Notes under the pieces: generated by a model | What the model was told of the DNA's origin: nothing | Database searches by the model: none | What the model saw: the letters and a program-made list of their open reading frames with translations, nothing else | NCBI RefSeq assembly: GCF_001552375.1 | Contig: NZ_BCRB01000010.1 | Span: 1 to 64,000 of the forward strand | DNA length: 64,000 nt | From: Cellulomonas iranensis NBRC 101100 = JCM 18110 | Lineage (GTDB): Bacteria; Actinomycetota; Actinomycetes; Actinomycetales; Cellulomonadaceae | Direction: 5' to 3' | Position numbers and translations under genes: made by a program | Part shown: piece after piece, positions 1-64,000 of the stretch | How the letters are laid out: each line of letters begins with the position of its first letter | Position numbering within the stretch: position 1 is the stretch's first letter

Positions 1-101
1 TGTGCCCTGGGCGAACACCGCGGGGCCCTGCCAGGTCCACCGTGTACTTTCAAGGCAGAGTCCCCGCGAGCGGAGGTTGAGGGGCCCGGCCCCGATCGCC
101 C

Positions 102-2153
102 ATGAACGTCAAGCGTCTCTTCCGCGGCCCCTTCATCTGGGTCGCCCTGGCCGTCCTGCTGTCCCTGGCCGCCTTCAGCATGCTGCAGATGCCCACGCAG
201 CGGCAGATCGACACGTCCACGGGCCTCGAGCTCCTCAAGGACGGCAAGGTCGACCAGGTCCTCGTCACCGAGGGCACGCAGCGCGTGGACCTCACGCTCG
301 CGGAGCCGTACGACCCGGACCCCGACCAGGACGGCGACCTCGGCACGCAGGTCTACTTCTTCTACGTCACGCCGCAGGGCGACCAGGTGGTCGACGCGAT
401 CACGCAGGCCGACCCCAAGGACGGCTTCACGTCGAAGGTCCCGCAGCCGTCGTGGTGGGGCAGCCTGCTGACGCTCGTGCTGCCGTTCATCATCATCCTG
501 GGCCTGTTCTGGTTCCTGATGTCGAACGCGCAGGGCGGCGGCTCGCGCGTCATGAGCTTCGGCAAGTCCAAGGCCAAGCTCGTGAGCAAGGAGTCGCCCA
601 AGGTCACGTTCGCCGACGTCGCGGGCGTCGACGAGGCGGTCGAGGAGCTGCAGGAGATCAAGGAGTTCCTCGCCGAGCCCGCGAAGTTCCAGGCCGTCGG
701 CGCCAAGATCCCCAAGGGCGTGCTGCTGTACGGCCCGCCCGGGACCGGCAAGACCCTGCTGGCGCGCGCCGTGGCGGGCGAGGCGGGCGTGCCGTTCTAC
801 TCGATCTCCGGCTCGGACTTCGTCGAGATGTTCGTGGGTGTCGGTGCGAGCCGTGTCCGTGACCTGTTCCAGCAGGCCAAGGAGAACAGCCCCGCGATCA
901 TCTTCGTCGACGAGATCGACGCGGTCGGCCGGCACCGTGGCGCGGGCCTCGGCGGCGGGCACGACGAGCGCGAGCAGACGCTCAACCAGATGCTCGTCGA
1001 GATGGACGGGTTCGACGTCAAGACGAACGTCATCCTCATCGCGGCCACCAACCGCCCCGACATCCTCGACCCCGCGCTGCTGCGCCCGGGCCGCTTCGAC
1101 CGCCAGGTCGCGGTCGAGCCGCCCGACCTCAAGGGTCGCGAGCGGATCCTCACGGTGCACGCGCAGGGCAAGCCCATGGCGCCGGCCGTCGACCTCGCGC
1201 TCGTCGCGCGGCGCACGCCGGGCTTCAGCGGCGCCGACCTCGCCAACGTGCTCAACGAGGCCGCGCTGCTCACCGCGCGCCGCGGTGCGCAGGTCATCGA
1301 CGACGCCGCGCTCGACGAGGCGATCGACCGCGTGATCGCGGGGCCGCAGAAGCGCACGCGCGTCATGAACGTCAAGGAGCTCAAGATCACGGCGTACCAC
1401 GAGGGCGGCCACGCCCTGGTGGCGGCCGCGCTGCGGTACACCGACCCGGTGACCAAGGTGACGATCCTGCCGCGCGGTCGCGCGCTGGGCTACACGATGG
1501 TCATGCCGCAGGAGGACAAGTACTCCACGACGCGCAACGAGCTGCTCGACCAGCTCGCGTACGCGATGGGCGGCCGCGTCGCCGAGGAGCTCGTGTTCCA
1601 CGACCCGACCACGGGCGCGAGCAACGACATCGAGAAGGCCACGTCGACCGCGCGCAAGATGGTCACGCAGTTCGGCATGAGCGCCCGGCTCGGTGCGATC
1701 AAGCTCGGCCAGGAGTCCTCCGAGGTCTTCCTCGGCCGCGACGTCGGCCACCAGCGCGACTACTCCGAGGAGATCGCCGGCGCGATCGACGTCGAGGTCC
1801 GCGCGCTCATCGAGCACGCGCACGACGAGGCCCGCGAGATCCTCGTCGAGTACCGCGACGTGCTGGACGCGCTGGTCCTCGAGCTGCTCGAGAAGGAGAC
1901 GCTCAACCAGGAGCAGCTCGCCGCGATCTTCGCGCCGATCACCAAGCGCCCCCCGCGCGACGTGTGGCTCTCGGGCGACGAGCGTGCGGTCTCCGACCGC
2001 GGGCCCGTCATGACGCCCGCCGAGCTGGCCGCGCAGAACGGGCACCCCGTGGTCCCGCAGGACGAGGCCGCGGCGGCGAACGCCGAGCACCCGGCGACCG
2101 CGGTCGTCGAGCTGCCCCCGGCGGGCACCCCCGACGCCGACGGGCCGCGCTGA
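102..2153 (+). CDS. ftsH: ATP-dependent zinc metalloprotease FtsH
   Basis: Membrane-anchored AAA+ protease that degrades misfolded membrane proteins and selected cytosolic regulators. The 683-residue product has a TM segment near residues 11-28, an extracytoplasmic domain, a second TM near 121-144, Walker A GPPGTGKT at 211-218, Walker B around D270 (FVDEID), and the zinc motif HEGGH at 433-437 with a likely third ligand at D509. HEGGH rather than HEAGH is the usual actinobacterial form. The Pro/Ala-rich tail beyond about residue 620 is poorly conserved in the family. ATG is chosen because it begins the basic-plus-TM N-terminus; no good ribosome binding site is seen. It is followed one base later by folE, so the two are probably co-transcribed. 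Confidence 0.97.
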
Positions 2154-2154
2154 C

Positions 2155-2808
2155 GTGGCCGCCACCGACGTCACGGGCACGCCGGGCGACGACGGCTCGG
2201 TCATCTCCCGCACGCACGACGCGGGCGGCCGTGCGGTCGCGCCGTTCGACGAGGAGCGTGCTGCGCGTGCCGTGCGCGAGCTGCTGCTCGCGGTCGGCGA
2301 GGACCCCGACCGCGAGGGTCTGCAGGAGACGCCGGCGCGCGTCGCCCGGGCCTACCGCGAGATCTTCGCGGGTCTCACGATGGACGCGCGCGACGTGCTG
2401 ACCACCACGTTCGACCTCGGCCACGAGGAGATGGTGCTGGTCAAGGACATCGAGGTGTACTCGACCTGCGAGCACCACCTCGTGCCGTTCCACGGCGTCG
2501 CGCACGTCGGGTACATCCCCGGCGCCGACGGCCGCATCACGGGGCTGTCGAAGCTCGCGCGCCTGGTCGACGTGTACGCGCGCCGGCCCCAGGTGCAGGA
2601 GCGCCTGACCTCGCAGGTCGCCGACGCGCTCGTCGAGGTGCTCAACCCCAAGGGCGTGCTGGTCGTCCTCGAGTGCGAGCACCTGTGCATGTCGATGCGC
2701 GGCGTGCGCAAGCCCGGCTCGCGGACCGTCACGTCGGCCGTGCGCGGCCAGATGCGCGACGTCGCGACCCGCGCCGAGGCCATGAGCCTGCTGGCCGGCC
2801 GGCACTGA
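2155..2808 (+). CDS. folE: GTP cyclohydrolase I
   Basis: Converts GTP to 7,8-dihydroneopterin triphosphate, the first step of tetrahydrofolate synthesis, in the cytosol. The 217-residue product carries the zinc and active-site signatures CEHHLVPF (C105 onward) and ECEHLCM (C174). About 30 N-terminal residues are variable and low complexity. The GTG start lies one base after the ftsH stop, implying coupling. The following genes folP and folB-folK continue the folate pathway. Confidence 0.97.
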
Positions 2809-2881
2809 CGGACCCGGCCGTGCCACCGCGTCGGGCTGCGGCGCGCGGACCCGCACGGTCCCGCGCACCGCGACGAGCGCC

Positions 2882-2887
2882 TAGGCT
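2882..2887 (+). promoter_or_regulatory. folP leaderless promoter -10 (TAGGCT)
   Basis: The hexamer TAGGCT ends 6 nt before the folP GTG, so the transcript would begin at or next to the start codon. No ribosome binding site is visible. Confidence 0.55.
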
Positions 2888-2893
2888 CGCACC

Positions 2894-3847
2894 GTGACCG
2901 ACCACGGCTCCCTCCTCCGTGGCCCGTCGGGGCTGCTCGACGCGCACGAGCGCCTCGGGCGCGCCCTCGTCATGGGCGTCGTCAACGTGACCCCCGACTC
3001 GTTCTCCGACGGCGGTCGCTGGTACGGCGTCGACGCCGCGGTGGAGCGCGGCCACGCGCTGCTCGCGCAGGGCGCCGACCTGCTCGACGTCGGCGGCGAG
3101 TCCACGCGGCCCGACGCGGCGCGCGTGCCGGTCGACGAGGAGCTCGCGCGCGTGCTGCCGGTGGTCGAGCGCCTCGCGGCGGCCGGTGCGGTCGTGAGCG
3201 TCGACACCACGCGGGCCGAGGTCGCGCGCGCGGCCGTCGAGCGTGGCGCCGTGCTCGTCAACGACGTGTCCGGCGGCCTGGCCGACCCCGACATGCCGCA
3301 CCTGGTCGCGCGCACGGGCGTCGCCTACGTCGCGATGCACTGGCGCGGCCACGCCGACGTGATGGACGACCACGACGTGTACGACGACGTCGTCGTGGAC
3401 GTGCGGGCCGAGCTGCGCGAGCGGGTCGCCGCGCTGCGGGCGGCGGGTGTCGATGACGCGCAGGTCGTGCTCGACCCGGGGCTGGGGTTCGCCAAGGCGG
3501 GTGCGAGCAACTGGCCCCTGCTCGCGCACCTGCCCGAGCTCGTCGCCGAAGGGTTCCCGGTGCTGGTCGGGGCGTCGCGCAAGCGGTTCCTCGGGCACCT
3601 GCTCGCGGGCGCCGACGGCGTCCCCGTGCCGCCGACGCAGCGGGACGACGCGACGGCGGCGATCAGCGCGCTCGCGGCGGCGGACGGGGTGTGGGCGGTG
3701 CGCGTCCACGAGGTCGCGGCGTCGGCCGCGGCGGTGCGCGTCGCGGCCCGCTGGCGCGCGGCACGCGACGGCACGGCAGGCTGGGCGACGACGGGCACGA
3801 CGGCACGGTCCGCGACGGGGCGGGCCGCACGGGAGGGAGCACGGTGA
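2894..3847 (+). CDS. folP: Dihydropteroate synthase
   Basis: Condenses p-aminobenzoate with hydroxymethyl-dihydropterin diphosphate to dihydropteroate; the sulfonamide target. The 317-residue TIM-barrel protein shows VMGVVNVTPDSFSDGG, the pterin loop DVGGESTRPDA, LDPGLGFAK and the diphosphate loop GASRKRFLG. The C-terminal 35 residues are Ala/Arg/Gly rich and not typical of the fold. The GTG start follows a TAGGCT -10 by 6 nt. The stop overlaps the next start as GTGA, coupling it to folB-folK. Confidence 0.96.
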   Translation: MTDHGSLLRGPSGLLDAHERLGRALVMGVVNVTPDSFSDGGRWYGVDAAVERGHALLAQGADLLDVGGESTRPDAARVPVDEELARVLPVVERLAAAGAVVSVDTTRAEVARAAVERGAVLVNDVSGGLADPDMPHLVARTGVAYVAMHWRGHADVMDDHDVYDDVVVDVRAELRERVAALRAAGVDDAQVVLDPGLGFAKAGASNWPLLAHLPELVAEGFPVLVGASRKRFLGHLLAGADGVPVPPTQRDDATAAISALAAADGVWAVRVHEVAASAAAVRVAARWRAARDGTAGWATTGTTARSATGRAAREGAR

Positions 3848-5499
3848 GCGGTCAGGACGACGTGCACGACGACGGCGGGCGCCGGCTGGACCAGGTCCGG
3901 CTGTCGGGCATCAGCGCGACGGGGTACCACGGCGTGTTCGCGCACGAGCGGCGCGAGGGGCAGACGTTCGTCGCGGACGTCGTCGTGCACCTCGACACGC
4001 GCCGCGCGGCGGCGGGCGACGACCTCGCGCACACCGTCGACTACGGCGAGGTCGCGCAGCTCGTGGCCGCGGTCCTCTCGGGCGAGCCCGCGGACCTCAT
4101 CGAGACGGTCGCGGAGCGGATCGCCGCGACGGTGCTGGCGCGTCCGCACGTGCAGGCCGTGGACGTGGCCCTGCACAAGCCGCAGGCGCCGATCACCGTG
4201 CCGTTCGGGGACGTGGTCGTCTCGATCCGGCGCGACCGCACGAAGCTGCCGGCCGCCGAGCCGTACCGCCCGCCGACGGGTGCCGTGCGACGCGACCCCG
4301 AGCCCGACGTGCGCCCGCGGACCGCGCCGCTGCCCGTGACCGGGCCGACGCACGCGGCCTCGGCGCCCGTGGTCGCCGCCGCTCCGGGGTCCGCGCGGGC
4401 TGATGCCGACACCGGCCCCGACGGCGTGGGCGCGGTCGTCGTGCCGGCGCCGTCGGGTGCGGTGCCGACCGGTGTGCTGCCGGCGGTGGCCGCGGCCACC
4501 GCGCTCGCCGCGGCCGCGCCCGGCCCCGTCCCGCCGCCCGTCGTCACGGGCCCCACGGGGCCGGTCCCGGGCACGTTCGGCGCGGGCCCCTCGGAGCCGG
4601 TCCCGTCGCCCGCGACCGCGCCGCGCGCCCACCTCGACGCCGACGACGACGGCCCCGCCACGCAGCTCATGGCCCCGGTCGACCTCCCGGACCACGACGC
4701 GCAGCCGTTCGACGCCCCGGAGCACGACGCGTCCGCGTACGCCGAGCCCGCGTACGTCGAGCCCCGGTACGCCGAGCCCGCGTCCGACCAGCCCGCGTAC
4801 GACGTGCCGGCGCACGAGACCCCCGCGGCACCGCCGCTCGACGGCCCCGCCACGCAGCTCATGGCGCCCGTGGCCGACGTCGTCGAGGGCGAGCTGGTCC
4901 TCGACGCGCTCGACGAGCCCCCGGCGGCGCCGGTGCGCGCGGTGCTCGCGCTCGGTGCCAACCTCGGCCCGGCGCAGGAGACGCTGCGTCAGGCGGTCGC
5001 CGACCTCGCGTCGGTGCCCGGCATCGAGGTGGTCGCGGTGTCGCCGCTCGCGCGGACGGCCGCGATCGGCCCCGAGCAGCCGGACTACCTCAACGCCGTG
5101 CTGGTGGTGCGCACGACGCTCGCGCCGCGGGACCTGCTGCGCGCGGTGCACGCGGTCGAGCAGCACCACGGGCGCGAGCGCCTCGAGCGCTGGGGTCCGC
5201 GCACGCTCGACGTCGACATCGTGGTGTACGGCGACACGCTCGCCGTGACGGACGACCTCGAGCTGCCGCACCCGCGCGCGCACCAGCGCGCGTTCGTGCT
5301 GGAGCCGTGGGCGCAGGTCGAGCCCGACGCGGTGCTCCCCGGTCTCGGGGGCGGGCCCGTCGCGCAGCTCGCGGCGACCGCGCCGGACCGTGACGGGGTG
5401 CGCTGGATGGCGCTCGACTGGCTCACGGCGCCCGTGCCGGCCGCCAGCCCCGAGCCCGACGGCGACGGCGCGGGGCCGGGGGAGGCGCGGCTGCCGTGA
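3844..5499 (+). CDS. folK: FolB-FolK fusion: dihydroneopterin aldolase / HPPK
   Basis: Bifunctional folate enzyme of 551 residues. The aldolase domain (residues ~15-135; VRLSGISATGYHGVFAHER, VDYGEVAQLV, HKPQAPI) makes 6-hydroxymethyl-dihydropterin; the pyrophosphokinase domain (~365-530; LALGANLG, YLNAVLVV, RWGPRTLDVDIV, HPRAHQRAFVLEP) activates it for FolP. They are joined by a ~230-residue Pro/Ala/Asp-rich linker containing the decapeptide GPATQLMAPV twice (270-279, 334-343) and YAEPAYVEPRYAEPA-type repeats. GTG 3844 is chosen because it overlaps the folP stop (GTGA) and directly precedes conserved FolB sequence; a longer upstream reading is a folP shadow. In most actinobacteria folB and folK are separate genes. 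Confidence 0.93.
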   Translation: MSGQDDVHDDGGRRLDQVRLSGISATGYHGVFAHERREGQTFVADVVVHLDTRRAAAGDDLAHTVDYGEVAQLVAAVLSGEPADLIETVAERIAATVLARPHVQAVDVALHKPQAPITVPFGDVVVSIRRDRTKLPAAEPYRPPTGAVRRDPEPDVRPRTAPLPVTGPTHAASAPVVAAAPGSARADADTGPDGVGAVVVPAPSGAVPTGVLPAVAAATALAAAAPGPVPPPVVTGPTGPVPGTFGAGPSEPVPSPATAPRAHLDADDDGPATQLMAPVDLPDHDAQPFDAPEHDASAYAEPAYVEPRYAEPASDQPAYDVPAHETPAAPPLDGPATQLMAPVADVVEGELVLDALDEPPAAPVRAVLALGANLGPAQETLRQAVADLASVPGIEVVAVSPLARTAAIGPEQPDYLNAVLVVRTTLAPRDLLRAVHAVEQHHGRERLERWGPRTLDVDIVVYGDTLAVTDDLELPHPRAHQRAFVLEPWAQVEPDAVLPGLGGGPVAQLAATAPDRDGVRWMALDWLTAPVPAASPEPDGDGAGPGEARLP

Positions 5500-5984
5500 G
5501 CGCGACCCGTCGCGGCACGCTGGTCCTGCTGGCCACGGGCGTCGCCGCGGTCACGTGGTGGGCCATGCGGATGCTCGTGGGCCGCGGGGCCGCGACGCCG
5601 CCCGAGGTGCCGTGGCTCGTGATCGCGGTCGAGCTGGTGATCGCGGGCGTCGTGCTGTCGATGGGCTGGGCCGTGCGGCAGTTCCAGCAGGGCAGGCGCC
5701 CCGACCTCAACCCGCTGCGCGCCGCCCGGACCGTCGTCCTCGCGAAGGCGGCGTGCTACACGGGTGCGCTGCTGACCGGGTGGTACGGCGGCCAGGCGCT
5801 CTCGCTGCTCACCGACGCGGACGTCCCGGGCAACCCGGCGCGGGCCGGCGCGGCCGGTCTCGCGGTGCTCGGCGCGGTTGCGCTCGCGGTCGCGGGCCTG
5901 GTCGTCGAGCACTGGTGCCGCATCCCCCCGCCGGACGCGGACGCGCCGACGCTGACGCGCGACCCGGACCCGACGGCGGGCTGA
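5496..5984 (+). CDS. DUF3180 membrane protein
   Basis: A 162-residue integral membrane protein with about four hydrophobic segments, one beginning within the first 20 residues (TLVLLATGVAAVTWWAM). It matches the DUF3180 family, whose gene follows folK in many actinobacteria; function unknown. The GTG start overlaps the folK stop by 4 bases. The C-terminal tail is Asp/Pro rich and probably cytoplasmic. Confidence 0.85.
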   Translation: MSATRRGTLVLLATGVAAVTWWAMRMLVGRGAATPPEVPWLVIAVELVIAGVVLSMGWAVRQFQQGRRPDLNPLRAARTVVLAKAACYTGALLTGWYGGQALSLLTDADVPGNPARAGAAGLAVLGAVALAVAGLVVEHWCRIPPPDADAPTLTRDPDPTAG

Positions 5985-6009
5985 GGTCACGGCCGCGCGG
6001 TCGTGACCT
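5984..6009 (+). terminator. Hairpin after DUF3180 gene
   Basis: Inverted repeat AGGTCACG / CGTGACCT (8-bp arms, 10-nt loop) right after the DUF3180 stop, before the PH-domain gene. There is no T-run, so it may attenuate rather than terminate. Confidence 0.4.
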
Positions 6010-6040
6010 GCGAGGCACCCCGGTGCGGGAGGATGGGGGC

Positions 6041-6559
6041 ATGACCACTGCCGCCGCGGCCCCCGGGCCGTCCGCCGCCGACCCGTTCGACCTGCACGAC
6101 GTCGCCTGGACGCCGGTGTCGCCCCGGCTGGCGGGCGCGCGCCTGCTCGTGCTCGCGGTGTGGGCCGTGGTGCTGCTCGTGCCGACGTCGGTGCTGGCCG
6201 CGGCCCTGGGGATCGCGTGGCTGTGGGCCGTGCCGGGCGTGCTCGCGGCGCTCCTGCTGTGGGGTGCGCTCGTCGTGCACCGGCAGGTGCGCGCGCTGCG
6301 CTACGCCGAGCGCGACGACGACCTTCTGATCCGCCGCGGCATCATGTTCCGCGAGCTCGTCGTCGTGCCCTACGGGCGCATGCAGTACGTCGACGTGAGC
6401 TCCGGCCCGCTCGCCCGTCGCTTCGACATCGCGACCGTGCAGCTGCACACCGCGGCGCCGGGCACGGACGCGACGATCCCGGGCCTGCCGCCGGCCGAGG
6501 CCGCGCGCCTGCGCGACCGTCTCGCGTCGCGCGGCGAGTCGCGTCTGGCCGGCCTGTGA
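6041..6559 (+). CDS. PH domain-containing membrane protein (bPH_2, YdbS-like)
   Basis: 172 residues: a cytosolic N-terminus, two adjacent TM helices (~30-75) and a bacterial PH domain (bPH_2, formerly DUF304) with the typical GIMFRELVVVPYGRMQYV strand-turn-strand signature. Such YdbS-like proteins are paired with a larger YdbT-like partner, as here; the role is unproven, with membrane or envelope stress suggested for Bacillus homologues. The ATG follows GGGAGGATGG. The stop overlaps the partner's GTG start by 4 bases. Confidence 0.85.
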   Translation: MTTAAAAPGPSAADPFDLHDVAWTPVSPRLAGARLLVLAVWAVVLLVPTSVLAAALGIAWLWAVPGVLAALLLWGALVVHRQVRALRYAERDDDLLIRRGIMFRELVVVPYGRMQYVDVSSGPLARRFDIATVQLHTAAPGTDATIPGLPPAEAARLRDRLASRGESRLAGL

Positions 6560-8163
6560 GCACCTCGCTGCACCCCGTCCCCGAGTCGGCGGGCGAGGAG
6601 GGCTACGACTGGCGCCGGCTGCACCCGGTGACGCCCGCGCTGCGCGGCTGGAAGGTCGTCGCGGCGTTCGTCGCCGTCATCGGGTTCCAGATGTCCGACA
6701 CGCTGCGGCAGATCATGGACGCGCTCGGCCCCGGGCGCGCGTGGCTCGTGGTGCTGGGCGTGGTGCTGCTGGTCGGGGTCGTGGGCTTCGTGTACTCGGC
6801 GCTCGCGTGGCGCGTCATGCGCTACGCCGTGACGGACGAGGCCGTGCACCTGCGCACGGGGCTGCTGTTCCGCCAGCAGCGGCAGGCGCGGCTCGACCGG
6901 CTGCAGGCCGTCGACGTCGTGCAGCCGCTGCTCGCGCGCCTGCTGGGGCTCGCGCAGCTCAACCTCGAGGTCGCGGGCGGCAGCGGCTCCGCGGTGCAGC
7001 TCGCGTTCCTGCGCGAGTCGGAGGCGACGGCCCTGCGCGCGCAGATCCTCGCGCTCGCGGCGGGGCTGGGCCCGCGCGGTGCCACGCCGCAGCCCGCGGC
7101 CGGCGCGGTCCCGCAGGGCGCGGTCCCGGCCGGTGCACCCGTCGCCGACGGCGCCCCGGCCGGTGCCGCCGCGTTCGAGGCCGCGCCCGAGCGGCAGGTG
7201 TACGAGCTGCCGATGGGCCGGCTCGTGCACTCGATCGTGCGGTCGGTGCCGCCGTGGCTCGTCGTCGTCGCGCTGGTCGGCGGTCTCGTCGTGGGCGTCG
7301 TGACCCACGACCTCGGGGGCCTGCTCGTCGGCGTCCCCGCCCTGCTGGGCGTCGGCGGGTACGTGTGGAACCGGCTCAACACGGGCGCGACGTTCCGTGC
7401 GGCGGCGTCGCCCGACGGCATCCGGCTGCGACACGGCCTCACGGAGACCCGCGCGCAGACCGTGCCGCCGGGACGTGTGCAGGCGGTGCGGCTCACGCAG
7501 GGTCCGCTGTGGCGCGGGCCCGACTGGTGGAAGGTCGAGATCAACGTCGCGGGGTACGGGCCGGAGGCCACGACCGAGTCCGTGCTGCACCCGGTCGCGA
7601 CGCGCGCCGAGGCGGCCGTCGCGCTGTGGCTCGTGCTGCCCGACCTGGGTGTCGACGACCCGCTGGGCACGCTCGACGCGGCGTTCCGCGGCGTCGACGA
7701 CGCGGGCGGCTTCACGCCCGCGCCGCGGCGCGCGCGGTGGGTGGACCCGCTGAGCCGCCGCCGGCACGGCGTGCTCGTGACCCGGACGGCGCTGATCATG
7801 CGCTCGGGGCGCTGGTGGCGCACGGTCGTCGTGGTGCCGCACGAGCGCACGCAGAGCCTCGCCCTGGAGCAGGGGCCGGTGCAGCGTCGGCTGCGCGTGG
7901 CGACGTTCGTCGCGCACTCGACGCCCGGCCCGATCTCGCCGCGCGTCGAGCACCTCGACGAGCACGTCGCGGCGGCGCTGCTCGAGCAGCAGGCGCGTCG
8001 TGCCCGCGAGGCGCGGGCCGTGGCCGGGCCGGAGCTGTGGATGCGGACCGCGTCGGCGGACCTCGGCGGCGCGGGGCAGGTCGTGGGCGCCGAGCCGCCG
8101 CGCCCGGTCGCCGACCCGGTCGCCGCCCCTGCCGAGCCCGCGTCGCCGGACCCGCGGCCGTGA
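6556..8163 (+). CDS. PH domain-containing membrane protein (YdbT-like, multiple bPH_2)
   Basis: 535 residues with bPH_2 repeats separated by pairs of TM helices: the first repeat around [20 protein letters not shown], the second around [20 protein letters not shown], the third around [21 protein letters not shown] low-complexity Ala/Gly/Pro stretch lies between the first and second modules. This is the YdbT architecture, and it is translationally coupled (GTGA overlap) to the smaller PH protein upstream and to the Rossmann protein downstream. Function is not established; membrane scaffolding is an inference. Confidence 0.85.
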
Positions 8164-9215
8164 GCGCCGACCCCGCGTCGCGGCCCGGGCGCCTCGGCGT
8201 CGGCGTCGTCGGGGCCGGCCGCGTGGGGGCCGTGCTCGGCAGCGCGCTGCGCGCCGCGGGGCACCCCGTGGTCGGCGTCTCGGCGGTGTCGGAGGCGTCG
8301 CGCGAGCGTGCGGCCGCGCTGCTGCCCGGCGTGCCGGTGCTGGACGTGCCGGAGGTCGTGCGGCGCTCCGAGCTCGTGCTGCTCGCGGTGCCCGACGACG
8401 CGCTCGCGCCGCTCGTGCGCGGGCTCGCCGGCACGGGCGCGTGGCAGGCCGGTCAGATCGTGGCGCACACGTCGGGCCGGTTCGGCGTCGACGTGCTCGG
8501 GCCCGCGCGCGCCGCGGGCGTGATCCCGCTCGCGCTGCACCCGGCGATGACGTTCACGGGCACCTCGCTGGACCTCTCGCGGCTCGTCGGCTGCACGTTC
8601 GCGGTGACCGCGCCGGCGCCGGTGCTGCCGATCGGGCAGGCGCTGGTCGTCGAGGTCGGCGGCGAGCCCGTCGTCGTCGCCGAGGACGCGCGGCCGCTCT
8701 ACCACGCGGCCCTCGCGCACGGCGCGAACCACCTGGTGGTGCTGGTCGCGCAGGCCGCGCAGGCGCTGCGGGAGGCGGGCGTCGCCGAGCCGGGGCGCGC
8801 GCTGCGCCCGCTGCTCGACGCGGCACTGGACGGTGCGCTGCGCGCCGAGGACGCGTCCGGCGACGGCGGTCCGGGCGCGATCGCCGCGCTCACGGGGCCC
8901 GTGCGGCGCGGCGACGCGGGCACGGTCGCCGACCACGTCGCGGTGCTGTCGGCGCTCGGGACCTCCAGCGGGGCGGTCGACGTGCCGGCGGGGTACGGTG
9001 CTCTGGCCCGCGCGGCCGCGGCCCGCGCGCTCGGTGCGGGGCTCGTCGGCCCCGACGCGGCGCAGGCGGTGCTCGACGCGCTCGCGGGCATCATCGGCGC
9101 CCCGGCCGCGTTGCACGAGGGGGACGAGCGGCCCGGCGAGGGCCCCGACGGCCCGCCGGGCACCGGCCCGGCCCCGCAGGACGACGGCGGCACCCCGCCG
9201 CAGGAGGACGCATGA
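8160..9215 (+). CDS. Rossmann-like / DUF2520 domain protein
   Basis: 351 residues. An N-terminal NAD(P)-binding Rossmann motif ([17 protein letters not shown], residues ~14-30) is followed by a DUF2520 C-terminal domain ([24 protein letters not shown]). It resembles ketopantoate-reductase-like dehydrogenases, and its homologue sits directly before panC in M. tuberculosis and Streptomyces. A role linked to pantothenate is suggested by context only. The last ~30 residues are low complexity. Both ends overlap neighbours by 4 bases. Confidence 0.85.
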
Positions 9216-10171
9216 CCACGACCCACCCGGCGCTCGTGCGCGACCGCGCGGCACTGGCCGCCGCGCTCGCCGCGCAGGACGCCGCGCCCCGGCCGGACGG
9301 TGCTGCGGCCCGTCCGTACCGGCGTGCGGTCGTCATGACCATGGGTGCGCTGCACGCGGGGCACCTCGCGCTGGTGGAGCGTGCGCGCGAGCTCGCCGAC
9401 GCGGTCGTCGTGACGATCTTCGTGAACCCGCTGCAGTTCGGCCCGACCGAGGACCTCGCGCGGTACCCGCGCGACCTCGAGGGGGACGTCGCGCTGCTCA
9501 CCGGGCCGGGGCTGCTGCGCGCGCAGGACGTGGTGTTCGCGCCGACCGTCGACGTCGTCTACCCGGACGGCGACCCGACGGTCCGCGTGGTCGCGGGCGG
9601 CCTCGGCGACGTGCTCGAGGGGGCCTCGCGCCCCGGGCACCTCGACGGCGTGCTCACGGTCGTCCTCAAGCTCCTGCACCTCACGCGCCCCGACGTCGCG
9701 GTGTTCGGTCAGAAGGACGCGCAGCAGCTCGCGGCGGTGCGGCGCATGGTGCACGACCTCGACGTGCCGGTGGACGTCGTCGCGCAGCCGACCGTGCGCG
9801 AGGCCGGCGGGCTCGCGCGCTCGAGCCGCAACGCGTACCTCACCGCGGACGAGCGTGGACGCGCGCTCGCGCTGTCGGCCGCGCTCGCGGCCGGGACGCG
9901 TGCCGCGCAGGACGGTGCCGGGCCCGACGCGGTCCTCGCGGCCGCGTGCGCCGTGCTCGACGAGCACCTGACCACCGGCGACGCGGTGGACTACGTCGCG
10001 CTCGTCGACGCCGCGACGTTCACGCCCGCGGGCCCGGCCACGACGGACGCGCTGCTGCTGCTCGCGGTCCGCGTGGGCGCGACCCGCCTGATCGACAACG
10101 CCCCGCTCGCGCTGCGGGGGGCACCCGTGGGTGCCCCGGCCGCGGGCCGCACGCACGGAGGTGCCGCGTGA
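9212..10171 (+). CDS. panC: Pantothenate synthetase
   Basis: ATP-dependent ligase joining pantoate and beta-alanine to pantothenate. The 319-residue product has the nucleotidyltransferase motif [43 protein letters not shown] and SSRNAYL. The ATG overlaps the previous stop (ATGA), and the stop overlaps panD, which supplies beta-alanine. The C-terminal ~20 residues are Ala/Gly rich. Confidence 0.96.
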
Positions 10172-10635
10172 CCACGCTGCAGCGCACGATGATGACCGGC
10201 AAGATCCACCGCGCGACCGTGACGGCCGCCGACCTGCACTACGTCGGGTCGATCACGATCGACGCGGACCTGCTCGCGGCGGCCGACGTGCTGCCGGGCC
10301 AGCAGGTCGACGTGGTCGACGTGACCAACGGCTCGCGCCTGACGACGTACGCGATCGCGGGCGAGCCGGGCGGCGGCGAGGTGTGCGTCAACGGCGCGGC
10401 CGCGCACCTGGTGCACCCGGGGGACGTCGTCATCGTCATCGCCTACGGCGCGATGTCGGACGCCGAGGCGCGGACGTACTCGCCGCACGTCGTGCTCGTC
10501 GACGCCGCCAACCGGATCGTGGACACGGGCGACGACCCGGGCCAGGTGCCCGAGGCGTGGACCGCGGAGTCGGGGCTCGTGCCCTCGGGTCTGCCGTTCG
10601 CGGAGGGCCGCGCGGCGGTCGTGCGCGAGGACTGA
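10168..10635 (+). CDS. panD: Aspartate 1-decarboxylase (pyruvoyl)
   Basis: Makes beta-alanine from L-aspartate for PanC. The 155-residue pro-enzyme begins with the family hallmark [22 protein letters not shown]; self-cleavage to the pyruvoyl group is expected between G27 and S28. [20 protein letters not shown] is also conserved. The GTG start overlaps the panC stop by 4 bases. The tail beyond residue ~125 is longer than in E. coli PanD, as is common in actinobacteria. Confidence 0.95.
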
Positions 10636-10692
10636 GCCCGCGCCGGGCGGTCCGCGGTCCGACCGTGGCGCCGACCCGGGGCGCGGCCGCGT

Positions 10693-10698
10693 TAGTGT
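10693..10698 (+). promoter_or_regulatory. nadB leaderless promoter -10 (TAGTGT)
   Basis: TAGTGT ends 6 nt before the nadB GTG, with no ribosome binding site between. It would give nadB a transcript separate from the panC-panD chain. Confidence 0.5.
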
Positions 10699-10704
10699 CC
10701 GTGC

Positions 10705-12462
10705 GTGCCCGCGGTGCCGCTCCTGCCCGACCTGCCCCCCGTCCGTGTCGCGACGCGCCTGGCCGCGCCCGACCCCGGCTGGTCGGTCGAGGCCGACGCC
10801 GTGGTGGTCGGCTCGGGCGTCGCGGGCCTGACGGCCGCGCTCGAGCTGCGCTCGCGCGTGCGGCGCGTGCTGCTGGTGACGAAGGGCGTGCTGTCGTCGG
10901 GGTCGACGGTGTGGGCGCAGGGCGGCATCGCGGCGGCGCTCGACCCCGCGGACTCGCCGGCGGCGCACCTGCGCGACACGCTCCTGGCGGGCGGCGGGCT
11001 GTGCGACCCGCGCGCGGTCGAGACGCTGGTCACCGAGGGGCCGCGCCGGGTCCGGGAGCTCGTGGCGCGCGGCGCGGTGTTCGACACCGGTCCCGACGGC
11101 GTCCTCAGCCTGACGCGCGAGGGCGGGCACCGGGCCGACCGGATCGCGCACGCGGGCGGCGACGCGACGGGCGCGGAGATCTCGCGCGCGCTGGTCGCGC
11201 AGATCGAGGCGGTGCGCGAGGACCCGGGCATCGAGGTGATCGAGCACGCGCTCGTGCTCGACGTCCTCACGGGCGCGCCGGGACCCGACGGCGCGCCGGG
11301 CCCGGTCGCGGGCGTCACGCTGCACGTCATCGGCGAGGGCTCGCGCGACGGCGTCGGCGCGGCGCTCGCGCCCGCGGTGGTGCTCGCGACCGGCGGCATC
11401 GGGCAGGTGTACCGCTCGTCGACGAACCCGGCGCAGGCGACGGGCGACGGCATCGCGGCGGCGCTGCGGGCCGGTGCGCTGCTGGGCGACCTGGAGTTCG
11501 TGCAGTTCCACCCCACGGTGCTGTGGCTGGGGGCGGGCGTGAAGGGCCAGCTCACGCTCGTGTCGGAGGCGGTGCGCGGCGAGGGTGCGCTGCTGCTCGA
11601 CACGGACGGCGTGCGGTTCATGCCCGACGTGCACGAGCTGGCGGAGCTCGCGCCGCGCGACGTCGTGGCGCACGCGATCGTGCGGCGCATGGCCGCGACG
11701 GGGTCGGACCACGTGTGGCTCGACGCGCGGCACCTGGGCGGCGACTTCCTGCGTCGCAGGTTCCCGACGATCCACGAGCGCCTGGCCGAGCACGGCATCG
11801 ACCCGGCGACGGACCTGGTCCCGGTGGCCCCGGCGCAGCACTACCACTCGGGGGGCGTCGTGACGGACCTCGACGGACGGTCCTCGGTGCGCGGTCTGTA
11901 CGCTGTCGGCGAGGTCGCGTGCACGGGCGTGCACGGCGCCAACCGGCTCGCGTCGAACTCGCTGCTCGAGGGCCTGGTGTTCGCGCACCGCGCGGCGCGT
12001 GACGTGGCGGGGCGCGTCGAGGGCGGGTTCCTGCCGCGCGTCGAGCCGGTCGTGCGGCCGGGTGACGAGGCGCTGGTGGCGGCGGCCTCGCGGGCGCGCG
12101 TGCAGCGCGTGGCGACCGACGGGCCGGGCGTCCTGCGCTCGGCGGAGGGCCTGCGCCGCGCGCTGGACGCGCTGGGCCGGATCCCGGCCGACGCGCAGGC
12201 CCGGCGGGACGACGGCCGGCCGCTGGGGGAGCCGCAGCTCGCCGAGTGGGAGACGACGAACGTGCACCAGGTGGCGACGGTGCTGTCGCTCGCGGCGTTG
12301 GCGCGCGAGGAGTCGCGGGGCGGGCACGCCCGCGCGGACCACCCGGCGCCGCGGGACGCGTGGCGCGTGCGGGTGGGGGTGCGCGCGGCGGTCGGCGGCG
12401 GCGTCGTCGTCGGGACGTCGGGCCCGGCGTCCGACGGCGTGTCGTCCGACGACTCTCGATAG
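10705..12462 (+). CDS. nadB: L-aspartate oxidase
   Basis: FAD enzyme oxidising L-aspartate to iminoaspartate for de novo NAD synthesis. The 585-residue product has the dinucleotide motif VVVGSGVAGLTAALEL, QGGIAAAL, REGGHRADRIAHAGGDATG, EFVQFHPTVLW, and the C-terminal FAD signature GLYAVGEVACTGVHGANRLASNS (split over two strands). The C-terminal helical domain is present. The GTG start is preceded by TAGTGT. Its usual partners are NadA, not in this window, and NadC, separated from it here by the xylanase gene. Confidence 0.95.
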   Translation: MPAVPLLPDLPPVRVATRLAAPDPGWSVEADAVVVGSGVAGLTAALELRSRVRRVLLVTKGVLSSGSTVWAQGGIAAALDPADSPAAHLRDTLLAGGGLCDPRAVETLVTEGPRRVRELVARGAVFDTGPDGVLSLTREGGHRADRIAHAGGDATGAEISRALVAQIEAVREDPGIEVIEHALVLDVLTGAPGPDGAPGPVAGVTLHVIGEGSRDGVGAALAPAVVLATGGIGQVYRSSTNPAQATGDGIAAALRAGALLGDLEFVQFHPTVLWLGAGVKGQLTLVSEAVRGEGALLLDTDGVRFMPDVHELAELAPRDVVAHAIVRRMAATGSDHVWLDARHLGGDFLRRRFPTIHERLAEHGIDPATDLVPVAPAQHYHSGGVVTDLDGRSSVRGLYAVGEVACTGVHGANRLASNSLLEGLVFAHRAARDVAGRVEGGFLPRVEPVVRPGDEALVAAASRARVQRVATDGPGVLRSAEGLRRALDALGRIPADAQARRDDGRPLGEPQLAEWETTNVHQVATVLSLAALAREESRGGHARADHPAPRDAWRVRVGVRAAVGGGVVVGTSGPASDGVSSDDSR

Positions 12463-12468
12463 TTTCGA
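12457..12468. promoter_or_regulatory. Candidate LacI-type operator, copy 1
   Basis: CGATAGTTTCGA lies at the very end of nadB, 112 bp before the xylanase ATG. Its exact reverse complement recurs at 12608-12619. The core CGATA-G-TTTCG is a near palindrome of the CGAAA-N-TTTCG type. Assignment to a xylan-responsive LacI-family regulator is inference. Confidence 0.4.
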
Positions 12469-12579
12469 TCTCGATCCTGCAACGAAAGTCGCGGCATCGC
12501 GACGACGCCTCTGGTCAGGCGACCAGATCCCCCGTACGTTGATCCGGCGAGATCCGACTTCGTGCGCAAAGGAGCGTCA

Positions 12580-15500
12580 ATGCGTCGTCTCAGACACCAT
12601 CGTGTCCTCGAAACTATCGGCGTGGGGGTGGCGGCGGCCGCGCTCGTCGTGGCACCCGCCGTCACGCTGGGATCGGCGGCGGTCGCGGCCGACGCGCCCG
12701 CCCAGGTGGACCTCGTCTTCGACTTCGAGGACGGCACGCTCCAGGGCTGGGAGCCCCGCGCGACGGAGCAGGGGGCGCCGGCCGTGGACCTCGTCGACTC
12801 CGGCGCGCACTCCGGCCAGCACGCCGCGCGCGTCTCCGACCGCGTGCACCAGGGCCAGGGCGTCCAGCTGCCCGTGACGGACGTGCTCACGCCCGGCGCG
12901 CAGTACGAGTACGAGGCGTGGCTGCGCTTCGAGGCCGACCCGGGCACGCTCGTCCTCAGCGCGCGCACCGACACCGACGGCACCGTCGCGTACTCCAACG
13001 TCGCGACGTTCACGGGCGTGACGACCGAGTGGACCCGCGTGGGCGGCATCTTCACGATGCCGGAGTTCGGCACCGCCGCCGAGCTCTACCTCGAGACGCA
13101 GTGGGACGGCGGCAACGCCGGCAACACCTCGACGTTCCTGCTCGACGACGTGACGATCGCGACCCCGCAGGTCACGGTCGAGGACCTGCCGCCGCTGCGG
13201 GGCGAGGTGCCCTGGCCGATGGGCGTCGCCATCGACCAGCGCGAGACGCTCGGCGACTCGCGCGACCTCGTGACGCGGCACTTCAACCAGATCACGGCCG
13301 AGAACCACATGAAGCCGTACGCCTGGTACGACGCCGACCGGAACTTCCGCATGGACCCGCAGGCCAAGGCGCTGCTCGACACCGCGGTGGCCGAGGACCT
13401 GCGCGTCTACGGGCACGTGCTGGTGTGGCACGGGCAGAACCCCGGCCAGACGGACGCCGACCCCGACACGGGCACGCCCGCGAACCCGGGCTGGATGTTC
13501 CTCGACGACGACGGCGTGCAGCTCACGTCGAGCCCCGAGGACCAGGAGCTGCTGCGCCAGCGCATGCGGCAGCACATCTTCTCGGTCGCGGAGACGATCG
13601 CCGACGCGTACGGCCCGTTCGGCTCGGAGTCGAACCCGCTCGTCGCGTGGGACGTCGTCAACGAGGTCGTCGCCGACGGCGGCGAGAACCCCGACGGCAT
13701 GCGCCGCTCGGCCTGGTTCCAGATCCTCGGCGAGGAGTTCGTCGACCTCGCGTTCCGGTACGCCGACGAGGCGTTCAACGACGAGTACGCGGCCGCCGGC
13801 TCCGACCGTCCCGTGACGCTGTTCATCAACGACTACAGCACCGAGGCGATCGGCAAGCAGGACCGCTACTTCGCGCTCGTCTCGCGGCTGCTCGAGCGCG
13901 GCGTGCCGGTCGACGGCGTGGGTCACCAGTTCCACGTGAGCCTCTCGACGCCGGTCTCGGCCCTCGAGGCGGCGCTCACGCGCTTCGAGGCGCTGCCCGT
14001 CACGCAGGCCGTCACCGAGCTCGACGTCGCCACGGGCACGCCCGTGACCGAGGCGCGGCTCATCGAGCAGGGCTACTACTACCGCGACGCCTTCGACCTG
14101 TTCCGCGCGAAGGCGGCGTCGCTCTTCTCGGTCACGGTGTGGGGCCTGTTCGACGGCCGCAGCTGGGTCAACGACAACGGCGCCCCGCTGCTGTTCGACG
14201 ACCGCCTGCAGGGCAAGCCCGCGTACTACGGCGCGGCCGGGCTCGAGCTGCCCGGGCGCATCGCGTCCGGCCAGTCGTTCGGCGGGCAGGTCGCGCTCGA
14301 CGACGCCGCGGCCTCGGCGCCCGAGTGGGAGCAGCTCCCGCTCTCCCCGATCGGGGAGGACGGCGTCGCCGGCGGTCTGCAGACGCGGTGGACGGCCGAC
14401 GCGCTGACGGTGCTCGCGCAGGTCCCGGCGGGCATCGACGCGGTCCGCGTCACGGTCGGGACGACGACGTACGCGGTGCCGCGCGAGGGCCAGGGCGACC
14501 TGCCCGCGGTCTGGGCCGCGCACGGCGACGGGTACCGCGTGGTCGTCCAGGTGCCCCTGACCGGGGCCGAGGAGGGCGACGTGCTCGCCTTCAACGTGGG
14601 CGTCGTGCAGGGCGAGCAGATCACGTCGTGGTCCGGCCGCGCGGGGTCCCTCGCGCTCGTCGAGCCGCTGTCGTACCTGGAGATCCCGTACGCCGCGGCC
14701 GACGTGCCCGACGTCGACGGCGACGTCGACGAGGTCTGGGCGGGCCTGGAGCCGGTCGTCACCGGCAAGCAGGTCTCGGGCAGCGGCACCGCGACGGCCG
14801 AGGTCCGCGCGCTGTGGGACACCGACACGCTGTTCGTGCTCGCGGAGGTCACCGACCCGGCGGTCGACAGCACCGCCACGCAGCCGTGGGAGCAGGACTC
14901 GGTCGAGATCTACCTCGACCTGGGCAACCGCAAGAACGGCGCCTACCTGCCGACCGACATGCAGCTGCGCGTCGGGGCCGACAACGCGGTGTCGTTCGGC
15001 AACGGCCCGGCCGAGCAGGCCGACCGCGTGCGCACCGCGACCGCGGCCACGGGCACGGGGTACGTCGTGGAGGTCGCGATCGACCTGATGGGTCTCGGCG
15101 GCGCGGACACCGTGCACGGCGTCGACTTCCAGGTCAACGACGCCGCGGGCGGCTCGCGCATCGGCATCACGAACTGGGCCGACCCGACGGGGCAGGGCTA
15201 CCAGTCCACCGCCCGCTGGGGCGTCGCCAGGCTCGTCGAGGGCCCGGTGGAGCCGGAGGGGCCGCGCGTCACGCTCGGCAGCCAGGAGGTCCGCGCGGGC
15301 GAGGGCGTCGAGGTCGAGCTCGCCGGGTTCGCGCCGCAGACCGACGTCGTGCTGGCGCTCGACGCCGGGGCGACCGCGCGCGGCGGGCTCGGCGGCGTCG
15401 GCGCGGCCGCCGCGCCGGAGGGCCCCGTCGTGCTGGGCACCCTGACGACCGACCCGGGTGGGTCGGCCGTCGGGACGCTCACGGTGCCGGCGACCACCGC

Positions 15501-15807
15501 GCCGGGCGTGTACCTGCTGGTCGCGTCGGTCGACGGCTCGCCGCTGGCCGACGCCGCCCTGACCGTCCTCGCGGCGGCCCCGGGCGACGGCGGCACGGGC
15601 GGCGGCGACGGCGGTGGTGGCACCGGGTCGGCCGGTGGCACGGGCACCGGCAGCACCGGCGCCGGCGGCAGCCTCGCCGTCACCGGGACCGGGCTCGGCC
15701 TGGGGCTGCTCGCGCTGCTCCTCGCCGGCACGGGCACCACGCTCGTGGTCGCGCGTCGTCGCGGGCTCACCCCCGCGACGGTGCGGCAGACGCTGCTGCG
15801 GCGCTGA
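12580..15807 (+). CDS. Cell-wall-anchored GH10 endo-1,4-beta-xylanase with CBMs
   Basis: Secreted xylan-degrading enzyme of 1075 residues. Order: signal peptide (1-~40, basic MRRLRHHR then Ala-rich core); a CBM4/9/22-type jelly roll (FDFEDGTLQGW, ~45-200); GH10 barrel (~205-560) with ENHMKPYAWYD, acid/base E362 in WDVVNE and nucleophile E480 in VTELDV; a second module with dockable strands (~565-690); a CBM9-like domain (~700-890; VDGDVDEVW, WEQDSVEIYLDL); an Ig-like domain; a Gly/Thr linker; sortase signal LAVTG at 1032-1036; TM helix; Arg-rich tail. The ATG is chosen for AAAGGAG 5-6 nt upstream; an in-frame GTG 18 nt earlier is less likely. It interrupts nadB-nadC and is flanked by paired operator-like repeats. 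Confidence 0.95.
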   Translation: MRRLRHHRVLETIGVGVAAAALVVAPAVTLGSAAVAADAPAQVDLVFDFEDGTLQGWEPRATEQGAPAVDLVDSGAHSGQHAARVSDRVHQGQGVQLPVTDVLTPGAQYEYEAWLRFEADPGTLVLSARTDTDGTVAYSNVATFTGVTTEWTRVGGIFTMPEFGTAAELYLETQWDGGNAGNTSTFLLDDVTIATPQVTVEDLPPLRGEVPWPMGVAIDQRETLGDSRDLVTRHFNQITAENHMKPYAWYDADRNFRMDPQAKALLDTAVAEDLRVYGHVLVWHGQNPGQTDADPDTGTPANPGWMFLDDDGVQLTSSPEDQELLRQRMRQHIFSVAETIADAYGPFGSESNPLVAWDVVNEVVADGGENPDGMRRSAWFQILGEEFVDLAFRYADEAFNDEYAAAGSDRPVTLFINDYSTEAIGKQDRYFALVSRLLERGVPVDGVGHQFHVSLSTPVSALEAALTRFEALPVTQAVTELDVATGTPVTEARLIEQGYYYRDAFDLFRAKAASLFSVTVWGLFDGRSWVNDNGAPLLFDDRLQGKPAYYGAAGLELPGRIASGQSFGGQVALDDAAASAPEWEQLPLSPIGEDGVAGGLQTRWTADALTVLAQVPAGIDAVRVTVGTTTYAVPREGQGDLPAVWAAHGDGYRVVVQVPLTGAEEGDVLAFNVGVVQGEQITSWSGRAGSLALVEPLSYLEIPYAAADVPDVDGDVDEVWAGLEPVVTGKQVSGSGTATAEVRALWDTDTLFVLAEVTDPAVDSTATQPWEQDSVEIYLDLGNRKNGAYLPTDMQLRVGADNAVSFGNGPAEQADRVRTATAATGTGYVVEVAIDLMGLGGADTVHGVDFQVNDAAGGSRIGITNWADPTGQGYQSTARWGVARLVEGPVEPEGPRVTLGSQEVRAGEGVEVELAGFAPQTDVVLALDAGATARGGLGGVGAAAAPEGPVVLGTLTTDPGGSAVGTLTVPATTAPGVYLLVASVDGSPLADAALTVLAAAPGDGGTGGGDGGGGTGSAGGTGTGSTGAGGSLAVTGTGLGLGLLALLLAGTGTTLVVARRRGLTPATVRQTLLRR
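12608..12619. promoter_or_regulatory. Candidate LacI-type operator, copy 2
   Basis: TCGAAACTATCG inside codons 10-14 of the xylanase gene is the perfect reverse complement of 12457-12468. Two sites about 150 bp apart across the promoter would suit DNA looping by a LacI-type repressor; this is inference. Confidence 0.4.
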
Positions 15808-15851
15808 CCGTGGCAGCGGCGCCGGGGTGACCTGCGGGTCACCCCGGCACC

Positions 15852-15890
15852 GGCCCCGCCGGACGTCCCCTCCCGACGTCCGGCGGGGCC
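15852..15890 (+). terminator. Strong hairpin terminator after xylanase gene
   Basis: Perfect 16-bp stem (15852-15867 with 15875-15890, 7-nt loop CCCTCCC) followed by TCGTCGT, 44 nt after the xylanase stop. It insulates nadC from xylanase transcription. Confidence 0.85.
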
Positions 15891-15947
15891 TCGTCGTGCC
15901 CGGGGCGTCGCGCGCGGCTGCGCCGGTGGGCCGCCGGCTCGCGCCGC

Positions 15948-15953
15948 TACCGT
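15948..15953 (+). promoter_or_regulatory. nadC leaderless promoter -10 (TACCGT)
   Basis: TACCGT ends 6 nt before the nadC GTG, and lies after the xylanase terminator, giving nadC its own promoter. Confidence 0.5.
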
Positions 15954-15959
15954 GTCCCG

Positions 15960-16958
15960 GTGACCGCCGCACCCACGCCCGCCGCCCCCGCCCGGCCCGC
16001 CTCGCCCGTCCTGCCCGGCGACCCGGGCCCCGACGCGGGCGCGATCGCGCGGCTCGTCGCGGTCGCGCTCGACGAGGACCTGGGCGCCGCGCCCGGGCGT
16101 GACGTCACGACGCAGTCGACGGTGGACCGGGCCGCGCGCGGCGGCGCCGACGTCGTCGCGCGCGAGGCGGGTGCGGTCGCGGGGCTCGTCGTGGTGCCGG
16201 TCGTGCTCGACCAGGTCGCCGACCGGCTCGGCCTCCCGCACGCCGACGTCGTGTGGCACGTCGCCGACGGTGCGGTGGTCGACGCGGGTGCGGTGCTCGC
16301 GACCGTCACGGGCCCCACGCACGTGCTGCTCGTCGCCGAGCGCACGCTGCTCAACCTCGTCTCGCGCGCGTCGGGCGTCGCGACCCACACGCACCGGTGG
16401 ACCCGTGCGCTCGCGGGCACGGGCGCGCAGGTCCTCGACACGCGCAAGACGACGCCGGGGCTGCGGGCGCTCGAGAAGTACGCCGTGCGGTGCGGCGGGG
16501 GCACCAACAAGCGCATGGGCCTGTACGACGTCGCGATGGTCAAGGACAACCACGTGGTCGCGGCGGGGTCGGTCGCGTCCGCGGTCCGCGCGGTGCGCGA
16601 GCGCCACCCGGACGTCGCGGTCCAGGTCGAGGTCGACCGGCCCGAGCAGGCCGACGAGGCGCTCGACGCGGGCGCCGACTTCCTGCTGCTCGACAACATG
16701 CCGACCGACGTGCTGGCCGCGACGGTCGCGCGCGTGCGGGCCCGCGAGGCCGCCGCCGGGCACGTCGACCTCGAGGCGACGGGGAACCTCACGCTCGAGC
16801 GGGCGCGCGAGGTCGCGCTCACGGGCGTCGACTTCCTGTCGGTCGGCGCGCTCACGCACTCGTCGCCGATCCTCGACGTCGCGCTCGACCTCGACCCGCG
16901 CTCGGTCGTCGCACCGGGCGCCGCGACGGACGCGGGGGAGCTCCGCGCTCGCCCGTAG
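15960..16958 (+). CDS. nadC: Nicotinate-nucleotide pyrophosphorylase (carboxylating)
   Basis: Quinolinate phosphoribosyltransferase making nicotinate mononucleotide in de novo NAD synthesis. 332 residues; conserved blocks are RTLLNLVSRASGVAT, LDTRKTTPGLRALEKYAV, GGGTNKRMGLYD, VKDNH and the C-terminal VDFLSVGALTHS. The first ~25 residues are Pro/Ala rich. The stop codon TAG forms the first three bases of the lysS -10 hexamer. Confidence 0.96.
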   Translation: MTAAPTPAAPARPASPVLPGDPGPDAGAIARLVAVALDEDLGAAPGRDVTTQSTVDRAARGGADVVAREAGAVAGLVVVPVVLDQVADRLGLPHADVVWHVADGAVVDAGAVLATVTGPTHVLLVAERTLLNLVSRASGVATHTHRWTRALAGTGAQVLDTRKTTPGLRALEKYAVRCGGGTNKRMGLYDVAMVKDNHVVAAGSVASAVRAVRERHPDVAVQVEVDRPEQADEALDAGADFLLLDNMPTDVLAATVARVRAREAAAGHVDLEATGNLTLERAREVALTGVDFLSVGALTHSSPILDVALDLDPRSVVAPGAATDAGELRARP

Positions 16959-16961
16959 AAT
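16956..16961 (+). promoter_or_regulatory. lysS leaderless promoter -10 (TAGAAT)
   Basis: TAGAAT, a close match to TATAAT, ends 6 nt before the lysS GTG. Its first three bases are the nadC stop codon. Confidence 0.6.
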
Positions 16962-16967
16962 CCCGGG

Positions 16968-18512
16968 GTGACCGAACGCACCGCACCCGCCGACCCGACC
17001 GCCGCCGACGCGGCGACGCCCGCCGTGGACGACGTCCCCGAGCAGATGCGCGTGCGTCGGTCCAAGCGCGAGCGGCTGCTCGCGTCGGGCGTCGAGGCCT
17101 ACCCGGTGTCCGTGCCGCGCACGCACACCATCGAGGACGTGCGCGCGGCGCACCCCGACCTCGAGCCGGGCAGCGAGACGGACGACGTCGTGGGCGTCGC
17201 CGGGCGCGTCGTGTTCCTGCGCAACACCGGCAGGCTCGCGTTCGCGACGCTGCAGGACGGCGCCGGGACGCGCCTGCAGGCGATGCTGTCGGAGAAGGAG
17301 GTCGGCGCCGACGCGCTCGCCGCGTTCAAGGCCGACGTCGACCTCGGCGACCACGTCTTCGTGCACGGCCGCGTGATCGCCTCGCGGCGCGGCGAGCTGT
17401 CCGTGATGGCCGACGAATGGCGCATGGCCGCCAAGTCGATCCGCCCGCTGCCGAACCTCTACGAGGGCACCGAGATGTCCGAGGAGGCGCGCGTCCGGCA
17501 GCGTTACGTCGATCTGATCGTGCGTCCGGGTGCGCGTGAGATGGTGCGGCTGCGGTCGGCCGTCGTGCGGTCCTTGCGCGAGAACTTCTACCGCCGCGGA
17601 TATCTCGAGCTCGAGACCCCCATGCTCCAGGTGCGCCCCGAGGGGGCCGCCGCGCGGCAGTTCGAGACGCACATGAACGCGTTCGACATCGACCTGTACC
17701 TGCGGATCGCGCCCGAGCTCTTCCTCAAGCGCGCGGCGGTCGGCGGCGTCGAGAAGGTCTTCGAGATCAACCGGAACTTCCGCAACGAGGGCGTCGACTC
17801 GACCCATTCGCCGGAGTTCGCGATGCTCGAGGCGTACGAGGCCTACGGCGACTACGACACCATGGCGGCCCTCACGCAGGACCTCGTGCAGACCGCCGCG
17901 CTCGACGCGCTGGGCACGACCGTGGTGACGCTCGCCGACGGCAGCGAGTACGACCTGGGCGGCACGTGGACGTCGCTGACGATGTACGGCTCGCTGTCCG
18001 AGGCGCTGGGCGAGGAGATCACGCACGACACGTCCGACGAGCGGCTGCTCGCGCTGCTCGACGCCGCCGAGGTCGAGCTCGCGCCCGCGCAGCGCAACCA
18101 CGGCAAGATGGTCGAGGAGCTGTGGGAGCACCACGTCGGCGCGACCCTGTGGGCGCCGACGTTCGTCCGCGACTTCCCGGTCGAGACGTCGCCGCTGACG
18201 CGTGACCACCGCACCGAGCGCGGCCTGGTCGAGAAGTGGGACCTGTACGTGCGGGGCATGGAGCTCGCGACCGCGTACTCCGAGCTCGTCGACCCCGTGG
18301 TCCAGCGCGAGCGCTTCGAGGCGCAGGCGCTGCTCGCGGCGCGCGGCGACGACGAGGCCATGCGCATCGACGAGGACTTCCTCGCCGCGATGGAGCACGC
18401 GATGCCGCCGTCGGGCGGCATGGGGATGGGCGTCGACCGGCTGCTCATCGCGATGACTGGTCACGGTATTCGTGACACCATCCCATTCCCTCTCGTGAAG
18501 CCGCAGGTCTGA
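16968..18512 (+). CDS. lysS: Lysyl-tRNA synthetase (class II)
   Basis: Charges tRNA-Lys. 514 residues: an N-terminal OB-fold anticodon domain ([24 protein letters not shown]), then the class II core with motif 1, motif 2 ([23 protein letters not shown]) and motif 3 ([16 protein letters not shown]). Some 40 N-terminal residues are variable. It carries no fused MprF-type membrane region, unlike LysX. It lies upstream of lsr2 as in mycobacteria. Confidence 0.97.
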
Positions 18513-18534
18513 CGTTGTCACCGTGGGAGGGTCC

Positions 18535-18702
18535 GTGAACGGCTGGGGTGCAGTTCTGGCAGCGTTGCTGCCGTCGGTCGGCGTCGGGCTGATCTTCTGG
18601 TTCTCGATGCGGGCGATCATCAACGCCGACCGCTCCGAGCGGCAGGCGATCGCACGGATGGACGCCGAGCACGAGCACAGCGGGCGCACAGAAGCCCCGT
18701 AA
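18535..18702 (+). CDS. Small single-pass membrane protein (55 aa)
   Basis: A 55-residue ORF starting at GTG with GGGAGG 4-9 nt upstream and ending in TAA. It has a hydrophobic helix at about residues 4-24 (WGAVLAALLPSVGVGLIFWF) followed by a charged tail (NADRSERQAIARMDAEHEH). It is placed between lysS and lsr2, 22 nt after the lysS stop. I do not recognise a named family; similar short TM proteins occur at this position in related actinobacteria as far as I recall. Being short, it needs comparative support. Confidence 0.7.
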   Translation: MNGWGAVLAALLPSVGVGLIFWFSMRAIINADRSERQAIARMDAEHEHSGRTEAP

Positions 18703-18716
18703 TTCGAGGGTTGCGT

Positions 18717-18755
18717 TTGACGCGCTCAATGTCGGGTGAGACAGTGAGCGCGTCA
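18717..18755 (+). promoter_or_regulatory. lsr2 promoter overlapped by 11-bp inverted repeat
   Basis: TTGACG (18717-18722), a 17-nt spacer and GACAGT (18740-18745) form a plausible sigma-A promoter. TGACGCGCTCA (18718-18728) and its perfect complement TGAGCGCGTCA (18745-18755) bracket the spacer, so a bound protein or hairpin would cover the promoter and the start of the transcript. Confidence 0.55.
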
Positions 18756-18785
18756 GCTCAAATCCCCCATTGTCCGGGAGCATTC

Positions 18786-19130
18786 ATGGCACAGAAGGTG
18801 CAGGTCCTGCTGGTCGACGACGTCGACGGCGGGACGGCGGACGAGACCGTCACGTTCGGTCTCGACGGCGTGACGTACGAGATCGACCTCACGTCGGAGA
18901 ACGCCGCGAAGCTGCGCGACGCGTTCGCGCAGTGGGTCGCCAACGCCCGCAAGGTCAGCGGTCGCTCCTCGGGCCGGTCGGCGGGCCGCGCCACCTCCAC
19001 GTCGTCGCGCTCGGCGCGCTCGAACGAGGCGCAGGAGATCCGCGAGTGGGCCAAGGCCAACGGCTACCAGGTCTCCGAGCGCGGCCGCATCTCGGCCGAG
19101 GTCAAGAAGGCCTACGACGACGCGCACTGA
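18786..19130 (+). CDS. lsr2: Lsr2 nucleoid-associated silencer
   Basis: 114-residue H-NS-like protein that bridges and silences AT-rich DNA. The N-terminal dimerisation domain (AQKVQVLLVDDVDGGTADE, residues 2-60) is joined by a Ser/Arg linker to the C-terminal DNA-binding domain with EIREWAKANGYQVSERGRIS, including the minor-groove RGR hook. ATG is chosen for GGGAG 5 nt upstream. The gene after lysS matches M. tuberculosis. In a genome this GC-rich, the low-GC patch at 54.4-55.3 kb is an obvious potential target. Confidence 0.96.
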   Translation: MAQKVQVLLVDDVDGGTADETVTFGLDGVTYEIDLTSENAAKLRDAFAQWVANARKVSGRSSGRSAGRATSTSSRSARSNEAQEIREWAKANGYQVSERGRISAEVKKAYDDAH

Positions 19131-19170
19131 GCGTCGCCGCGTCGCCCAGGGGGTCGCGCGACGCAGCACG

Positions 19171-19202
19171 AAGGGGCCGGCACCCGCGGGTGCCGGCCCC
19201 TT
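19171..19202. terminator. Bidirectional terminator lsr2 / xylB
   Basis: Perfect 15-bp stem (19171-19185 / 19188-19202) with AA at the foot of one side and TT at the other, between the converging lsr2 and xylB genes. Confidence 0.85.
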
Positions 19203-19221
19203 CGTCGTCCCGGGACGGGGG

Positions 19222-20661
19222 TCAGGCCGGGCGGTCGACCGTGAGCTCGCGCGCCGCGGCGTACTGCGCGCGGACGTGCGGCTCGGGCGTGCCGGTCATG
19301 ACCTCGGCGCCGGTCGACGCCGACCACGCGGGCGGCGCGTCCTGGCCCGACAGGACCCACGCCGCCTGCCGTGCGGCGCCGTCGGCGACGTACTCGCCGG
19401 GGGTGGGGACCTGCACGTCGAGCCCGAGGATGCCGGGCAGCACGTGCCGCACGGCCTCCGACTGCGCGCCGCCGCCGATGAGGAAGACCCGCTCGACCGG
19501 CACGCCGACCGCGCGCAGCGCGTCGATGCCGTCGGCCAGCGAGCAGAGCATGCCCTCGACGGCCGCGCGCGCGAGGTGCGCGGGCGTCGTGTTGGCCAGG
19601 CGCATGCCGTGCAGCGCACCCGTGGCCAGGGGCTTGTTGGGCGTGCGCTCACCCTCGAGGTACGGGATGTGCACGAGGCCGTCGGCGCCCGCGGGGGCCG
19701 ACAGCGCGAGGCGCGACAGGCCCGCGTGGTCGACGCCGAGCATGCGTGCCGCGGCGTCGAGCACGCGCGACGCGTTCAGCGTGCACGCGAGCGGCAGGTA
19801 GGAACCGGTCGCGTCCGCGAAGCCCGTGACGAGGCCGGAGCCGTCGGCCGTCGGCGCGGCGGCCACCGCGGAGACGACGCCCGACGTGCCGAGCGACACC
19901 GCGACGTCGCCGGGCAGCAGGCCCAGCGCGAGCGCCGCGGCCGCGTTGTCGCCGGCGCCGGGGCCGAGCACGGGCCGCAGCGCGAATCCGGGCGCCACCG
20001 GCCCCGCCTCGTTCGCGGCGAGCACGCGCGGCAGGCGCGGCGTCGAGCCGAGCGCGAGCTCGAGCAGGTCGGTGCGGTAGTCCTCGGTGAACGGCGACCA
20101 GTAGCCCGTGCCGGACGCGTCCGACCGGTCGGTCACGAGGCCGTCGAGACCGACCTCGGCCATGCCGCCGGCGAGCTTCCAGGTGAGCCAGTCGTGGGGG
20201 AGCGCCACGGCCGCGACGCGCGCCGCGTTCTCGGGCTCGGCGTCGCGCAGCCAGCGCAGCTTCGTGACCGTGAGCGACGCGACGGGCACCGAGCCGATGG
20301 CCGACGCCCACGCCTGCGCCCCGGCGGCCGCGTCACCGTCGCCGAGCTCGGCGACGAGGTCCAGCGCGGCCTGCGCCGAGCGCGTGTCGTTCCACAGCAG
20401 GGCCTCGCGGACCACCTCGCCGTCGGCGTCGAGCACGACCATGCCGTGCTGCTGCCCGCCCACGCTGATCGCCTCGACGTCGTCGAGGCCGCCCGCGTCG
20501 GCGATCGCCGCCTGCAGCGCGTCCCACCAGTGGTGGGGGTGGACCTCGGTGCCGTCGGGGTGCTTCGCGCGGCCCTGGCGCACCAGCGCACCGGTCTGCG
20601 CGTCCCGCACCACCACCTTGCACGACTGCGTGGACGAGTCCACACCTGCCACGAGCGTCAT
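19222..20661 (-). CDS. xylB: Xylulokinase
   Basis: Phosphorylates D-xylulose to xylulose 5-phosphate. 479 residues of the FGGY kinase family: [15 protein letters not shown] at the N-terminus, [11 protein letters not shown], the catalytic-Asp region [12 protein letters not shown], and [13 protein letters not shown] in domain II. The ATG is preceded by GAGGAG at 8 nt. It follows xylA in the same direction, with two hairpins in the 146-nt gap. Confidence 0.95.
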
Positions 20662-20707
20662 CGCGTGTGCTCCTCTGCGAGCGGCCCGGGCGTGCCGGGC
20701 GTCGGGT

Positions 20708-20740
20708 GTCCGAGCGGGGGTCCTGCCGGCCCGCTCGGAC
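20708..20740 (-). terminator. xylA-xylB intergenic hairpin 1
   Basis: GTCCGAGCGGG / CCCGCTCGGAC, 11-bp perfect arms with 11-nt loop. With the neighbouring hairpin it may lower xylB relative to xylA or protect the xylA 3' end. Confidence 0.5.
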
Positions 20741-20759
20741 GTCGGGTGCCGGGGACGGG

Positions 20760-20794
20760 CGACGCCCGGGGAGCGCGAGGCTCCCCGGGCGTCG
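20760..20794 (-). terminator. xylA-xylB intergenic hairpin 2
   Basis: Perfect 15-bp stem (20760-20774 / 20780-20794, 5-nt loop) starting 14 nt after the xylA stop; no clear T-run on the minus strand. Probably a partial terminator or stabiliser. Confidence 0.6.
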
Positions 20795-20807
20795 GGTGGT
20801 GCTGGGG

Positions 20808-21998
20808 TCAGCCGCGCGCGCCGAGCGCGTGCTCGAGCGCGAGCTGGTTGAGGCGCACGAAGCCGAAGCCGTGCTTGGCCACGCCGTCGACGTCGAAGTC
20901 CTCGAACGCCGAGCGGTCGGCGAGGAAGTCGGCCAGCGACTCGCCCTCGTCCAGCGTCGGCTTGGCGAGCTCGAGCACGCCGGCGGCCTCGACGGCCTCC
21001 TGGACCTCGGGGTCCTCGCGGAACGCGATCGCGCGCTCCTTGAGCAGCAGGTACGTCGCCATGTTGGCGCGCGCCGACTCCCAGACGCCGTCGAAGTCCT
21101 CGGTGCGCGAGGGCTTGTAGTCGAAGTGCACCGGGCCGGTGTACTTCGGGCCGCCGCCGGGGAAGCCGTTCTCGAGCAGGTCGACGGTCGCGAACGCGGA
21201 GAACAGGTCGCCGTGGCCGAACACCAGGTCCTGGTCGTACTTGATGCCGCGCTGGCCGTTGAGGTCGATGTGGAAGAGCTTGTCCGCCCACAGCGCCTGC
21301 GCGAGGCCCGTCGTGTAGTTGAGGCCGGCCATCTGCTCGTGGCCCGTCTCGGGGTTGAGGCCGACGATGTCGCCGTGCTCGAGCTTGGCGATGAGGCCCA
21401 GCGCGTGCCCGATCGTCGGGAGCAGGATGTCGCCGCGGGGCTCGTTGGGCTTGGGCTCGAGCGCGATGCGCAGCTTGTAGCCCTTCTCCTTGATGTACGC
21501 GGCGACCGTGTCGATGCCGTCGGCGTACGCCTGGTGCGCGGCGTAGAGGTCCTTGGCCGAGTCGTACTCGGCGCCCTCGCGGCCGCCCCACATGACGAAC
21601 GTGTCGGCGTCGAGCGACGCGGCGAGGTCGACGTTGCGCAGGATCTTGCGCAGCGCGTAGCGACGCACGCGGCGGTCGTTGGACGTGAACGCCCCGTCCT
21701 TGAAGACGGGGTGCGTGAACGTGTTGGTCGTGACCATCTCGACCGTGATGCCGGTCTCGGCGAGCGCGCCGCGGAAGCGGTCGAGGATCTTCTCGCGCTC
21801 GGCGTCCGAGGAGCCGAAGGGCACGACGTCGTCGTCGTGGAAGGTCACGTGCGCCGCGCCGAGCTCGGCGAGCTTGTGCACGGACTCGACCGGGTCGAGC
21901 CACGGGCGGGTGGCGGCCCCGAACGGGTCCTGCGCGTTCCATCCGACCGTCCAGAGGCCGAACGAGAACTTGTCGTCGGGGGTGGGCTTGCGAACCAT
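20808..21998 (-). CDS. xylA: Xylose isomerase
   Basis: Isomerises D-xylose to D-xylulose in the cytosol. 396 residues, the size of the Streptomyces-type enzymes. It has [17 protein letters not shown], the catalytic His in [12 protein letters not shown], metal-binding [12 protein letters not shown], and [16 protein letters not shown] is preceded by TGGAGG at about 6 nt. The promoter lies in the divergent region shared with the ROK regulator. Confidence 0.97.
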
Positions 21999-22057
21999 GA
22001 CGCCTCCACGTCGAGTGCGGTCCGGAGGCGCGTCGATGGCGACCCCGGTTTTGTTCT

Positions 22058-22075
22058 CGGGATGAATTTATCCCG
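22058..22075. promoter_or_regulatory. Operator between xylA and ROK regulator
   Basis: CGGGAT-N6-ATCCCG, an inverted repeat with an AT-rich centre (GAATTT). It covers the -10 of xylA and ends 9 nt before the -10 of the divergent regulator, so one bound dimer could control both genes. Confidence 0.6.
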
Positions 22076-22093
22076 CGGTCTCGGTAGGGTCAA
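22065..22093 (-). promoter_or_regulatory. xylA promoter (TTGACC-N17-TAAATT)
   Basis: On the minus strand, TTGACC (22093-22088), a 17-nt spacer and TAAATT (22070-22065). This is the best sigma-A-like promoter seen in the window; it would leave a leader of roughly 60 nt before xylA. Confidence 0.65.
22085..22090 (+). promoter_or_regulatory. ROK regulator leaderless promoter -10 (TAGGGT)
   Basis: TAGGGT ends 6 nt before the ATG of the regulator and overlaps the -35 of the opposing xylA promoter, so the two promoters are physically intertwined. Confidence 0.6.
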
Positions 22094-22096
22094 GCC

Positions 22097-23392
22097 ATGC
22101 CGAGGACGGACGACGCACCCGACGCCGCCCCCGGCGACGTCGCCGCGGAGCGTCCCCGGACGCCCCGCACACGGGAGGGCCGGGCGGCCGAGTGCGTGCC
22201 CGACCCGCAGCGCGCGGCCCGGCAGGCGCAGATGCGCACGCACAACCTGTCGGTCGCGCTCGCACAGGTCGTCGACGCGACCGAGCCCCCGTCGCGCGCG
22301 CAGATCGCCGCCGCGACGGGACTGTCGCGCGGCACCGTCACCGGCCTGGTCGACGTGCTCATCGAGGCCGGGCTCGTGCGCGAGCTCGACCCCGTCGTCG
22401 TCGCGCGCGCCGGCCGGCCCGCCGTGCCGCTCGCGCCCGCACCCGGCCGGGTCGCGGGCGTCGGCATGGAGGTCAACGTCGACTACCTGGGGCTGCGCGC
22501 CGTCGACCTCGCGGGCGACGTGCTCGTCGAGACCGTCGAGCGGGCCGACCTGCGCGCGAGCGACCCCGGCACCGTCCTCGACCGGCTCGCCGCGCTCGCG
22601 GGCCCCGTGCTCGCCGCGCTGTCCGCCGACGGCGTGCGCGTCGCCGGGACCGCGCTCGCGCTGCCGGGGCTCGTCGACCGCATCACCGGACCGCTGCGCT
22701 ACGCGCCGAACCTCGGGTGGCGCGACGTCGACGTGGTCGCGCGCCTCGCGGCGCACCCCGTGCTCGCGGGCCTGCCGCCGCGCGTCGCCAACGAGGCCAA
22801 CCTCGCCGCGCGCGCCGAGGCCCACGCGCGCCGCGGACCCGTCGCGCCGTCCTTCCTCTACGTGTCCGGCGAGGTCGGCGTCGGTGGCGCGCTCGTGCTG
22901 GACGGCGAGATCTTCCTCGGCCGGCACGGCTGGAGCGGCGAGATCGGGCACGTCGTCGTCGACGCCGGGCCCGGTGCGACCGCGCCCGTGTCGCTCGAGC
23001 AGCGTGCCGGGCAGGACGCGATCGCCCGCGCGGCGGGCCTGGCCCCCGGGACGCCGTTCGCCGACGTCGTCGCGGCGGTCGAGGCGGGCGACCCGCGCGC
23101 GCTTGACGCCGTGCGCGGCGCCGGGCGGTGGCTCGGCCTCGCGGTGTCGACCGTCGCCAACGTCGTCGACGTCAGCGAGGTCGTGCTCGGCGGCACGTTC
23201 GGGCTCGTGTTCGACGAGGTCCGCGGTGCCGTGGCCGACGCGCTCGCCGACCGCGTGATCTTCGCCGACTGGTCGTCGCCCTCGGTGTCCCGCTCGCGCT
23301 CCGGGGACTACCCGGCCATGACGGGCGGCGCGCTCGCCGTCCTGCGCACGGTCGTCGCCGACCCCACCCCCTGGATCGCCGCGGCGTCCTGA
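22097..23392 (+). CDS. xylR: ROK-family transcriptional regulator (XylR-like)
   Basis: 431 residues. A winged-helix DNA-binding domain (~50-110; ALAQVVDATEPPSRAQIAAATGLS, split) is followed by a ROK sugar-kinase-like domain (VSGEVGVGGALVLDGEIFLGRHGWSGEIGHV in pieces). The zinc-binding Cys cluster of true ROK kinases is not evident. Divergent from xylA, with a shared operator, it is most simply a xylose-responsive repressor; inducer identity is inferred from context. About 45 N-terminal residues are charged and disordered. Confidence 0.88.
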   Translation: MPRTDDAPDAAPGDVAAERPRTPRTREGRAAECVPDPQRAARQAQMRTHNLSVALAQVVDATEPPSRAQIAAATGLSRGTVTGLVDVLIEAGLVRELDPVVVARAGRPAVPLAPAPGRVAGVGMEVNVDYLGLRAVDLAGDVLVETVERADLRASDPGTVLDRLAALAGPVLAALSADGVRVAGTALALPGLVDRITGPLRYAPNLGWRDVDVVARLAAHPVLAGLPPRVANEANLAARAEAHARRGPVAPSFLYVSGEVGVGGALVLDGEIFLGRHGWSGEIGHVVVDAGPGATAPVSLEQRAGQDAIARAAGLAPGTPFADVVAAVEAGDPRALDAVRGAGRWLGLAVSTVANVVDVSEVVLGGTFGLVFDEVRGAVADALADRVIFADWSSPSVSRSRSGDYPAMTGGALAVLRTVVADPTPWIAAAS

Positions 23393-23706
23393 CCCGCCGG
23401 GCGCGCGCGTCGCCGCGCCCCGGCGGCCGTCTCGCTGACCGTCGCTTCCGGGCGGCGCGTCTGCGTCCGCATGCCGGGATCGGCTCGTCGCGAGACCGGG
23501 CTGACGTGGTTCACGGGGGCCGACGGGCGACCCCAGCCCGGTCTCGGTGGTGCCACGTCCCAGGTCGCGGACGGTACGGTCCGAGCTCCGGCACGACGCC
23601 CGCCGGCCGGTGCTCCGGTGGGCGCCCGCGGCCGGCTCCGCCCGTGCGGTCCGTCGACGTCCTGGTGGCTGCGTCGACCACGGCGCGGCTGCGTAGGGTC
23701 GTCGCC
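23393..23706. other. 314-bp intergenic region with long inverted repeat
   Basis: No convincing gene. It contains a 13-bp perfect inverted repeat CGAGACCGGGCTG (23491-23503) / CAGCCCGGTCTCG (23534-23546). ACGTGG at 23504-23509 inside the loop could pair with CCACGT at 23553-23558 outside it, an H-type pseudoknot topology. It may simply be the terminator of the ROK gene. The next gene's own -10 lies at 23694. Confidence 0.5.
23694..23699 (+). promoter_or_regulatory. Leaderless promoter -10 of lactonase gene (TAGGGT)
   Basis: TAGGGT ends 7 nt before GTG 23707; no ribosome binding site. Confidence 0.5.
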
Positions 23707-24789
23707 GTGAGCGCGACGACACCCCTGTGGATCGGCACCTTCCCGCACGCCGGCATCGGCACCGAGGCCGGGCTCGGCGAGGGGATCTGGCGCGTGGACC
23801 TCGACCGCACCACCGGCGCCCTGGGCGAGCCGCGGCCCGTCGTCGAGACCCCCGCGCCCACGTTCGTCGCGACGCACCCCGGCGGCCGCTGGCTGTACGC
23901 CGTGGGGGAGAGCGAGCGGGGCACGGTCACGGCGTTCGAGGTCACCGCCGACGGCGGTCTCGTGCCCCGCGCGACCGTGACGTCGGGTGGCTCGGCGCCG
24001 TGCCACCTGCTGGTCGTCGACGACGCGCTGCTCGTCGCCAACTACGTCGACGGCGTGCTCGCGGTCGTCCCGCTGACGCCCGACGGCGCGGTCCGTCCGG
24101 ACGTCGTCGCCGCGGGTGTGCCCGTGCAGGTCTTCCCGCACGCGGGGACGGGCCCGGACGCCGACCGCCAGGAGGGCCCGCACGCGCACTTCGTCGCGCT
24201 CACTCCCGACCGCCGCCACGTGCTCGTGGCCGACCTCGGCACCGACGAGCTGCGCCGCTACGCGCGCGCGGCCGACGGGACCCTCGTGGCCGACGGCGTG
24301 GCGGCCGTGCTGCCGCCCGGCACCGGCCCGCGCCACGTCGCTTTCGCCTCCGACGGCGCGCACCTGTACGTCGCGGGCGAGCTCGACGCGACCGTCCACG
24401 TGCTGGCCTGGGACGCGGCGTCGGCGACCGGCTCCCCCCGGCAGACGGTGCCCGCGGTGCCCCCGGCGGAGGCGGCCGACGGCGTGCGCCGGTCGCCGTC
24501 GCACGTGCTGCTCGACGGCGACCGTCTGCTGCTGGGCGTGCGCGCGCTCGGCCTGCGCGGCCCGGACGCGGTGACCTCCTACGACGTCCGCGCGGACGGC
24601 ACGCTCGGCGAGCCGCGCACCGCGCCGCTGCCAGGCCCGACGCCCCGCCACCTCGCGGTCGTCGACGGCTGGACGGTCGTCGCGCTGCAGGACGCGCACG
24701 CGCTCGTCGTGCAGGGCCCCGACGGCACCCAGGTGGCGGCCGTCGCGCTGCGCTCGCCGGCGTGCGTCGTGCCGGTCGTCACCGCCTGA
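23707..24789 (+). CDS. Lactonase-family seven-bladed beta-propeller protein
   Basis: 360 residues of the 6-phosphogluconolactonase (YbhE/Pgl)-like propeller family PF10282: [21 protein letters not shown] at the start, [42 protein letters not shown] (split), [22 protein letters not shown]. Substrate uncertain; family members hydrolyse sugar lactones, which would fit pentose or hexose oxidation near the xyl genes. GTG is chosen from the upstream TAGGGT and the start of homology. Confidence 0.85.
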
Positions 24790-25033
24790 TACGCCGCACG
24801 CCGCACGCCGCGGTGCGGCCGGACTCTCGCCGACGCCCGCCCGCGCGCTCCCGCCCCGCGCGCCTTCCCGCCGCGCGCGTCCACGGACACCCGTGCGGAC
24901 GACGGACAGCGGCGTGCGGCTGTCCGTCGAGCCGCGACCGTGTCCGTCGGCGCCCGGGGTGCGCGCCGGAGCGGTGGGTCCGGCCGGTGGGCACCGGTGG
25001 CGTGCCCGCCCCGGCGGCGGTCCACAATGGGGG

Positions 25034-26368
25034 GTGACCACCGACCGGGCGCCGCGCGTCGCCATGCTCTCGGTGCACACGTCGCCGCTCGACCAGCCCG
25101 GCACGGGCGACGCGGGCGGCATGAACGTGTACGTGCTGGAGCTCGCGCACGCGCTCGCGGCGCGGGGTGCGCGCGTCGAGGTGTTCACGCGCGCCACCCG
25201 GTCCGACGTGCCGGAGACGGTGGTCCTCGACGGCGCCGACGCCGCGGGGCGCGGGCTGACGGACGCCGACGCGCGGGGCGTGCTGCTGGCCGACGCGGTG
25301 CCGCCGGGCGTCACGCCGCCCGTGCTGGTGCACCACGTGCCCGCGGGGCCGTTCGAGGCGCTCGACAAGAACGACCTGCCCGGCGTGCTGTGCGGCATGG
25401 CCGCGGGCGTGCTGCGCTCCGAGGCGGCGCGCCGGCCCGGCTGGTACGACGTCGTGCACTCGCACTACTGGCTGTCGGGCCAGGTGGGGGCGATCGCGGC
25501 GCAGCGCTGGGAGGTGCCGCTGGTCCACACCGCGCACACGCTCGCGAAGGTGAAGAACGCGAACCTCGGCCCGGGTGACGCGCCCGAGCCGACCGTGCGT
25601 GTCGTCGGCGAGGAGCAGGTCGTCGCGGACGCGGACGCGCTCGTCGCGTCGACGCCTGTCGAGGCGCGCGAGCTCGTCGAGCTGTACGGCGCGGACCCGG
25701 AGCGCGTGCACGTCGTCGAGCCGGGCGTGGACCTCGACCGGTTCCGGCCCGGCGGCCCCGGCGCGCGGGCCGACGCGCGGCGTCGCCTGGGCCTGCCGAC
25801 CGACCGGCCGGTGGTGCTGTTCGCGGGGCGCGTGCAGCCGCTCAAGGCGCCCGACGTGCTGGTCCGCGCGCTCGGCGTGCTGCGCGCCACGGGTCGTGCC
25901 GTGCCGCAGCTCGTGGTGCTGGGCGGGCCGAGCGGGCGTCCGACGGCGGTGCGCGAGCTGCTCGCGCTCGCGGTGACGCTCGGCGTCGACGACGACGTCG
26001 TGGTGCGCCCGCCGGCGCCGCGCGACGAGCTCGCCGCGTGGTACCGCGCGGCCGACGTCGTCGCGATGCCGTCCCGCTCGGAGTCGTTCGGCCTGGTCGC
26101 GGTCGAGGCGCAGGCCACGGGCACGCCCGTGCTCGCGGCCGCCGTGGGCGGGCTGCGCACGGTCGTCGACGACGACGTGTCGGGCCGGCTCGTGCCGGGG
26201 CACGACCCCGCGGTGTGGGCCGACGCGATCGCCGACGCGCTCGCGGACCCGGGGCGACGCGCGCGCTGGGGCGAGGGCGCGCGGCGGGTCGCCGAGCGGT
26301 ACGCGTGGACGACGGCCGCGGACCAGCTCCTCAAGGTCTACGCGGTCGCGGGCGAGGCGCGTCGCTGA
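25034..26368 (+). CDS. mshA: D-inositol-3-phosphate glycosyltransferase (mycothiol)
   Basis: First committed step of mycothiol synthesis: transfers GlcNAc to inositol 3-phosphate. The 444-residue GT4/GT-B protein shows [20 protein letters not shown] at the N-terminus, [11 protein letters not shown], the nucleotide-binding segment [14 protein letters not shown], and the ESFGLVAVE (EX7E) motif. GTG 25034 directly precedes homology, with CACAAT 5 nt upstream as possible -10; an upstream in-frame extension to 24893 is not conserved-looking. mshA, gpmA, senX3-regX3 order is shared with M. tuberculosis. Confidence 0.95.
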
Positions 26369-26372
26369 CCCG

Positions 26373-26401
26373 CGTCCGTCCCGCGGACCGCGGGACGGAC
26401 G
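26373..26401 (+). terminator. mshA terminator hairpin
   Basis: Perfect 13-bp stem (26373-26385 / 26389-26401) with a GAC loop, starting 4 nt after the mshA stop. Confidence 0.7.
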
Positions 26402-26440
26402 TCCCTGCGGGGCCCGCCGGGCTGGGGCAGGATGGACGTC

Positions 26441-27181
26441 ATGACCTACACCCTCGTGCTGCTCCGCCACGGCGAGAGCGAGTGGAACGCGAAGAACCTG
26501 TTCACCGGCTGGGTGGACGTCCCCCTCTCCGAGAAGGGCGTCGAGGAGGCCAAGCGGGGCGGCAAGCTCCTGACGGACGCGGGTGTGCTCCCGGACGTCG
26601 TGCACACGTCGCTGCTGCGCCGCGCGATCACGACCGCGAACTACGCGCTCGACGTGGCCGACCGCCTGTGGATCCCCGTGAAGCGCTCGTGGCGCCTCAA
26701 CGAGCGTCACTACGGTGCGCTGCAGGGCAAGAACAAGAAGCAGACGCTCGACGAGTACGGCGAGGAGCAGTTCATGCTCTGGCGCCGCTCGTACGACGTG
26801 CCGCCGCCGGAGATCGAGCTCGGCACCGAGTTCTCGCAGGACCAGGACCCGCGCTACGCCGGTGAGCCGATCCCGCGCACCGAGGCGCTCGCGCAGGTCC
26901 TCGAGCGCGCGCTGCCGTACTGGGACGCCGAGATCGTGCCCGACCTGAAGTCCGGCAAGACCGTCCTGGTCGCCGCGCACGGCAACTCGATCCGCTCGAT
27001 CGTCAAGTACCTCGACGACGTCGACGAGCAGACCATCGCGGGCATCAACATCCCCACGGGCATCCCGCTCGTCTACCACCTGGACGAGGAGACGCTGAAG
27101 CCGACGAACCCCGGCGGCACGTACCTCGACCCCGAGGCGGCCGAGGCGGCCATCGCGGCCGTGGCGAACCAGGGTCGCTGA
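26441..27181 (+). CDS. gpmA: 2,3-bisphosphoglycerate-dependent phosphoglycerate mutase
   Basis: Glycolytic interconversion of 3- and 2-phosphoglycerate. 246 residues: catalytic phospho-His in [32 protein letters not shown], and the C-terminal [17 protein letters not shown] 26441 fits the family N-terminus [11 protein letters not shown]; an in-frame ATG 9 nt upstream is possible. CAGGAT just upstream may serve as a -10 for a leaderless message. Confidence 0.95.
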
Positions 27182-27205
27182 ACGCCCTGACGCACCGCTG
27201 ACGCA

Positions 27206-27247
27206 CGACGACGGCCGGTCCACCCACGGGTGGGCCGGCCGTCGTCG
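27206..27247. terminator. Bidirectional terminator gpmA / phoU
   Basis: 20-bp stem (27206-27225 / 27228-27247) with a single G-T wobble and 2-nt apex, 25 nt after gpmA. A second 10-bp repeat (27274-27283 / 27306-27315) lies on the phoU side. Confidence 0.8.
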
Positions 27248-27358
27248 TCGGTGCGGCCCCCGGGGCCGGGACGCGACGAGGCGCCCGCCCCCTCCCCGGG
27301 ACGGACGCCTCGTCGTCCGTGGCGGGGCGGTCGGCCCCGCGGACGGCACGGGTGCCGG

Positions 27359-28033
27359 TCAGGCGCCCCGCACCGCGGCCGGGTCCAGCGCGTCGGCGAG
27401 GTCACCCGTCACCAGGTAGACCATGCGCCGCGCGACGGACACGCCGTGGTCGCCGAACCGCTCGTAGTAGCGGCCCAGCAGCGTGACGTCGACGGTCTCC
27501 TGCGTGCTGCGCTCCCACGGGCCCGACAGCATCGCGGTGAACGTGTCGGAGTGCAGCGCGTCCAGCAGGTCGTCGTCCTGCTGGATCGACTCGGCCAGCG
27601 CCATGTCCCGCGTCTCCAGCAGGGTCGCGACGCGGCGGGCGACGCGCACGGCGGCGTCCTGCATCTGCGTGAACGTCGGCTCGAGCCCGGCCGGCACGGC
27701 CGTCCCGGGGTACCGCAGCCGTGCGACCTGCGCGACGTGCCGCGCGAGGTCCCCCATGCGCTCGAGCGACGCGCTCATGCGCAGCGCCGACACGACGACC
27801 CGCAGGTCGGTCGCGACGGGCTGCTGCTGCGCGAGCAGCCGCACGCAGCGGTCGTCGAGGTCGCGCTCGAGCGCGTCGATCGCGAGGTCGTCGGCGATCA
27901 CGGACTCGGCGAGCTGGAGGTCGGCGGTGAGCAGCGCGATCCCCGCGCTGCTGATGGCCTGCTCGACCCGGCCGGCCATGGCGACCAGGTCCTGGCCGAG
28001 CTGCGTGAGCTCGGCCTCGAAGATGTCCCGCAT
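27359..28033 (-). CDS. phoU: Phosphate signalling regulator PhoU
   Basis: Peripheral cytosolic protein linking the Pst transporter to the SenX3 sensor and restraining the Pho response when phosphate is plentiful. 224 residues, two all-alpha PhoU repeats (MRDIFEAELTQLGQDLV start; ALRMSASLERMGDLARHVA; YYERFGDHGVSVARRMVYL). The shorter ATG is chosen for GGGAGAGGGAG upstream and because it begins with the canonical MRDIFEAEL. It is divergent from senX3, with PHO-box-like repeats between. Confidence 0.95.
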   Translation of the reverse strand: MRDIFEAELTQLGQDLVAMAGRVEQAISSAGIALLTADLQLAESVIADDLAIDALERDLDDRCVRLLAQQQPVATDLRVVVSALRMSASLERMGDLARHVAQVARLRYPGTAVPAGLEPTFTQMQDAAVRVARRVATLLETRDMALAESIQQDDDLLDALHSDTFTAMLSGPWERSTQETVDVTLLGRYYERFGDHGVSVARRMVYLVTGDLADALDPAAVRGA

Positions 28034-28080
28034 GTGCTCCCTCTCCCTGCGCGTGTGCAGCCCACACGGTGGCACGCGTC

Positions 28081-28109
28081 GGTGAACGAGCGCCGCCCGG
28101 CAGGTGAAC
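28081..28109 (-). promoter_or_regulatory. PHO-box-like repeats upstream of phoU
   Basis: On the minus strand GTTCACC occurs twice with a start-to-start distance of exactly 22 nt (two 11-nt PHO-box units). The sites are 48-76 nt before the phoU start, in the phoU-senX3 divergent region. Confidence 0.5.
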
Positions 28110-28169
28110 AGCCGGCGGCGGTTCGTGGTCCCGCGCCGTCGGTGGCGCGGAGCCCCGCGGAGCCGCGCC

Positions 28170-28175
28170 TAGTGT
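28170..28175 (+). promoter_or_regulatory. senX3 leaderless promoter -10 (TAGTGT)
   Basis: TAGTGT ends 6 nt before the senX3 GTG. Confidence 0.5.
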
Positions 28176-28181
28176 GGCCCC

Positions 28182-29471
28182 GTGGAGTGGTTCCTGGATG
28201 CCGTGCCGCTGGCGGCGGGCGTGCTCGGCGTCCTCGTCGGCGCGGTCGCGATGGCGGCGTTCCGGTGGAGCGAGCGCGAGCAGCGCCGTGTGCCGCCGCA
28301 GCCCGAGCCGGAGCTCGAGGACGGCCTGGTGCGCACGCTGGCCGTGCTGCGCTCGGCGGCCGTGGTGCTCGACGCGCAGGACCGCGTGGTGCGGGCGAGC
28401 CCGCCCGCGCACGCGCTGGGCCTGGTGCGCGACGGGCGGCTCGTGCACGCCGCGATGCGCGACATGGTCACGGACGTGCGCCGCGACGGCGTGATCCGGG
28501 ACGAGGAGCTCGACGTGCCGCGCGGCCCGGTCGGCCCGGCGCGGCTCATGGTCCAGGTGCGGGTCGCGCAGGTGACGCCGGACCACGTGCTGCTGCTCGC
28601 GGAGGACCTCACGCAGGCGCGCCGGCTCGAGGCGATCCGACGCGACTTCGTCGTCAACGTGTCGCACGAGCTGAAGACGCCCGTGGGTGCGCTGTCGCTG
28701 CTGGCCGAGACCGTGCAGGACGCGGCCGACGACCCCGAGGCGGTGCGCCGGTTCAGCGGGCGCATGCGCGCCGAGGCCGCGCGGCTGTCGGCGCTCGTGC
28801 ACGAGATCATCGAGCTGTCGCGCCTGCAGGTCGCGGGCGCGCTCGAGGACGTCGAGGCGGTCGGGGTCGACGACGTCGTCGCCGAGGCCGTCGACCGCGC
28901 GCGCACGGGCGCCGACGCCAAGCAGATCCGCATCGCGGCGGGCGGCGACCGCGGGGTCACGGTGTTCGGCGACCACAACCTGCTCGTCACGGCCGTGCGC
29001 AACCTGCTGGACAACGCGGTCGCGTACTCGCCCGAGGGCACGCGCGTGAGCCTGGGCGTCCGGCGCCGCGGCGAGCTCGTCGAGATCGCGGTGGTCGACG
29101 AGGGCGTCGGCATCGCGGAGGCCGACCAGGACCGCGTGTTCGAGCGGTTCTACCGCGTGGACCCCGCGCGCTCGCGCGACACGGGCGGCACCGGGCTCGG
29201 GCTGTCGATCGTCAAGCACGTCGCGGCGGACCACGGCGGCGACGTGTCGGTGTGGTCGCAGCCCGGCCGGGGCTCGACGTTCACGCTCCGTCTCCCGGTG
29301 GCCGACGCGCGCGGCGACGACGCGCCGGACGCGTCCGCCGCGGACGCGCCGGACGCCGCCGGCACGACCTCGTCGACGCCGGGTGCGCCCGGCGCACCCG
29401 ACCACCCGACCGACGCCCCGGCGCGCCGCGAGCCGCGCACGCCGCCGAACCTCTCCAGGAGCACCCCGTGA
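28182..29471 (+). CDS. senX3: Phosphate sensor histidine kinase SenX3/PhoR-type
   Basis: Membrane-bound sensor kinase of the Pho two-component system. 429 residues: N-terminal TM (PLAAGVLGVLVGAVAMAAF), a PAS-like region (~50-145), HisKA with H162 in NVSHELKTPVGAL, and HATPase_c with NLLDNAVAYSPEG, DEGVGI and GGTGLGLSIVKH. A disordered Asp/Ala/Pro tail of ~50 residues follows. Only one clear TM is seen, short for a PhoR. Its stop overlaps the regX3 GTG by 4 bases. Confidence 0.93.
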   Translation: MEWFLDAVPLAAGVLGVLVGAVAMAAFRWSEREQRRVPPQPEPELEDGLVRTLAVLRSAAVVLDAQDRVVRASPPAHALGLVRDGRLVHAAMRDMVTDVRRDGVIRDEELDVPRGPVGPARLMVQVRVAQVTPDHVLLLAEDLTQARRLEAIRRDFVVNVSHELKTPVGALSLLAETVQDAADDPEAVRRFSGRMRAEAARLSALVHEIIELSRLQVAGALEDVEAVGVDDVVAEAVDRARTGADAKQIRIAAGGDRGVTVFGDHNLLVTAVRNLLDNAVAYSPEGTRVSLGVRRRGELVEIAVVDEGVGIAEADQDRVFERFYRVDPARSRDTGGTGLGLSIVKHVAADHGGDVSVWSQPGRGSTFTLRLPVADARGDDAPDASAADAPDAAGTTSSTPGAPGAPDHPTDAPARREPRTPPNLSRSTP

Positions 29472-30178
29472 CCCGCATCCTGCTCGTCGAGGACGAGGAG
29501 TCCTACCGCGACCCGCTGTCCTACCAGCTCGGCCGCGAGGGCTACGACGTCGTGACCGCCGCGACGGGCCCCGACGCGCTCGACGCGTTCGCCGAGCACG
29601 GCGCCGACCTCGTGCTGCTCGACCTCATGCTCCCGGGCCTGCCGGGCACCGAGGTGTGCCGTCGGCTGCGTCTGGAGTCCGACGTGCCGGTCATCATGCT
29701 CACGGCCAAGGACGACGAGATCGACAAGGTCGTGGGCCTCGAGCTGGGCGCCGACGACTACGTGACCAAGCCGTACTCGTCGCGCGAGCTGCTCGCGCGG
29801 ATCCGCGCGGTGCTGCGGCGCCGCGAGGCGGCGGGCCGTGCGCCGTCGGACGACGGCGAGGACGACGGCACGCTCGAGGTCGCGCACGTGCGCATGGACG
29901 TCGACCGGCACACCGTGCACGTGGACGGCGCGCTCGTGCCGTTCCCGCTCAAGGAGTTCGAGCTCCTCGAGATGCTGCTGCGCAACCCGGGCCGCGTGCT
30001 CACGCGGGGCCAGCTCATCGACCGTGTGTGGGGCTCGGACTACGTGGGCGACACCAAGACGCTCGACGTCCACGTCAAGCGCATCCGCGCGAAGATCGAG
30101 GCGGACCCGTCCGCGCCGACGCTGCTCACCACGGTCCGCGGGCTCGGCTACAAGCTGTCGGACGGCACCGAGGACTGA
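29468..30178 (+). CDS. regX3: Pho response regulator RegX3 (OmpR/PhoB family)
   Basis: 236 residues: receiver domain with phospho-acceptor D52 (LVLLDLMLPGLPG), conserved K in MLTAKDD, and a C-terminal winged-helix domain (LKEFELLEMLLRNPGRVLTR, TLDVHVKRIRAKIE). It would bind PHO boxes upstream of pstS and phoU. Translationally coupled to senX3 (GTGA). Confidence 0.95.
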   Translation: MTRILLVEDEESYRDPLSYQLGREGYDVVTAATGPDALDAFAEHGADLVLLDLMLPGLPGTEVCRRLRLESDVPVIMLTAKDDEIDKVVGLELGADDYVTKPYSSRELLARIRAVLRRREAAGRAPSDDGEDDGTLEVAHVRMDVDRHTVHVDGALVPFPLKEFELLEMLLRNPGRVLTRGQLIDRVWGSDYVGDTKTLDVHVKRIRAKIEADPSAPTLLTTVRGLGYKLSDGTED

Positions 30179-30225
30179 CGTGCCGTGACGCACGTCGCAC
30201 CCGGACGCGCGTCTGGTCGACCACC

Positions 30226-30247
30226 GTTCACCCGGGGTTCACCGAGC
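30226..30247 (+). promoter_or_regulatory. PHO box upstream of pstS
   Basis: Two adjacent 11-nt direct-repeat units beginning GTTCACC (30226-30236 and 30237-30247), the layout of actinobacterial PHO boxes bound by PhoP/RegX3. They lie 27 nt upstream of a TACCGT -10 (30275-30280). Confidence 0.75.
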
Positions 30248-30274
30248 ACCGCCGGTGCGGTCACCTGCCGCCCC

Positions 30275-30280
30275 TACCGT
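30275..30280 (+). promoter_or_regulatory. pstS promoter -10 (TACCGT)
   Basis: TACCGT downstream of the PHO box; transcription would start near 30287, leaving a ~45-nt leader to the pstS GTG. Confidence 0.5.
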
Positions 30281-30332
30281 CGGCGTCGGCCGCGCACCGA
30301 CCGGTGCGCGCGGACCGACAGGACGGGACACA

Positions 30333-31463
30333 GTGAAGCTCACCCCCCACAAGCGTTTCGGTGCGGTCGCCCTCACGGGCGTGCTCGCCCTCGCGCTCGC
30401 CGCGTGCTCCTCGACCTCCTCGGCGGAGCCGGGTGAGACGTCGGGCGCCGGCGGTGGCTCCGCGGCCGAGCTGAGCGGCTCGCTCGCCGGTGCGGGCGCC
30501 TCGTCGCAGGAGAAGGCCGTGGCCGGCTGGATCGCCGGCTTCAACGACACGTACCCCGACGTGGCCGTCAGCTACGACGCCGCGGGCTCGGGCGGCGGCC
30601 GCGAGCAGTTCCTCTCGGGCGGCGTGCAGTTCGCCGGCTCGGACGCGGCGCTCAAGCCGGAGGAGATCGAGAAGGCCACCGAGCGCTGCTTCGGCGGCGA
30701 GGCCCTCGAGCTCCCGCTCTACATCAGCCCGATCGCGGTCGTGTACAACCTGCCGGACCTCGACACCGAGCACCTGCAGCTCTCGGCGGCGACGATCGCG
30801 AAGATCTTCAACCGCGAGATCACGACGTGGGACGACCCGGCGATCGCCGCGGAGAACCCCGACGTCACGCTGCCGTCGACGGGCATCATCCCGGTCAACC
30901 GCAACGACGAGTCGGGCACGACCGAGAACTTCACGGAGTACCTCGCGGCGGCGTCGGACGGCGCCTGGCCGCACGAGGCCTCGGGCGACTGGCCGCTGTC
31001 CGGCGGGCAGTCCGGCAAGGGCACGCAGGGCATGATCGACACGGTCTCGGGCGCCGAGGGCGCGATCGGCTACGCCGACGCGTCGCGCGCCGGCGACCTG
31101 GGCACGGTCGCGCTGAAGGTCGGCGACGAGTACGTGCCGTTCTCGGCCGAGGCCGCCGCGAAGGTCGTCGACGCGTCGCCCGCCGCGGCGGACGCCACCG
31201 ACAAGCGCCTGGTCGTCGAGCTCGACCGCACGACCACCGAGAAGGGCGCCTACCCGCTCGTCCTGGTGTCGTACTCGATCGCCTGCTCGACGTACGACTC
31301 CGAGTCGGACGCGAACAACGTCAAGGCGTACCTGTCCTACGTCGCGAGCCCGGAGGGCCAGGAGCGCGCGGCCGACCCGAGCGTCGCGGGCTCCGCGCCG
31401 ATCTCGGACGACCTGCGCACCAAGGTGCAGGCCGCGATCGACGCCATCACGGTCGCGAGCTGA
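30333..31463 (+). CDS. pstS: Phosphate-binding lipoprotein PstS
   Basis: Extracellular phosphate receptor of the Pst ABC importer, tethered as a lipoprotein. 376 residues: signal with lipobox LALAAC (C25), a Ser/Gly linker, then the binding-protein fold with LAGAGASSQEKAVAGWI, YDAAGSGGGREQF, and NRNDESGTTENFTEYL. Start GTG 30333 follows GGACGGGA and places the basic n-region correctly. The downstream hairpin may keep pstS mRNA in excess of pstC. Confidence 0.95.
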   Translation: MKLTPHKRFGAVALTGVLALALAACSSTSSAEPGETSGAGGGSAAELSGSLAGAGASSQEKAVAGWIAGFNDTYPDVAVSYDAAGSGGGREQFLSGGVQFAGSDAALKPEEIEKATERCFGGEALELPLYISPIAVVYNLPDLDTEHLQLSAATIAKIFNREITTWDDPAIAAENPDVTLPSTGIIPVNRNDESGTTENFTEYLAAASDGAWPHEASGDWPLSGGQSGKGTQGMIDTVSGAEGAIGYADASRAGDLGTVALKVGDEYVPFSAEAAAKVVDASPAAADATDKRLVVELDRTTTEKGAYPLVLVSYSIACSTYDSESDANNVKAYLSYVASPEGQERAADPSVAGSAPISDDLRTKVQAAIDAITVAS

Positions 31464-31490
31464 CCGCACGGATGACCGCAGCGCGCACCC

Positions 31491-31524
31491 GCCCCGGGGA
31501 CCGGCCCGTCGCCGGCCCCGGGGC
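31491..31524 (+). terminator. pstS-pstC intergenic hairpin (attenuator)
   Basis: GC-only stem of 14 bp with one bulged A (31491-31505 / 31511-31524), 28 nt after pstS. No T-run, so it more likely stabilises the pstS message or partly terminates. Confidence 0.55.
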
Positions 31525-31596
31525 GGGGGCGTGCCCGCACCGCCCCTGAGCACCGCCCCACCCTCCCCGCCCCTGCGGACCACACCCGGAGCAGCC

Positions 31597-32601
31597 GTGG
31601 CCGTCACCACCAGCACACCCCCGCAGCGGGGCGCCGACCCGCAGGCGCCCGCCGACGCGGGCGCCGCCGTGCGCGCCGCCTCGACCGGACGCGTCGCGAG
31701 CCGCGTCTTCGCGGGCCTGTCCACGGGCGCCGGCGTCCTCATCCTCGTGACGCTCGCCGCGGTCGCCGTCTTCCTCGTCATGGAGGCGTGGCCGGCCCTC
31801 ACGGCGTCGTCCGAAGACCTCGAGGCGATCTCGTGGTTCAACGCGTCCTCGGTCGCCGCGTACGTCGGGCCGCTCGTCTTCGGCACGCTGCTGGCCTCGG
31901 TGCTGGCGCTGCTGCTCGCGGTGCCCGTGTCGATCGGCATCGCGCTGTTCATCTCGCACTACGCGCCGCGCCGGCTCGCGCAGGGCCTGGGCTACCTCAT
32001 CGACCTGCTCGCGGCGATCCCGTCGGTCGTCTACGGCCTGTGGGGCGCGCTGTGGCTCATCGGGCAGCTCGACCCGGTGTTCACGTGGCTGTCGTCGACG
32101 CTCGGGTTCGTGCCGCTCTTCGAGGGCTACCAGGCGCCCGCCAAGAACGTGCTGTCGGCGTCGGTCGTGCTCGCCGTCATGATCCTGCCGATCATCACGG
32201 CCGTCTCGCGCGAGGTGTTCCTGCAGACCCCGCGCCTGCACGAGGAGGCGTCGCTCGCGCTCGGCGCGACGCGCTGGGAGATGGTGCGCATGGCCGTGCT
32301 GCCGTTCGGCCGCTCGGGCGTCATCAGCGCCGCGATGCTCGGACTGGGGCGTGCGCTCGGCGAGACGATGGCCGTGCTCATGGTCATCTCGCCCGGGTTC
32401 CTCTACTCGTTCTTCCTGCTGAAGCCGGGGCAGCACCAGACCATCGCCGCGAACATCGCCTCGAAGTTCCCCGAGTCGAGCGGCCTGAGCGTCAGCGCCC
32501 TCATCGCGACGGGTCTCGCGCTGTTCGTCGTGACGTTCGCCGTCAACTTCGCCGCGCGCTGGATCATCGCGCGGCGCGCCGAGTTCTCGGGAGCCAACTG
32601 A
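31597..32601 (+). CDS. pstC: Phosphate ABC transporter permease PstC
   Basis: Inner-membrane subunit, 334 residues with about six TM helices; the binding-protein-dependent permease signature is [24 protein letters not shown] 31597 is chosen for GGAG 5 nt upstream; an in-frame GTG at 31531 has no such site. The stop overlaps the pstA ATG by one base (TGATG). Confidence 0.93.
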
Positions 32602-33659
32602 TGACCGCCGACGTCGCCCCCGCCGGGCTGCTCGCCGACGCCACGTACCGGCGGCTGCCGTCGTGGGCCCCGTGGGGGTTCGCGGGTGGTGCGCTGGTCC
32701 TCGCGTTCCTCGTGCTCCTGGTCGCCGGGACGCCGGGCGTGCCCGGCGTCGTCGCGCTCGGCGCGGCGCTGTACGTGCTGTCGCTGAGCATCACCTCGCG
32801 CGTGGTCGAGGGGCCGCGCCGCGCCGCCGACCGGCTCGCGACGACGCTCGTGACGGGCTCGTTCCTGCTCGCGCTGATCCCGCTGGTCTCGCTCCTGCTG
32901 CTGGTGCTCACGCGCGGCTCGACGTCGTTCAGCTGGTCGTTCCTCACGACCGACATGGTCGGGATCTTCGGCGACATGACCGACGGCGGCATCCGGCACG
33001 CGGTCGTCGGCACGCTCATGGTGACGCTCGCCGCGGCGGTGATCTCGGTGCCGATCGGCCTGCTCACGGCGATCTACCTCGTGGAGTACGGGCGCGGGCC
33101 GCTCGCGCGGGCCATCACGTTCCTCGTCGACGTCATGACGGGCATCCCGTCGATCGTCGCGGGCCTGTTCGCGTTCGCGCTGTTCACCCTGGTCTTCGGT
33201 CCCGCGTACCGCGCGGGCGTCATGGGGGCCGTCGCGCTCGCGCTGCTCATGACGCCGGTAGTCATCCGCTCGGTCGAGGAGATGCTGCGTCTCGTGCCCA
33301 ACGAGCTGCGCGAGGCGTCGTACGCGCTGGGCGTGCCGAAGTGGCTGACGATCGTCAAGGTCGTGCTGCGCACCGCCGCGGCGGGCATCGTCACGGGCGT
33401 CATGCTCGCGGTCGCCCGCGTCATCGGCGAGACCGCGCCGCTCCTGCTGACCGTCGGCCTGGTGACCCAGGTCAACTGGGACCTGTTCGACGGCCGCATG
33501 GCGACCCTCCCCGTGTTCGCGTACCGCCAGTACGAGCAGGGCGGCACCGGCATCGACCGGGCCTGGGCCGCGGCGCTCACGCTCATCCTCATCGTCATGC
33601 TCCTCAACCTCGTGGCCCGGCTCGTCAGCCGCTGGTTCGCCCCGAAGGGCGCCCGCTGA
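32601..33659 (+). CDS. pstA: Phosphate ABC transporter permease PstA
   Basis: Second permease subunit, 352 residues with about seven to eight TM helices; EAA loop signature [25 protein letters not shown] junction with pstC implies translational coupling. Confidence 0.94.
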
Positions 33660-33697
33660 CCGCGGGCCCGCTCCGACCCGAAGGAAGGACCCTCCCC

Positions 33698-34477
33698 ATG
33701 TCCAAGCGGATCGACGTCTCCGACCTCGACGTCTTCTACGGCGACTTCCTCGCCGTCGAGGGCGTCAACATGACCATCGAGGCCCGGCAGGCCACGGCGC
33801 TCATCGGCCCGTCCGGCTGCGGCAAGTCGACGTTCCTGCGCACCCTCAACCGCATGCACGAGGTCATCCCCGGTGCGCGCGTGCAGGGCAAGGCGCTCAT
33901 GGACGGCCAGGACCTGTACGGCACCGACGTCGACCCGGTGACGGTGCGCCGGCAGATCGGCATGGTCTTCCAGCGCCCCAACCCGTTCCCGACGATGTCG
34001 ATCGCGGACAACGTGCTCGCGGGCGTGCGCCTCAACAACCGCCGCATGTCGAAGGGCGACCAGCAGGACCTCGTCGAGCGGTCGCTGCGCGGCGCGAACC
34101 TGTGGAACGAGGTCAAGGACCGCCTCGCGCGCCCGGGGTCGAGCCTGTCGGGCGGGCAGCAGCAGCGGCTGTGCATCGCGCGCGCGATCGCCGTGAAGCC
34201 GCAGGTGCTGCTCATGGACGAGCCGTGCTCGGCGCTCGACCCGATCTCGACGCTCGCGATCGAGGACCTCATCGCCGAGCTCAAGTCGGAGTACACGATC
34301 GTCATCGTCACGCACAACATGCAGCAGGCCGCGCGCGTCTCCGACCGCACCGCGTTCTTCAACATCGCGGGCACCGGCAAGCCGGGCAGGCTCATCGAGA
34401 TGGACGACACCGCGACGATGTTCTCGTCGCCGCGCGAGCAGGCCACCGAGGACTACATCTCGGGCCGCTTCGGTTGA
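33698..34477 (+). CDS. pstB: Phosphate ABC transporter ATPase PstB
   Basis: 259-residue ATPase: Walker [11 protein letters not shown]-loop [11 protein letters not shown] (the PstB-specific form), signature LSGGQQQRL, Walker [14 protein letters not shown]. Good ribosome binding site AAGGAAGGA before the ATG. Last gene of the pst operon, closed by a very strong terminator. Confidence 0.97.
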
Positions 34478-34487
34478 GCCGTCCCCG

Positions 34488-34535
34488 CACGCACGACGGG
34501 CCGACCACCGCGCGGTGGTCGGCCCGTCGTGCGTG
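34488..34535. terminator. Very long bidirectional terminator after pstB
   Basis: Perfect 22-bp stem (34488-34509 / 34514-34535) with a GCGC loop between the converging pstB and lipoprotein genes. Confidence 0.85.
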
Positions 34536-34553
34536 GTGCGGGGTCGGGGGGCG

Positions 34554-35126
34554 TCAGCCCTCCTCGTCGCCCTCCTGGCCGGACGGCTGCGACGCGTCGC
34601 GCGTGGCGGCGGGGGTGGCGGTCGACGTCGCGGTGGTGTCGGGGAGCAGCGCCTGGTACTCGGGCAGCTTGTCGTTCAGCACGGGCACCTGGAGCTGCAC
34701 GGAGCCGCTCGACGCGGTCGCGACCGTGACGGTCGTCAGCCCGCCGGGGGCGGCGTCGACGGCGGCGACCTCGACGTCGGCCGTCTCGTAGCGCGGGGGC
34801 GCGTCGGGGGCGCCGAGCAGCACGGTGGTCGACGCGGCGACGGGCACGCGGACCTCCTCGCCGGCGATCGTGAGCGTGACGGTCTCGTCCTGCGACGAGC
34901 CGTTGGCCAGCGCACCGGTGAGCGTGCCGGGCTGCCCCTCGGCCTGCGCGACGACGATCATGTTGAGCACGCGCACGTCGCCGACCGTGGTCGCGACGCC
35001 GTCGGACGGCTGGTAGTCCGCGATCGTCGCGATCGGGTTGGTGGCCGAGCAGCCGCTCAGCGCGAGGACGGCGGCGGCCGCCAGACCGGCGGCGGTCCGG
35101 GCGGTGCGGGGGCGGAGGCGGGTCAC
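34554..35126 (-). CDS. LpqE-like lipoprotein
   Basis: 190 residues: Arg-rich n-region, hydrophobic core and lipobox LSGC near residue 27, then a beta-rich domain ([28 protein letters not shown] in pieces; [19 protein letters not shown]) and a disordered Thr/Ala tail. Position divergent to carD is the same as M. tuberculosis lpqE (Rv3584) next to carD; function unknown. GTG 35126 is chosen for AGGAG 5 nt upstream; a longer in-frame start at 35186 would bury the signal peptide. Confidence 0.75.
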
Positions 35127-35483
35127 GAGGGCTCCTGCTCGGTCTCGCGCGCGGGGGCGGGGTGGGACGGTGGTCACGACCAGCACCCACGCGCGTGTGG
35201 TAGCGCGGGGAGCCGCAGGTCAGCCTACCCGTGGCGCGCCCCTGCGGGGGTGCCGGGCGGGTGCCGGGCGGGTGCTGCGGGGGTCGTGCGCGGGTCCTGC
35301 GACGGTCGCGCGCCGGGCCCCGCGGGCGCCGTCGCGGCGTGCCGGGGCGTGCGCGGCCGTCGCGCGAACTGCGTGCGACGGGCGGGTGACGAGCCTCTGA
35401 CCTGGGCGGACGCCCGGGAAGCGCCGGAAATCACGGCAATCCGGCGTGATACCATACACGTCTGCGAAAGGGGACACCTGCAG
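35127..35483. other. Divergent regulatory region lpqE-like / carD
   Basis: 357 bp without a gene. It holds a TAGGCT hexamer on the minus strand (35227-35222) for the lipoprotein, GC-rich short tandem repeats near 35250-35280, and the carD promoter region, where TACCAT (35450-35455) is a -10 candidate about 28 nt before the carD ATG. Confidence 0.5.
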
Positions 35484-35966
35484 ATGACTTTCACTGTTGG
35501 GGAGACCGTCGTCTACCCGCACCACGGTGCAGCCAAGATCGAGGAGATCAAGAGCCGGACCATCCGGGGCGAGGAGAAGATCTACCTCAAGCTCAAGGTC
35601 GCGCACGGTGACCTGACCATCGAGGTTCCGGCGGAGAACGTCGACCTCGTCGGTGTTCGCGACGTCGTCGGCCAGGAGGGCCTGGACCGCGTGTTCGAGG
35701 TGCTGCGCGCCCCGTACACCGAGGAGCCCACCAACTGGTCGCGGCGCTACAAGGCCAACCTCGAGAAGCTCCAGTCGGGCGACGTCATCAAGGTCGCGGA
35801 GGTCGTGCGCGACCTGTCGCGGCGCGACGCCGACCGTGGCCTGTCGGCCGGTGAGAAGCGCATGCTCGCCAAGGCCCGGCAGATCCTCGTCTCGGAGCTC
35901 GCGCTCGCCGAGAAGACCGAGGAGGACAAGGCCGAGGCCATCCTCGACGAGGTCCTCGCCTCCTGA
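35484..35966 (+). CDS. carD: RNA polymerase-binding transcription factor CarD
   Basis: 160 residues; stabilises open complexes at rRNA and many other promoters by contacting the RNA polymerase beta subunit and upstream DNA. The N-terminal CarD/TRCF domain ([20 protein letters not shown]) is followed by the helical DNA-binding part ([37 protein letters not shown]). ATG follows AAAGGGGACA. It precedes ispD and ispF, as in mycobacteria. Confidence 0.96.
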
Positions 35967-36057
35967 TCCGCACGCACGACGGTCCGGGTGCACGCCGCCC
36001 GGGCCGTCTGCTGTGTCGGGGACCCGTGCGCCCCGCCGCACGGGGCACGATGCGCAC

Positions 36058-36801
36058 ATGACCATCGCCGCCGTCCTCACCGCCGCCGGGAGCGGCACGC
36101 GCCTCGGGCACACGCTGCCCAAGGCGCTCGTGCCCGTGTCCGGCGAACCCCTCGTGGTCCATGCCGCCCGCGCCCTGCTCGCGGCGCGCACGGCGGACGG
36201 TGCCGCCGTCTCCCAGCTGGTCGTCACGGCGCCCGAGACGCATCTCGACGTGGTCGCGGCGCTGCTCGACGACGTGGTCGACGCGGCCGCCGCCGAGGTC
36301 CGGCTCGACGTCGTCGGGGGCGGGCGCACGCGTCAGGAGTCGGTCGCGGCGGGCCTCGCGGAGCTCACCGACGACGTCGACGTCGTGCTGGTGCACGACG
36401 CCGCGCGCCCCCTCGTCCCGGCGGACCTGGTGGCGCGGGTCGCCGACGCGGTGCGCGCGGGGCACGTCGCCGTCGTGCCGGGGCTCCCGGTGGTCGACAC
36501 CGTCAAGCGGGTCGGCCAGGGCGACGAGCGCGGACGGCCCGTGGTCGAGACCGTGCCGCGCGCGGACCTCGTCGCCGTGCAGACGCCGCAGGGCTTCGAC
36601 CGTGACGTGCTCGAGCGCGCGCACGCGGTGGGCACCGGGCGCGGCGCGTCCGAGGCGACCGCCGCGTCGGACGACGCGGGGCTCGTCGAGGCGACGGGCG
36701 TCGCGGTGTGGGTGGTGCCGGGCGACGAGCGCGCGGCGAAGGTGACGACGGCCCGCGACCTGCTGGTCGCGCAGGCCCTGACGACGGGAGCGCTCGCGTG
36801 A
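36058..36801 (+). CDS. ispD: 2-C-methyl-D-erythritol 4-phosphate cytidylyltransferase
   Basis: Third enzyme of the MEP isoprenoid pathway. 247 residues: [19 protein letters not shown] (CTP-binding), [14 protein letters not shown], and [11 protein letters not shown]. The stop overlaps the ispF GTG (GTGA), giving a coupled ispD-ispF pair. Confidence 0.95.
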
Positions 36802-37286
36802 ACCTCCGCACCGGCATCGGCGTCGACGTGCACGCCTACGACCCCGACCCCGCGCCCGACGCGGTGCTGCACCTCGCGGGCCTCGAGTGGCCCGGGGAGC
36901 GGCCGCTCGCGGGGCACTCCGACGCGGACGTCGCGGCGCACGCGGCGGCCGACGCGCTGCTCTCGGCCGCCGGGCTGGGCGACCTCGGGGCGCAGTTCGG
37001 CACGTCCGACCCGCGGTGGGCGGGGGCGTCCGGTGCGGCGCTGCTCGCGGAGACGGCGCGGCGCGTCCGGGCGGCGGGCTTCACGCTGGGCAACGTCGCG
37101 GTGCAGGTGATCGGCAACCGGCCGAAGCTCGGCCCGCGTCGCGTCGAGGCGCAGGCCGTGCTGTCGATGGCGTGCGGCGCGCCCGTGACGGTGTCCGCGA
37201 CGACGACCGACGCGCTGGGCCTGACGGGCCGCGGCGAGGGGGTCGCGGCGATCGCGACGGCGCTCGTCTCGCTCGGGACCGACTGA
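36798..37286 (+). CDS. ispF: 2-C-methyl-D-erythritol 2,4-cyclodiphosphate synthase
   Basis: Fifth MEP-pathway enzyme, 162 residues. Metal ligands are in [10 protein letters not shown] and [17 protein letters not shown]; the C-terminal [18 protein letters not shown] is characteristic. GTG start within the ispD stop. Confidence 0.96.
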
Positions 37287-37306
37287 CGTCCCGCGGGCGC
37301 CGCCCG

Positions 37307-38236
37307 CTAGCCGGCGGTGACCGCCGGGACCGGCGCGGGCGCGTCCTGCGGTGCGGGACGGCGACGCGCGGGCGCCGACCCGAGCAGCACGCCGCCGACC
37401 ACGACGGCGCCGAGCGCGAGCTCGACGGGCGGCACGGCCTCGCGCAGCACGAGCCACGACGCCGCGATCCCGACGACGGGGACGAGCATCGAGAACGGTG
37501 CGACGACGCTCGACGGGTGGCGCGTCATGAGCCACGTCCACAGGCCCGTGCCGACGAGCGTCGCGACGAGCACGGTGTACGCGAGGCCGCCGAGGGCGGC
37601 GAGTCCGGTGGGCGACGTGAGGCCCCGGAACGACGCGGCCACGGCGTCCGGGCCCTCGACCAGGAGCGAGACCGCGAGCATCGGCAGCGGGGGCACGACC
37701 GACATCCACAGCACGAGGCGGAAGGGCGCGTCGGTGCGGGCCTGGCGGTTGGCGAGGTTGCCGAGCGCCCAGCCGAGGCCGCCGCAGAGCGTGAGGACGA
37801 CGGGCAGCAGGGTCGCGCCGCCGTCCAGCCCGGCGCGGTGCACCGCGATGCCGCCGAGCCCCAGCACGGCGACCAAGACGCCCAGGCCCTGCCGCGGGCT
37901 GAGGCGCTCGCGCAGCAGCGCGGCCGCCAGGAGCACGGTGAACGGCGCCGAGGACTGCAGCACGAGCGACGCGAGACCGGTCGGCATGCCGGTGTCCATG
38001 GCGAGGTAGAGGAACAGGAACTGCAGCACGCCGAAGCCGAGCCCGTAGCCCAGCACCCAGCGCCACGCGACGCGCGGCCGGGGGACCAGCAGGACCGTGG
38101 GGACGGCGATGACCGCGAACCGCAGCGCCACGAGCAGGAACGGCGGGAACTGCTGGAGCGAGAGGTGGATCGCGACGAAGTTGAGGCCCCAGGTGACGGC
38201 GACGAGGGCGGCGAGCAGGCGGTGACGGAGCGGCAC
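37307..38236 (-). CDS. EamA/DMT-superfamily permease
   Basis: 309-residue membrane protein with about ten TM helices in two EamA repeats (LLAALVAVTWGLNFVAIHLS; LCGGLGWALGNLANR). Typical of metabolite exporters; substrate unknown. GTG start; no strong ribosome binding site. Divergent from a LysR regulator across 72 bp, so it is the likely regulated gene. Confidence 0.88.
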   Translation of the reverse strand: MPLRHRLLAALVAVTWGLNFVAIHLSLQQFPPFLLVALRFAVIAVPTVLLVPRPRVAWRWVLGYGLGFGVLQFLFLYLAMDTGMPTGLASLVLQSSAPFTVLLAAALLRERLSPRQGLGVLVAVLGLGGIAVHRAGLDGGATLLPVVLTLCGGLGWALGNLANRQARTDAPFRLVLWMSVVPPLPMLAVSLLVEGPDAVAASFRGLTSPTGLAALGGLAYTVLVATLVGTGLWTWLMTRHPSSVVAPFSMLVPVVGIAASWLVLREAVPPVELALGAVVVGGVLLGSAPARRRPAPQDAPAPVPAVTAG

Positions 38237-38296
38237 GCGGTCGAGTCTGCGGGGCTCGACCGTGCAGCACCATCGAAAAGACCTGCAGCGACGATG

Positions 38297-38302
38297 TAGC
38301 GT
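38297..38302 (+). promoter_or_regulatory. LysR gene leaderless promoter -10 (TAGCGT)
   Basis: TAGCGT ends 6 nt before ATG 38309, in the 72-bp divergent region shared with the DMT permease. Confidence 0.5.
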
Positions 38303-38308
38303 CACTGC

Positions 38309-39220
38309 ATGGATCCGTCCGCTCTCTCGACGCTGCGGGCGGTGCGCGCGCACGGCGGCGTCACCGCGGCCGCGGCGGTGCGGCACCTCACGCCGTCCGC
38401 CGTGTCCCAGCAGCTCGCGACGCTGCAGCGCGAGGTCGGCGTCGCCCTCACGGAGCGCGCGGGTCGCGGCGTGCGCCTCACCCCCGCGGGCCACGCGCTC
38501 GCGGACGCCGCTCTCGACGTCGCCGTCGCGCTCGAGCGCGCGCGTGCCGCGTGCGACGCGTTCGTGGCGAGCCCCGGCGGGACCGTGACCGTCAGCGCGT
38601 TCTCGAGCGGCGCCGAGCTGCTCCTCCCGGGCCTCCTGGGCCGCGTCGCCGCGCTCGGGGGAGTGACGGTCGAGTGCGCGGACGAGGACGTCGCGCAGGA
38701 CCGGTTCGTCGCGTTGACCGACCGGTTCGACCTCGTGGTCGCGCACCGGCCCGACGGCGGCGTCGGGTGGGGGGCCGACGTCGTGGTCGAGCCGCTCCTG
38801 CGCGAGCCGCTCGATGTGGCCGTGCCGTCCGACCACCCGCTGGCGGCCGGCGGGTCGGTCGCACCCGGGGACCTGGTCGACCTGCCCTGGATCGCCGTGC
38901 GGGAGGGGTTCCCGGTCGCGCGCGTCCTCGACGAGCTGACCGTGCGCACGGGCGTCGAGCCGCGGGTCGTGCACCGCATCAACGACTTCCACGTCGTCGA
39001 GGCGCTCGTCGCCGCGGGGCACGGCGTGAGCCTGCTGCCGCGCTTCACGACGCGCGCGGGGCCGGGTTCCGGGCTGCGGCTGCTGCCGCTGCGCGACGTG
39101 CGCGCGGGTCGCCTGGTCGAGGTGCTGCTGCGCCCGGACCGTGCGCGCCGGGTCGCGGTGCAGCGCGTGCTCACCGAGCTGCGAGCGCTCGCCGCGGACG
39201 TCGCCGCGTCCACGTCCTGA
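38309..39220 (+). CDS. LysR-family transcriptional regulator
   Basis: 303 residues: N-terminal winged helix (LSTLRAVRAHGGVTAAAAVR, LTPSAVSQQLATLQREVGV) and a periplasmic-binding-like effector domain from ~90. Divergent from the DMT permease, which it probably controls; effector unknown. Confidence 0.92.
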   Translation: MDPSALSTLRAVRAHGGVTAAAAVRHLTPSAVSQQLATLQREVGVALTERAGRGVRLTPAGHALADAALDVAVALERARAACDAFVASPGGTVTVSAFSSGAELLLPGLLGRVAALGGVTVECADEDVAQDRFVALTDRFDLVVAHRPDGGVGWGADVVVEPLLREPLDVAVPSDHPLAAGGSVAPGDLVDLPWIAVREGFPVARVLDELTVRTGVEPRVVHRINDFHVVEALVAAGHGVSLLPRFTTRAGPGSGLRLLPLRDVRAGRLVEVLLRPDRARRVAVQRVLTELRALAADVAASTS

Positions 39221-39336
39221 CCGCGGTGTCAGGATGTGGACACGCTTCCACCCGGGCGGGTGAACCTCGGCGCGCGGACCCCGGCCGTGGTGCGGCAGGG
39301 GTCGCGGGGCTCGTCGCGAACCGGGCGAATCACCGG

Positions 39337-39342
39337 TACGGT
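39337..39342 (+). promoter_or_regulatory. Leaderless promoter -10 (TACGGT) of small unknown gene
   Basis: TACGGT ends 8 nt before GTG 39351; supports expression of the 90-residue ORF. Confidence 0.4.
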
Positions 39343-39350
39343 CCGACGCC

Positions 39351-39623
39351 GTGACAGTGCCATCGACGGACGACGGGCGCACCGCCGCGCCCGCACCCGG
39401 CAGCACCGTGCCGGCGCTCGGTCCGCGCGGTCTGCCCCAGCGCGTCCCCGGGCTGCCGGTGCGGCAGCGCGACCGGGTCTCGCTCGAGACCCTCCGCGCC
39501 ACGTTCGCGGGCCTCCAGCAGGTCGACGAGCGCGCGCGCCCCACGGTCGCGCTCGAGCCGCCGACGGACCTGCCGCCGGTGTGGCCGCCCGTCACGGGTG
39601 CGCTGCCCCGCGTCGGAGGCTGA
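39351..39623 (+). CDS. Small hypothetical protein (90 aa)
   Basis: Proline-rich, mostly disordered, no TM or signal peptide. The central LGPRGLPQRVPGLPVRQRDRV resembles the Pro/Arg-rich LPxR-type tails of actinobacterial sensor kinases, followed by a short amphipathic stretch (SLETLRATFAGLQQ). Codon positions look coding (GC-rich third positions) and a TACGGT -10 precedes it. I do not recognise a family; the function is unknown. Confidence 0.55.
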   Translation: MTVPSTDDGRTAAPAPGSTVPALGPRGLPQRVPGLPVRQRDRVSLETLRATFAGLQQVDERARPTVALEPPTDLPPVWPPVTGALPRVGG

Positions 39624-39644
39624 TCCCCCCCGCGGGGTGCGCGG

Positions 39645-40985
39645 TCAGTGCGCGGGGCCGAGCACGCGGTCGACGTACGCGTTGCGGAACGTCCCCGCCG
39701 GGTCGACGCGCGCGCGGACCCGGTTCGCGTCCGCCAGCCGCGGGTACAGCGACGCGAGCGTCCCGTGGTCGAGCCCGTGCATCTTGCCCCAGTGCGGGCG
39801 CCCGCCGACGGCCGCGACGATCCGCTCGGCCGCGTCGAAGTACCGGCGGTGCGGCAGCCGGTGGTACTGCTGGACCGCGACGTAGGCCGTCTCGCGGCCG
39901 TGCGCCGTCGACAGCCACACGTCGTCCGCGGCCGCGAACCGCACCTCGAGCGGGAAGGGCACGTGCGCCCCGGTCGCACGGAACCACGCCGCGAGCTCGT
40001 GCACGACGTCCCGCACGGACTCGCGGGGCACGGCGTACTCGGCCTCCCGGAACCGGACGCGCCGCGGCGACACGAGCACCTCGTGCGACGCGGCGGTGTA
40101 CGTGCGTGGCGGCAGCCCCGCGGTCTGGAACCGGTTGAGGGCCGGCGTCAGGCGCCGGCTGCGGGTCGCGACCTCCTGCGCGGCGCCGAACGCCACGTTC
40201 GCGAGCAGCTCGTCGTCGAGCACGTGGCGCCACGTCGGCAGGGGGCGGTCGACGTCGTCCGTGACGTCGTTGCGCTTGGTGAGCGTCGTCGCCGTGTGCG
40301 GGAACCAGAAGAACTCGAAGTGGTCGTGCCCGTCGACCAGGTCGTCGAGCCCCTCGAGCACCGCGGGCAGCGGCATGGCCTCCTCGCGCGCCAGCAGCCG
40401 GTACGCCGGCACAACCTCGAGCGTGACGGCCGCGAGCACCCCCGCCGTGCCCAGCCCGAGCCGCGCGAGCTCGAACAGCTCCGGCTCGTGCGTGCGCGAC
40501 GCCTCGACCACGTCGCCCGCGGCCGTCACGACGCGCAGCCCGACGACCTGCGTCGGGAGCCCGCCGAGACGCGCGCCCGTGCCGTGCGTGCCGGTGCTGA
40601 TCGCGCCCGCGACCGACTGGCGGTCGATGTCGCCGAGGTTGCGCATCGCCAGGCCGCGGGCGGCGAGCCCGCGGTTGAGGGCGTGCAGGCGCATGCCTGC
40701 GCCCACGGTCACGTGCGTGGTGCCGTCGGGCCGTGGCGTGACGCGCTCGAACCGGGCCAGCGCGTCGAGGTGCACGTGGACGCCGTCGGTCACGGCGGCG
40801 CCCGAGAACGAGTGCCCCGCGCCCACGGCGCGCAGCCGCTCGCCCGACGCGGTGGCGGCGACGACCTCGGCGACCAGCTCGTCCAGGTCGCGCGGCCGGG
40901 TGACCCGCCGCGGCACGGCGCTCTCGGTGCGCGCCCAGTTGCGCCAGCGCTCCGGCCCGGTGCTGCCGGGCGCGTGTCCCCCCAT
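39645..40985 (-). CDS. FAD-linked sugar-1,4-lactone oxidase (ALO family)
   Basis: 446 residues. N-terminal FAD_binding_4 domain (VGAGHSFSGAAVTDGVHV; GDIDRQSVAGAISTGTHGTG) with the His of GHS where family members attach FAD covalently, then a D-arabinono-1,4-lactone oxidase C-terminal domain (FEFFWFPHT, RPHWGKMHGLD, DPAGTFRNAYVDRVLG). Related to gulonolactone and alditol oxidases; exact substrate not determinable. ATG 40985 precedes homology. It is divergent from a TetR regulator. Confidence 0.88.
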   Translation of the reverse strand: MGGHAPGSTGPERWRNWARTESAVPRRVTRPRDLDELVAEVVAATASGERLRAVGAGHSFSGAAVTDGVHVHLDALARFERVTPRPDGTTHVTVGAGMRLHALNRGLAARGLAMRNLGDIDRQSVAGAISTGTHGTGARLGGLPTQVVGLRVVTAAGDVVEASRTHEPELFELARLGLGTAGVLAAVTLEVVPAYRLLAREEAMPLPAVLEGLDDLVDGHDHFEFFWFPHTATTLTKRNDVTDDVDRPLPTWRHVLDDELLANVAFGAAQEVATRSRRLTPALNRFQTAGLPPRTYTAASHEVLVSPRRVRFREAEYAVPRESVRDVVHELAAWFRATGAHVPFPLEVRFAAADDVWLSTAHGRETAYVAVQQYHRLPHRRYFDAAERIVAAVGGRPHWGKMHGLDHGTLASLYPRLADANRVRARVDPAGTFRNAYVDRVLGPAH

Positions 40986-41015
40986 CCTGCGAGCATGGGA
41001 TTGGGCGGCCGTCCA

Positions 41016-41040
41016 AGTCAAGTGTGTGAGACCCTTGACT
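41016..41040. promoter_or_regulatory. Inverted repeat between lactone oxidase and TetR genes
   Basis: AGTCAAG (41016-41022) / CTTGACT (41034-41040), 7-bp arms with 11-nt centre, in the divergent region. TTGACT could also be a -35 for the TetR gene. Likely TetR operator by position. Confidence 0.5.
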
Positions 41041-41131
41041 AACGTCATGACGGCCGATGAGATTATCCTCGGGAAGAGTGACGTCACGGCGCCCGGGGGG
41101 GGTGCGCCGGTCGTCGCCGCGAGGAGGAACC

Positions 41132-41833
41132 ATGAACCGTCTACCGGTCGCCGAGCGACGCGAGCAGCTCATCGAGGCGGCGCTGGTCGTCGCGTGCCGT
41201 GACGGGGTCGACGGTGCGACCGTCCGCGCCGTCGCCGCCGAGGCAGGTGTCTCGCTCGGGGTCGTCCACTACTGCTTCCGTGACAAGGACGAGCTGCTGC
41301 GCGCGATGGCGCACACCATCACGCTGCGCAACACCGCGCGCGGCGAGGCGGAGATGCCCGAGTCCGCGCCCGTCTCGGACCTCATCGTGGGCGTCCTCGA
41401 CACGGTGTGGGCCAACATCCGCGCGACGCGCGGCCCCCAGCTGCTCACGTACGAGCTGACGACGACGTCGCTGCGGCACCCCGAGCTCCGCCAGGTCGGC
41501 GTCGACCAGTACACGTACAGCTGGGCGGTCGCCGAGCACTTCCTCGAGGAGGTCGAGCGCGCAGGCAGCATCGTGTGGCGCGTGCCGCGGCACCTCATCG
41601 CGCGGTCGATCATCGCGGCGGTCGACGGGTTCTCGCTCGCGTGGCTCGTCGACGGTGACGACGACGCCGGGTACCAGGGCCTGCGGCTGTTCGCCGAGCA
41701 CCTCGCGACGCTCGCGGTGCCGGTCGACGAGTCCGCGCTGCTCGGCGAGACGCGCGACGCGCCCGAGAGCGACGCCGACACACCCCGCCTCCCGTCGCCC
41801 GTCGCACCGTCAGGGGTAGCGTCCCTGGCATGA
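41132..41833 (+). CDS. TetR-family regulator
   Basis: 233 residues: N-terminal helix-turn-helix (ALVVACRDGVDGATVRAVAA, EAGVSLGVVHYCFRDKDELL) and a C-terminal ligand domain (LLTYELTTTSLRHPELRQVG) of the BetI-like TetR_C type. GAGGAGGAAC lies just before the ATG, one of the best ribosome binding sites in the window. ATGA overlap with the next gene suggests one operon. Confidence 0.92.
   Translation: MNRLPVAERREQLIEAALVVACRDGVDGATVRAVAAEAGVSLGVVHYCFRDKDELLRAMAHTITLRNTARGEAEMPESAPVSDLIVGVLDTVWANIRATRGPQLLTYELTTTSLRHPELRQVGVDQYTYSWAVAEHFLEEVERAGSIVWRVPRHLIARSIIAAVDGFSLAWLVDGDDDAGYQGLRLFAEHLATLAVPVDESALLGETRDAPESDADTPRLPSPVAPSGVASLA
41817..41822 (+). promoter_or_regulatory. Internal -10 (TAGCGT) before PLP-protein gene
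   Basis: TAGCGT within the 3' end of the TetR gene ends 7 nt before ATG 41830, so the downstream gene may also have its own leaderless transcript. Confidence 0.45.
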
Positions 41834-43080
41834 CGTCGACCCCCGTGCGTCCCCCGGCCGCCGCCCCCGCCCCGTCCGGCGGTGGCGCCGACCCGGCGGG
41901 ACGCACCGTGGGGCAGCGCCTCGACGCCGCGACGACGGGGCGTCCGGGGCCGCTCGTGGTGGTCGACCTCGACGCGCTCGAGGCCAACGCCGCCGACGTC
42001 GTGCGGCGCGCGGGCGGCGTGCCCGTCCGCGTCGCCAGCAAGTCCGTGCGGGTCCGGCACGTGCTCGAGCAGGTGCTCGCCCGCCCCGGGTTCGCGGGCG
42101 TGATGGCGTACGCGGCCGCCGAGGCGCGCTGGCTCGTCGGCCGCGGCGTCCGGGACGTCCTGCTCGGCTACCCCACGGTCGACACCGTCGCGATCGACGC
42201 GATCGCGGCCGACGCCGACGCCGCTGCCGCCGTGACGTTCATGGTCGACGACACCGCGCAGGCTGACCTGCTCGCGTCCGCCGCGCGCCGCCACGACCGG
42301 ACGCTGCGCGTGTGCCTCGACGTCGACGCGTCCCTGCGCGTGGGGCGCGGGCCGCTCGCCGTGCACCTCGGCGTGCGTCGCTCGCCGGTCCGCACCCCGG
42401 CGCAGGCCGCCGCGCTCGCCACCGCCGTGCAGGCCCGCGGCGGGCTCGAGGTGCGCGGCGTCATGTTCTACGAGGCCCAGGTGGCAGGCCTGCCCGACAC
42501 GTCGCTCGCGGTCCGGCTCGTCAAGGCCGCGTCGGTGCGCGAGCTCGCCGTGCGGCGCGCCGCCGTCGTCGACGCGGTCACCGACGCGCTCGGCCGGCCG
42601 CTCGCGCTCGTGAACTCCGGCGGCACGGGCTCGATCGAGGTGAGCGCGTCGGCCCCGGCGGTCACCGAGGTGACGGCCGGTTCGGGGCTGTTCGTGCCCA
42701 CGCTCTTCGACGGGTACCGCGCGTTCCGCCCGCGGCCCGCCGCGTACGTGGGTCTCGACGTCGTGCGCATCCCGGGCGACGGCTGGGCCACCGTCTTCGG
42801 CGGCGGCTACGTCGCGTCCGGCCCGGCGACGCCGACGCGCCTGCCGCGGCCCGTGTGGCCCGAGGGGCTGCGCCTCGCGCCGCGCGAGGGGGCCGGCGAG
42901 GTCCAGACCCCGCTCCGGGTGCCCGCCCGTGCGGACCTGCGCGTCGGCGACCGCGTGTGGTTCCGGCACGCCAAGGCCGGCGAGGTCATGGAGCGGTTCG
43001 CCGAGGTCCACCTGGTGCGCGGCGACCGCGTGGCGGCCACCGTCCCCACCTACCGGGGCGAGGGCGTCTGCGTCGGCTGA
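41830..43080 (+). CDS. PLP-dependent amino acid deaminase/aldolase-like protein
   Basis: 416 residues of the alanine racemase N-terminal fold, D-threonine aldolase / D-serine dehydratase (DSD1) branch. PLP lysine expected in RVASKSVRVRHVL; MAYAAAEARWLVGRGVRDVLLG (split) and the C-terminal metal-binding-type region VWFRHAKAGEVMERF with H are seen. Substrate unknown. Paired here with the lactone oxidase and TetR genes. Confidence 0.82.
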   Translation: MTSTPVRPPAAAPAPSGGGADPAGRTVGQRLDAATTGRPGPLVVVDLDALEANAADVVRRAGGVPVRVASKSVRVRHVLEQVLARPGFAGVMAYAAAEARWLVGRGVRDVLLGYPTVDTVAIDAIAADADAAAAVTFMVDDTAQADLLASAARRHDRTLRVCLDVDASLRVGRGPLAVHLGVRRSPVRTPAQAAALATAVQARGGLEVRGVMFYEAQVAGLPDTSLAVRLVKAASVRELAVRRAAVVDAVTDALGRPLALVNSGGTGSIEVSASAPAVTEVTAGSGLFVPTLFDGYRAFRPRPAAYVGLDVVRIPGDGWATVFGGGYVASGPATPTRLPRPVWPEGLRLAPREGAGEVQTPLRVPARADLRVGDRVWFRHAKAGEVMERFAEVHLVRGDRVAATVPTYRGEGVCVG

Positions 43081-43124
43081 CGTCGCCGCGCAGGTCCGGG
43101 TCGGTCGCGGGGGTCCCGCGCCGG

Positions 43125-43130
43125 TAGCCT
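43125..43130 (+). promoter_or_regulatory. cysS leaderless promoter -10 (TAGCCT)
   Basis: TAGCCT ends 6 nt before the cysS GTG; no room for a T-box or other leader. Confidence 0.55.
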
Positions 43131-43136
43131 GGGCGG

Positions 43137-44576
43137 GTGACTCTGCGGCTGTTCGACAGCGGCACCCAGGCGGTGCGTGACTTCGTCCCCCTCGTCGAGG
43201 GCCGGGTCGGCATCTACCTGTGCGGTGCCACGGTGCAGTCACCACCGCACGTGGGGCACGTGCGCTCCGCCGTCGCGTTCGACGTGCTCGTGCGGTGGCT
43301 GCGGCGGCAGGGGCAGCGCGTGACGCTGGTCCGCAACGTCACCGACATCGACGACAAGATCCTCGCCAAGGCCGCCGCGGCCGGGCACGAGTGGTGGGCG
43401 TGGGCGCTGACCAACGAGCGCGCCTTCACGTCCGCGTACGACGCGCTCGGCGTCCTGCCGCCCGACTACGAGCCGCGCGCCACCGGGCACGTGCCGGCGA
43501 TGCTCGCGCTCATGGAGCGGCTCGTCGAGCGCGGGCACGCGTACGTGGCGGGTCCGGGCGACGTGTACTTCGACGTGCGGTCGTGGTCGGACTACGGCTC
43601 GCTGACCAACCAGCGCGTCGACGACATGACCGACGTGCCGGACGACGCGGGCTCCGGCAAGCGCGACCCGCACGACTTCGCGCTGTGGAAGGCGCCGAAG
43701 CCCGGCGAGCCCGCGACCGCGGCGTGGGACACGCCCTTCGGCCGCGGCCGCCCCGGCTGGCACCTCGAGTGCTCGGCGATGGCGCACCGCTACCTCGGCG
43801 AGACGTTCGACATCCACGGCGGCGGCCTGGACCTGCGGTTCCCGCACCACGAGAACGAGCAGGCGCAGTCCCGGGCGGCCGGCTACGGGTTCGCGCGCCA
43901 CTGGCTGCACAACGGCTGGGTCACGCAGGGTGGCGCCAAGATGAGCAAGTCCCTGGGCAACGGGCTGCTGGTCAGCGCCGTGCTCGAGAAGGCGCCTGCG
44001 GCGGTGGTCCGGTACGCGCTGACCGCCGTGCAGTACCGCTCGATGCTCGAGTGGACGGACGACACGCTCACCGAGGCGGCCGCCACGTGGGACCGCCTGG
44101 CCGGGTTCGTGCAGCGCGCGACCGAGCGGGTCGGGGCCGTGCCGGCCGCGGAGGTCGCGACCGCGGCGCTGCCCGCGGCCTTCGGCGCCGCGCTCGACGA
44201 CGACCTCAACGTGCCGGCCGCGCTCGCGGTCGTGCACGAGACCCTGCGGGCGGGCAACACCGCGCTCGCCGCGGGCGACGACGCCGCCGCGCGCGACGCG
44301 ATGGTCGCGCTGCGGGGCATGCTCGACGTGCTGGGTCTCGACCCCGGGTCGCCGCAGTGGGCCACCACCGGCGGCGACGACCGCACGGCGCGCGCCCTCG
44401 ACGCGCTCGTGCGCGCCGAGCTCGACGCGCGCGCCGCGGCCCGTGCCGCGCGCGACTGGGCCGCCGCCGACGCGATCCGCGACCGGCTGACGGCGGCGGG
44501 CGTCGTCGTCGAGGACTCACCGACGGGTGCGCGCTGGACGCTCGCGGCACCCGTGACCGACACGACGGAGGACTGA
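43137..44576 (+). CDS. cysS: Cysteinyl-tRNA synthetase
   Basis: Class I synthetase, 479 residues: zinc-binding [15 protein letters not shown] with a HIGH-like site, [23 protein letters not shown] (split), HHENEQAQS, and AKMSKSLGN. The presence of the MshC-like relative elsewhere cannot be judged; the length and the complete C-terminal anticodon domain indicate CysS. ATG of the next gene overlaps the stop (TGATG). Confidence 0.96.
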
Positions 44577-45577
44577 TGGCCGGCAACTCGCAGCGCCGCG
44601 GCGCGACCCGCAAGGCGGGGACCAAGAAGGGCGCACGCGTCGGGACGGGCGGGCACAGCCGCCGCGCGCTCGAGGGCAAGGGGCCCACGCCCAAGGCCGA
44701 GGACCGCCCGTACCACGTGGCGCACAAGCGCAAGGTCGCGGCCGAGAAGGGCGCGACAGGTGGGCGTGGGACGTCCGGACGACCGTCGGCGGGTGCCGCC
44801 CGCTCGGCCGCCGGGCGCAAGGGCGGCCGGACGTCCTCGACCCACGAGATCGTGGGCGGGCGCAACTCGGTCCTCGAGGCGCTCCGCGCCGGGATCCCGG
44901 TGTCGACCGTCTACGTCGCGTCGCGGCTCGAGGCGGACGACCGCACCAAGGAGATCGTGTCGATCGCCGCGGACGCGGGGTACCCGCTGCTCGAGGTCAG
45001 CCGCGCCGAGCTCGACCGGCTCACCGACGGCGCGGTCCACCAGGGCGTCGCGATCCAGGTGCCGCCGTACGAGTACCTCGACCCCGACGACCTGCTCGAC
45101 ACCGCGGAGGCGTCGCAGACCGCGCCGCTGATCGTCGCGCTCGACGGCGTGACCGACCCGCGCAACCTCGGCGCGGTCCTGCGCTCGGCGGGGGCGTTCG
45201 GTGCGCACGGCGTGCTCGTGCCCGAGCGGCGCGCGGCCGGTGTGACCGCGTCGGCGTGGAAGGTGTCGGCCGGTGCCGCCGCGCGCGTGCCCGTCGCACG
45301 CGCGACCAACCTGACGCGCGCGCTGCAGGACCTGCGCGCCGCGGGCGTGTTCGTCGTCGGCCTCGACGCGGGCGGCGACGTGCCGCTGGGTGAGCTGCCG
45401 TTCGCGACGGACCCGCTCGTGCTCGTCGTCGGCTCCGAGGGCAAGGGCCTGTCGCGGCTCGTGCGCGAGCAGTGCGACGCGATCGCGTCGATCCCCATCG
45501 CGTCGGCCGTCGAGTCGCTCAACGCGGGCGTCGCCGCCGGGATCGCGCTGTACGAGGTCGCGCGCCAGCGCGCCTGA
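44576..45577 (+). CDS. rlmB: 23S rRNA (guanosine-2'-O-)methyltransferase RlmB/TrmH family
   Basis: 333 residues. A basic, disordered N-terminal extension (~1-93) precedes the substrate-binding L30e-like domain ([15 protein letters not shown]) and the SPOUT knot with [33 protein letters not shown] and [20 protein letters not shown]. Probably methylates G2251-type rRNA; TrmH-family specificity cannot be fixed from sequence. Coupled to cysS as in many actinobacteria. Confidence 0.93.
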
Positions 45578-45598
45578 CGCGCCCCGCCCCGGCCGGCG

Positions 45599-46903
45599 TC
45601 AGCCGATGAGCCGGTCGGGGTCCAGATCGTCGTCGACGCGCGGGGTCTCGCCCGTCTCGCCGTCGCGCAGGTCCTCGGCGCGCGTGCCCAGGACGGCCTG
45701 CTCGTCGGGCCGGCTCGGCAGGATGTGCCGCACGTAGCTCGCGGCGACCTCCGTCATCGGCACGTCGCGGTCCTCCTGCTGCGACAGGTACCACCGGTGG
45801 TCGAGCAGCTCGTGGTAGATCTGCGCGGGCTCGAGCTTGCGGCGCAGCTCGCGCGGCACGCTGCGCACCGCGGGCTCGAAGATGTCCGTCAGCCAGTCGT
45901 GCGCGACGAACGCCTCGTCGTCGGCCTGCCGGTCGGTCGCGGCGCGGTACTCGTCGAGGTCGTTGAGCAGGCGGCGGGCCTGGTTCTCCTGCACGTCGAG
46001 GCCCGTCAGGCGCATGAGGCGACGCGAGTGGTGCCCGGCGTCGACGACCTTGGGCTGGATGCGGACGGTCGTGCCGTCGAGGTCGGTCGTGATGTCGAGC
46101 TCGCCGACGTCGAAGCCGAGGTCGTTGAGCCGGTCGATGCGTGCCTGCACGCGCCAGCGCTCGCCGTAGCCGAACGCCTCGACCTCGGTGAGCGCGCGCC
46201 ACAGCTCGTCGTACCGGACCACGAGCGCCTCGCCGATCGCGACGACGTCCTCGTCCTCGTCGAGGAACTCGCCGGCCTGCAGGTCCATGAGCTCGCCGAT
46301 GATGTTGACGCGCGCGACCTCGAGGTCGTACGCGCGCTGCCCCGGGCTGAGCCGGTCGTGCAGGTCGCCGGTCTCGGCGTCCACGAGGTACGCGGCGAAC
46401 GTCTCGGCGTCGCGGCGGAACAGCGTGTTCGACAGCGACACGTCGCCCCAGTAGAAGCCCGCGAGGTGCAGGCGGACCAGCAGCACGGCGAGCGCGTCGA
46501 TGAGGCGCGTCGCGGTGTCGGGTCGCAGCGCCTGGCTGAACAGCGCGCGGTACGGCAGCGAGAACTGCAGGTGCTGCGTGATGAGCACGGCCTCGAGCGG
46601 CTCGCCGTCGGGCGAGCGGCGACCCGTGATGACGCCGACGGGCTCGACGCTCGGCACCTCGAGCTTGCGCAGCTGGCGCAGCAGCTCGTACTCGCGGTAC
46701 GCGACGGTCTCGCCGATCTCCTTGATCGCGATGACCCGCCCCGAGAGCCGCGCGAACCGCACGATGTGCCGCGAGATGCCGCGCGGCAGGGCCGCGAGCA
46801 TCTCGGTGGGCCAGTCCTCGAGCGGCACGTCCCACGGCAGGTCGAGCAGCGCGGGGTCCGGGTTCGCCGCCGTGATCTGCAGGCGCTGCGCCGTTCCGCT
46901 CAT
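45599..46903 (-). CDS. DUF4032 / protein-kinase-like fold protein
   Basis: 434 residues: an N-terminal lipopolysaccharide-kinase-like region (GRVIAIKEIGETVAYREYEL; LHLAGFYWGDVSLSNTLFRR, resembling the kinase catalytic loop with D at GD) and a C-terminal DUF4032 domain (DVQENQARRLLNDLDEYRAA; HRWYLSQQEDRDV). The kinase-like signatures suggest an ATP-grasping phosphotransferase, but activity is unknown. Found widely in actinobacteria. Confidence 0.85.
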   Translation of the reverse strand: MSGTAQRLQITAANPDPALLDLPWDVPLEDWPTEMLAALPRGISRHIVRFARLSGRVIAIKEIGETVAYREYELLRQLRKLEVPSVEPVGVITGRRSPDGEPLEAVLITQHLQFSLPYRALFSQALRPDTATRLIDALAVLLVRLHLAGFYWGDVSLSNTLFRRDAETFAAYLVDAETGDLHDRLSPGQRAYDLEVARVNIIGELMDLQAGEFLDEDEDVVAIGEALVVRYDELWRALTEVEAFGYGERWRVQARIDRLNDLGFDVGELDITTDLDGTTVRIQPKVVDAGHHSRRLMRLTGLDVQENQARRLLNDLDEYRAATDRQADDEAFVAHDWLTDIFEPAVRSVPRELRRKLEPAQIYHELLDHRWYLSQQEDRDVPMTEVAASYVRHILPSRPDEQAVLGTRAEDLRDGETGETPRVDDDLDPDRLIG

Positions 46904-46968
46904 GGCTCGATCCTCTCAGGTGGGGCGGCGGGGTCCGTGCGGGGACCGTGACGGTCGCGTGGAACGCC

Positions 46969-47000
46969 CGAGGCGGGCCCGGTCGACCGGACCCGCCTCG
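46969..47000 (-). terminator. Terminator after sugar ABC ATPase gene
   Basis: Stem CGAGGCGGG-N-CCGG / CCGG-N-CCCGCCTCG with TCGA apex, 20 nt past the ATPase stop. Confidence 0.7.
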
Positions 47001-47019
47001 GTGCGTGTGGTGCTGGGTG

Positions 47020-48144
<1,125 letters not shown>

Positions 48145-48163
48145 GGCTGTGCCAATCCCTTCA

Positions 48164-48181
48164 CCGGCAGGTACGTGCCGG
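48164..48181. promoter_or_regulatory. Inverted repeat in ABC ATPase leader
   Basis: CCGGCA-N6-TGCCGG, 20-37 nt upstream of the ATPase start; TTGACA on the minus strand (48203-48198) lies further up as a possible -35. Confidence 0.4.
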
Positions 48182-48264
48182 ACGATCCGTCGTGAAGAGT
48201 GTCAACGCAGGTCCGCGGGGGTACGCGGGCCTGCCGAGCCCTCTGTGTCTCCGCTGACACGGAT

Positions 48265-48288
48265 CGAGGACGGTCAAGACCGTCCTCG
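48265..48288. repeat. 24-bp perfect inverted repeat
   Basis: CGAGGACGGTC-AA-GACCGTCCTCG: 11-bp arms with a 2-nt centre, about 120 nt upstream of the ABC ATPase start and 68 nt before the otsB stop (otsB is transcribed away toward lower coordinates from 49153). No T-run; it could be an operator or the otsB terminator. Confidence 0.5.
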
Positions 48289-48355
48289 GTCGCGGCGCCA
48301 GTATGGCACAGGTCACGGGGCCGGCCGGCGGGACCGTAGGCCCGGCGGGCACGGG

Positions 48356-49153
48356 TCAGACGAGCGCGTCGCGCAACGTCGCGAGGGCCGCGACGGCGGC
48401 CTCCGGGTCGGCCACGCGGAAGCGCGCGACGGTGTCGCCCGGGCCGACCTTGACCGTCACGTCGTCGGCGTCGAGCGCCGCGAACGCGTGCTCGTCGGTC
48501 ACGTCGTCGCCGGCGTACAGCACGACCGGTGCGCCGAGCTCGTGGCGCAGCGCCTGCAGCGCCGTGCCCTTGTCCGCCGGCAGCACCGACAGCTCGACGA
48601 CGTCCTTGCCGTGCATCGTGCCCACGCCCAGCTCGCCGCCGAGCGCGACGGCCTCGGCCTCGGCGGCGTCCGCGACGTCGCGCTCGGCCAGGCGCGTGTG
48701 CACCACGACGGCCGTCGGCTTGGTCTCGACCCACACGCCGTCACGCCCGCGCGCGACCGCGGCCGTGCGCGCGCCGAGCGCCGCGAGCCGGTCGGCCTGC
48801 TCGTGCGTCAGCTCGACGACGTCCCGGTCCAGCCCGAACTGCGTGACGCGGGCGCGCTCGGCGCCGTGGCTGCCGATGAGGTACGTGCCCGGCGGGACCT
48901 GCGCGAGCGCGTGCAGGTCGCCCATGGCGCGCCCCGAGACGAGGGCCAGCACGACGCCGTCGAGCGCGGCGAGCGCCGCGAGGACCTCGACGCCCGCGGG
49001 CAGGATGCGCGACGCCGACGGGTCGTCCTGCAGCGGTGCGAGCGTGCCGTCGAAGTCGAGCGCGACGAGCAGCGGGCGCGCCGCCGGGTCCGCGGCGAGC
49101 GCCGTGAGACGGGCCGTGAGGTCGGTGGTGGGGTCGGTGGTCGTGTCAGCCAC
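48356..49153 (-). CDS. otsB: Trehalose-6-phosphate phosphatase
   Basis: HAD phosphatase releasing trehalose from trehalose 6-phosphate. 265 residues: motif [26 protein letters not shown], and motif [14 protein letters not shown]. The start overlaps the otsA stop by 8 nt, coupling the two. Confidence 0.95.
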
Positions 49154-50609
49154 GGCTGCTCCCGGGCATCGCGGTCAGCGCCGCGAGGAACTCGTCGGAC
49201 CACGCCGCGACGTCGTGGCTCAGGACGCGCCGCCGCAGCTGGCGCATGCGCTTGCGGGACTCGCGCGCGTCGAGGTGCACGGCGGCGACGATCCTGTCCT
49301 TCATGCCGTCGATGTCGTGCGGGTTGACGAGCACGGCGCCGCTCAGCTCGTCGGCGGCGCCCGTGAACTCGCTGAGCACGAGCGCGCCGCGGTCGTCGGA
49401 CCGTGCCGCCACGTACTCCTTGGCCACGAGGTTCATGCCGTCGCGCAGCGCGGTGACGAGCATGACGTCGGCAGCGAGGTACAGCGCCGCCATCTCCTCC
49501 ATCGGGAACGACTGGTGCAGGTACTGCACGGGCGTGTGCCCGACCTGCCCGTGGTCGCCGTTGATGCGGCCCACGAGCAGCTCGACCTCGTCGCGCAGCT
49601 GCTGGTAGGCGCCGACGTTCTCGCGGCTCGGGCTCGCGACCTGCACGAGCACGGTGTCGGTGGGGGACAGCCGGCCGTCCTCGAGGAGCTCGCCGTACGC
49701 CTTGATGCGGTGCCGGATGCCCTTGGTGTAGTCGAGGCGGTCGACGCCCAGCAGCAGGTGCTCGGGGTCGCCGAGCTCGCGGCGGATCTCCCGCGCACGC
49801 TCCTGCACCTCGGGCGTGCGCGCCAGCGCGTCGAACGCGCGCGAGTCGATCGAGATCGGGAACGCGGCCGCCCGCACGACGCGCTGCGCGTCGGTGCCCT
49901 CGTCGACGGTGATGGTCTGGCCGCGGGTCGTCAGGTCGGTGACGCGGCGCACGACGCGCACGAAGTTCGCGGCGTCGCCCGCGCGCTGGAAGCCCAGCAG
50001 GTCCGCGCCGAGCAGCCCCTCGACGACCTGCCGCCGCCACGGCAGCTGCGCGAAGATCTCGAGCGGCGGGAACGGGATGTGGTGGAAGTAGCCGATCCGC
50101 AGGTCGGGCCGCAGCTCGCGCAGGTACGCCGGGACGAGCTGGAGCTGGTAGTCGTGCACCCACACGGTCGCGCCCGGCGACGCGTCGCGCGCGGCGGCCT
50201 CGGCGAACCGCCGGTTGACGCGCTGGTACGCGTCCCACCACTGCCGGTGGAACGTGGGCGGCGCGATCACGTCGTGGTACAGGGGCCACAGCGTGTCGTT
50301 CGAGAAGCCCTCGTAGTAGCGCTCGACGTCGTCGGACGTGAGCGTCACGGGCACGAGCTGCGTGCCGTCCACGTCGAACGGGTCGAGCTCCAGGCCGGGC
50401 GACCCGCCCCATCCGACCCACGCGCCGTCGGCCTTCGCCATCACGGGCGCGAGCGCCGTGACCAGGCCGCCGGGGGAGCGGGTCCAGCTCGGCGCGCCGT
50501 CGTCGTCCAGGCTCACGTCGACGGGCAGCCGGTTCGCGACGACGACCAGGTCGTAGCCGTCCTGCGGGGTGTCGGTGGGCAACGACATCAACTCCTCGAG
50601 GTTCGCCAT
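49146..50609 (-). CDS. otsA: Trehalose-6-phosphate synthase
   Basis: GT20 enzyme, 487 residues: [54 protein letters not shown], and [15 protein letters not shown]. The start is uncertain: ATG 50609 is used, but TAGGGT lies only 1 nt upstream, and the in-frame ATG at 50588 has GAGGAG in front; if TAGGGT is the -10 the latter is correct. Head-to-head with a Ser/Thr kinase gene. Confidence 0.94.
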
Positions 50610-50675
50610 GACCCTAGTCGTCCTATGGGTGACACGCTCGGGGACGGGCAGGACCCGTCCGGGCCCGTGACCGGC

Positions 50676-50681
50676 TAGGTT
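50676..50681 (+). promoter_or_regulatory. Ser/Thr kinase leaderless promoter -10 (TAGGTT)
   Basis: TAGGTT ends 7 nt before ATG 50689. A small inverted repeat GGACGGG/CCCGTCC (50642-50660) lies between it and otsA. Confidence 0.5.
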
Positions 50682-50688
50682 GCCGGGC

Positions 50689-52560
50689 ATGGAGCGGATC
50701 GGTCTGACGCCGGGGTCGGAGATCGGCGGGTACACCGTGGTGGCCCCGCTCGGTTCCGGCGGCATGGGGACCGTGTACCGCGCGGTCGACGGCGGCGGCA
50801 CGGCCGTCGCGCTCAAGCTGCTGCACCCGCACGTCGGGTCGGACGCGACGGTGCGCGCGCGACTGCTGCGCGAGGTCGCCGCGCTGCAGCGGCTGCGGCA
50901 CCCCGCGGTCGCGGCCGTGCTCGACGCCGAGGCGGACTCCACCGAGGCGTTCCTCGTGACGGAGCTCGTCGCCGGGGACACGCTGACCAAGCACGTGCGC
51001 GAGCGCGGGCCGCTCGACGCCGACGACCTCGTCGCGCTCGCCGAGGGCCTGCGGGCCGCGCTCGCGGCCGTGCACGCGGCGGGCGTCGTGCACCGCGACC
51101 TCAAGCCGTCGAACGTGCTGCTCACCGACGACGGCCCGGTGCTCATCGACTTCGGGCTTGCGCAGGGCGTCGACGACGAAGCGAACCTCACGACCGCGGG
51201 GCTCGTGCTGGGGACGCCGGGCTACCTCGCGCCCGAGCTGCTCGACGGCGGCGACCCGAGCCCGGCGACGGACATGTGGGGCTGGGCCGCGCTGCTCGCG
51301 TTCGCCGCGACGGGCCGCGACCCGTTCGGCTCCCGGCCCGTCGAGGCCGTCCTGGCGCGCGCGCGCTCGGGCGACGCGGACCTCGCCGACGTCGGCCCGC
51401 TGACCGCAGCTGCGATCGCGGGCGCGCTGCGCCCCGAGCCCGCCGAGCGGACCGACCCCGAGGACGTCGTCGCGGCCCTGCGCGCCGTGGCCGCCGAGGG
51501 CGACCTGCCGCCGGGCGCCGTCGCGACGGTCGTGCTGCCCGCGGGCGGCGCCGATGACGTCGCGACGACCGTCGTCGACCCGGACGACCTCGACGAGGAC
51601 GAGGGGGACGGCCCGGACGAGGACGACCTCGCGACCGAGCACGTCGCGTCGTCGCCGCGGGACGTGCAGCCGACCACGGCGCTCGGCGCCGGAGCCGCCG
51701 TGGCCTCCGCGGCGGTGCCCGTCAACGACGGGCGCACCGTTGCCGTGCCGGTCGGCGACGACGACCCGCACCGGACGACAGCGCTGCCCCCGACGGTCCC
51801 GCCGTCCGCCGCCGACGCCTGGCAGGAGGACTGGCAGGACGAGGACGGGCAGGACGGCGACTGGCAGGACGGCGACGAGCGGTGGCTCGGCGACGACCTC
51901 GCGCCGGACCCCGACGCCGCCGACGACGGCCCCTGGTACGTCCGCCCGCCGGCGCGTCGTCGCTGGGGGTCGATGCTCGCGATCGGCCTCGTGGTGGTGC
52001 TCGCCGCGATGCTCCAGCCGTTCGTGACGCTGCTCGTCGTCGTGGTGCTCGCGGTGCTCGTGCGCACCGTCGGGCTCGCGGTCGAGACCATGCACACGCG
52101 CCGCGAGCGCCGCGGCGTGCGCCGCTCCGACGTGCCGCTGGCCGTCACGGCGCTGCCCTGGTACCTGCTGCGCGCCGGGCTCGCGGTGCTGCCCCCGCTG
52201 CTGGTCGGCGGGGCGGTCGTGACGATCGTCGGCGGGATCGGCTGGTGGCTGCTGGGCTCGGGGCGGTGGGAGATCGGCGGCTCGCCGGGCGGCGAGCCCC
52301 CGCAGGGCACGACGGCGCGGCTGGTCGTCGCGGCGCTCACCCTCGTGCTCGTCGGGTTCGTGTGGTGGGGCCCGCTGTCGCGCATGACGCGCACGGGCGC
52401 GCGCCGCACGCTCGCGCTCGTCGCGCCCGGCCCCGTGGGTGCGCTCGTGGTCGTCGTGCTCGCGCTGGTCGGCGCGCTGCTGCTGTTCGACGGCCTGGTC
52501 GACGCGCGGCCGATCGGCTGGTGGCCGCTGTCCGAGCCGCCTGTCCTGCCGAACCCGTGA
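50689..52560 (+). CDS. Membrane Ser/Thr protein kinase (PknB-like)
   Basis: 623 residues. Kinase domain ~10-265: glycine loop [19 protein letters not shown] lysine, catalytic loop [14 protein letters not shown] region LAPELLDGG. An acidic Asp/Glu-rich linker (~290-420; many DWQDGD-type repeats) leads to a C-terminal region with about five hydrophobic helices ([20 protein letters not shown], split onward). There are no PASTA domains, so the ligand and substrate are unknown. ATG 50689 follows TAGGTT by 7 nt. Confidence 0.92.
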
Positions 52561-52594
52561 GCCGAACGGCGTGACCCGCGCCCGCGCGTACGCC

Positions 52595-52600
52595 TACCCT
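52595..52600 (+). promoter_or_regulatory. Leaderless promoter -10 (TACCCT)
   Basis: TACCCT ends 6 nt before GTG 52607, supporting that start for the 168-residue protein. Confidence 0.5.
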
Positions 52601-52606
52601 GGGCCC

Positions 52607-53113
52607 GTGCGTGTGACGCGGGCGGTGCGAGGGGCGACCCCCTCCGCCGCGCGTGCCCACCTGCTGGGCCTGCTCGGCGTGCTGCTGTCGGTCGCGTCCG
52701 TCGTGCTGGGCGTGCAGGGGCGCGTGCTGCTGCACCAGTGCCTCGCGGCCGAGGGCCCGCTCGCGGCGCTCGGCATGCGCCTGGCGGTGCTGCGCTCGGC
52801 CGCCGAGTGCCCCGAGGGCGCGGTCGGGCTGGGCGCGACGTCGCAGGGCGCCGTCGTGCTGCTCAGCGTGGCGCTGCCCGTGCTGGCCGCGCACGTGCTG
52901 CTCGCGGCGTGCGGGCTCAGCCTGGGCGCCGCCGCCCGGCGTGGCGCCGCCACCGCGCGTGCGCTGCTCGCGGCGCGGCTCGTCGCGCGGACGCCGGTCG
53001 CACCGGTCGTCGTGCCGGCGCGCGTGCGCGTCGTCGCCGACGTCGCGGTGCGGGTCCCCGCGGGGCGCGTGCTCGACCCGGCCCGGCCGCACCGAGGACC
53101 GCCGGCGCGCTGA
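52607..53113 (+). CDS. Small membrane protein of unknown function (168 aa)
   Basis: Two hydrophobic segments (LLGLLGVLLSVASVVLGVQG, residues ~19-38, and VVLLSVALPVLAAHVLLAA, ~83-101) flank an exported loop with two cysteines (HQC, AAEC), suggesting a disulfide. The C-terminus is Arg/Ala/Pro rich. It lies between a membrane kinase and a DsbA-like oxidoreductase, 54 nt before the latter. No family recognised. Confidence 0.7.
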   Translation: MRVTRAVRGATPSAARAHLLGLLGVLLSVASVVLGVQGRVLLHQCLAAEGPLAALGMRLAVLRSAAECPEGAVGLGATSQGAVVLLSVALPVLAAHVLLAACGLSLGAAARRGAATARALLAARLVARTPVAPVVVPARVRVVADVAVRVPAGRVLDPARPHRGPPAR

Positions 53114-53167
53114 GCAGCGCCCGCCCGCACGTCCCCGCCGGTCCGCCGGCCCCACCCAGGAGCACCC

Positions 53168-54094
53168 ATGCCCACGAACGACCCCCGTCCCTCCAAGGCG
53201 CAGCGCCGCGACGAGGCGCGCGCCAAGGCCCTCGCCATGCGTCAGGAGCAGGAGCGCAAGGCCAAGCGCACCCGGCTCATCGCCATCGGCGGCCTCGTCA
53301 CCGCCGTCGTCGTGCTCGGCGCGATCGTCTTCGGCATCGTCCGCCAGGGCCAGGCCAACGCCGAGGCCTACGGCGACGTCGTCTACGCCGGCGGCACCGC
53401 CAACACCGTCGTGCCCGCGCTCGCCGACGTCGAGCGGCCCGACGTGGCCGACGACGCGGGCGGCGTGCCGGTCAGCTCCGAGGGCGTCGGCACGGCCGTG
53501 CCCGACGACGTCGAGGTCCAGGTCTACTTCGACTTCATGTGCCCCTACTGCGGCATGTTCGACCGCGCGAACGGCGCCGAGCTCGAGCGTCTCGCCGAGG
53601 CGGGCGGCGTGACCGTCGTCTACAAGAACATCTCGTTCCTCGACGGCGCCTCGCGCGGCACGTTCTACTCGACGCGCACCGCCAACGCGGCCGCCGTGGT
53701 CGCCGCGCAGGACCCCGAGCACTACGTCGACTTCGTCAGCGCGCTGTACACCGAGGACAACCAGCCCGAGGAGAACACGAACGGCCTCAAGGACGCCGAG
53801 ATCGCCGAGATCGCCCTGGGCGTCGGCGTCCCGCAGTCCGTGGTCGACCAGTTCACGGCGACCGTCGACGGCTCCTACGAGGTCGCGACGTCCGACTCCG
53901 AGACCGAGTCGCGCGACGGCACGTGGCGCACGTACGCGCCGTTCGTGGCCGCGACCACGCAGCAGGCGCAGACCGACCTCCCGACCCTTGGGACTCCGAC
54001 CGTCCTCATCGACGGTGTGAAGTGGGAGACGGACCTGTACACGACCGGAGCTCTGACCGAGGCGATTAACCAGGCCGTCGCCGCCAAGGGCTGA
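53168..54094 (+). CDS. DsbA-family thiol-disulfide oxidoreductase, membrane-anchored
   Basis: 308 residues: basic cytosolic N-terminus with a coiled region (DEARAKALAMRQEQERKAKR), one TM (~36-60), then an extracytoplasmic thioredoxin fold with CPYC at C125-C128 (FDFMCPYCGMFDRAN) and cis-Pro region LGTPTVLIDG. It would form disulfides in exported proteins; the six-cysteine protein at 54.9 kb and the cysteine-bearing proteins at 52.6 and 59.4 kb are nearby candidate clients by proximity only. ATG follows AGGAG. Confidence 0.93.
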   Translation: MPTNDPRPSKAQRRDEARAKALAMRQEQERKAKRTRLIAIGGLVTAVVVLGAIVFGIVRQGQANAEAYGDVVYAGGTANTVVPALADVERPDVADDAGGVPVSSEGVGTAVPDDVEVQVYFDFMCPYCGMFDRANGAELERLAEAGGVTVVYKNISFLDGASRGTFYSTRTANAAAVVAAQDPEHYVDFVSALYTEDNQPEENTNGLKDAEIAEIALGVGVPQSVVDQFTATVDGSYEVATSDSETESRDGTWRTYAPFVAATTQQAQTDLPTLGTPTVLIDGVKWETDLYTTGALTEAINQAVAAKG

Positions 54095-54102
54095 CCGTCG
54101 CC

Positions 54103-54139
54103 GCGGGCGCCCGTCCCTTCGTCGGGGGCGGGCGCCCGC
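54103..54139 (+). terminator. Terminator after DsbA-like gene
   Basis: GCGGGCGCCCG (54103-54113) / CGGGCGCCCGC (54129-54139) with CCC/GGG extension into the loop. Confidence 0.75.
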
Positions 54140-54273
54140 GCGCGTCCCATCGTGGTCCCTGACGACTCGGCAAGACGGCTCCGGACGCATGACTCGATCA
54201 CGTGGTCGAGGTGAGACACTGTAGGGGTATGTGAACGGCACCGGACGGGGGTCTTGCAGCCCGACTGGGCCGT

Positions 54274-54346
54274 GCCGCCTTGGCGCAATTGGTAGCGCAA
54301 CGCCCTTGTAATGCGTAGGTTGTCGGTTCGAGTCCGACAGGCGGCT
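54274..54346 (+). tRNA. tRNA-Thr (TGT anticodon)
   Basis: Cloverleaf: acceptor GCCGCCT / AGGCGGC, D arm GCGC-AATTGGTA-GCGC, anticodon loop CTTGTAA (TGT), T arm GTCGG-TTCGAGT-CCGAC, no encoded CCA. The base pair 31-39 is C-T (mismatch), the rest of the anticodon stem pairs. It reads ACA and, by wobble, other Thr codons. Confidence 0.95.
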
Positions 54347-54896
54347 CAGACTTCGCTCGGGGTATCGGCTGGCGAATCGCCTGTGGTCGTCGCGGCTGTC
54401 GCCCGCCGCGAGTGCGTCGCTGACCGCCCTGTCCGCAGGGCGACCCTCCTGCGCAGTGGGCTGGACCGGCGGTTGTGCCTCAAGTGCTCGGGCGATGTGC
54501 AAGACCCGACCGCCGTGCCCCGCGCTGTGCCCGATACCGCGGTGGCAGGGGGATAGATGAGGACGGGATATCCCTCTGAGTTTGTAACGGTTACCTGCAG
54601 AACGCCGCGCGACGTGCGAGGTCCGGTGGGCCTCGCATGAGTTCTGGCGACGTTTCGTCGTCGATGCTTCCGGATCGGGTGGCGGCGGCGTCGGCACGTC
54701 TCACCCCGAGGGGCTCTGTCGGACGTATGCGGACCTCGCTCGTTCTCATCTGCGCGGAGAAACATGCTTGTCGGCATCGCGGCGTGTGCGCTACGGTTCA
54801 TGGGCGTTCATGTTGGAGTGGACGCGAGCGCTTTCTGTGCTCGTCCTGCTCCGGGCGCAACGTCAGGTGTTCAGGCGAGAATAAGGGGGCAGTTTC
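54347..54896. other. 550-bp atypical-composition region downstream of tRNA-Thr
   Basis: No convincing gene. Base composition is visibly less GC-biased than the rest of the window, with stops in all frames. It contains two perfect palindromes close together, GGGATATCCC (54565-54574) and GTAAC-G-GTTAC (54584-54594), about 300 nt before the next gene. No copy of the tRNA 3' end is found downstream, so there is no visible attachment-site pair. Confidence 0.6.
54565..54594. promoter_or_regulatory. Paired palindromes, possible operators
   Basis: GGGATATCCC and GTAACGGTTAC, 9 nt apart, in the AT-richer region upstream of the six-cysteine protein. Palindromes of this type usually mark regulator binding; no regulator can be named. 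Confidence 0.4.
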
Positions 54897-55274
54897 GTGA
54901 GGAAGACTCATCGCGCGATCATGGCGGTCGTGCTGGCAACAGGGGGTGTTGCTCTTCTGCAGACCCCCGCAGCGGCCCAAACCGTATGTGTCACTTCACC
55001 CGATGGTGGTGCGACGGGGTGTGTGAGTGCCAATGCTGGGCAGCTGCCGCGGGCTTCCGCGTACGACGGTAGCTGCGACGGTCGTGGTCCCACGACCTAT
55101 GTCAAGGTCGCGAACTCGAACTGGTATCCGGTCGCCAATGGTGACGGCTGCAATAGCACCAAGAGTCAGACCATCAGCTATGTTGCACAGAGCGGCAACA
55201 AGGTGCAGATCTACGTGTGCAACACGTCTTCGGGCTACTCGAGCTGCTCTTCGATCACGTCGTTCACTGTCTGA
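54897..55274 (+). CDS. Secreted six-cysteine protein of unknown function (125 aa)
   Basis: Signal peptide MRKTHRAIMAVVLATGGVAL with probable cleavage after AAA (residue 27), then a ~98-residue mature domain with cysteines at 31, 42, 60, 85, 108 and 117, rich in Ser, Gly, Asn and Tyr: a small disulfide-stabilised beta-rich exoprotein. GTG start follows AAGGGGG. Codon use (AAT, GTT, TAT, GCA, CTT) is unlike every neighbour, so recent transfer is likely. No family recognised; an inhibitor, lectin-like or toxin-type exoprotein are all possible. Confidence 0.8.
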   Translation: MRKTHRAIMAVVLATGGVALLQTPAAAQTVCVTSPDGGATGCVSANAGQLPRASAYDGSCDGRGPTTYVKVANSNWYPVANGDGCNSTKSQTISYVAQSGNKVQIYVCNTSSGYSSCSSITSFTV

Positions 55275-55296
55275 TCCGGTCTGCAGGCTCCTGCGC

Positions 55297-55326
55297 GGCG
55301 GCACCCTCGATGTCGAGGGTGCCGCC
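55297..55326. terminator. Bidirectional terminator
   Basis: Perfect 14-bp stem (55297-55310 / 55313-55326), TG apex, between the converging six-cysteine gene and the endonuclease IV gene. Confidence 0.85.
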
Positions 55327-55339
55327 GTCCTGGTGCCGC

Positions 55340-56101
55340 TCAGGCGCCGAGCGCCTCGCGCAGGAACGCCACGTCGTCGGCCTGACCCTCGGCGGGCGTC
55401 TCGACGACCACGTCGCAGCCCGCCTCGCGCACGACGTGCGCGATCAGCTCGGGCGGGATCGTGCCGTCGGCGAACGACGCGTGCCGGTCGCGGCTGGACC
55501 CGTGCGGGTCGCGCGAGGAGTTGGCGTGCACGAGGTCGATGCGGCCCGTGATCGCGGTGAGCCGCTCGACGATCGTCTCGAGGTCCTCGCCGGCCGCCCA
55601 CGCGTGGCACGTGTCCAGGCACACGCCGACGTCGTAGCCGCCGATCGCGTCCCACAGCATGGCCCAGCGGTCGAGCGTGCGCGCGCACGCGTTCTCGCCG
55701 CCCGCGGTGTTCTCGACCAGCACGCGCACGGGGAACGTCGCGCGCTCGAACGTCTTGCGCCAGTTGTCGAACCCGACCGCGACGTCGTCGCCGTCGCCCA
55801 CGTGCCCGCCGTGCACGACCAGCCCGCGCGCGCCCAGCTCGGCCGCCGCGGCGGTGTGCTGCGCGATCATGTTCCGGCTCGGGATGCGGATGCGGTTGTT
55901 GGTCGACGCGACGTTCACGAGGTACGGCGCGTGCGCGTAGATCCCCAGGCCCGAGGCGACGAGCGCGTCCGCGTCGGGGCGGCGCACGGGCTTCTTCCAG
56001 CCCTGCGGGTCGGCCAGGAACACCTGCACGGCCCGTGCGCCGACGCGCTGCGCCTCCGCCACCGGGTCGTCCCCGCGCACGTGCGCGCCGATCAGCACCA
56101 C
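55340..56101 (-). CDS. nfo: Deoxyribonuclease IV (endonuclease IV)
   Basis: AP endonuclease of base excision repair, 253-residue TIM barrel with three metal sites: VVHGGHVGDGDD, VENTAGGENACARTLDRW, VCLDTCHAWAAGEDL, VHANSSRDPHGSSRDRHASF. GTG 56101 is chosen because GAGGAG lies 6 nt upstream and it begins the first strand (VVLIGAHVRGDD). It is shorter than E. coli Nfo (~285), as in other actinobacteria. Confidence 0.92.
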   Translation of the reverse strand: MVLIGAHVRGDDPVAEAQRVGARAVQVFLADPQGWKKPVRRPDADALVASGLGIYAHAPYLVNVASTNNRIRIPSRNMIAQHTAAAAELGARGLVVHGGHVGDGDDVAVGFDNWRKTFERATFPVRVLVENTAGGENACARTLDRWAMLWDAIGGYDVGVCLDTCHAWAAGEDLETIVERLTAITGRIDLVHANSSRDPHGSSRDRHASFADGTIPPELIAHVVREAGCDVVVETPAEGQADDVAFLREALGA

Positions 56102-56190
56102 GACGTCCTCCTCGAGTCCTCGACGATGTGCCGCACCAGGCTCGCACGCCACGGACGCCGGCGCCGCGCGGCGGGCCGCCCGTCGCGCGC

Positions 56191-56865
56191 TCAGAGGGCG
56201 GGGCCGGTCTCCTCGAGCAGCCGCAGAGCCGCACTCACCCGCGGGTTGCGTGCGGGGTCGGTGTCGATGCCGAGGGTCGTGTAGACCGCGTAGACGTGGT
56301 TCTGCACCGACTTCTCGGTGATGCCGAGCTGCGCCGCGATCCCCGCGTTCGACAGGCCCTGCGCCAGCAGCCGCAGCACGGTGTACTGGCGCTGCGTGAG
56401 GCGCGCGACGCTCGACCCGGCCCGCGGCGCGACACGCTCGAGCAGTGCGGGGTCCAGGACCGTCTCGCCCGCGGCCGCCGCGCGCACCGCGTGCAGCAGC
56501 GTCGCCTCGCTCGTCGTCGACGTCTTCGACAGGTAGCCCCAGCCGTGCGCGACGTCGCGCGGCAGGTCGAGCAGCAGGTCCATCGCGTCGTGCGCCGACA
56601 GCAGCAGGACGCCCAGCGACGGCTGCGAGCGGCGCAGCGTCACGCCGAGCGCGATGCCGTTGCCGTCGGGCAGGTCGATGTCGAGCACGACGACGTCCAC
56701 GACGCCCGGCGTCAGCACGGCGCGCGCCTCGACCGCGGAGCCGAGGGACGTGACGACCTCGAAGCCGCCGGCGTCGGCGAACGACCGCTCGAGCATCGAG
56801 CGGAACAGCGGCTGGTCCTCGACGACCGCGACGCGCAGTCGTCGTGGCGGGGTGGCTGAAGTCAT
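56191..56865 (-). CDS. NarL/LuxR-family response regulator
   Basis: 224 residues: receiver domain (VAVVEDQPLFRSMLERSFAD; phospho-Asp in VVVLDIDLPDGNG; conserved Lys in LSKTS) and C-terminal LuxR helix-turn-helix (LTQRQYTVLRLLAQGLSNAG, IAAQLGITEKSVQNHVYAVY). ATG 56865 is used, with GATACT ending 7 nt upstream as -10. Divergent from the histidine kinase at 56943, which is its probable partner. DosR belongs to the same family, relevant to the motif at 58.2 kb. Confidence 0.92.
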   Translation of the reverse strand: MTSATPPRRLRVAVVEDQPLFRSMLERSFADAGGFEVVTSLGSAVEARAVLTPGVVDVVVLDIDLPDGNGIALGVTLRRSQPSLGVLLLSAHDAMDLLLDLPRDVAHGWGYLSKTSTTSEATLLHAVRAAAAGETVLDPALLERVAPRAGSSVARLTQRQYTVLRLLAQGLSNAGIAAQLGITEKSVQNHVYAVYTTLGIDTDPARNPRVSAALRLLEETGPAL

Positions 56866-56942
56866 CGGGACAAGTATCGTCACGCAGGCGCGTCGACGCA
56901 GGCGGACGCGTCGCGGACGAGGGCGTCGGGCGGGGTGAAAAG

Positions 56943-58121
56943 ATGCAGGGCGGACAGCAGGTCGCGGCGACGGCGACCCGGACGCGCGACGAGGTCGAGG
57001 ACCGTCGCGCGCTGCTGGGCGCCGCAGGCGTGGTGGCGCTCGGGTACGCGTTCGGCGCGGCCCTGCAGAGCTCGTGGATCTACTCCCAGGTGCTCCCCGA
57101 GTGGGGCGAGATCGAGCTGTGGCGGCGGTTGTCGGCGAACGGGGTCGCGGTCACGGGGCTCGTGGTCGCGCTCGTGCTGCTGCGGGTGAGCAGCACGCCC
57201 GGGATCGTGGGTGTCGCGCTGCGTGGGCTCGGCGCAGCAGTCGTCATGGGCGCGCTGCGCGTCGCGGCGCAGGTCGTGCTGGGCGTCTACCCGGCGTCCG
57301 ACACCGAGTCGCTCGAGGCCGAGGCGTTCGCCGGCACGCTGATCGCCACGATCTCGGCAGCGATCGGTGTGGCCGCGATGCTGCTGCAGCGGCGCTCGCG
57401 CGCCGCGACGCGTGCGGCCGAGCGCGAGGCGGTGAGCGTCGAGATGGCCGTGCGCGCGCTCGAGGACGAGGAGATCCGGGTGCGACGCGCGGTGGCCGAG
57501 GGGCTGCACGGCACGTTGCAGCAGCGCCTGGTCCTGGTGGACGCGCGGCTCGACGCGGTGCAGGCCGCGACCGAGGGCACGCTGCCGGCCGCGACGGCCG
57601 ACGTGCGCTGGGTGCGCTCGCAGCTCGCGGAGGCGCGCGACCTCGACGTCCGGCGCATGAGCCGGCTGCTCTACCCCGACCGGCTCGAGCTCGGGGTGGT
57701 GCCGGCCGTGCGGGCGCTGCTCGGGCGCCTGCCCGCGACGATCGCGACCAACCTGCAGGTCGGCGAGGGTCTGCGGCACGTCGACGACCCGACCCGCGGC
57801 GGGCTGACGATCCCCGAGCGGCTGCTCGTGGTGCGGGTCGTCGAGGAGGCCGTGACGAACGCGCTCAAGCACGGCCCGCCGTCACGCGTGGACGTGCGGA
57901 TGGACGTCACGGACGGCGTGCTCGACGTCGTGGTCGTCAACGACGGCGGGTCGTTCGACGCGCCTGAGGAACCCGACCCGACGACGGGCACGGCGCGGCT
58001 CGCGCAGCGGCTGCGGATCGCGGGCGGCTCGCTGCACGTCGGGCCGGGCCCGGGGGGCGGCGCGGTGGTCGACGCGCGTCTGCCGCTGGGGGTCCTGGCG
58101 GGCGAGGACCGCACGGACTGA
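56943..58121 (+). CDS. Sensor histidine kinase (HisKA_3-like, NarL-partner type)
   Basis: 392 residues with four hydrophobic helices in the first ~150 (LLGAAGVVALGYAFGAALQS; NGVAVTGLVVALVLLRV; two more), a dimerisation/phosphoacceptor helix with probable His in AEGLHGTLQQRLVLVDARLD, and a HATPase_c domain (VVRVVEEAVTNALKHGPPS; VNDGGSFD). ATG chosen for GGGGTGA upstream; ~33 residues of upstream in-frame sequence overlap the response regulator and are rejected. Likely senses an envelope or membrane signal and controls the operon downstream. Confidence 0.88.
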   Translation: MQGGQQVAATATRTRDEVEDRRALLGAAGVVALGYAFGAALQSSWIYSQVLPEWGEIELWRRLSANGVAVTGLVVALVLLRVSSTPGIVGVALRGLGAAVVMGALRVAAQVVLGVYPASDTESLEAEAFAGTLIATISAAIGVAAMLLQRRSRAATRAAEREAVSVEMAVRALEDEEIRVRRAVAEGLHGTLQQRLVLVDARLDAVQAATEGTLPAATADVRWVRSQLAEARDLDVRRMSRLLYPDRLELGVVPAVRALLGRLPATIATNLQVGEGLRHVDDPTRGGLTIPERLLVVRVVEEAVTNALKHGPPSRVDVRMDVTDGVLDVVVVNDGGSFDAPEEPDPTTGTARLAQRLRIAGGSLHVGPGPGGGAVVDARLPLGVLAGEDRTD

Positions 58122-58200
58122 GCGGGTCGGGCCAGGCCGCAGGGCCGACCCTCGGACGGGTGCGCGACCGCGCCGACGAGTGACCTGCGCCACTCGTCCA

Positions 58201-58219
58201 GCCTAGGACGAAAGTCCCC
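58201..58219 (-). promoter_or_regulatory. DosR-like motif copy 1 (GGAC-N4-GTCC, CCTAGG)
   Basis: The minus strand reads GGGGACTTTCGTCCTAGGC. On the plus strand AGGACG-AA-AGTCCC matches the DosR/DevR box core GGGACT-WW-AGTCCC at 12 of 14 positions. A related sequence faces it at 58301-58319. Binding by the adjacent NarL-type regulator is inference. Confidence 0.5.
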
Positions 58220-58300
58220 CTGACCTGCGGGTACGCGTCTCAGAGAAGGCGTTTTCCGCCGGGTTCGCGGGTGAAGAACTCGGGCATCTCCGACGACCCC

Positions 58301-58319
58301 CGGGAGTTTTCACCTAGGC
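58301..58319 (+). promoter_or_regulatory. DosR-like motif copy 2
   Basis: CGGGAGTTTTCACCTAGGC matches copy 1 (opposite strand) at 14 of 19 positions, including the shared CCTAGGC end, 80 nt before the start of the alternate-signal protein gene and next to a probable promoter (GATAGT at 58348-58353). Confidence 0.45.
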
Positions 58320-58398
58320 CTCCGCCGGAGGGGTGAGCGCGCCGATCGATAGTGGAGAGGAACCCATCTGAACACCCGTCCAAGAAGAGGTCCTCCCC

Positions 58399-58893
58399 GT
58401 GTCCACGTCCTCGAAGCGCGCCAACCGTCGCAAGCTCCTCGCCGTCGGTCTCGGTGTGCTCGGCGTCGCCGGCCTGTCGCTCGCGTCCGCGTCGCAGCTC
58501 AACGTCAACGGCACGTCCGCGTCGGTCGCGCAGGCCGGCACGGCCGCCGTCACGACCGCGGTCTGCCAGTCCAGCACCGTCGCCGTCTCCTACGGCCTCG
58601 CCTCCGGCACCCCCGGCTCGCTCGGCACCGGTGCGCAGTTCGGCTTCGCGGCCGAGGCCGACGCGCTCACCCTCACGTCGTTCGACGCGGCCTGCGGCGG
58701 CAAGACCGTCAAGGTCGCGCTCGGCTCCGCGTCCGGCACCCAGATCGGTGCCACCTACAGCGGGACCGTGCCCGCGTCCGGCGGCGCCGTGACGCTCACG
58801 CTCAACGGCGGCACCCCCGCCTTCGGCTCGGCGCTGACGCCCGCGCAGATCAACAGCATCAGCAAGGTCGCCGTCACGGTGTACGGCGCCTGA
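58399..58893 (+). CDS. Alternate-signal (SipW-dependent, TasA/CalY-like) exported protein
   Basis: 164 residues. N-terminus SSKRANRRKLLAVGLGVLGV then an Ala/Ser stretch matches the alternate-type signal peptides of SipW substrates rather than a standard Sec signal. The mature ~125 residues are Gly/Ala/Thr/Val rich, beta-predicted, with two cysteines (VCQSSTVAVSY and DAACGGKTVKVALGS). Its stop is 2 nt before the signal peptidase start. A surface-fibre or matrix subunit is the best inference; sequence identity to TasA itself is not obvious. Confidence 0.75.
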   Translation: MSTSSKRANRRKLLAVGLGVLGVAGLSLASASQLNVNGTSASVAQAGTAAVTTAVCQSSTVAVSYGLASGTPGSLGTGAQFGFAAEADALTLTSFDAACGGKTVKVALGSASGTQIGATYSGTVPASGGAVTLTLNGGTPAFGSALTPAQINSISKVAVTVYGA

Positions 58894-58895
58894 CC

Positions 58896-59396
58896 GTGCC
58901 CCGCGTCCAGCTCGCAGCACCCGCCGGGACCCGGCGGGTGCTGCGAGCTGCGCGGACGGCGGCCGGCTGGGCCGTGCTCGGCGTCGTCGTGCTGCTGCTG
59001 TGGCCCACGAACCTCGGCGGCTGCACGTCGTTCACGCTCGTCTCCGGGCACTCGATGGAGCCCACCTACCGCACGGGCGACATCGTCGTCGCGCGGTGCG
59101 GCGTGCCCCAGGTCGGCGACGTCGTCATCTACCGGCCCGCCGCGCTGGACGGCGCGCGCATCATCCACCGCGTCATCGGCGGCGACCCCGACGGGTGGCG
59201 GCTGCAGGGCGACAACAACGACGCGGCGGACCCGTTCACCCCGACGCAGGACGAGGTCGTCGGCGTCGAGGTCCTGCACGTGCCGCGCCTCGGGCTCGCC
59301 GTCGGCTGGGCCGCGACCCCGGGCGTGTGGGCCAGCGTGCTCGTGCTCGCGCTCGCGCTCGTCGTGTGGCCGTCCGCACCGCGGGTGCGCACGTGA
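58896..59396 (+). CDS. sipW: Signal peptidase I, S26B (SipW/ER) type
   Basis: 166 residues with an N-terminal TM (AGWAVLGVVVLLLWP), catalytic Ser in SGHSMEPTYRTGDIVVARC, and His instead of Lys as general base in ARIIHRVIGG, then LQGDNNDAADPF and a C-terminal TM. The Ser/His arrangement defines the archaeal/ER/SipW class, which processes the alternate signal peptides encoded next door. A 21-bp inverted repeat covers codons ~5-19; an alternative in-frame GTG at 58938 lies in its right arm. Confidence 0.88.
   Translation: MPRVQLAAPAGTRRVLRAARTAAGWAVLGVVVLLLWPTNLGGCTSFTLVSGHSMEPTYRTGDIVVARCGVPQVGDVVIYRPAALDGARIIHRVIGGDPDGWRLQGDNNDAADPFTPTQDEVVGVEVLHVPRLGLAVGWAATPGVWASVLVLALALVVWPSAPRVRT
58908..58950 (+). 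terminator. 21-bp perfect inverted repeat (attenuator) at start of signal peptidase gene
   Basis: Arms 58908-58928 and 58930-58950 are perfectly complementary around a single A. It begins 15 nt after the stop of the exported-protein gene, where an attenuator would keep the substrate in excess over the peptidase. No T-run follows. Confidence 0.65.
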
Positions 59397-60208
59397 CCCG
59401 GCGCCGCGCCGTGCGCCGCATCGCCGTGACGCTGAGCGGCGCCGCCGTGCTCGCCGTCACGCTGGTCCTCCTCGCCGCGCAGGTCGCCTCCGCCGCCGGC
59501 CTGCCGCTCACCGGCGCCGGTGCGCGCGCGTGGGCCGCCACGGCGCAGCGCTGCCAGGAGGCGCCCGTCACCGTCACCGCCGCGTCCGGCACCGCCGTGC
59601 GCGTGACCGGTGTGCAGGCCGCGTGCGTCGGGCGACCCCTCGTCGTCACGCTGTACGACCCCGCGGTGACGTCGTCCGCCGCGCAGTCGCGCCGGTTCGC
59701 CGGCCAGGCGACCGCGGCCGCGACGACCACCGTCGCCGGGGGCGCCTTCACCCCGGCCGCCGCTCTCGTGCCCCGCGTGACGGTCGACGGCTGGCTCGTG
59801 CCGTCCACCTGGAGCGGTCCGCAGCCGTTCGTGCGGTGCACCGTGCCGGACGACCCCGCCGCGTCGTGCACGGCGACCCTCGTGAACCGCCAGCAGTGGG
59901 GCTACCCGACGCCGACCACGTGGCTCGCGAACGTCGTCGTGTCCTCGACCAGCCCCACGCCCGTCACGTGGCAGGTCGACGTCGACCTCTCCGACCCCGA
60001 GCTGCCGTTCCTCGCGCGGGCGCTCACCGACGGCACCGGCGGGCTCGTGCGGGTCGCGGCGAGCGCGTGCGGCGACGCGCCGCGCGTCGTGACCGTGCGC
60101 GGCACGACCGCGTGGGGGTCGTTCCACCAGGTGCAGGACGGGCGCACGTCGTCGATCCAGCTGCGCGGCGACCTCACCGGCTCCGGCGGCCTGCTCACCT
60201 GCCCCTGA
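59393..60208 (+). CDS. Secreted partner protein with CBM2-like C-terminal region
   Basis: 271 residues. Signal region VTRRRAVRRIAVTLSGAAVL and a long hydrophobic core to ~40; then a module resembling the 58.4-kb protein (RCQEAPVTVTAAS ... VQAACVGRPLVVTLYDP); then residues 159-270, bounded by cysteines (SCTATLVNRQQWG ... LLTCP), with Trp in QQWG, TTWLANVVV, VTWQVDVDL and TAWGSF. Cysteines at both ends and this Trp spacing resemble cellulose-binding CBM2, but similarity is remote. GTG overlaps the peptidase stop (GTGA). Confidence 0.75.
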   Translation: MTRRRAVRRIAVTLSGAAVLAVTLVLLAAQVASAAGLPLTGAGARAWAATAQRCQEAPVTVTAASGTAVRVTGVQAACVGRPLVVTLYDPAVTSSAAQSRRFAGQATAAATTTVAGGAFTPAAALVPRVTVDGWLVPSTWSGPQPFVRCTVPDDPAASCTATLVNRQQWGYPTPTTWLANVVVSSTSPTPVTWQVDVDLSDPELPFLARALTDGTGGLVRVAASACGDAPRVVTVRGTTAWGSFHQVQDGRTSSIQLRGDLTGSGGLLTCP

Positions 60209-60223
60209 CGGCGGGCCGGCGCG

Positions 60224-61093
60224 TCAGTCGACCGGCAGCGGGTCGGGCCGCTTCGCGACGCGCGCGTCGCCCGACGACCGCCGCCGCAGCCGCCGCGTGG
60301 CCCACGGGTAGGCGTGCTCGCGCAGCCAGTGCGCGTCGGCGCGCACGCGCTCGAGGCGCGGGACCGGCGGGAGCGGCGCGAGGGGGTCGTCCCAGTCGGG
60401 CCGGTCGGGCGGCAGGCCGAGCGCCACGAGCGCGGCCTGCGCGACGCGTGCGTGCCCGTCGGTCGTGAGGTGGATCCGGTCCTCGGCCCACATGCGCCAG
60501 TCCAGCAGGCTGCGCATGCCCCACAGGTCCAGCACGAAGGCGCCGTGCCGCCGCGCGATCGACCACACGTGCGCGCTGAACACGCCCGTGCGGCTCCGCG
60601 TCGTGCGCACCAGCGGGCTCTCGCGCGCGTCGAAGCCCGTCGACAGCAGGACGTCGGCACCGTCCGCGCGCAGCCGCGCGACCGCGCGCTCGAGGTCCGC
60701 CGCGACACGGTCGACGTCCACCGACGGGCGCAGGATGTCGTTGCCGCCCCCGACGAGGCTCACGAGGTCGGGCGCCATCGCCCGGGCGGCCGGCACCTGC
60801 TCGGTGAGGATCGGGCGCATGAGGCGACCGCGCACCGCGAGGTTCGCGTACTCCAGCGCCGGCAGGCCCGCGGCCGTGCGGCGCGCCGACAGGTGCGACG
60901 CGAGCTGGTCCGCCCAGCCGCGCAGGGGTGCGTCCTCGCCGTCGGGCGCGTCCCACAGGCCCTCGGTGAACGAGTCGCCGACCGCGACGTACCGCGACCA
61001 CCGCGGCGGGTCGCCCGCGGCGGCGGGGCCGCCGGGCGGGGCGTCGGCGGGTCGCGGAGCGGTCGGGCCCTCGGGGTCGCGCGCGGACGTCAT
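60224..61093 (-). CDS. SGNH/GDSL-family hydrolase
   Basis: 289 residues; catalytic Ser in VAVGDSFTEGL, Gly/Asn blocks NLAVRGRLM and GGGNDILRP, and Asp/His in DRIHLTTDGH. Cytosolic (no signal peptide), with a Pro/Ala-rich first ~30 residues. An esterase or lipase-type acyl hydrolase of unknown substrate. CATGAT ending 6 nt before the ATG could be a leaderless -10. Confidence 0.9.
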   Translation of the reverse strand: MTSARDPEGPTAPRPADAPPGGPAAAGDPPRWSRYVAVGDSFTEGLWDAPDGEDAPLRGWADQLASHLSARRTAAGLPALEYANLAVRGRLMRPILTEQVPAARAMAPDLVSLVGGGNDILRPSVDVDRVAADLERAVARLRADGADVLLSTGFDARESPLVRTTRSRTGVFSAHVWSIARRHGAFVLDLWGMRSLLDWRMWAEDRIHLTTDGHARVAQAALVALGLPPDRPDWDDPLAPLPPVPRLERVRADAHWLREHAYPWATRRLRRRSSGDARVAKRPDPLPVD

Positions 61094-61115
61094 GGCCCCA
61101 TCATGCGCCGTCGGG

Positions 61116-61790
61116 TCAGGGCAGGCGCCAGTCCACCGGTGCGGCGCCCTGCTCGCGCAGCAGCGCGTCGACGCGCGAGAACGGCCGCGACCCGAAGAAC
61201 CCGCGGCTCGCGGACAGCGGGCTCGGGTGCGGGCTCGCGACCACGGGGACGTCGCCCAGCGCCGGGCGCAGCGACTGCGCGTCGCGGCCCCACAGCACCG
61301 CGACGAGCGGCCCGCCGCGTTCCACGAGCGCCGCGATGGCGCGGTCGGTGACCTGCTCCCAGCCGCGGCCGCGGTGCGAGGCCGGCGCGCCCGGCCGCAC
61401 GGTGAGGACCCTGTTGAGCAGCATCACGCCCTGGTCCGCCCACGGCGACAGGTCGCCGCTCGTGGGGGCGGGGACCCCCAGGTCGTCGACGAGCTCGCGG
61501 AACACGTTCGCGAGCGAGCGCGGCAGCGGCCGCACGTCGGGCTGCACCGAGAACGATAGCCCCATGGGGTGCCCCGGCGTCGGGTACGGGTCCTGCCCGA
61601 CCACCAGGACGCGCACGTCCGCGAGCGGGCGCTGGAACGCGCGCAGGATCGCGTCGGACGCCGGCAGGTAGGCGTGGCCCGCGGCGACCTCCTCGCGCAG
61701 GAACTGGCCGGCCGCGCGCAGCGCGGGCTCGGCGGGGGCCAGGGCAGCGGCCCAGTCGGGCGCGACGAGCTGGTCGAGAGGCGCGGTCAC
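61116..61790 (-). CDS. ung: Uracil-DNA glycosylase
   Basis: Removes uracil from DNA. 224 residues: catalytic Asp in [28 protein letters not shown], and the minor-groove loop [19 protein letters not shown] 61790 follows TAGCGT (minus strand 61804-61799) by 8 nt. Confidence 0.96.
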
Positions 61791-61798
61791 GAGCCCGC

Positions 61799-61804
61799 AC
61801 GCTA
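61799..61804 (-). promoter_or_regulatory. ung leaderless promoter -10 (TAGCGT)
   Basis: TAGCGT on the minus strand ends 8 nt before the ung GTG. Confidence 0.45.
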
Positions 61805-61864
61805 CCCGTGAGGGCTCCCGCACGGAGGCGGACGACGACGCGCCGACCGCCGCGCGCGGACGAA

Positions 61865-61893
61865 TGACACCGGTGTGGTTCCGCACGTACCAT
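61865..61893 (+). promoter_or_regulatory. Promoter of DUF3263 gene with palindrome
   Basis: TGACAC (61865-61870), 17-nt spacer, TACCAT (61888-61893). The palindrome ACACCGGTGT (61867-61876) overlaps the -35, a possible operator. Confidence 0.5.
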
Positions 61894-61937
61894 GACGCGG
61901 AGCAGCGCGACCCGCACTGCCGGCACGAGGAGGAACC

Positions 61938-62252
61938 ATGGACGCGAGCGCGGCGCCCGCCTCCCCGGGCGACGAGGTCCGCGACGACGCGCGCGGGGCC
62001 GACGGCCTCAGCGACCGCGACCGGCAGGTCCTCGAGTTCGAGCGCCAGTGGTGGAAGTACGCCGGCGCGAAGGAGCAGGCCGTGCGCGAGCTGTTCGACA
62101 TGTCCGCCACGCGCTACTACCAGCTCCTCAACGCGCTCATCGACGACCCGGCGGCCCTCGCGCACGACCCGATGCTCGTCAAGCGGCTGCGGCGCATGCG
62201 GTCCTCGCGGCAGCGCGCGCGCACCGCGCGCCGCCTCGGCGCCGAGGGCTGA
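61938..62252 (+). CDS. DUF3263 domain protein
   Basis: 104 residues; DUF3263 core [20 protein letters not shown] then [20 protein letters not shown], helix-rich and reminiscent of sigma-factor-like helix-turn-helix proteins. Basic Arg-rich tail. Good GAGGAGGAA ribosome binding site. Conserved in actinobacteria; possible DNA-binding role, unproven. Confidence 0.88.
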
Positions 62253-62338
62253 GCGGCAGGTGCCCCGTCCGTCCGGGTATGTCGCCCCGGCGGCGCGGCC
62301 GTGCGGCGGGCCTGGCCGGTGCGGCGGCCCCGAGACGT

Positions 62339-62344
62339 TAGCCT
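62339..62344 (+). promoter_or_regulatory. Leaderless promoter -10 (TAGCCT) of LytR_C gene
   Basis: TAGCCT ends 7 nt before GTG 62352. Confidence 0.5.
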
Positions 62345-62351
62345 TGCGGCC

Positions 62352-62975
62352 GTGAGCAAGGCCGACTACCCGTACCCCGAGGACGAGTTCGACGCGATCT
62401 CGCCCGACGCCCCGACGGGTGTGCACCGTGCCCCGCGCTCCACGTGGAGCAAGTGGTGGCCGTTCCTCGTCGTGCTCGTCGTCGTGCCCGCGCTCGCCTG
62501 GGGCGTCGTGACCTTCCTGTCGCGCACCGGCAACCTGCCTGGCGACGCGTCGCAGCCCCAGGGCGGCACCAGCGGCGAGGTCCAGGAGCCGCCCGCCGAC
62601 GACCCCGCGACCGACGGCGCCGAGGACCCCGCGACCGACGGGGCCGAGGAGCAGCCGACGCCCGCGCCCGAGGAGACCGTCGAGGCGCCGCAGCCCGTGC
62701 TGACCACGCCGGTGCGCGTGCTCAACGGTGCGCGGGTGGCCGGCCTGGCCGCCGAGGTCGCGGGACAGCTCGAGACCGCGGGCTTCACGGACGTGACGCC
62801 CGACAACGCCACCGGCTCGCTGCCCGCGCAGTCCACGGTGTTCATCGCCTCGGAGGACCTGCGGGCGACGGCCGACCTCGTCGCGAGCACCGTGAACGTG
62901 CCGACGATCGTCGTCGACGCCCAGCGCGCCGGCACCGGCGTCTCCGTCGTCCTCGTCACCGACCCGCGCGGCTGA
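62352..62975 (+). CDS. LytR C-terminal domain membrane protein
   Basis: 207 residues: cytosolic N-terminus, one TM ([19 protein letters not shown], ~35-55), an acidic Pro/Glu-rich linker with [17 protein letters not shown] repeats, and a LytR_C domain (~120-205; [20 protein letters not shown]). The linker repeat is a 21-nt tandem duplication. Partner of envelope enzymes in actinobacteria; exact role unknown. Neighbouring DUF3263 and cspA are often conserved beside it. Confidence 0.9.
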
Positions 62976-63060
62976 CAGGCCCCGGCGGGCGCCCGCGCCG
63001 CCCCGGCACGTCACGTCACGTCACCTGAGCGGACCCTGGTCGCGCGTCCACGCCCCGCAC

Positions 63061-63066
63061 TAGGCT
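63061..63066 (+). promoter_or_regulatory. cspA promoter -10 (TAGGCT)
   Basis: TAGGCT would start transcription near 63073, leaving a ~50-nt leader with GAGGAG before cspA, in contrast to the leaderless genes. Confidence 0.45.
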
Positions 63067-63122
63067 CCGGGCACCGGGGCGACGGCGGATCTCCCCGGGC
63101 ACCGGACGTCGAGGAGCACGGC

Positions 63123-63326
63123 ATGGCCCAGGGCACGGTCAAGTGGTTCAACGCGGAGAAGGGGTTCGGCTTCATCACGCCCGAGGGCGGGGGCCAGGAC
63201 CTCTTCGTGCACTACAGCGCGATCCAGGTCGACGGCTACCGCACCCTCGAGGAGGGACAGGCGGTCGCCTTCGAGGTCGGGCAGGGCACCAAGGGCCCGC
63301 AGGCCGAGCAGGTGCGTCCCGTCTGA
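63123..63326 (+). CDS. cspA: Cold-shock domain protein
   Basis: 67-residue OB-fold RNA chaperone with RNP1 (KGFGFIT) and RNP2 (LFVHYSAI). ATG follows GAGGAG. The family unwinds mRNA; constitutive or cold expression cannot be judged here. Confidence 0.97.
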
Positions 63327-63337
63327 CGGCGCGGACG

Positions 63338-63369
63338 GACGGCCCGGTCGCCCCGGCGGCCGGGCCGTC
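63338..63369. terminator. Terminator between cspA and glycosidase gene
   Basis: GACGGCCCGG (63338-63347) / CCGGGCCGTC (63360-63369), 12-nt loop, followed by GTCGT. Confidence 0.7.
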
Positions 63370-63395
63370 GTCGTGCCTCGGCCCGCGGACGTCCG

Positions 63396-64000
63396 TCACG
63401 ACCCGTCGAGCGCGTCGAGCGCGAGCAGCACGCACGCGGCGCTCCACGCCAACGGCGCGACCGCCGCGGGCGCACCGTCCGCGAGCAGCTTCTCCGGGAT
63501 CGACCCGGACGCCGTGCGGTGCGCGTCGATGACGTCGAGCCAGCGCGTCGCCGTCGCGACGTCGCCCTGCTCGGCGGCGACCCAGGCGTACAGCGAGGTC
63601 TGCGGCGTCCACGACACGCCGTCGCGGCGCCACGCGCCGCCCGGTGCCAGCCCGGCCGCGGGCCGCAGCATCGACGGCACCGACGCGCGCCACGCCACGG
63701 CGCCGTCCGCGGGCGGCTGCGCCCAGAACGGCGCGAGGACGAACGCGCTCGCGGCGTCGGGGACCGGGCGCGACGGGTAGCGCCCGTAGCCGCCCGGCCC
63801 GAACGCGGCGACGACCGCGTCCCGCGCCCGTGCCGCGCCGGCGCGGGCCCGCGCGGCGTCGTCGGGGCGGTCGGCCGCCGACAGCACCGCCGCCGCCTGC
63901 TCGAGGCCGGCCACGAGCGGGGCCGCCGTGCCGAGCGTGACCTCGTGCTCGGCGACCTCCCAGTAGTCCGGCGACGCCGGCGGCAGGCCCTCGGCCACGA
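63396..64000 (-). CDS. C-terminal part of a six-hairpin (GH15-like) glycosidase, truncated by window edge
   Basis: About 201 residues of the 3' end of a minus-strand gene whose start lies beyond the window. Motifs typical of glucoamylase/trehalase-type (alpha/alpha)6 barrels: DYWE near the edge, TPQTSLYAWVAAEQGD, SGSIPEKLL and PLAWSAACVLLALDAL. Substrate uncertain; trehalose or an alpha-glucan are possible. Confidence 0.75.
   Translation of the reverse strand, partial: VAEGLPPASPDYWEVAEHEVTLGTAAPLVAGLEQAAAVLSAADRPDDAARARAGAARARDAVVAAFGPGGYGRYPSRPVPDAASAFVLAPFWAQPPADGAVAWRASVPSMLRPAAGLAPGGAWRRDGVSWTPQTSLYAWVAAEQGDVATATRWLDVIDAHRTASGSIPEKLLADGAPAAVAPLAWSAACVLLALDALDGS

What the first reader, a model, noticed from the sequence alone, without database searches (positions are those of the whole stretch)
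56191..60208. Two-component system next to a SipW/TasA-like surface-export module
A NarL-type regulator and a divergent HisKA_3-type kinase are followed by an alternate-signal exported protein, an S26B Ser/His signal peptidase and a second secreted protein, all tightly packed (2-nt gap, 4-nt overlap). SipW in Bacillus processes biofilm fibre subunits; this set looks like an actinobacterial counterpart with its own sensor. In a xylan-degrading organism it may build surface fibres for attachment. The parts are known families; the assembled system and its trigger appear undescribed as far as I can tell.
Basis: partly seen in the sequence, partly recalled or inferred. Interest (0 to 1): 0.72.

Follow-up and report, generated by a model that had tools for sequence, protein, structure and literature searches.

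The report
Sensor-controlled export cassette for surface adhesin
In cellulose-degrading Cellulomonas bacteria a two-gene sensor sits next to a small export cassette (a special signal peptidase plus two secreted proteins, one with a probable carbohydrate-binding tip), and the whole cassette has been swapped several times for a different version while the sensor and its probable switch sequence stayed in place.

Summary
The five genes are real and conserved as a set. The peptidase is a Ser/His (S26B, SEC11/SipW-type) enzyme. In 25 same-genus genomes the kinase occurs in 24; in 23 of these a Ser/His-peptidase cassette lies directly downstream. The 'alternate signal' claim fails: the exported protein matches no SipW-substrate or TasA model. 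Its signal peptide is nonetheless 66% identical between homologues against 30% for the mature part, suggesting a dedicated peptidase. New here: (1) a promoter-like element (box A, box B 32-34 bp on, TANNNT at +77 to +80) precedes the cassette in most genomes; box A occurs once in the own genome. (2) Two cassette types, each with its own peptidase clade and shaft protein, were exchanged at this site at least three times; in one close pair the change falls between the element and the next gene. (3) The last protein is modular: an N-terminal domain shared with the shaft protein plus a C-terminal domain, CBM2-like in the window and a ricin-B lectin in one relative. Best reading: a two-component system switches on a SipW-like adhesive surface fibre. 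Regulation is well supported; polymerisation is only inferred.

The parts
56191..56865 (-). NarL/LuxR-type response regulator (ORF opens at 56883; ATG start at 56865)
   Evidence: Pfam Response_reg and GerE; D17, D62, S90 and K114 at least 95% conserved in 32 homologues
56943..58121 (+). membrane sensor histidine kinase, divergent from the regulator
   Evidence: HATPase_c; H189 and N306 at least 95% conserved in 40 homologues; orthologue in 24 of 25 genus genomes
58269..58287 (+). box A GGGTGAAGAACTCGGGCAT, probable regulator binding site
   Evidence: Only match to the pattern in the own genome and, at up to 3 mismatches, in the window; conserved upstream of both cassette types
58303..58316 (+). 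degenerate box B (consensus inverted repeat GGTGCTGGCACCCA, here GGAGTTTTCACCTA)
   Evidence: At +32 from box A in 13 of 18 loci, at +33 in 2, at +34 in the window and its close relative
58350..58355 (+). -10-like TAGTGG (consensus TANNNT at +77 to +80 from box A)
   Evidence: A TANNNT hexamer at that offset in 16 of 23 loci; the window and its close relative depart at the last base (sequence)
58399..58893 (+). EXP1: secreted single-domain protein, proposed shaft subunit; signal peptide about residues 1-31
   Evidence: Signal region 66% mean pairwise identity against 30% for the mature domain; two conserved Cys; beta-sandwich model of moderate confidence
58896..59396 (+). S26B (Ser/His) signal peptidase
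   Evidence: TIGR02228 60 bits, cut-off 51.85; S53/H91/D106 invariant; closest solved relatives are human SEC11C/SEC11A
59393..60208 (+). EXP2: secreted two-domain protein, proposed tip adhesin/initiator
   Evidence: N-domain homologous to EXP1 (hhalign 97.7%); two beta-sandwiches predicted
59855..60187 (+). EXP2 C-terminal CBM2-like domain (residues 155-265)
   Evidence: Four best structural matches are CBM2-type cellulose/chitin-binding domains, Z 5.5-7.0; hhalign to CBM2 81%, 40 columns

Best explanation
The divergent two-component system senses an unknown envelope or environmental signal; the phosphorylated regulator binds boxes A and B and activates the downstream cassette from a promoter with a TANNNT -10 hexamer. 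EXP1 and EXP2 leave through Sec, and the Ser/His peptidase, SipW-like, removes their signal peptides. EXP1 subunits then assemble into a short fibre, most simply by N-terminal donor strands as in TasA, and EXP2, which shares EXP1's N-terminal domain but carries a carbohydrate-binding C-terminal domain, caps it as the adhesive tip for plant polysaccharide. Shown by computation: gene set, enzyme type, cis element, cassette exchange, domain modularity. Inferred: direct regulator binding, which proteins the peptidase cuts, polymerisation, ligand.
For: Kinase in 24 of 25 genus genomes, with a Ser/His-peptidase cassette adjacent in 23. Operator: box A pattern once in the own genome; information content 1.4-2.9 bits at core positions against a flank mean of 0.27; off-locus near matches lie mostly inside genes. 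In Sanguibacter suarezii, which has two cassettes, only the one behind the sensor shows the element. Peptidase clade and shaft type change together, and the two types alternate at one site at least 3 times; between close relatives identity stops 116-139 bp after the kinase stop, past both boxes, and resumes at the next gene. EXP1 signal 66% against mature 30% identity. EXP1 and EXP2 N-domain homologous, E 1e-12, controls negative. EXP2 C-domain: CBM2 fold matches, 26-27% identity to two C. fimi CBDs, hhalign 81%; Ricin_B_lectin (1e-21) in its place in one orthologue. TasA/TapA precedent for donor strands and SipW (PMC9674648).
Against: EXP1 has a conventional ASA site without the TasA-type aromatic residue, so an ordinary signal peptidase might cut it. 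No TasA, TIGR04088 or Pfam match for EXP1 or EXP2. EXP1 model only pLDDT 67; no Foldseek hit below 1e-3 for either model; CBM2 match below Pfam threshold and over 40 columns only by profile. The cassette occurs without the sensor in Demequina, Actinotalea and Arthrobacter, so the sensor is not required for its function. No cell-anchoring signal seen in the window type. Box B is degenerate in the window itself, and box A is missing in forward orientation in four genus loci.
Confidence: 0.55

Rival explanations
1. A sensor-controlled secretion cassette for soluble or wall-bound carbohydrate-binding proteins, without any fibre: EXP1 and EXP2 are exported, cut and act as monomers.
For: No fibre-protein homology; no TasA among fold-search rows; CBM2-like or lectin C-domains.
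Against: EXP1, the first cassette gene, is a single-domain protein without a recognisable ligand-binding domain and shares its domain and mature N-terminus with EXP2, as expected of subunit and tip; the N-tail of mature EXP1 is predicted disordered.
Confidence: 0.27
2. The regulator pair controls something else; its position beside the cassette is inherited synteny and the conserved element serves another regulator.
For: Flanking housekeeping genes are also syntenic; G016 keeps the sensor without the cassette; several genera have the cassette without the sensor.
Against: Element preserved across exchanged cassettes, not seen upstream of sensor-less cassettes, and lost with the cassette in G016; sensor recurs immediately upstream of a cassette in Sanguibacter.
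Confidence: 0.13
3. A true TasA/camelysin homologue system diverged beyond recognition.
For: Same gene logic: peptidase plus two secreted proteins that share an N-terminal domain; beta-sandwich folds.
Against: No sequence match to TasA and none among the fold rows; hits are mostly Ig/FN3-like sandwiches; a Cys pair is conserved.
Confidence: 0.15

Closest known systems
tapA-sipW-tasA operon of Bacillus subtilis
   Same: Ser/His signal peptidase encoded beside its presumed substrates; major subunit plus accessory protein sharing N-terminal sequence; beta-sandwich subunits
   Different: No detectable homology of the exported proteins to TasA/TapA; carbohydrate-binding C-terminal domain on the accessory protein; a dedicated two-component system beside the cassette; no aromatic P2' residue
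TIGR04088-type SipW-substrate sets of Actinobacteria (second cassette type, and two further loci of the own genome)
   Same: S26B peptidase next to short secreted proteins with a TSAAWTD-type signal; same genomic site and promoter element in relatives
   Different: Window type has an AGLSLASA-xQL signal and another peptidase clade; the second type also encodes an LAxTG wall-anchored protein, the window type does not
CBM2 cellulose-binding domains (Cellulomonas fimi CBDs 6qfs, 1exg)
   Same: Fold, flanking cysteines and two of the conserved tryptophans by my reading of the alignments; 26-27% identity in structural alignment
   Different: No Pfam CBM_2 match; not attached to an enzyme
NarL/LuxR-family two-component systems
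   Same: Response_reg plus GerE regulator, HATPase_c kinase with conserved phospho-sites
   Different: Kinase not matched by HisKA_3; probable target element specific to this locus

Membership tests
S26B signal peptidase (TIGR02228, SEC11/SipW type) | Score over curated cut-off | tested here: met
   60 bits against 51.85
S26B signal peptidase (TIGR02228, SEC11/SipW type) | Ser/His catalytic dyad in place of Ser/Lys | tested here: met
   S53, H91, D106 invariant in 18 sequences, no catalytic Lys
Bacillus SipW equivalog (NF046067) | Score over curated cut-off | tested here: not met
   29.6 bits against 190
SipW-dependent / alternate-signal substrates (TIGR04088, TIGR04089) | Model match in the exported protein | tested here: not met
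   No match for EXP1 (E 1) or 29 homologues (E 0.1)
TasA-type fibre subunit | Sequence family match | tested here: not met
   No Pfam family at E 1; none of the PDB chains at E up to 1 is TasA
TasA-type fibre subunit | Jellyroll fold with donor strand | tested here: inconclusive
   Moderate-confidence sandwich with disordered N-tail, hits mostly Ig/FN3-like
TasA-type fibre subunit | Polymerises outside the cell | not testable with these tools
   Needs microscopy or biochemistry
NarL/LuxR two-component system | Receiver plus GerE output domain, conserved phospho-Asp | tested here: met
NarL/LuxR two-component system | HisKA_3 dimerisation/phosphoacceptor domain in the kinase | tested here: inconclusive
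   No Pfam match at E 1 but H189 conserved in the EGLHG box
CBM2 | Pfam CBM_2 match | tested here: not met
   No match for EXP2 at E 1, nor for 18 homologues at 0.1
CBM2 | CBM2 fold | tested here: inconclusive
   Top four structural matches are CBM2-type, Z 5.5-7.0; profile match over 40 columns, 81%

The most novel reading that the evidence does not exclude
A fixed sensor plus promoter acts as a genomic socket into which unrelated SipW-dependent fibre cassettes are exchanged, each with its matched peptidase and shaft protein, while carbohydrate-binding tip domains are shuffled between the two fibre types: a modular, sensor-driven plant-polysaccharide attachment organelle not described before, as far as I could find.
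Probability: 0.4. Interest if true: 0.8.

Novelty: new variant of a known kind. Interest (0 to 1): 0.62.

Why it matters
How free-living cellulolytic actinobacteria hold on to plant polymers is, to my knowledge, poorly understood; this gives a locus, a probable promoter element and a testable tip-ligand prediction. It also suggests that Ser/His signal-peptidase-dependent surface systems in Actinobacteria are wider than current SipW-substrate models detect, and that they can be exchanged as units with their cognate peptidase behind one sensor.

Tried and rejected
Riboswitch or other known RNA upstream of EXP1: no Rfam match up to E 1. Sigma-70 consensus promoter or intrinsic terminator in 58050-60300: none found. 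TIGR04088 signal in EXP1: absent. TasA or other solved relative of EXP1 by sequence: only non-significant viral matches. Foldseek on both models: nothing below 1e-3; TasA was not among the rows, which does not exclude it. A second conserved box A site elsewhere, for example ahead of the recombinase-like gene in G016: single occurrence, not recurrent. Operator test on other genera with a weight matrix: best score was the Sanguibacter sensor-adjacent cassette (p 0.005 per sequence, 18 tested, so only suggestive); an Actinotalea match at p 0.005 lies far from its start codon. A first neighbourhood table used an out-of-frame UDG query and was discarded (redone). Papers: searches found no description of this locus in Cellulomonas, within an open-access library only.

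Full report
Observation. The five genes exist as described, with a 2-nt gap between EXP1 and the peptidase and a 4-nt overlap between the peptidase and EXP2. The regulator has receiver and GerE domains; the kinase has HATPase_c but no Pfam HisKA_3 match, although H189 is conserved. The peptidase passes TIGR02228 and carries an invariant Ser/His pair; its closest solved relatives are human SEC11C and SEC11A. The own genome has two further S26B peptidases, on other contigs, next to proteins that match TIGR04088 above or just below its cut-off.

Conservation. In 25 genomes of the genus (the own one and G001-G024) the kinase has an orthologue in all but G004. In 16 of the 24 the window type of cassette follows it. 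In seven others (G002, G003, G010, G019, G021, G023, G024) a different cassette occupies the same interval between the kinase and the SGNH-hydrolase gene: another Ser/His peptidase clade with classical SAAWTD-type secreted proteins and, in five checked, a protein with an LAxTG-type C-terminus. G016 has the sensor but no cassette; kinase stop and SGNH stop are about 30 bp apart. Named loci place the window type in Cellulomonas, Demequina, Actinotalea, Sanguibacter and Arthrobacter. The kinase is adjacent in all 15 Cellulomonas loci with enough flank (some are the same strains as the G genomes), and in Sanguibacter suarezii the pair lies directly upstream of the second of two cassettes; Demequina, Actinotalea and Arthrobacter lack it nearby. 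So the three-gene cassette is older or wider than its link to the sensor.

Exchange. A tree from kinase, UDG and SGNH proteins scatters the second cassette type over at least three places, one of them inside a group with the window type (the node within that three-genome group is weak, 0.356, but the group itself has full support). There, L077 is 86-89% identical in DNA to L066 and L068 on both flanks; identity ends 116-139 bp after the kinase stop, beyond boxes A and B, and resumes at the SGNH stop codon. The exchanged unit is thus the coding cassette, with sensor and promoter element kept.

Promoter element. Upstream of the cassette lies box A, GGGTGAARRRNNNSGRCRT. The window copy is the only match to that pattern in the own genome. 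In the genus 14 genomes have it at this locus and few elsewhere; relaxed off-locus matches fall mostly inside genes. Box B, an inverted repeat GGTGCTGGCACCCA, begins 32 bp after the start of box A in 13 of 18 loci (33 in two, 34 in the window and its close relative), and a TANNNT hexamer sits at +77 to +80 in 16 of 23. In the window box B and the hexamer are degenerate. If the hexamer is a -10 element, box B would centre near -49 and box A near -79, positions typical of activator sites (inference). In Sanguibacter only the sensor-adjacent cassette shows the element, and sensor-less cassettes of other genera do not score. G032, a relative in another family with cassette but no sensor, has none. 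That the regulator binds these boxes is inferred, not shown.

Exported proteins. EXP1 has a conventional-looking signal ending ASA, but that signal is the best conserved part: mean pairwise identity 66% for residues 12-31, 37% for the following tail, 30% for the rest, over 30 sequences. Ordinary Sec signals usually drift faster than the protein (general knowledge), so I read this as recognition by a dedicated peptidase. EXP2's N-terminal domain is homologous to EXP1 (hhalign 97.7%, 1e-12; controls 0.1% and 0.4%). The EXP2 model (pLDDT 78) shows two beta-sandwiches; for residues 155-265 the four best structural matches are CBM2-type domains, including two from C. fimi at 26-27% identity. Z values of 5.5-7.0 alone could be a common arrangement; the profile match to the own genome's CBM2 domains (81%, 40 columns) adds moderate weight. 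In G005 the same position is a ricin-B lectin (1e-21), and a cassette of the second type carries one too. C-terminal domains are shared between the two cassette types although the N-terminal parts differ: 52%, 32% and 37% identity in three pairs (the third alignment also includes a short upstream stretch). The last protein therefore looks like a tip whose ligand domain is shuffled.

Mechanism. The arrangement parallels TasA-SipW-TapA, where SipW cuts both secreted proteins, TasA assembles by N-terminal donor strands and TapA shares similarity with that strand (PMC9674648). I propose the same logic: sensor, activator, Sec export, Ser/His peptidase, EXP1 fibre, EXP2 tip with a carbohydrate-binding domain. 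The own genome encodes 22 CBM2 domains and its close relative Cellulomonas sp. B6 is (hemi)cellulolytic (PMC5000834), so plant polysaccharide is a plausible target. EXP1's single sandwich with a disordered mature N-terminus fits donor-strand assembly, but the model is of low to moderate confidence and no multimer was run.

Verdict. Known parts in a conserved, apparently undescribed assembly; new variant of a known kind. Gene-set conservation, peptidase type and cassette exchange are solid; control by the adjacent sensor is likely (about 0.85); CBM2-like tip about 0.6; fibre about 0.5-0.55.

Noticed in passing
G000 contigs C72 (L001) and C151 (L003): Two further S26B peptidases beside TIGR04088-type secreted proteins in the own genome, not linked to this sensor.
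   Followed up: partly
L057 (G020), L109, L115, L123: Second cassettes near the same flanking genes; C. persica (L123) carries both cassette types, on either side of the SGNH gene.
   Followed up: partly
L061, L062, L064, L067, L059, L060, L063: A further small secreted protein family (for example MAHEHVRARRAAGVTLAWLGCAGLAVSMARA...) closes the cassette in several genomes.
   Followed up: no
L135, L136, L140 (Nocardioides/Marmoricola), L137 (Acidimicrobiia): Ser/His peptidase between two secreted proteins with ASAA-type signals (MKKLIVVPVVAVVAAVGAASAAGF...) outside the Micrococcales; may be a wide unannotated family.
   Followed up: no
L069, L070, L072, L076, L077: The second cassette type includes a protein with an LAxTG-like C-terminal sorting signal; the window type has no visible anchor.
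   Followed up: partly
L061, L062, L064, L067 upstream regions: These loci lack box A in forward orientation but have TTCACCC near the kinase stop and, in most, a good box B; the element may be rearranged.
   Followed up: no
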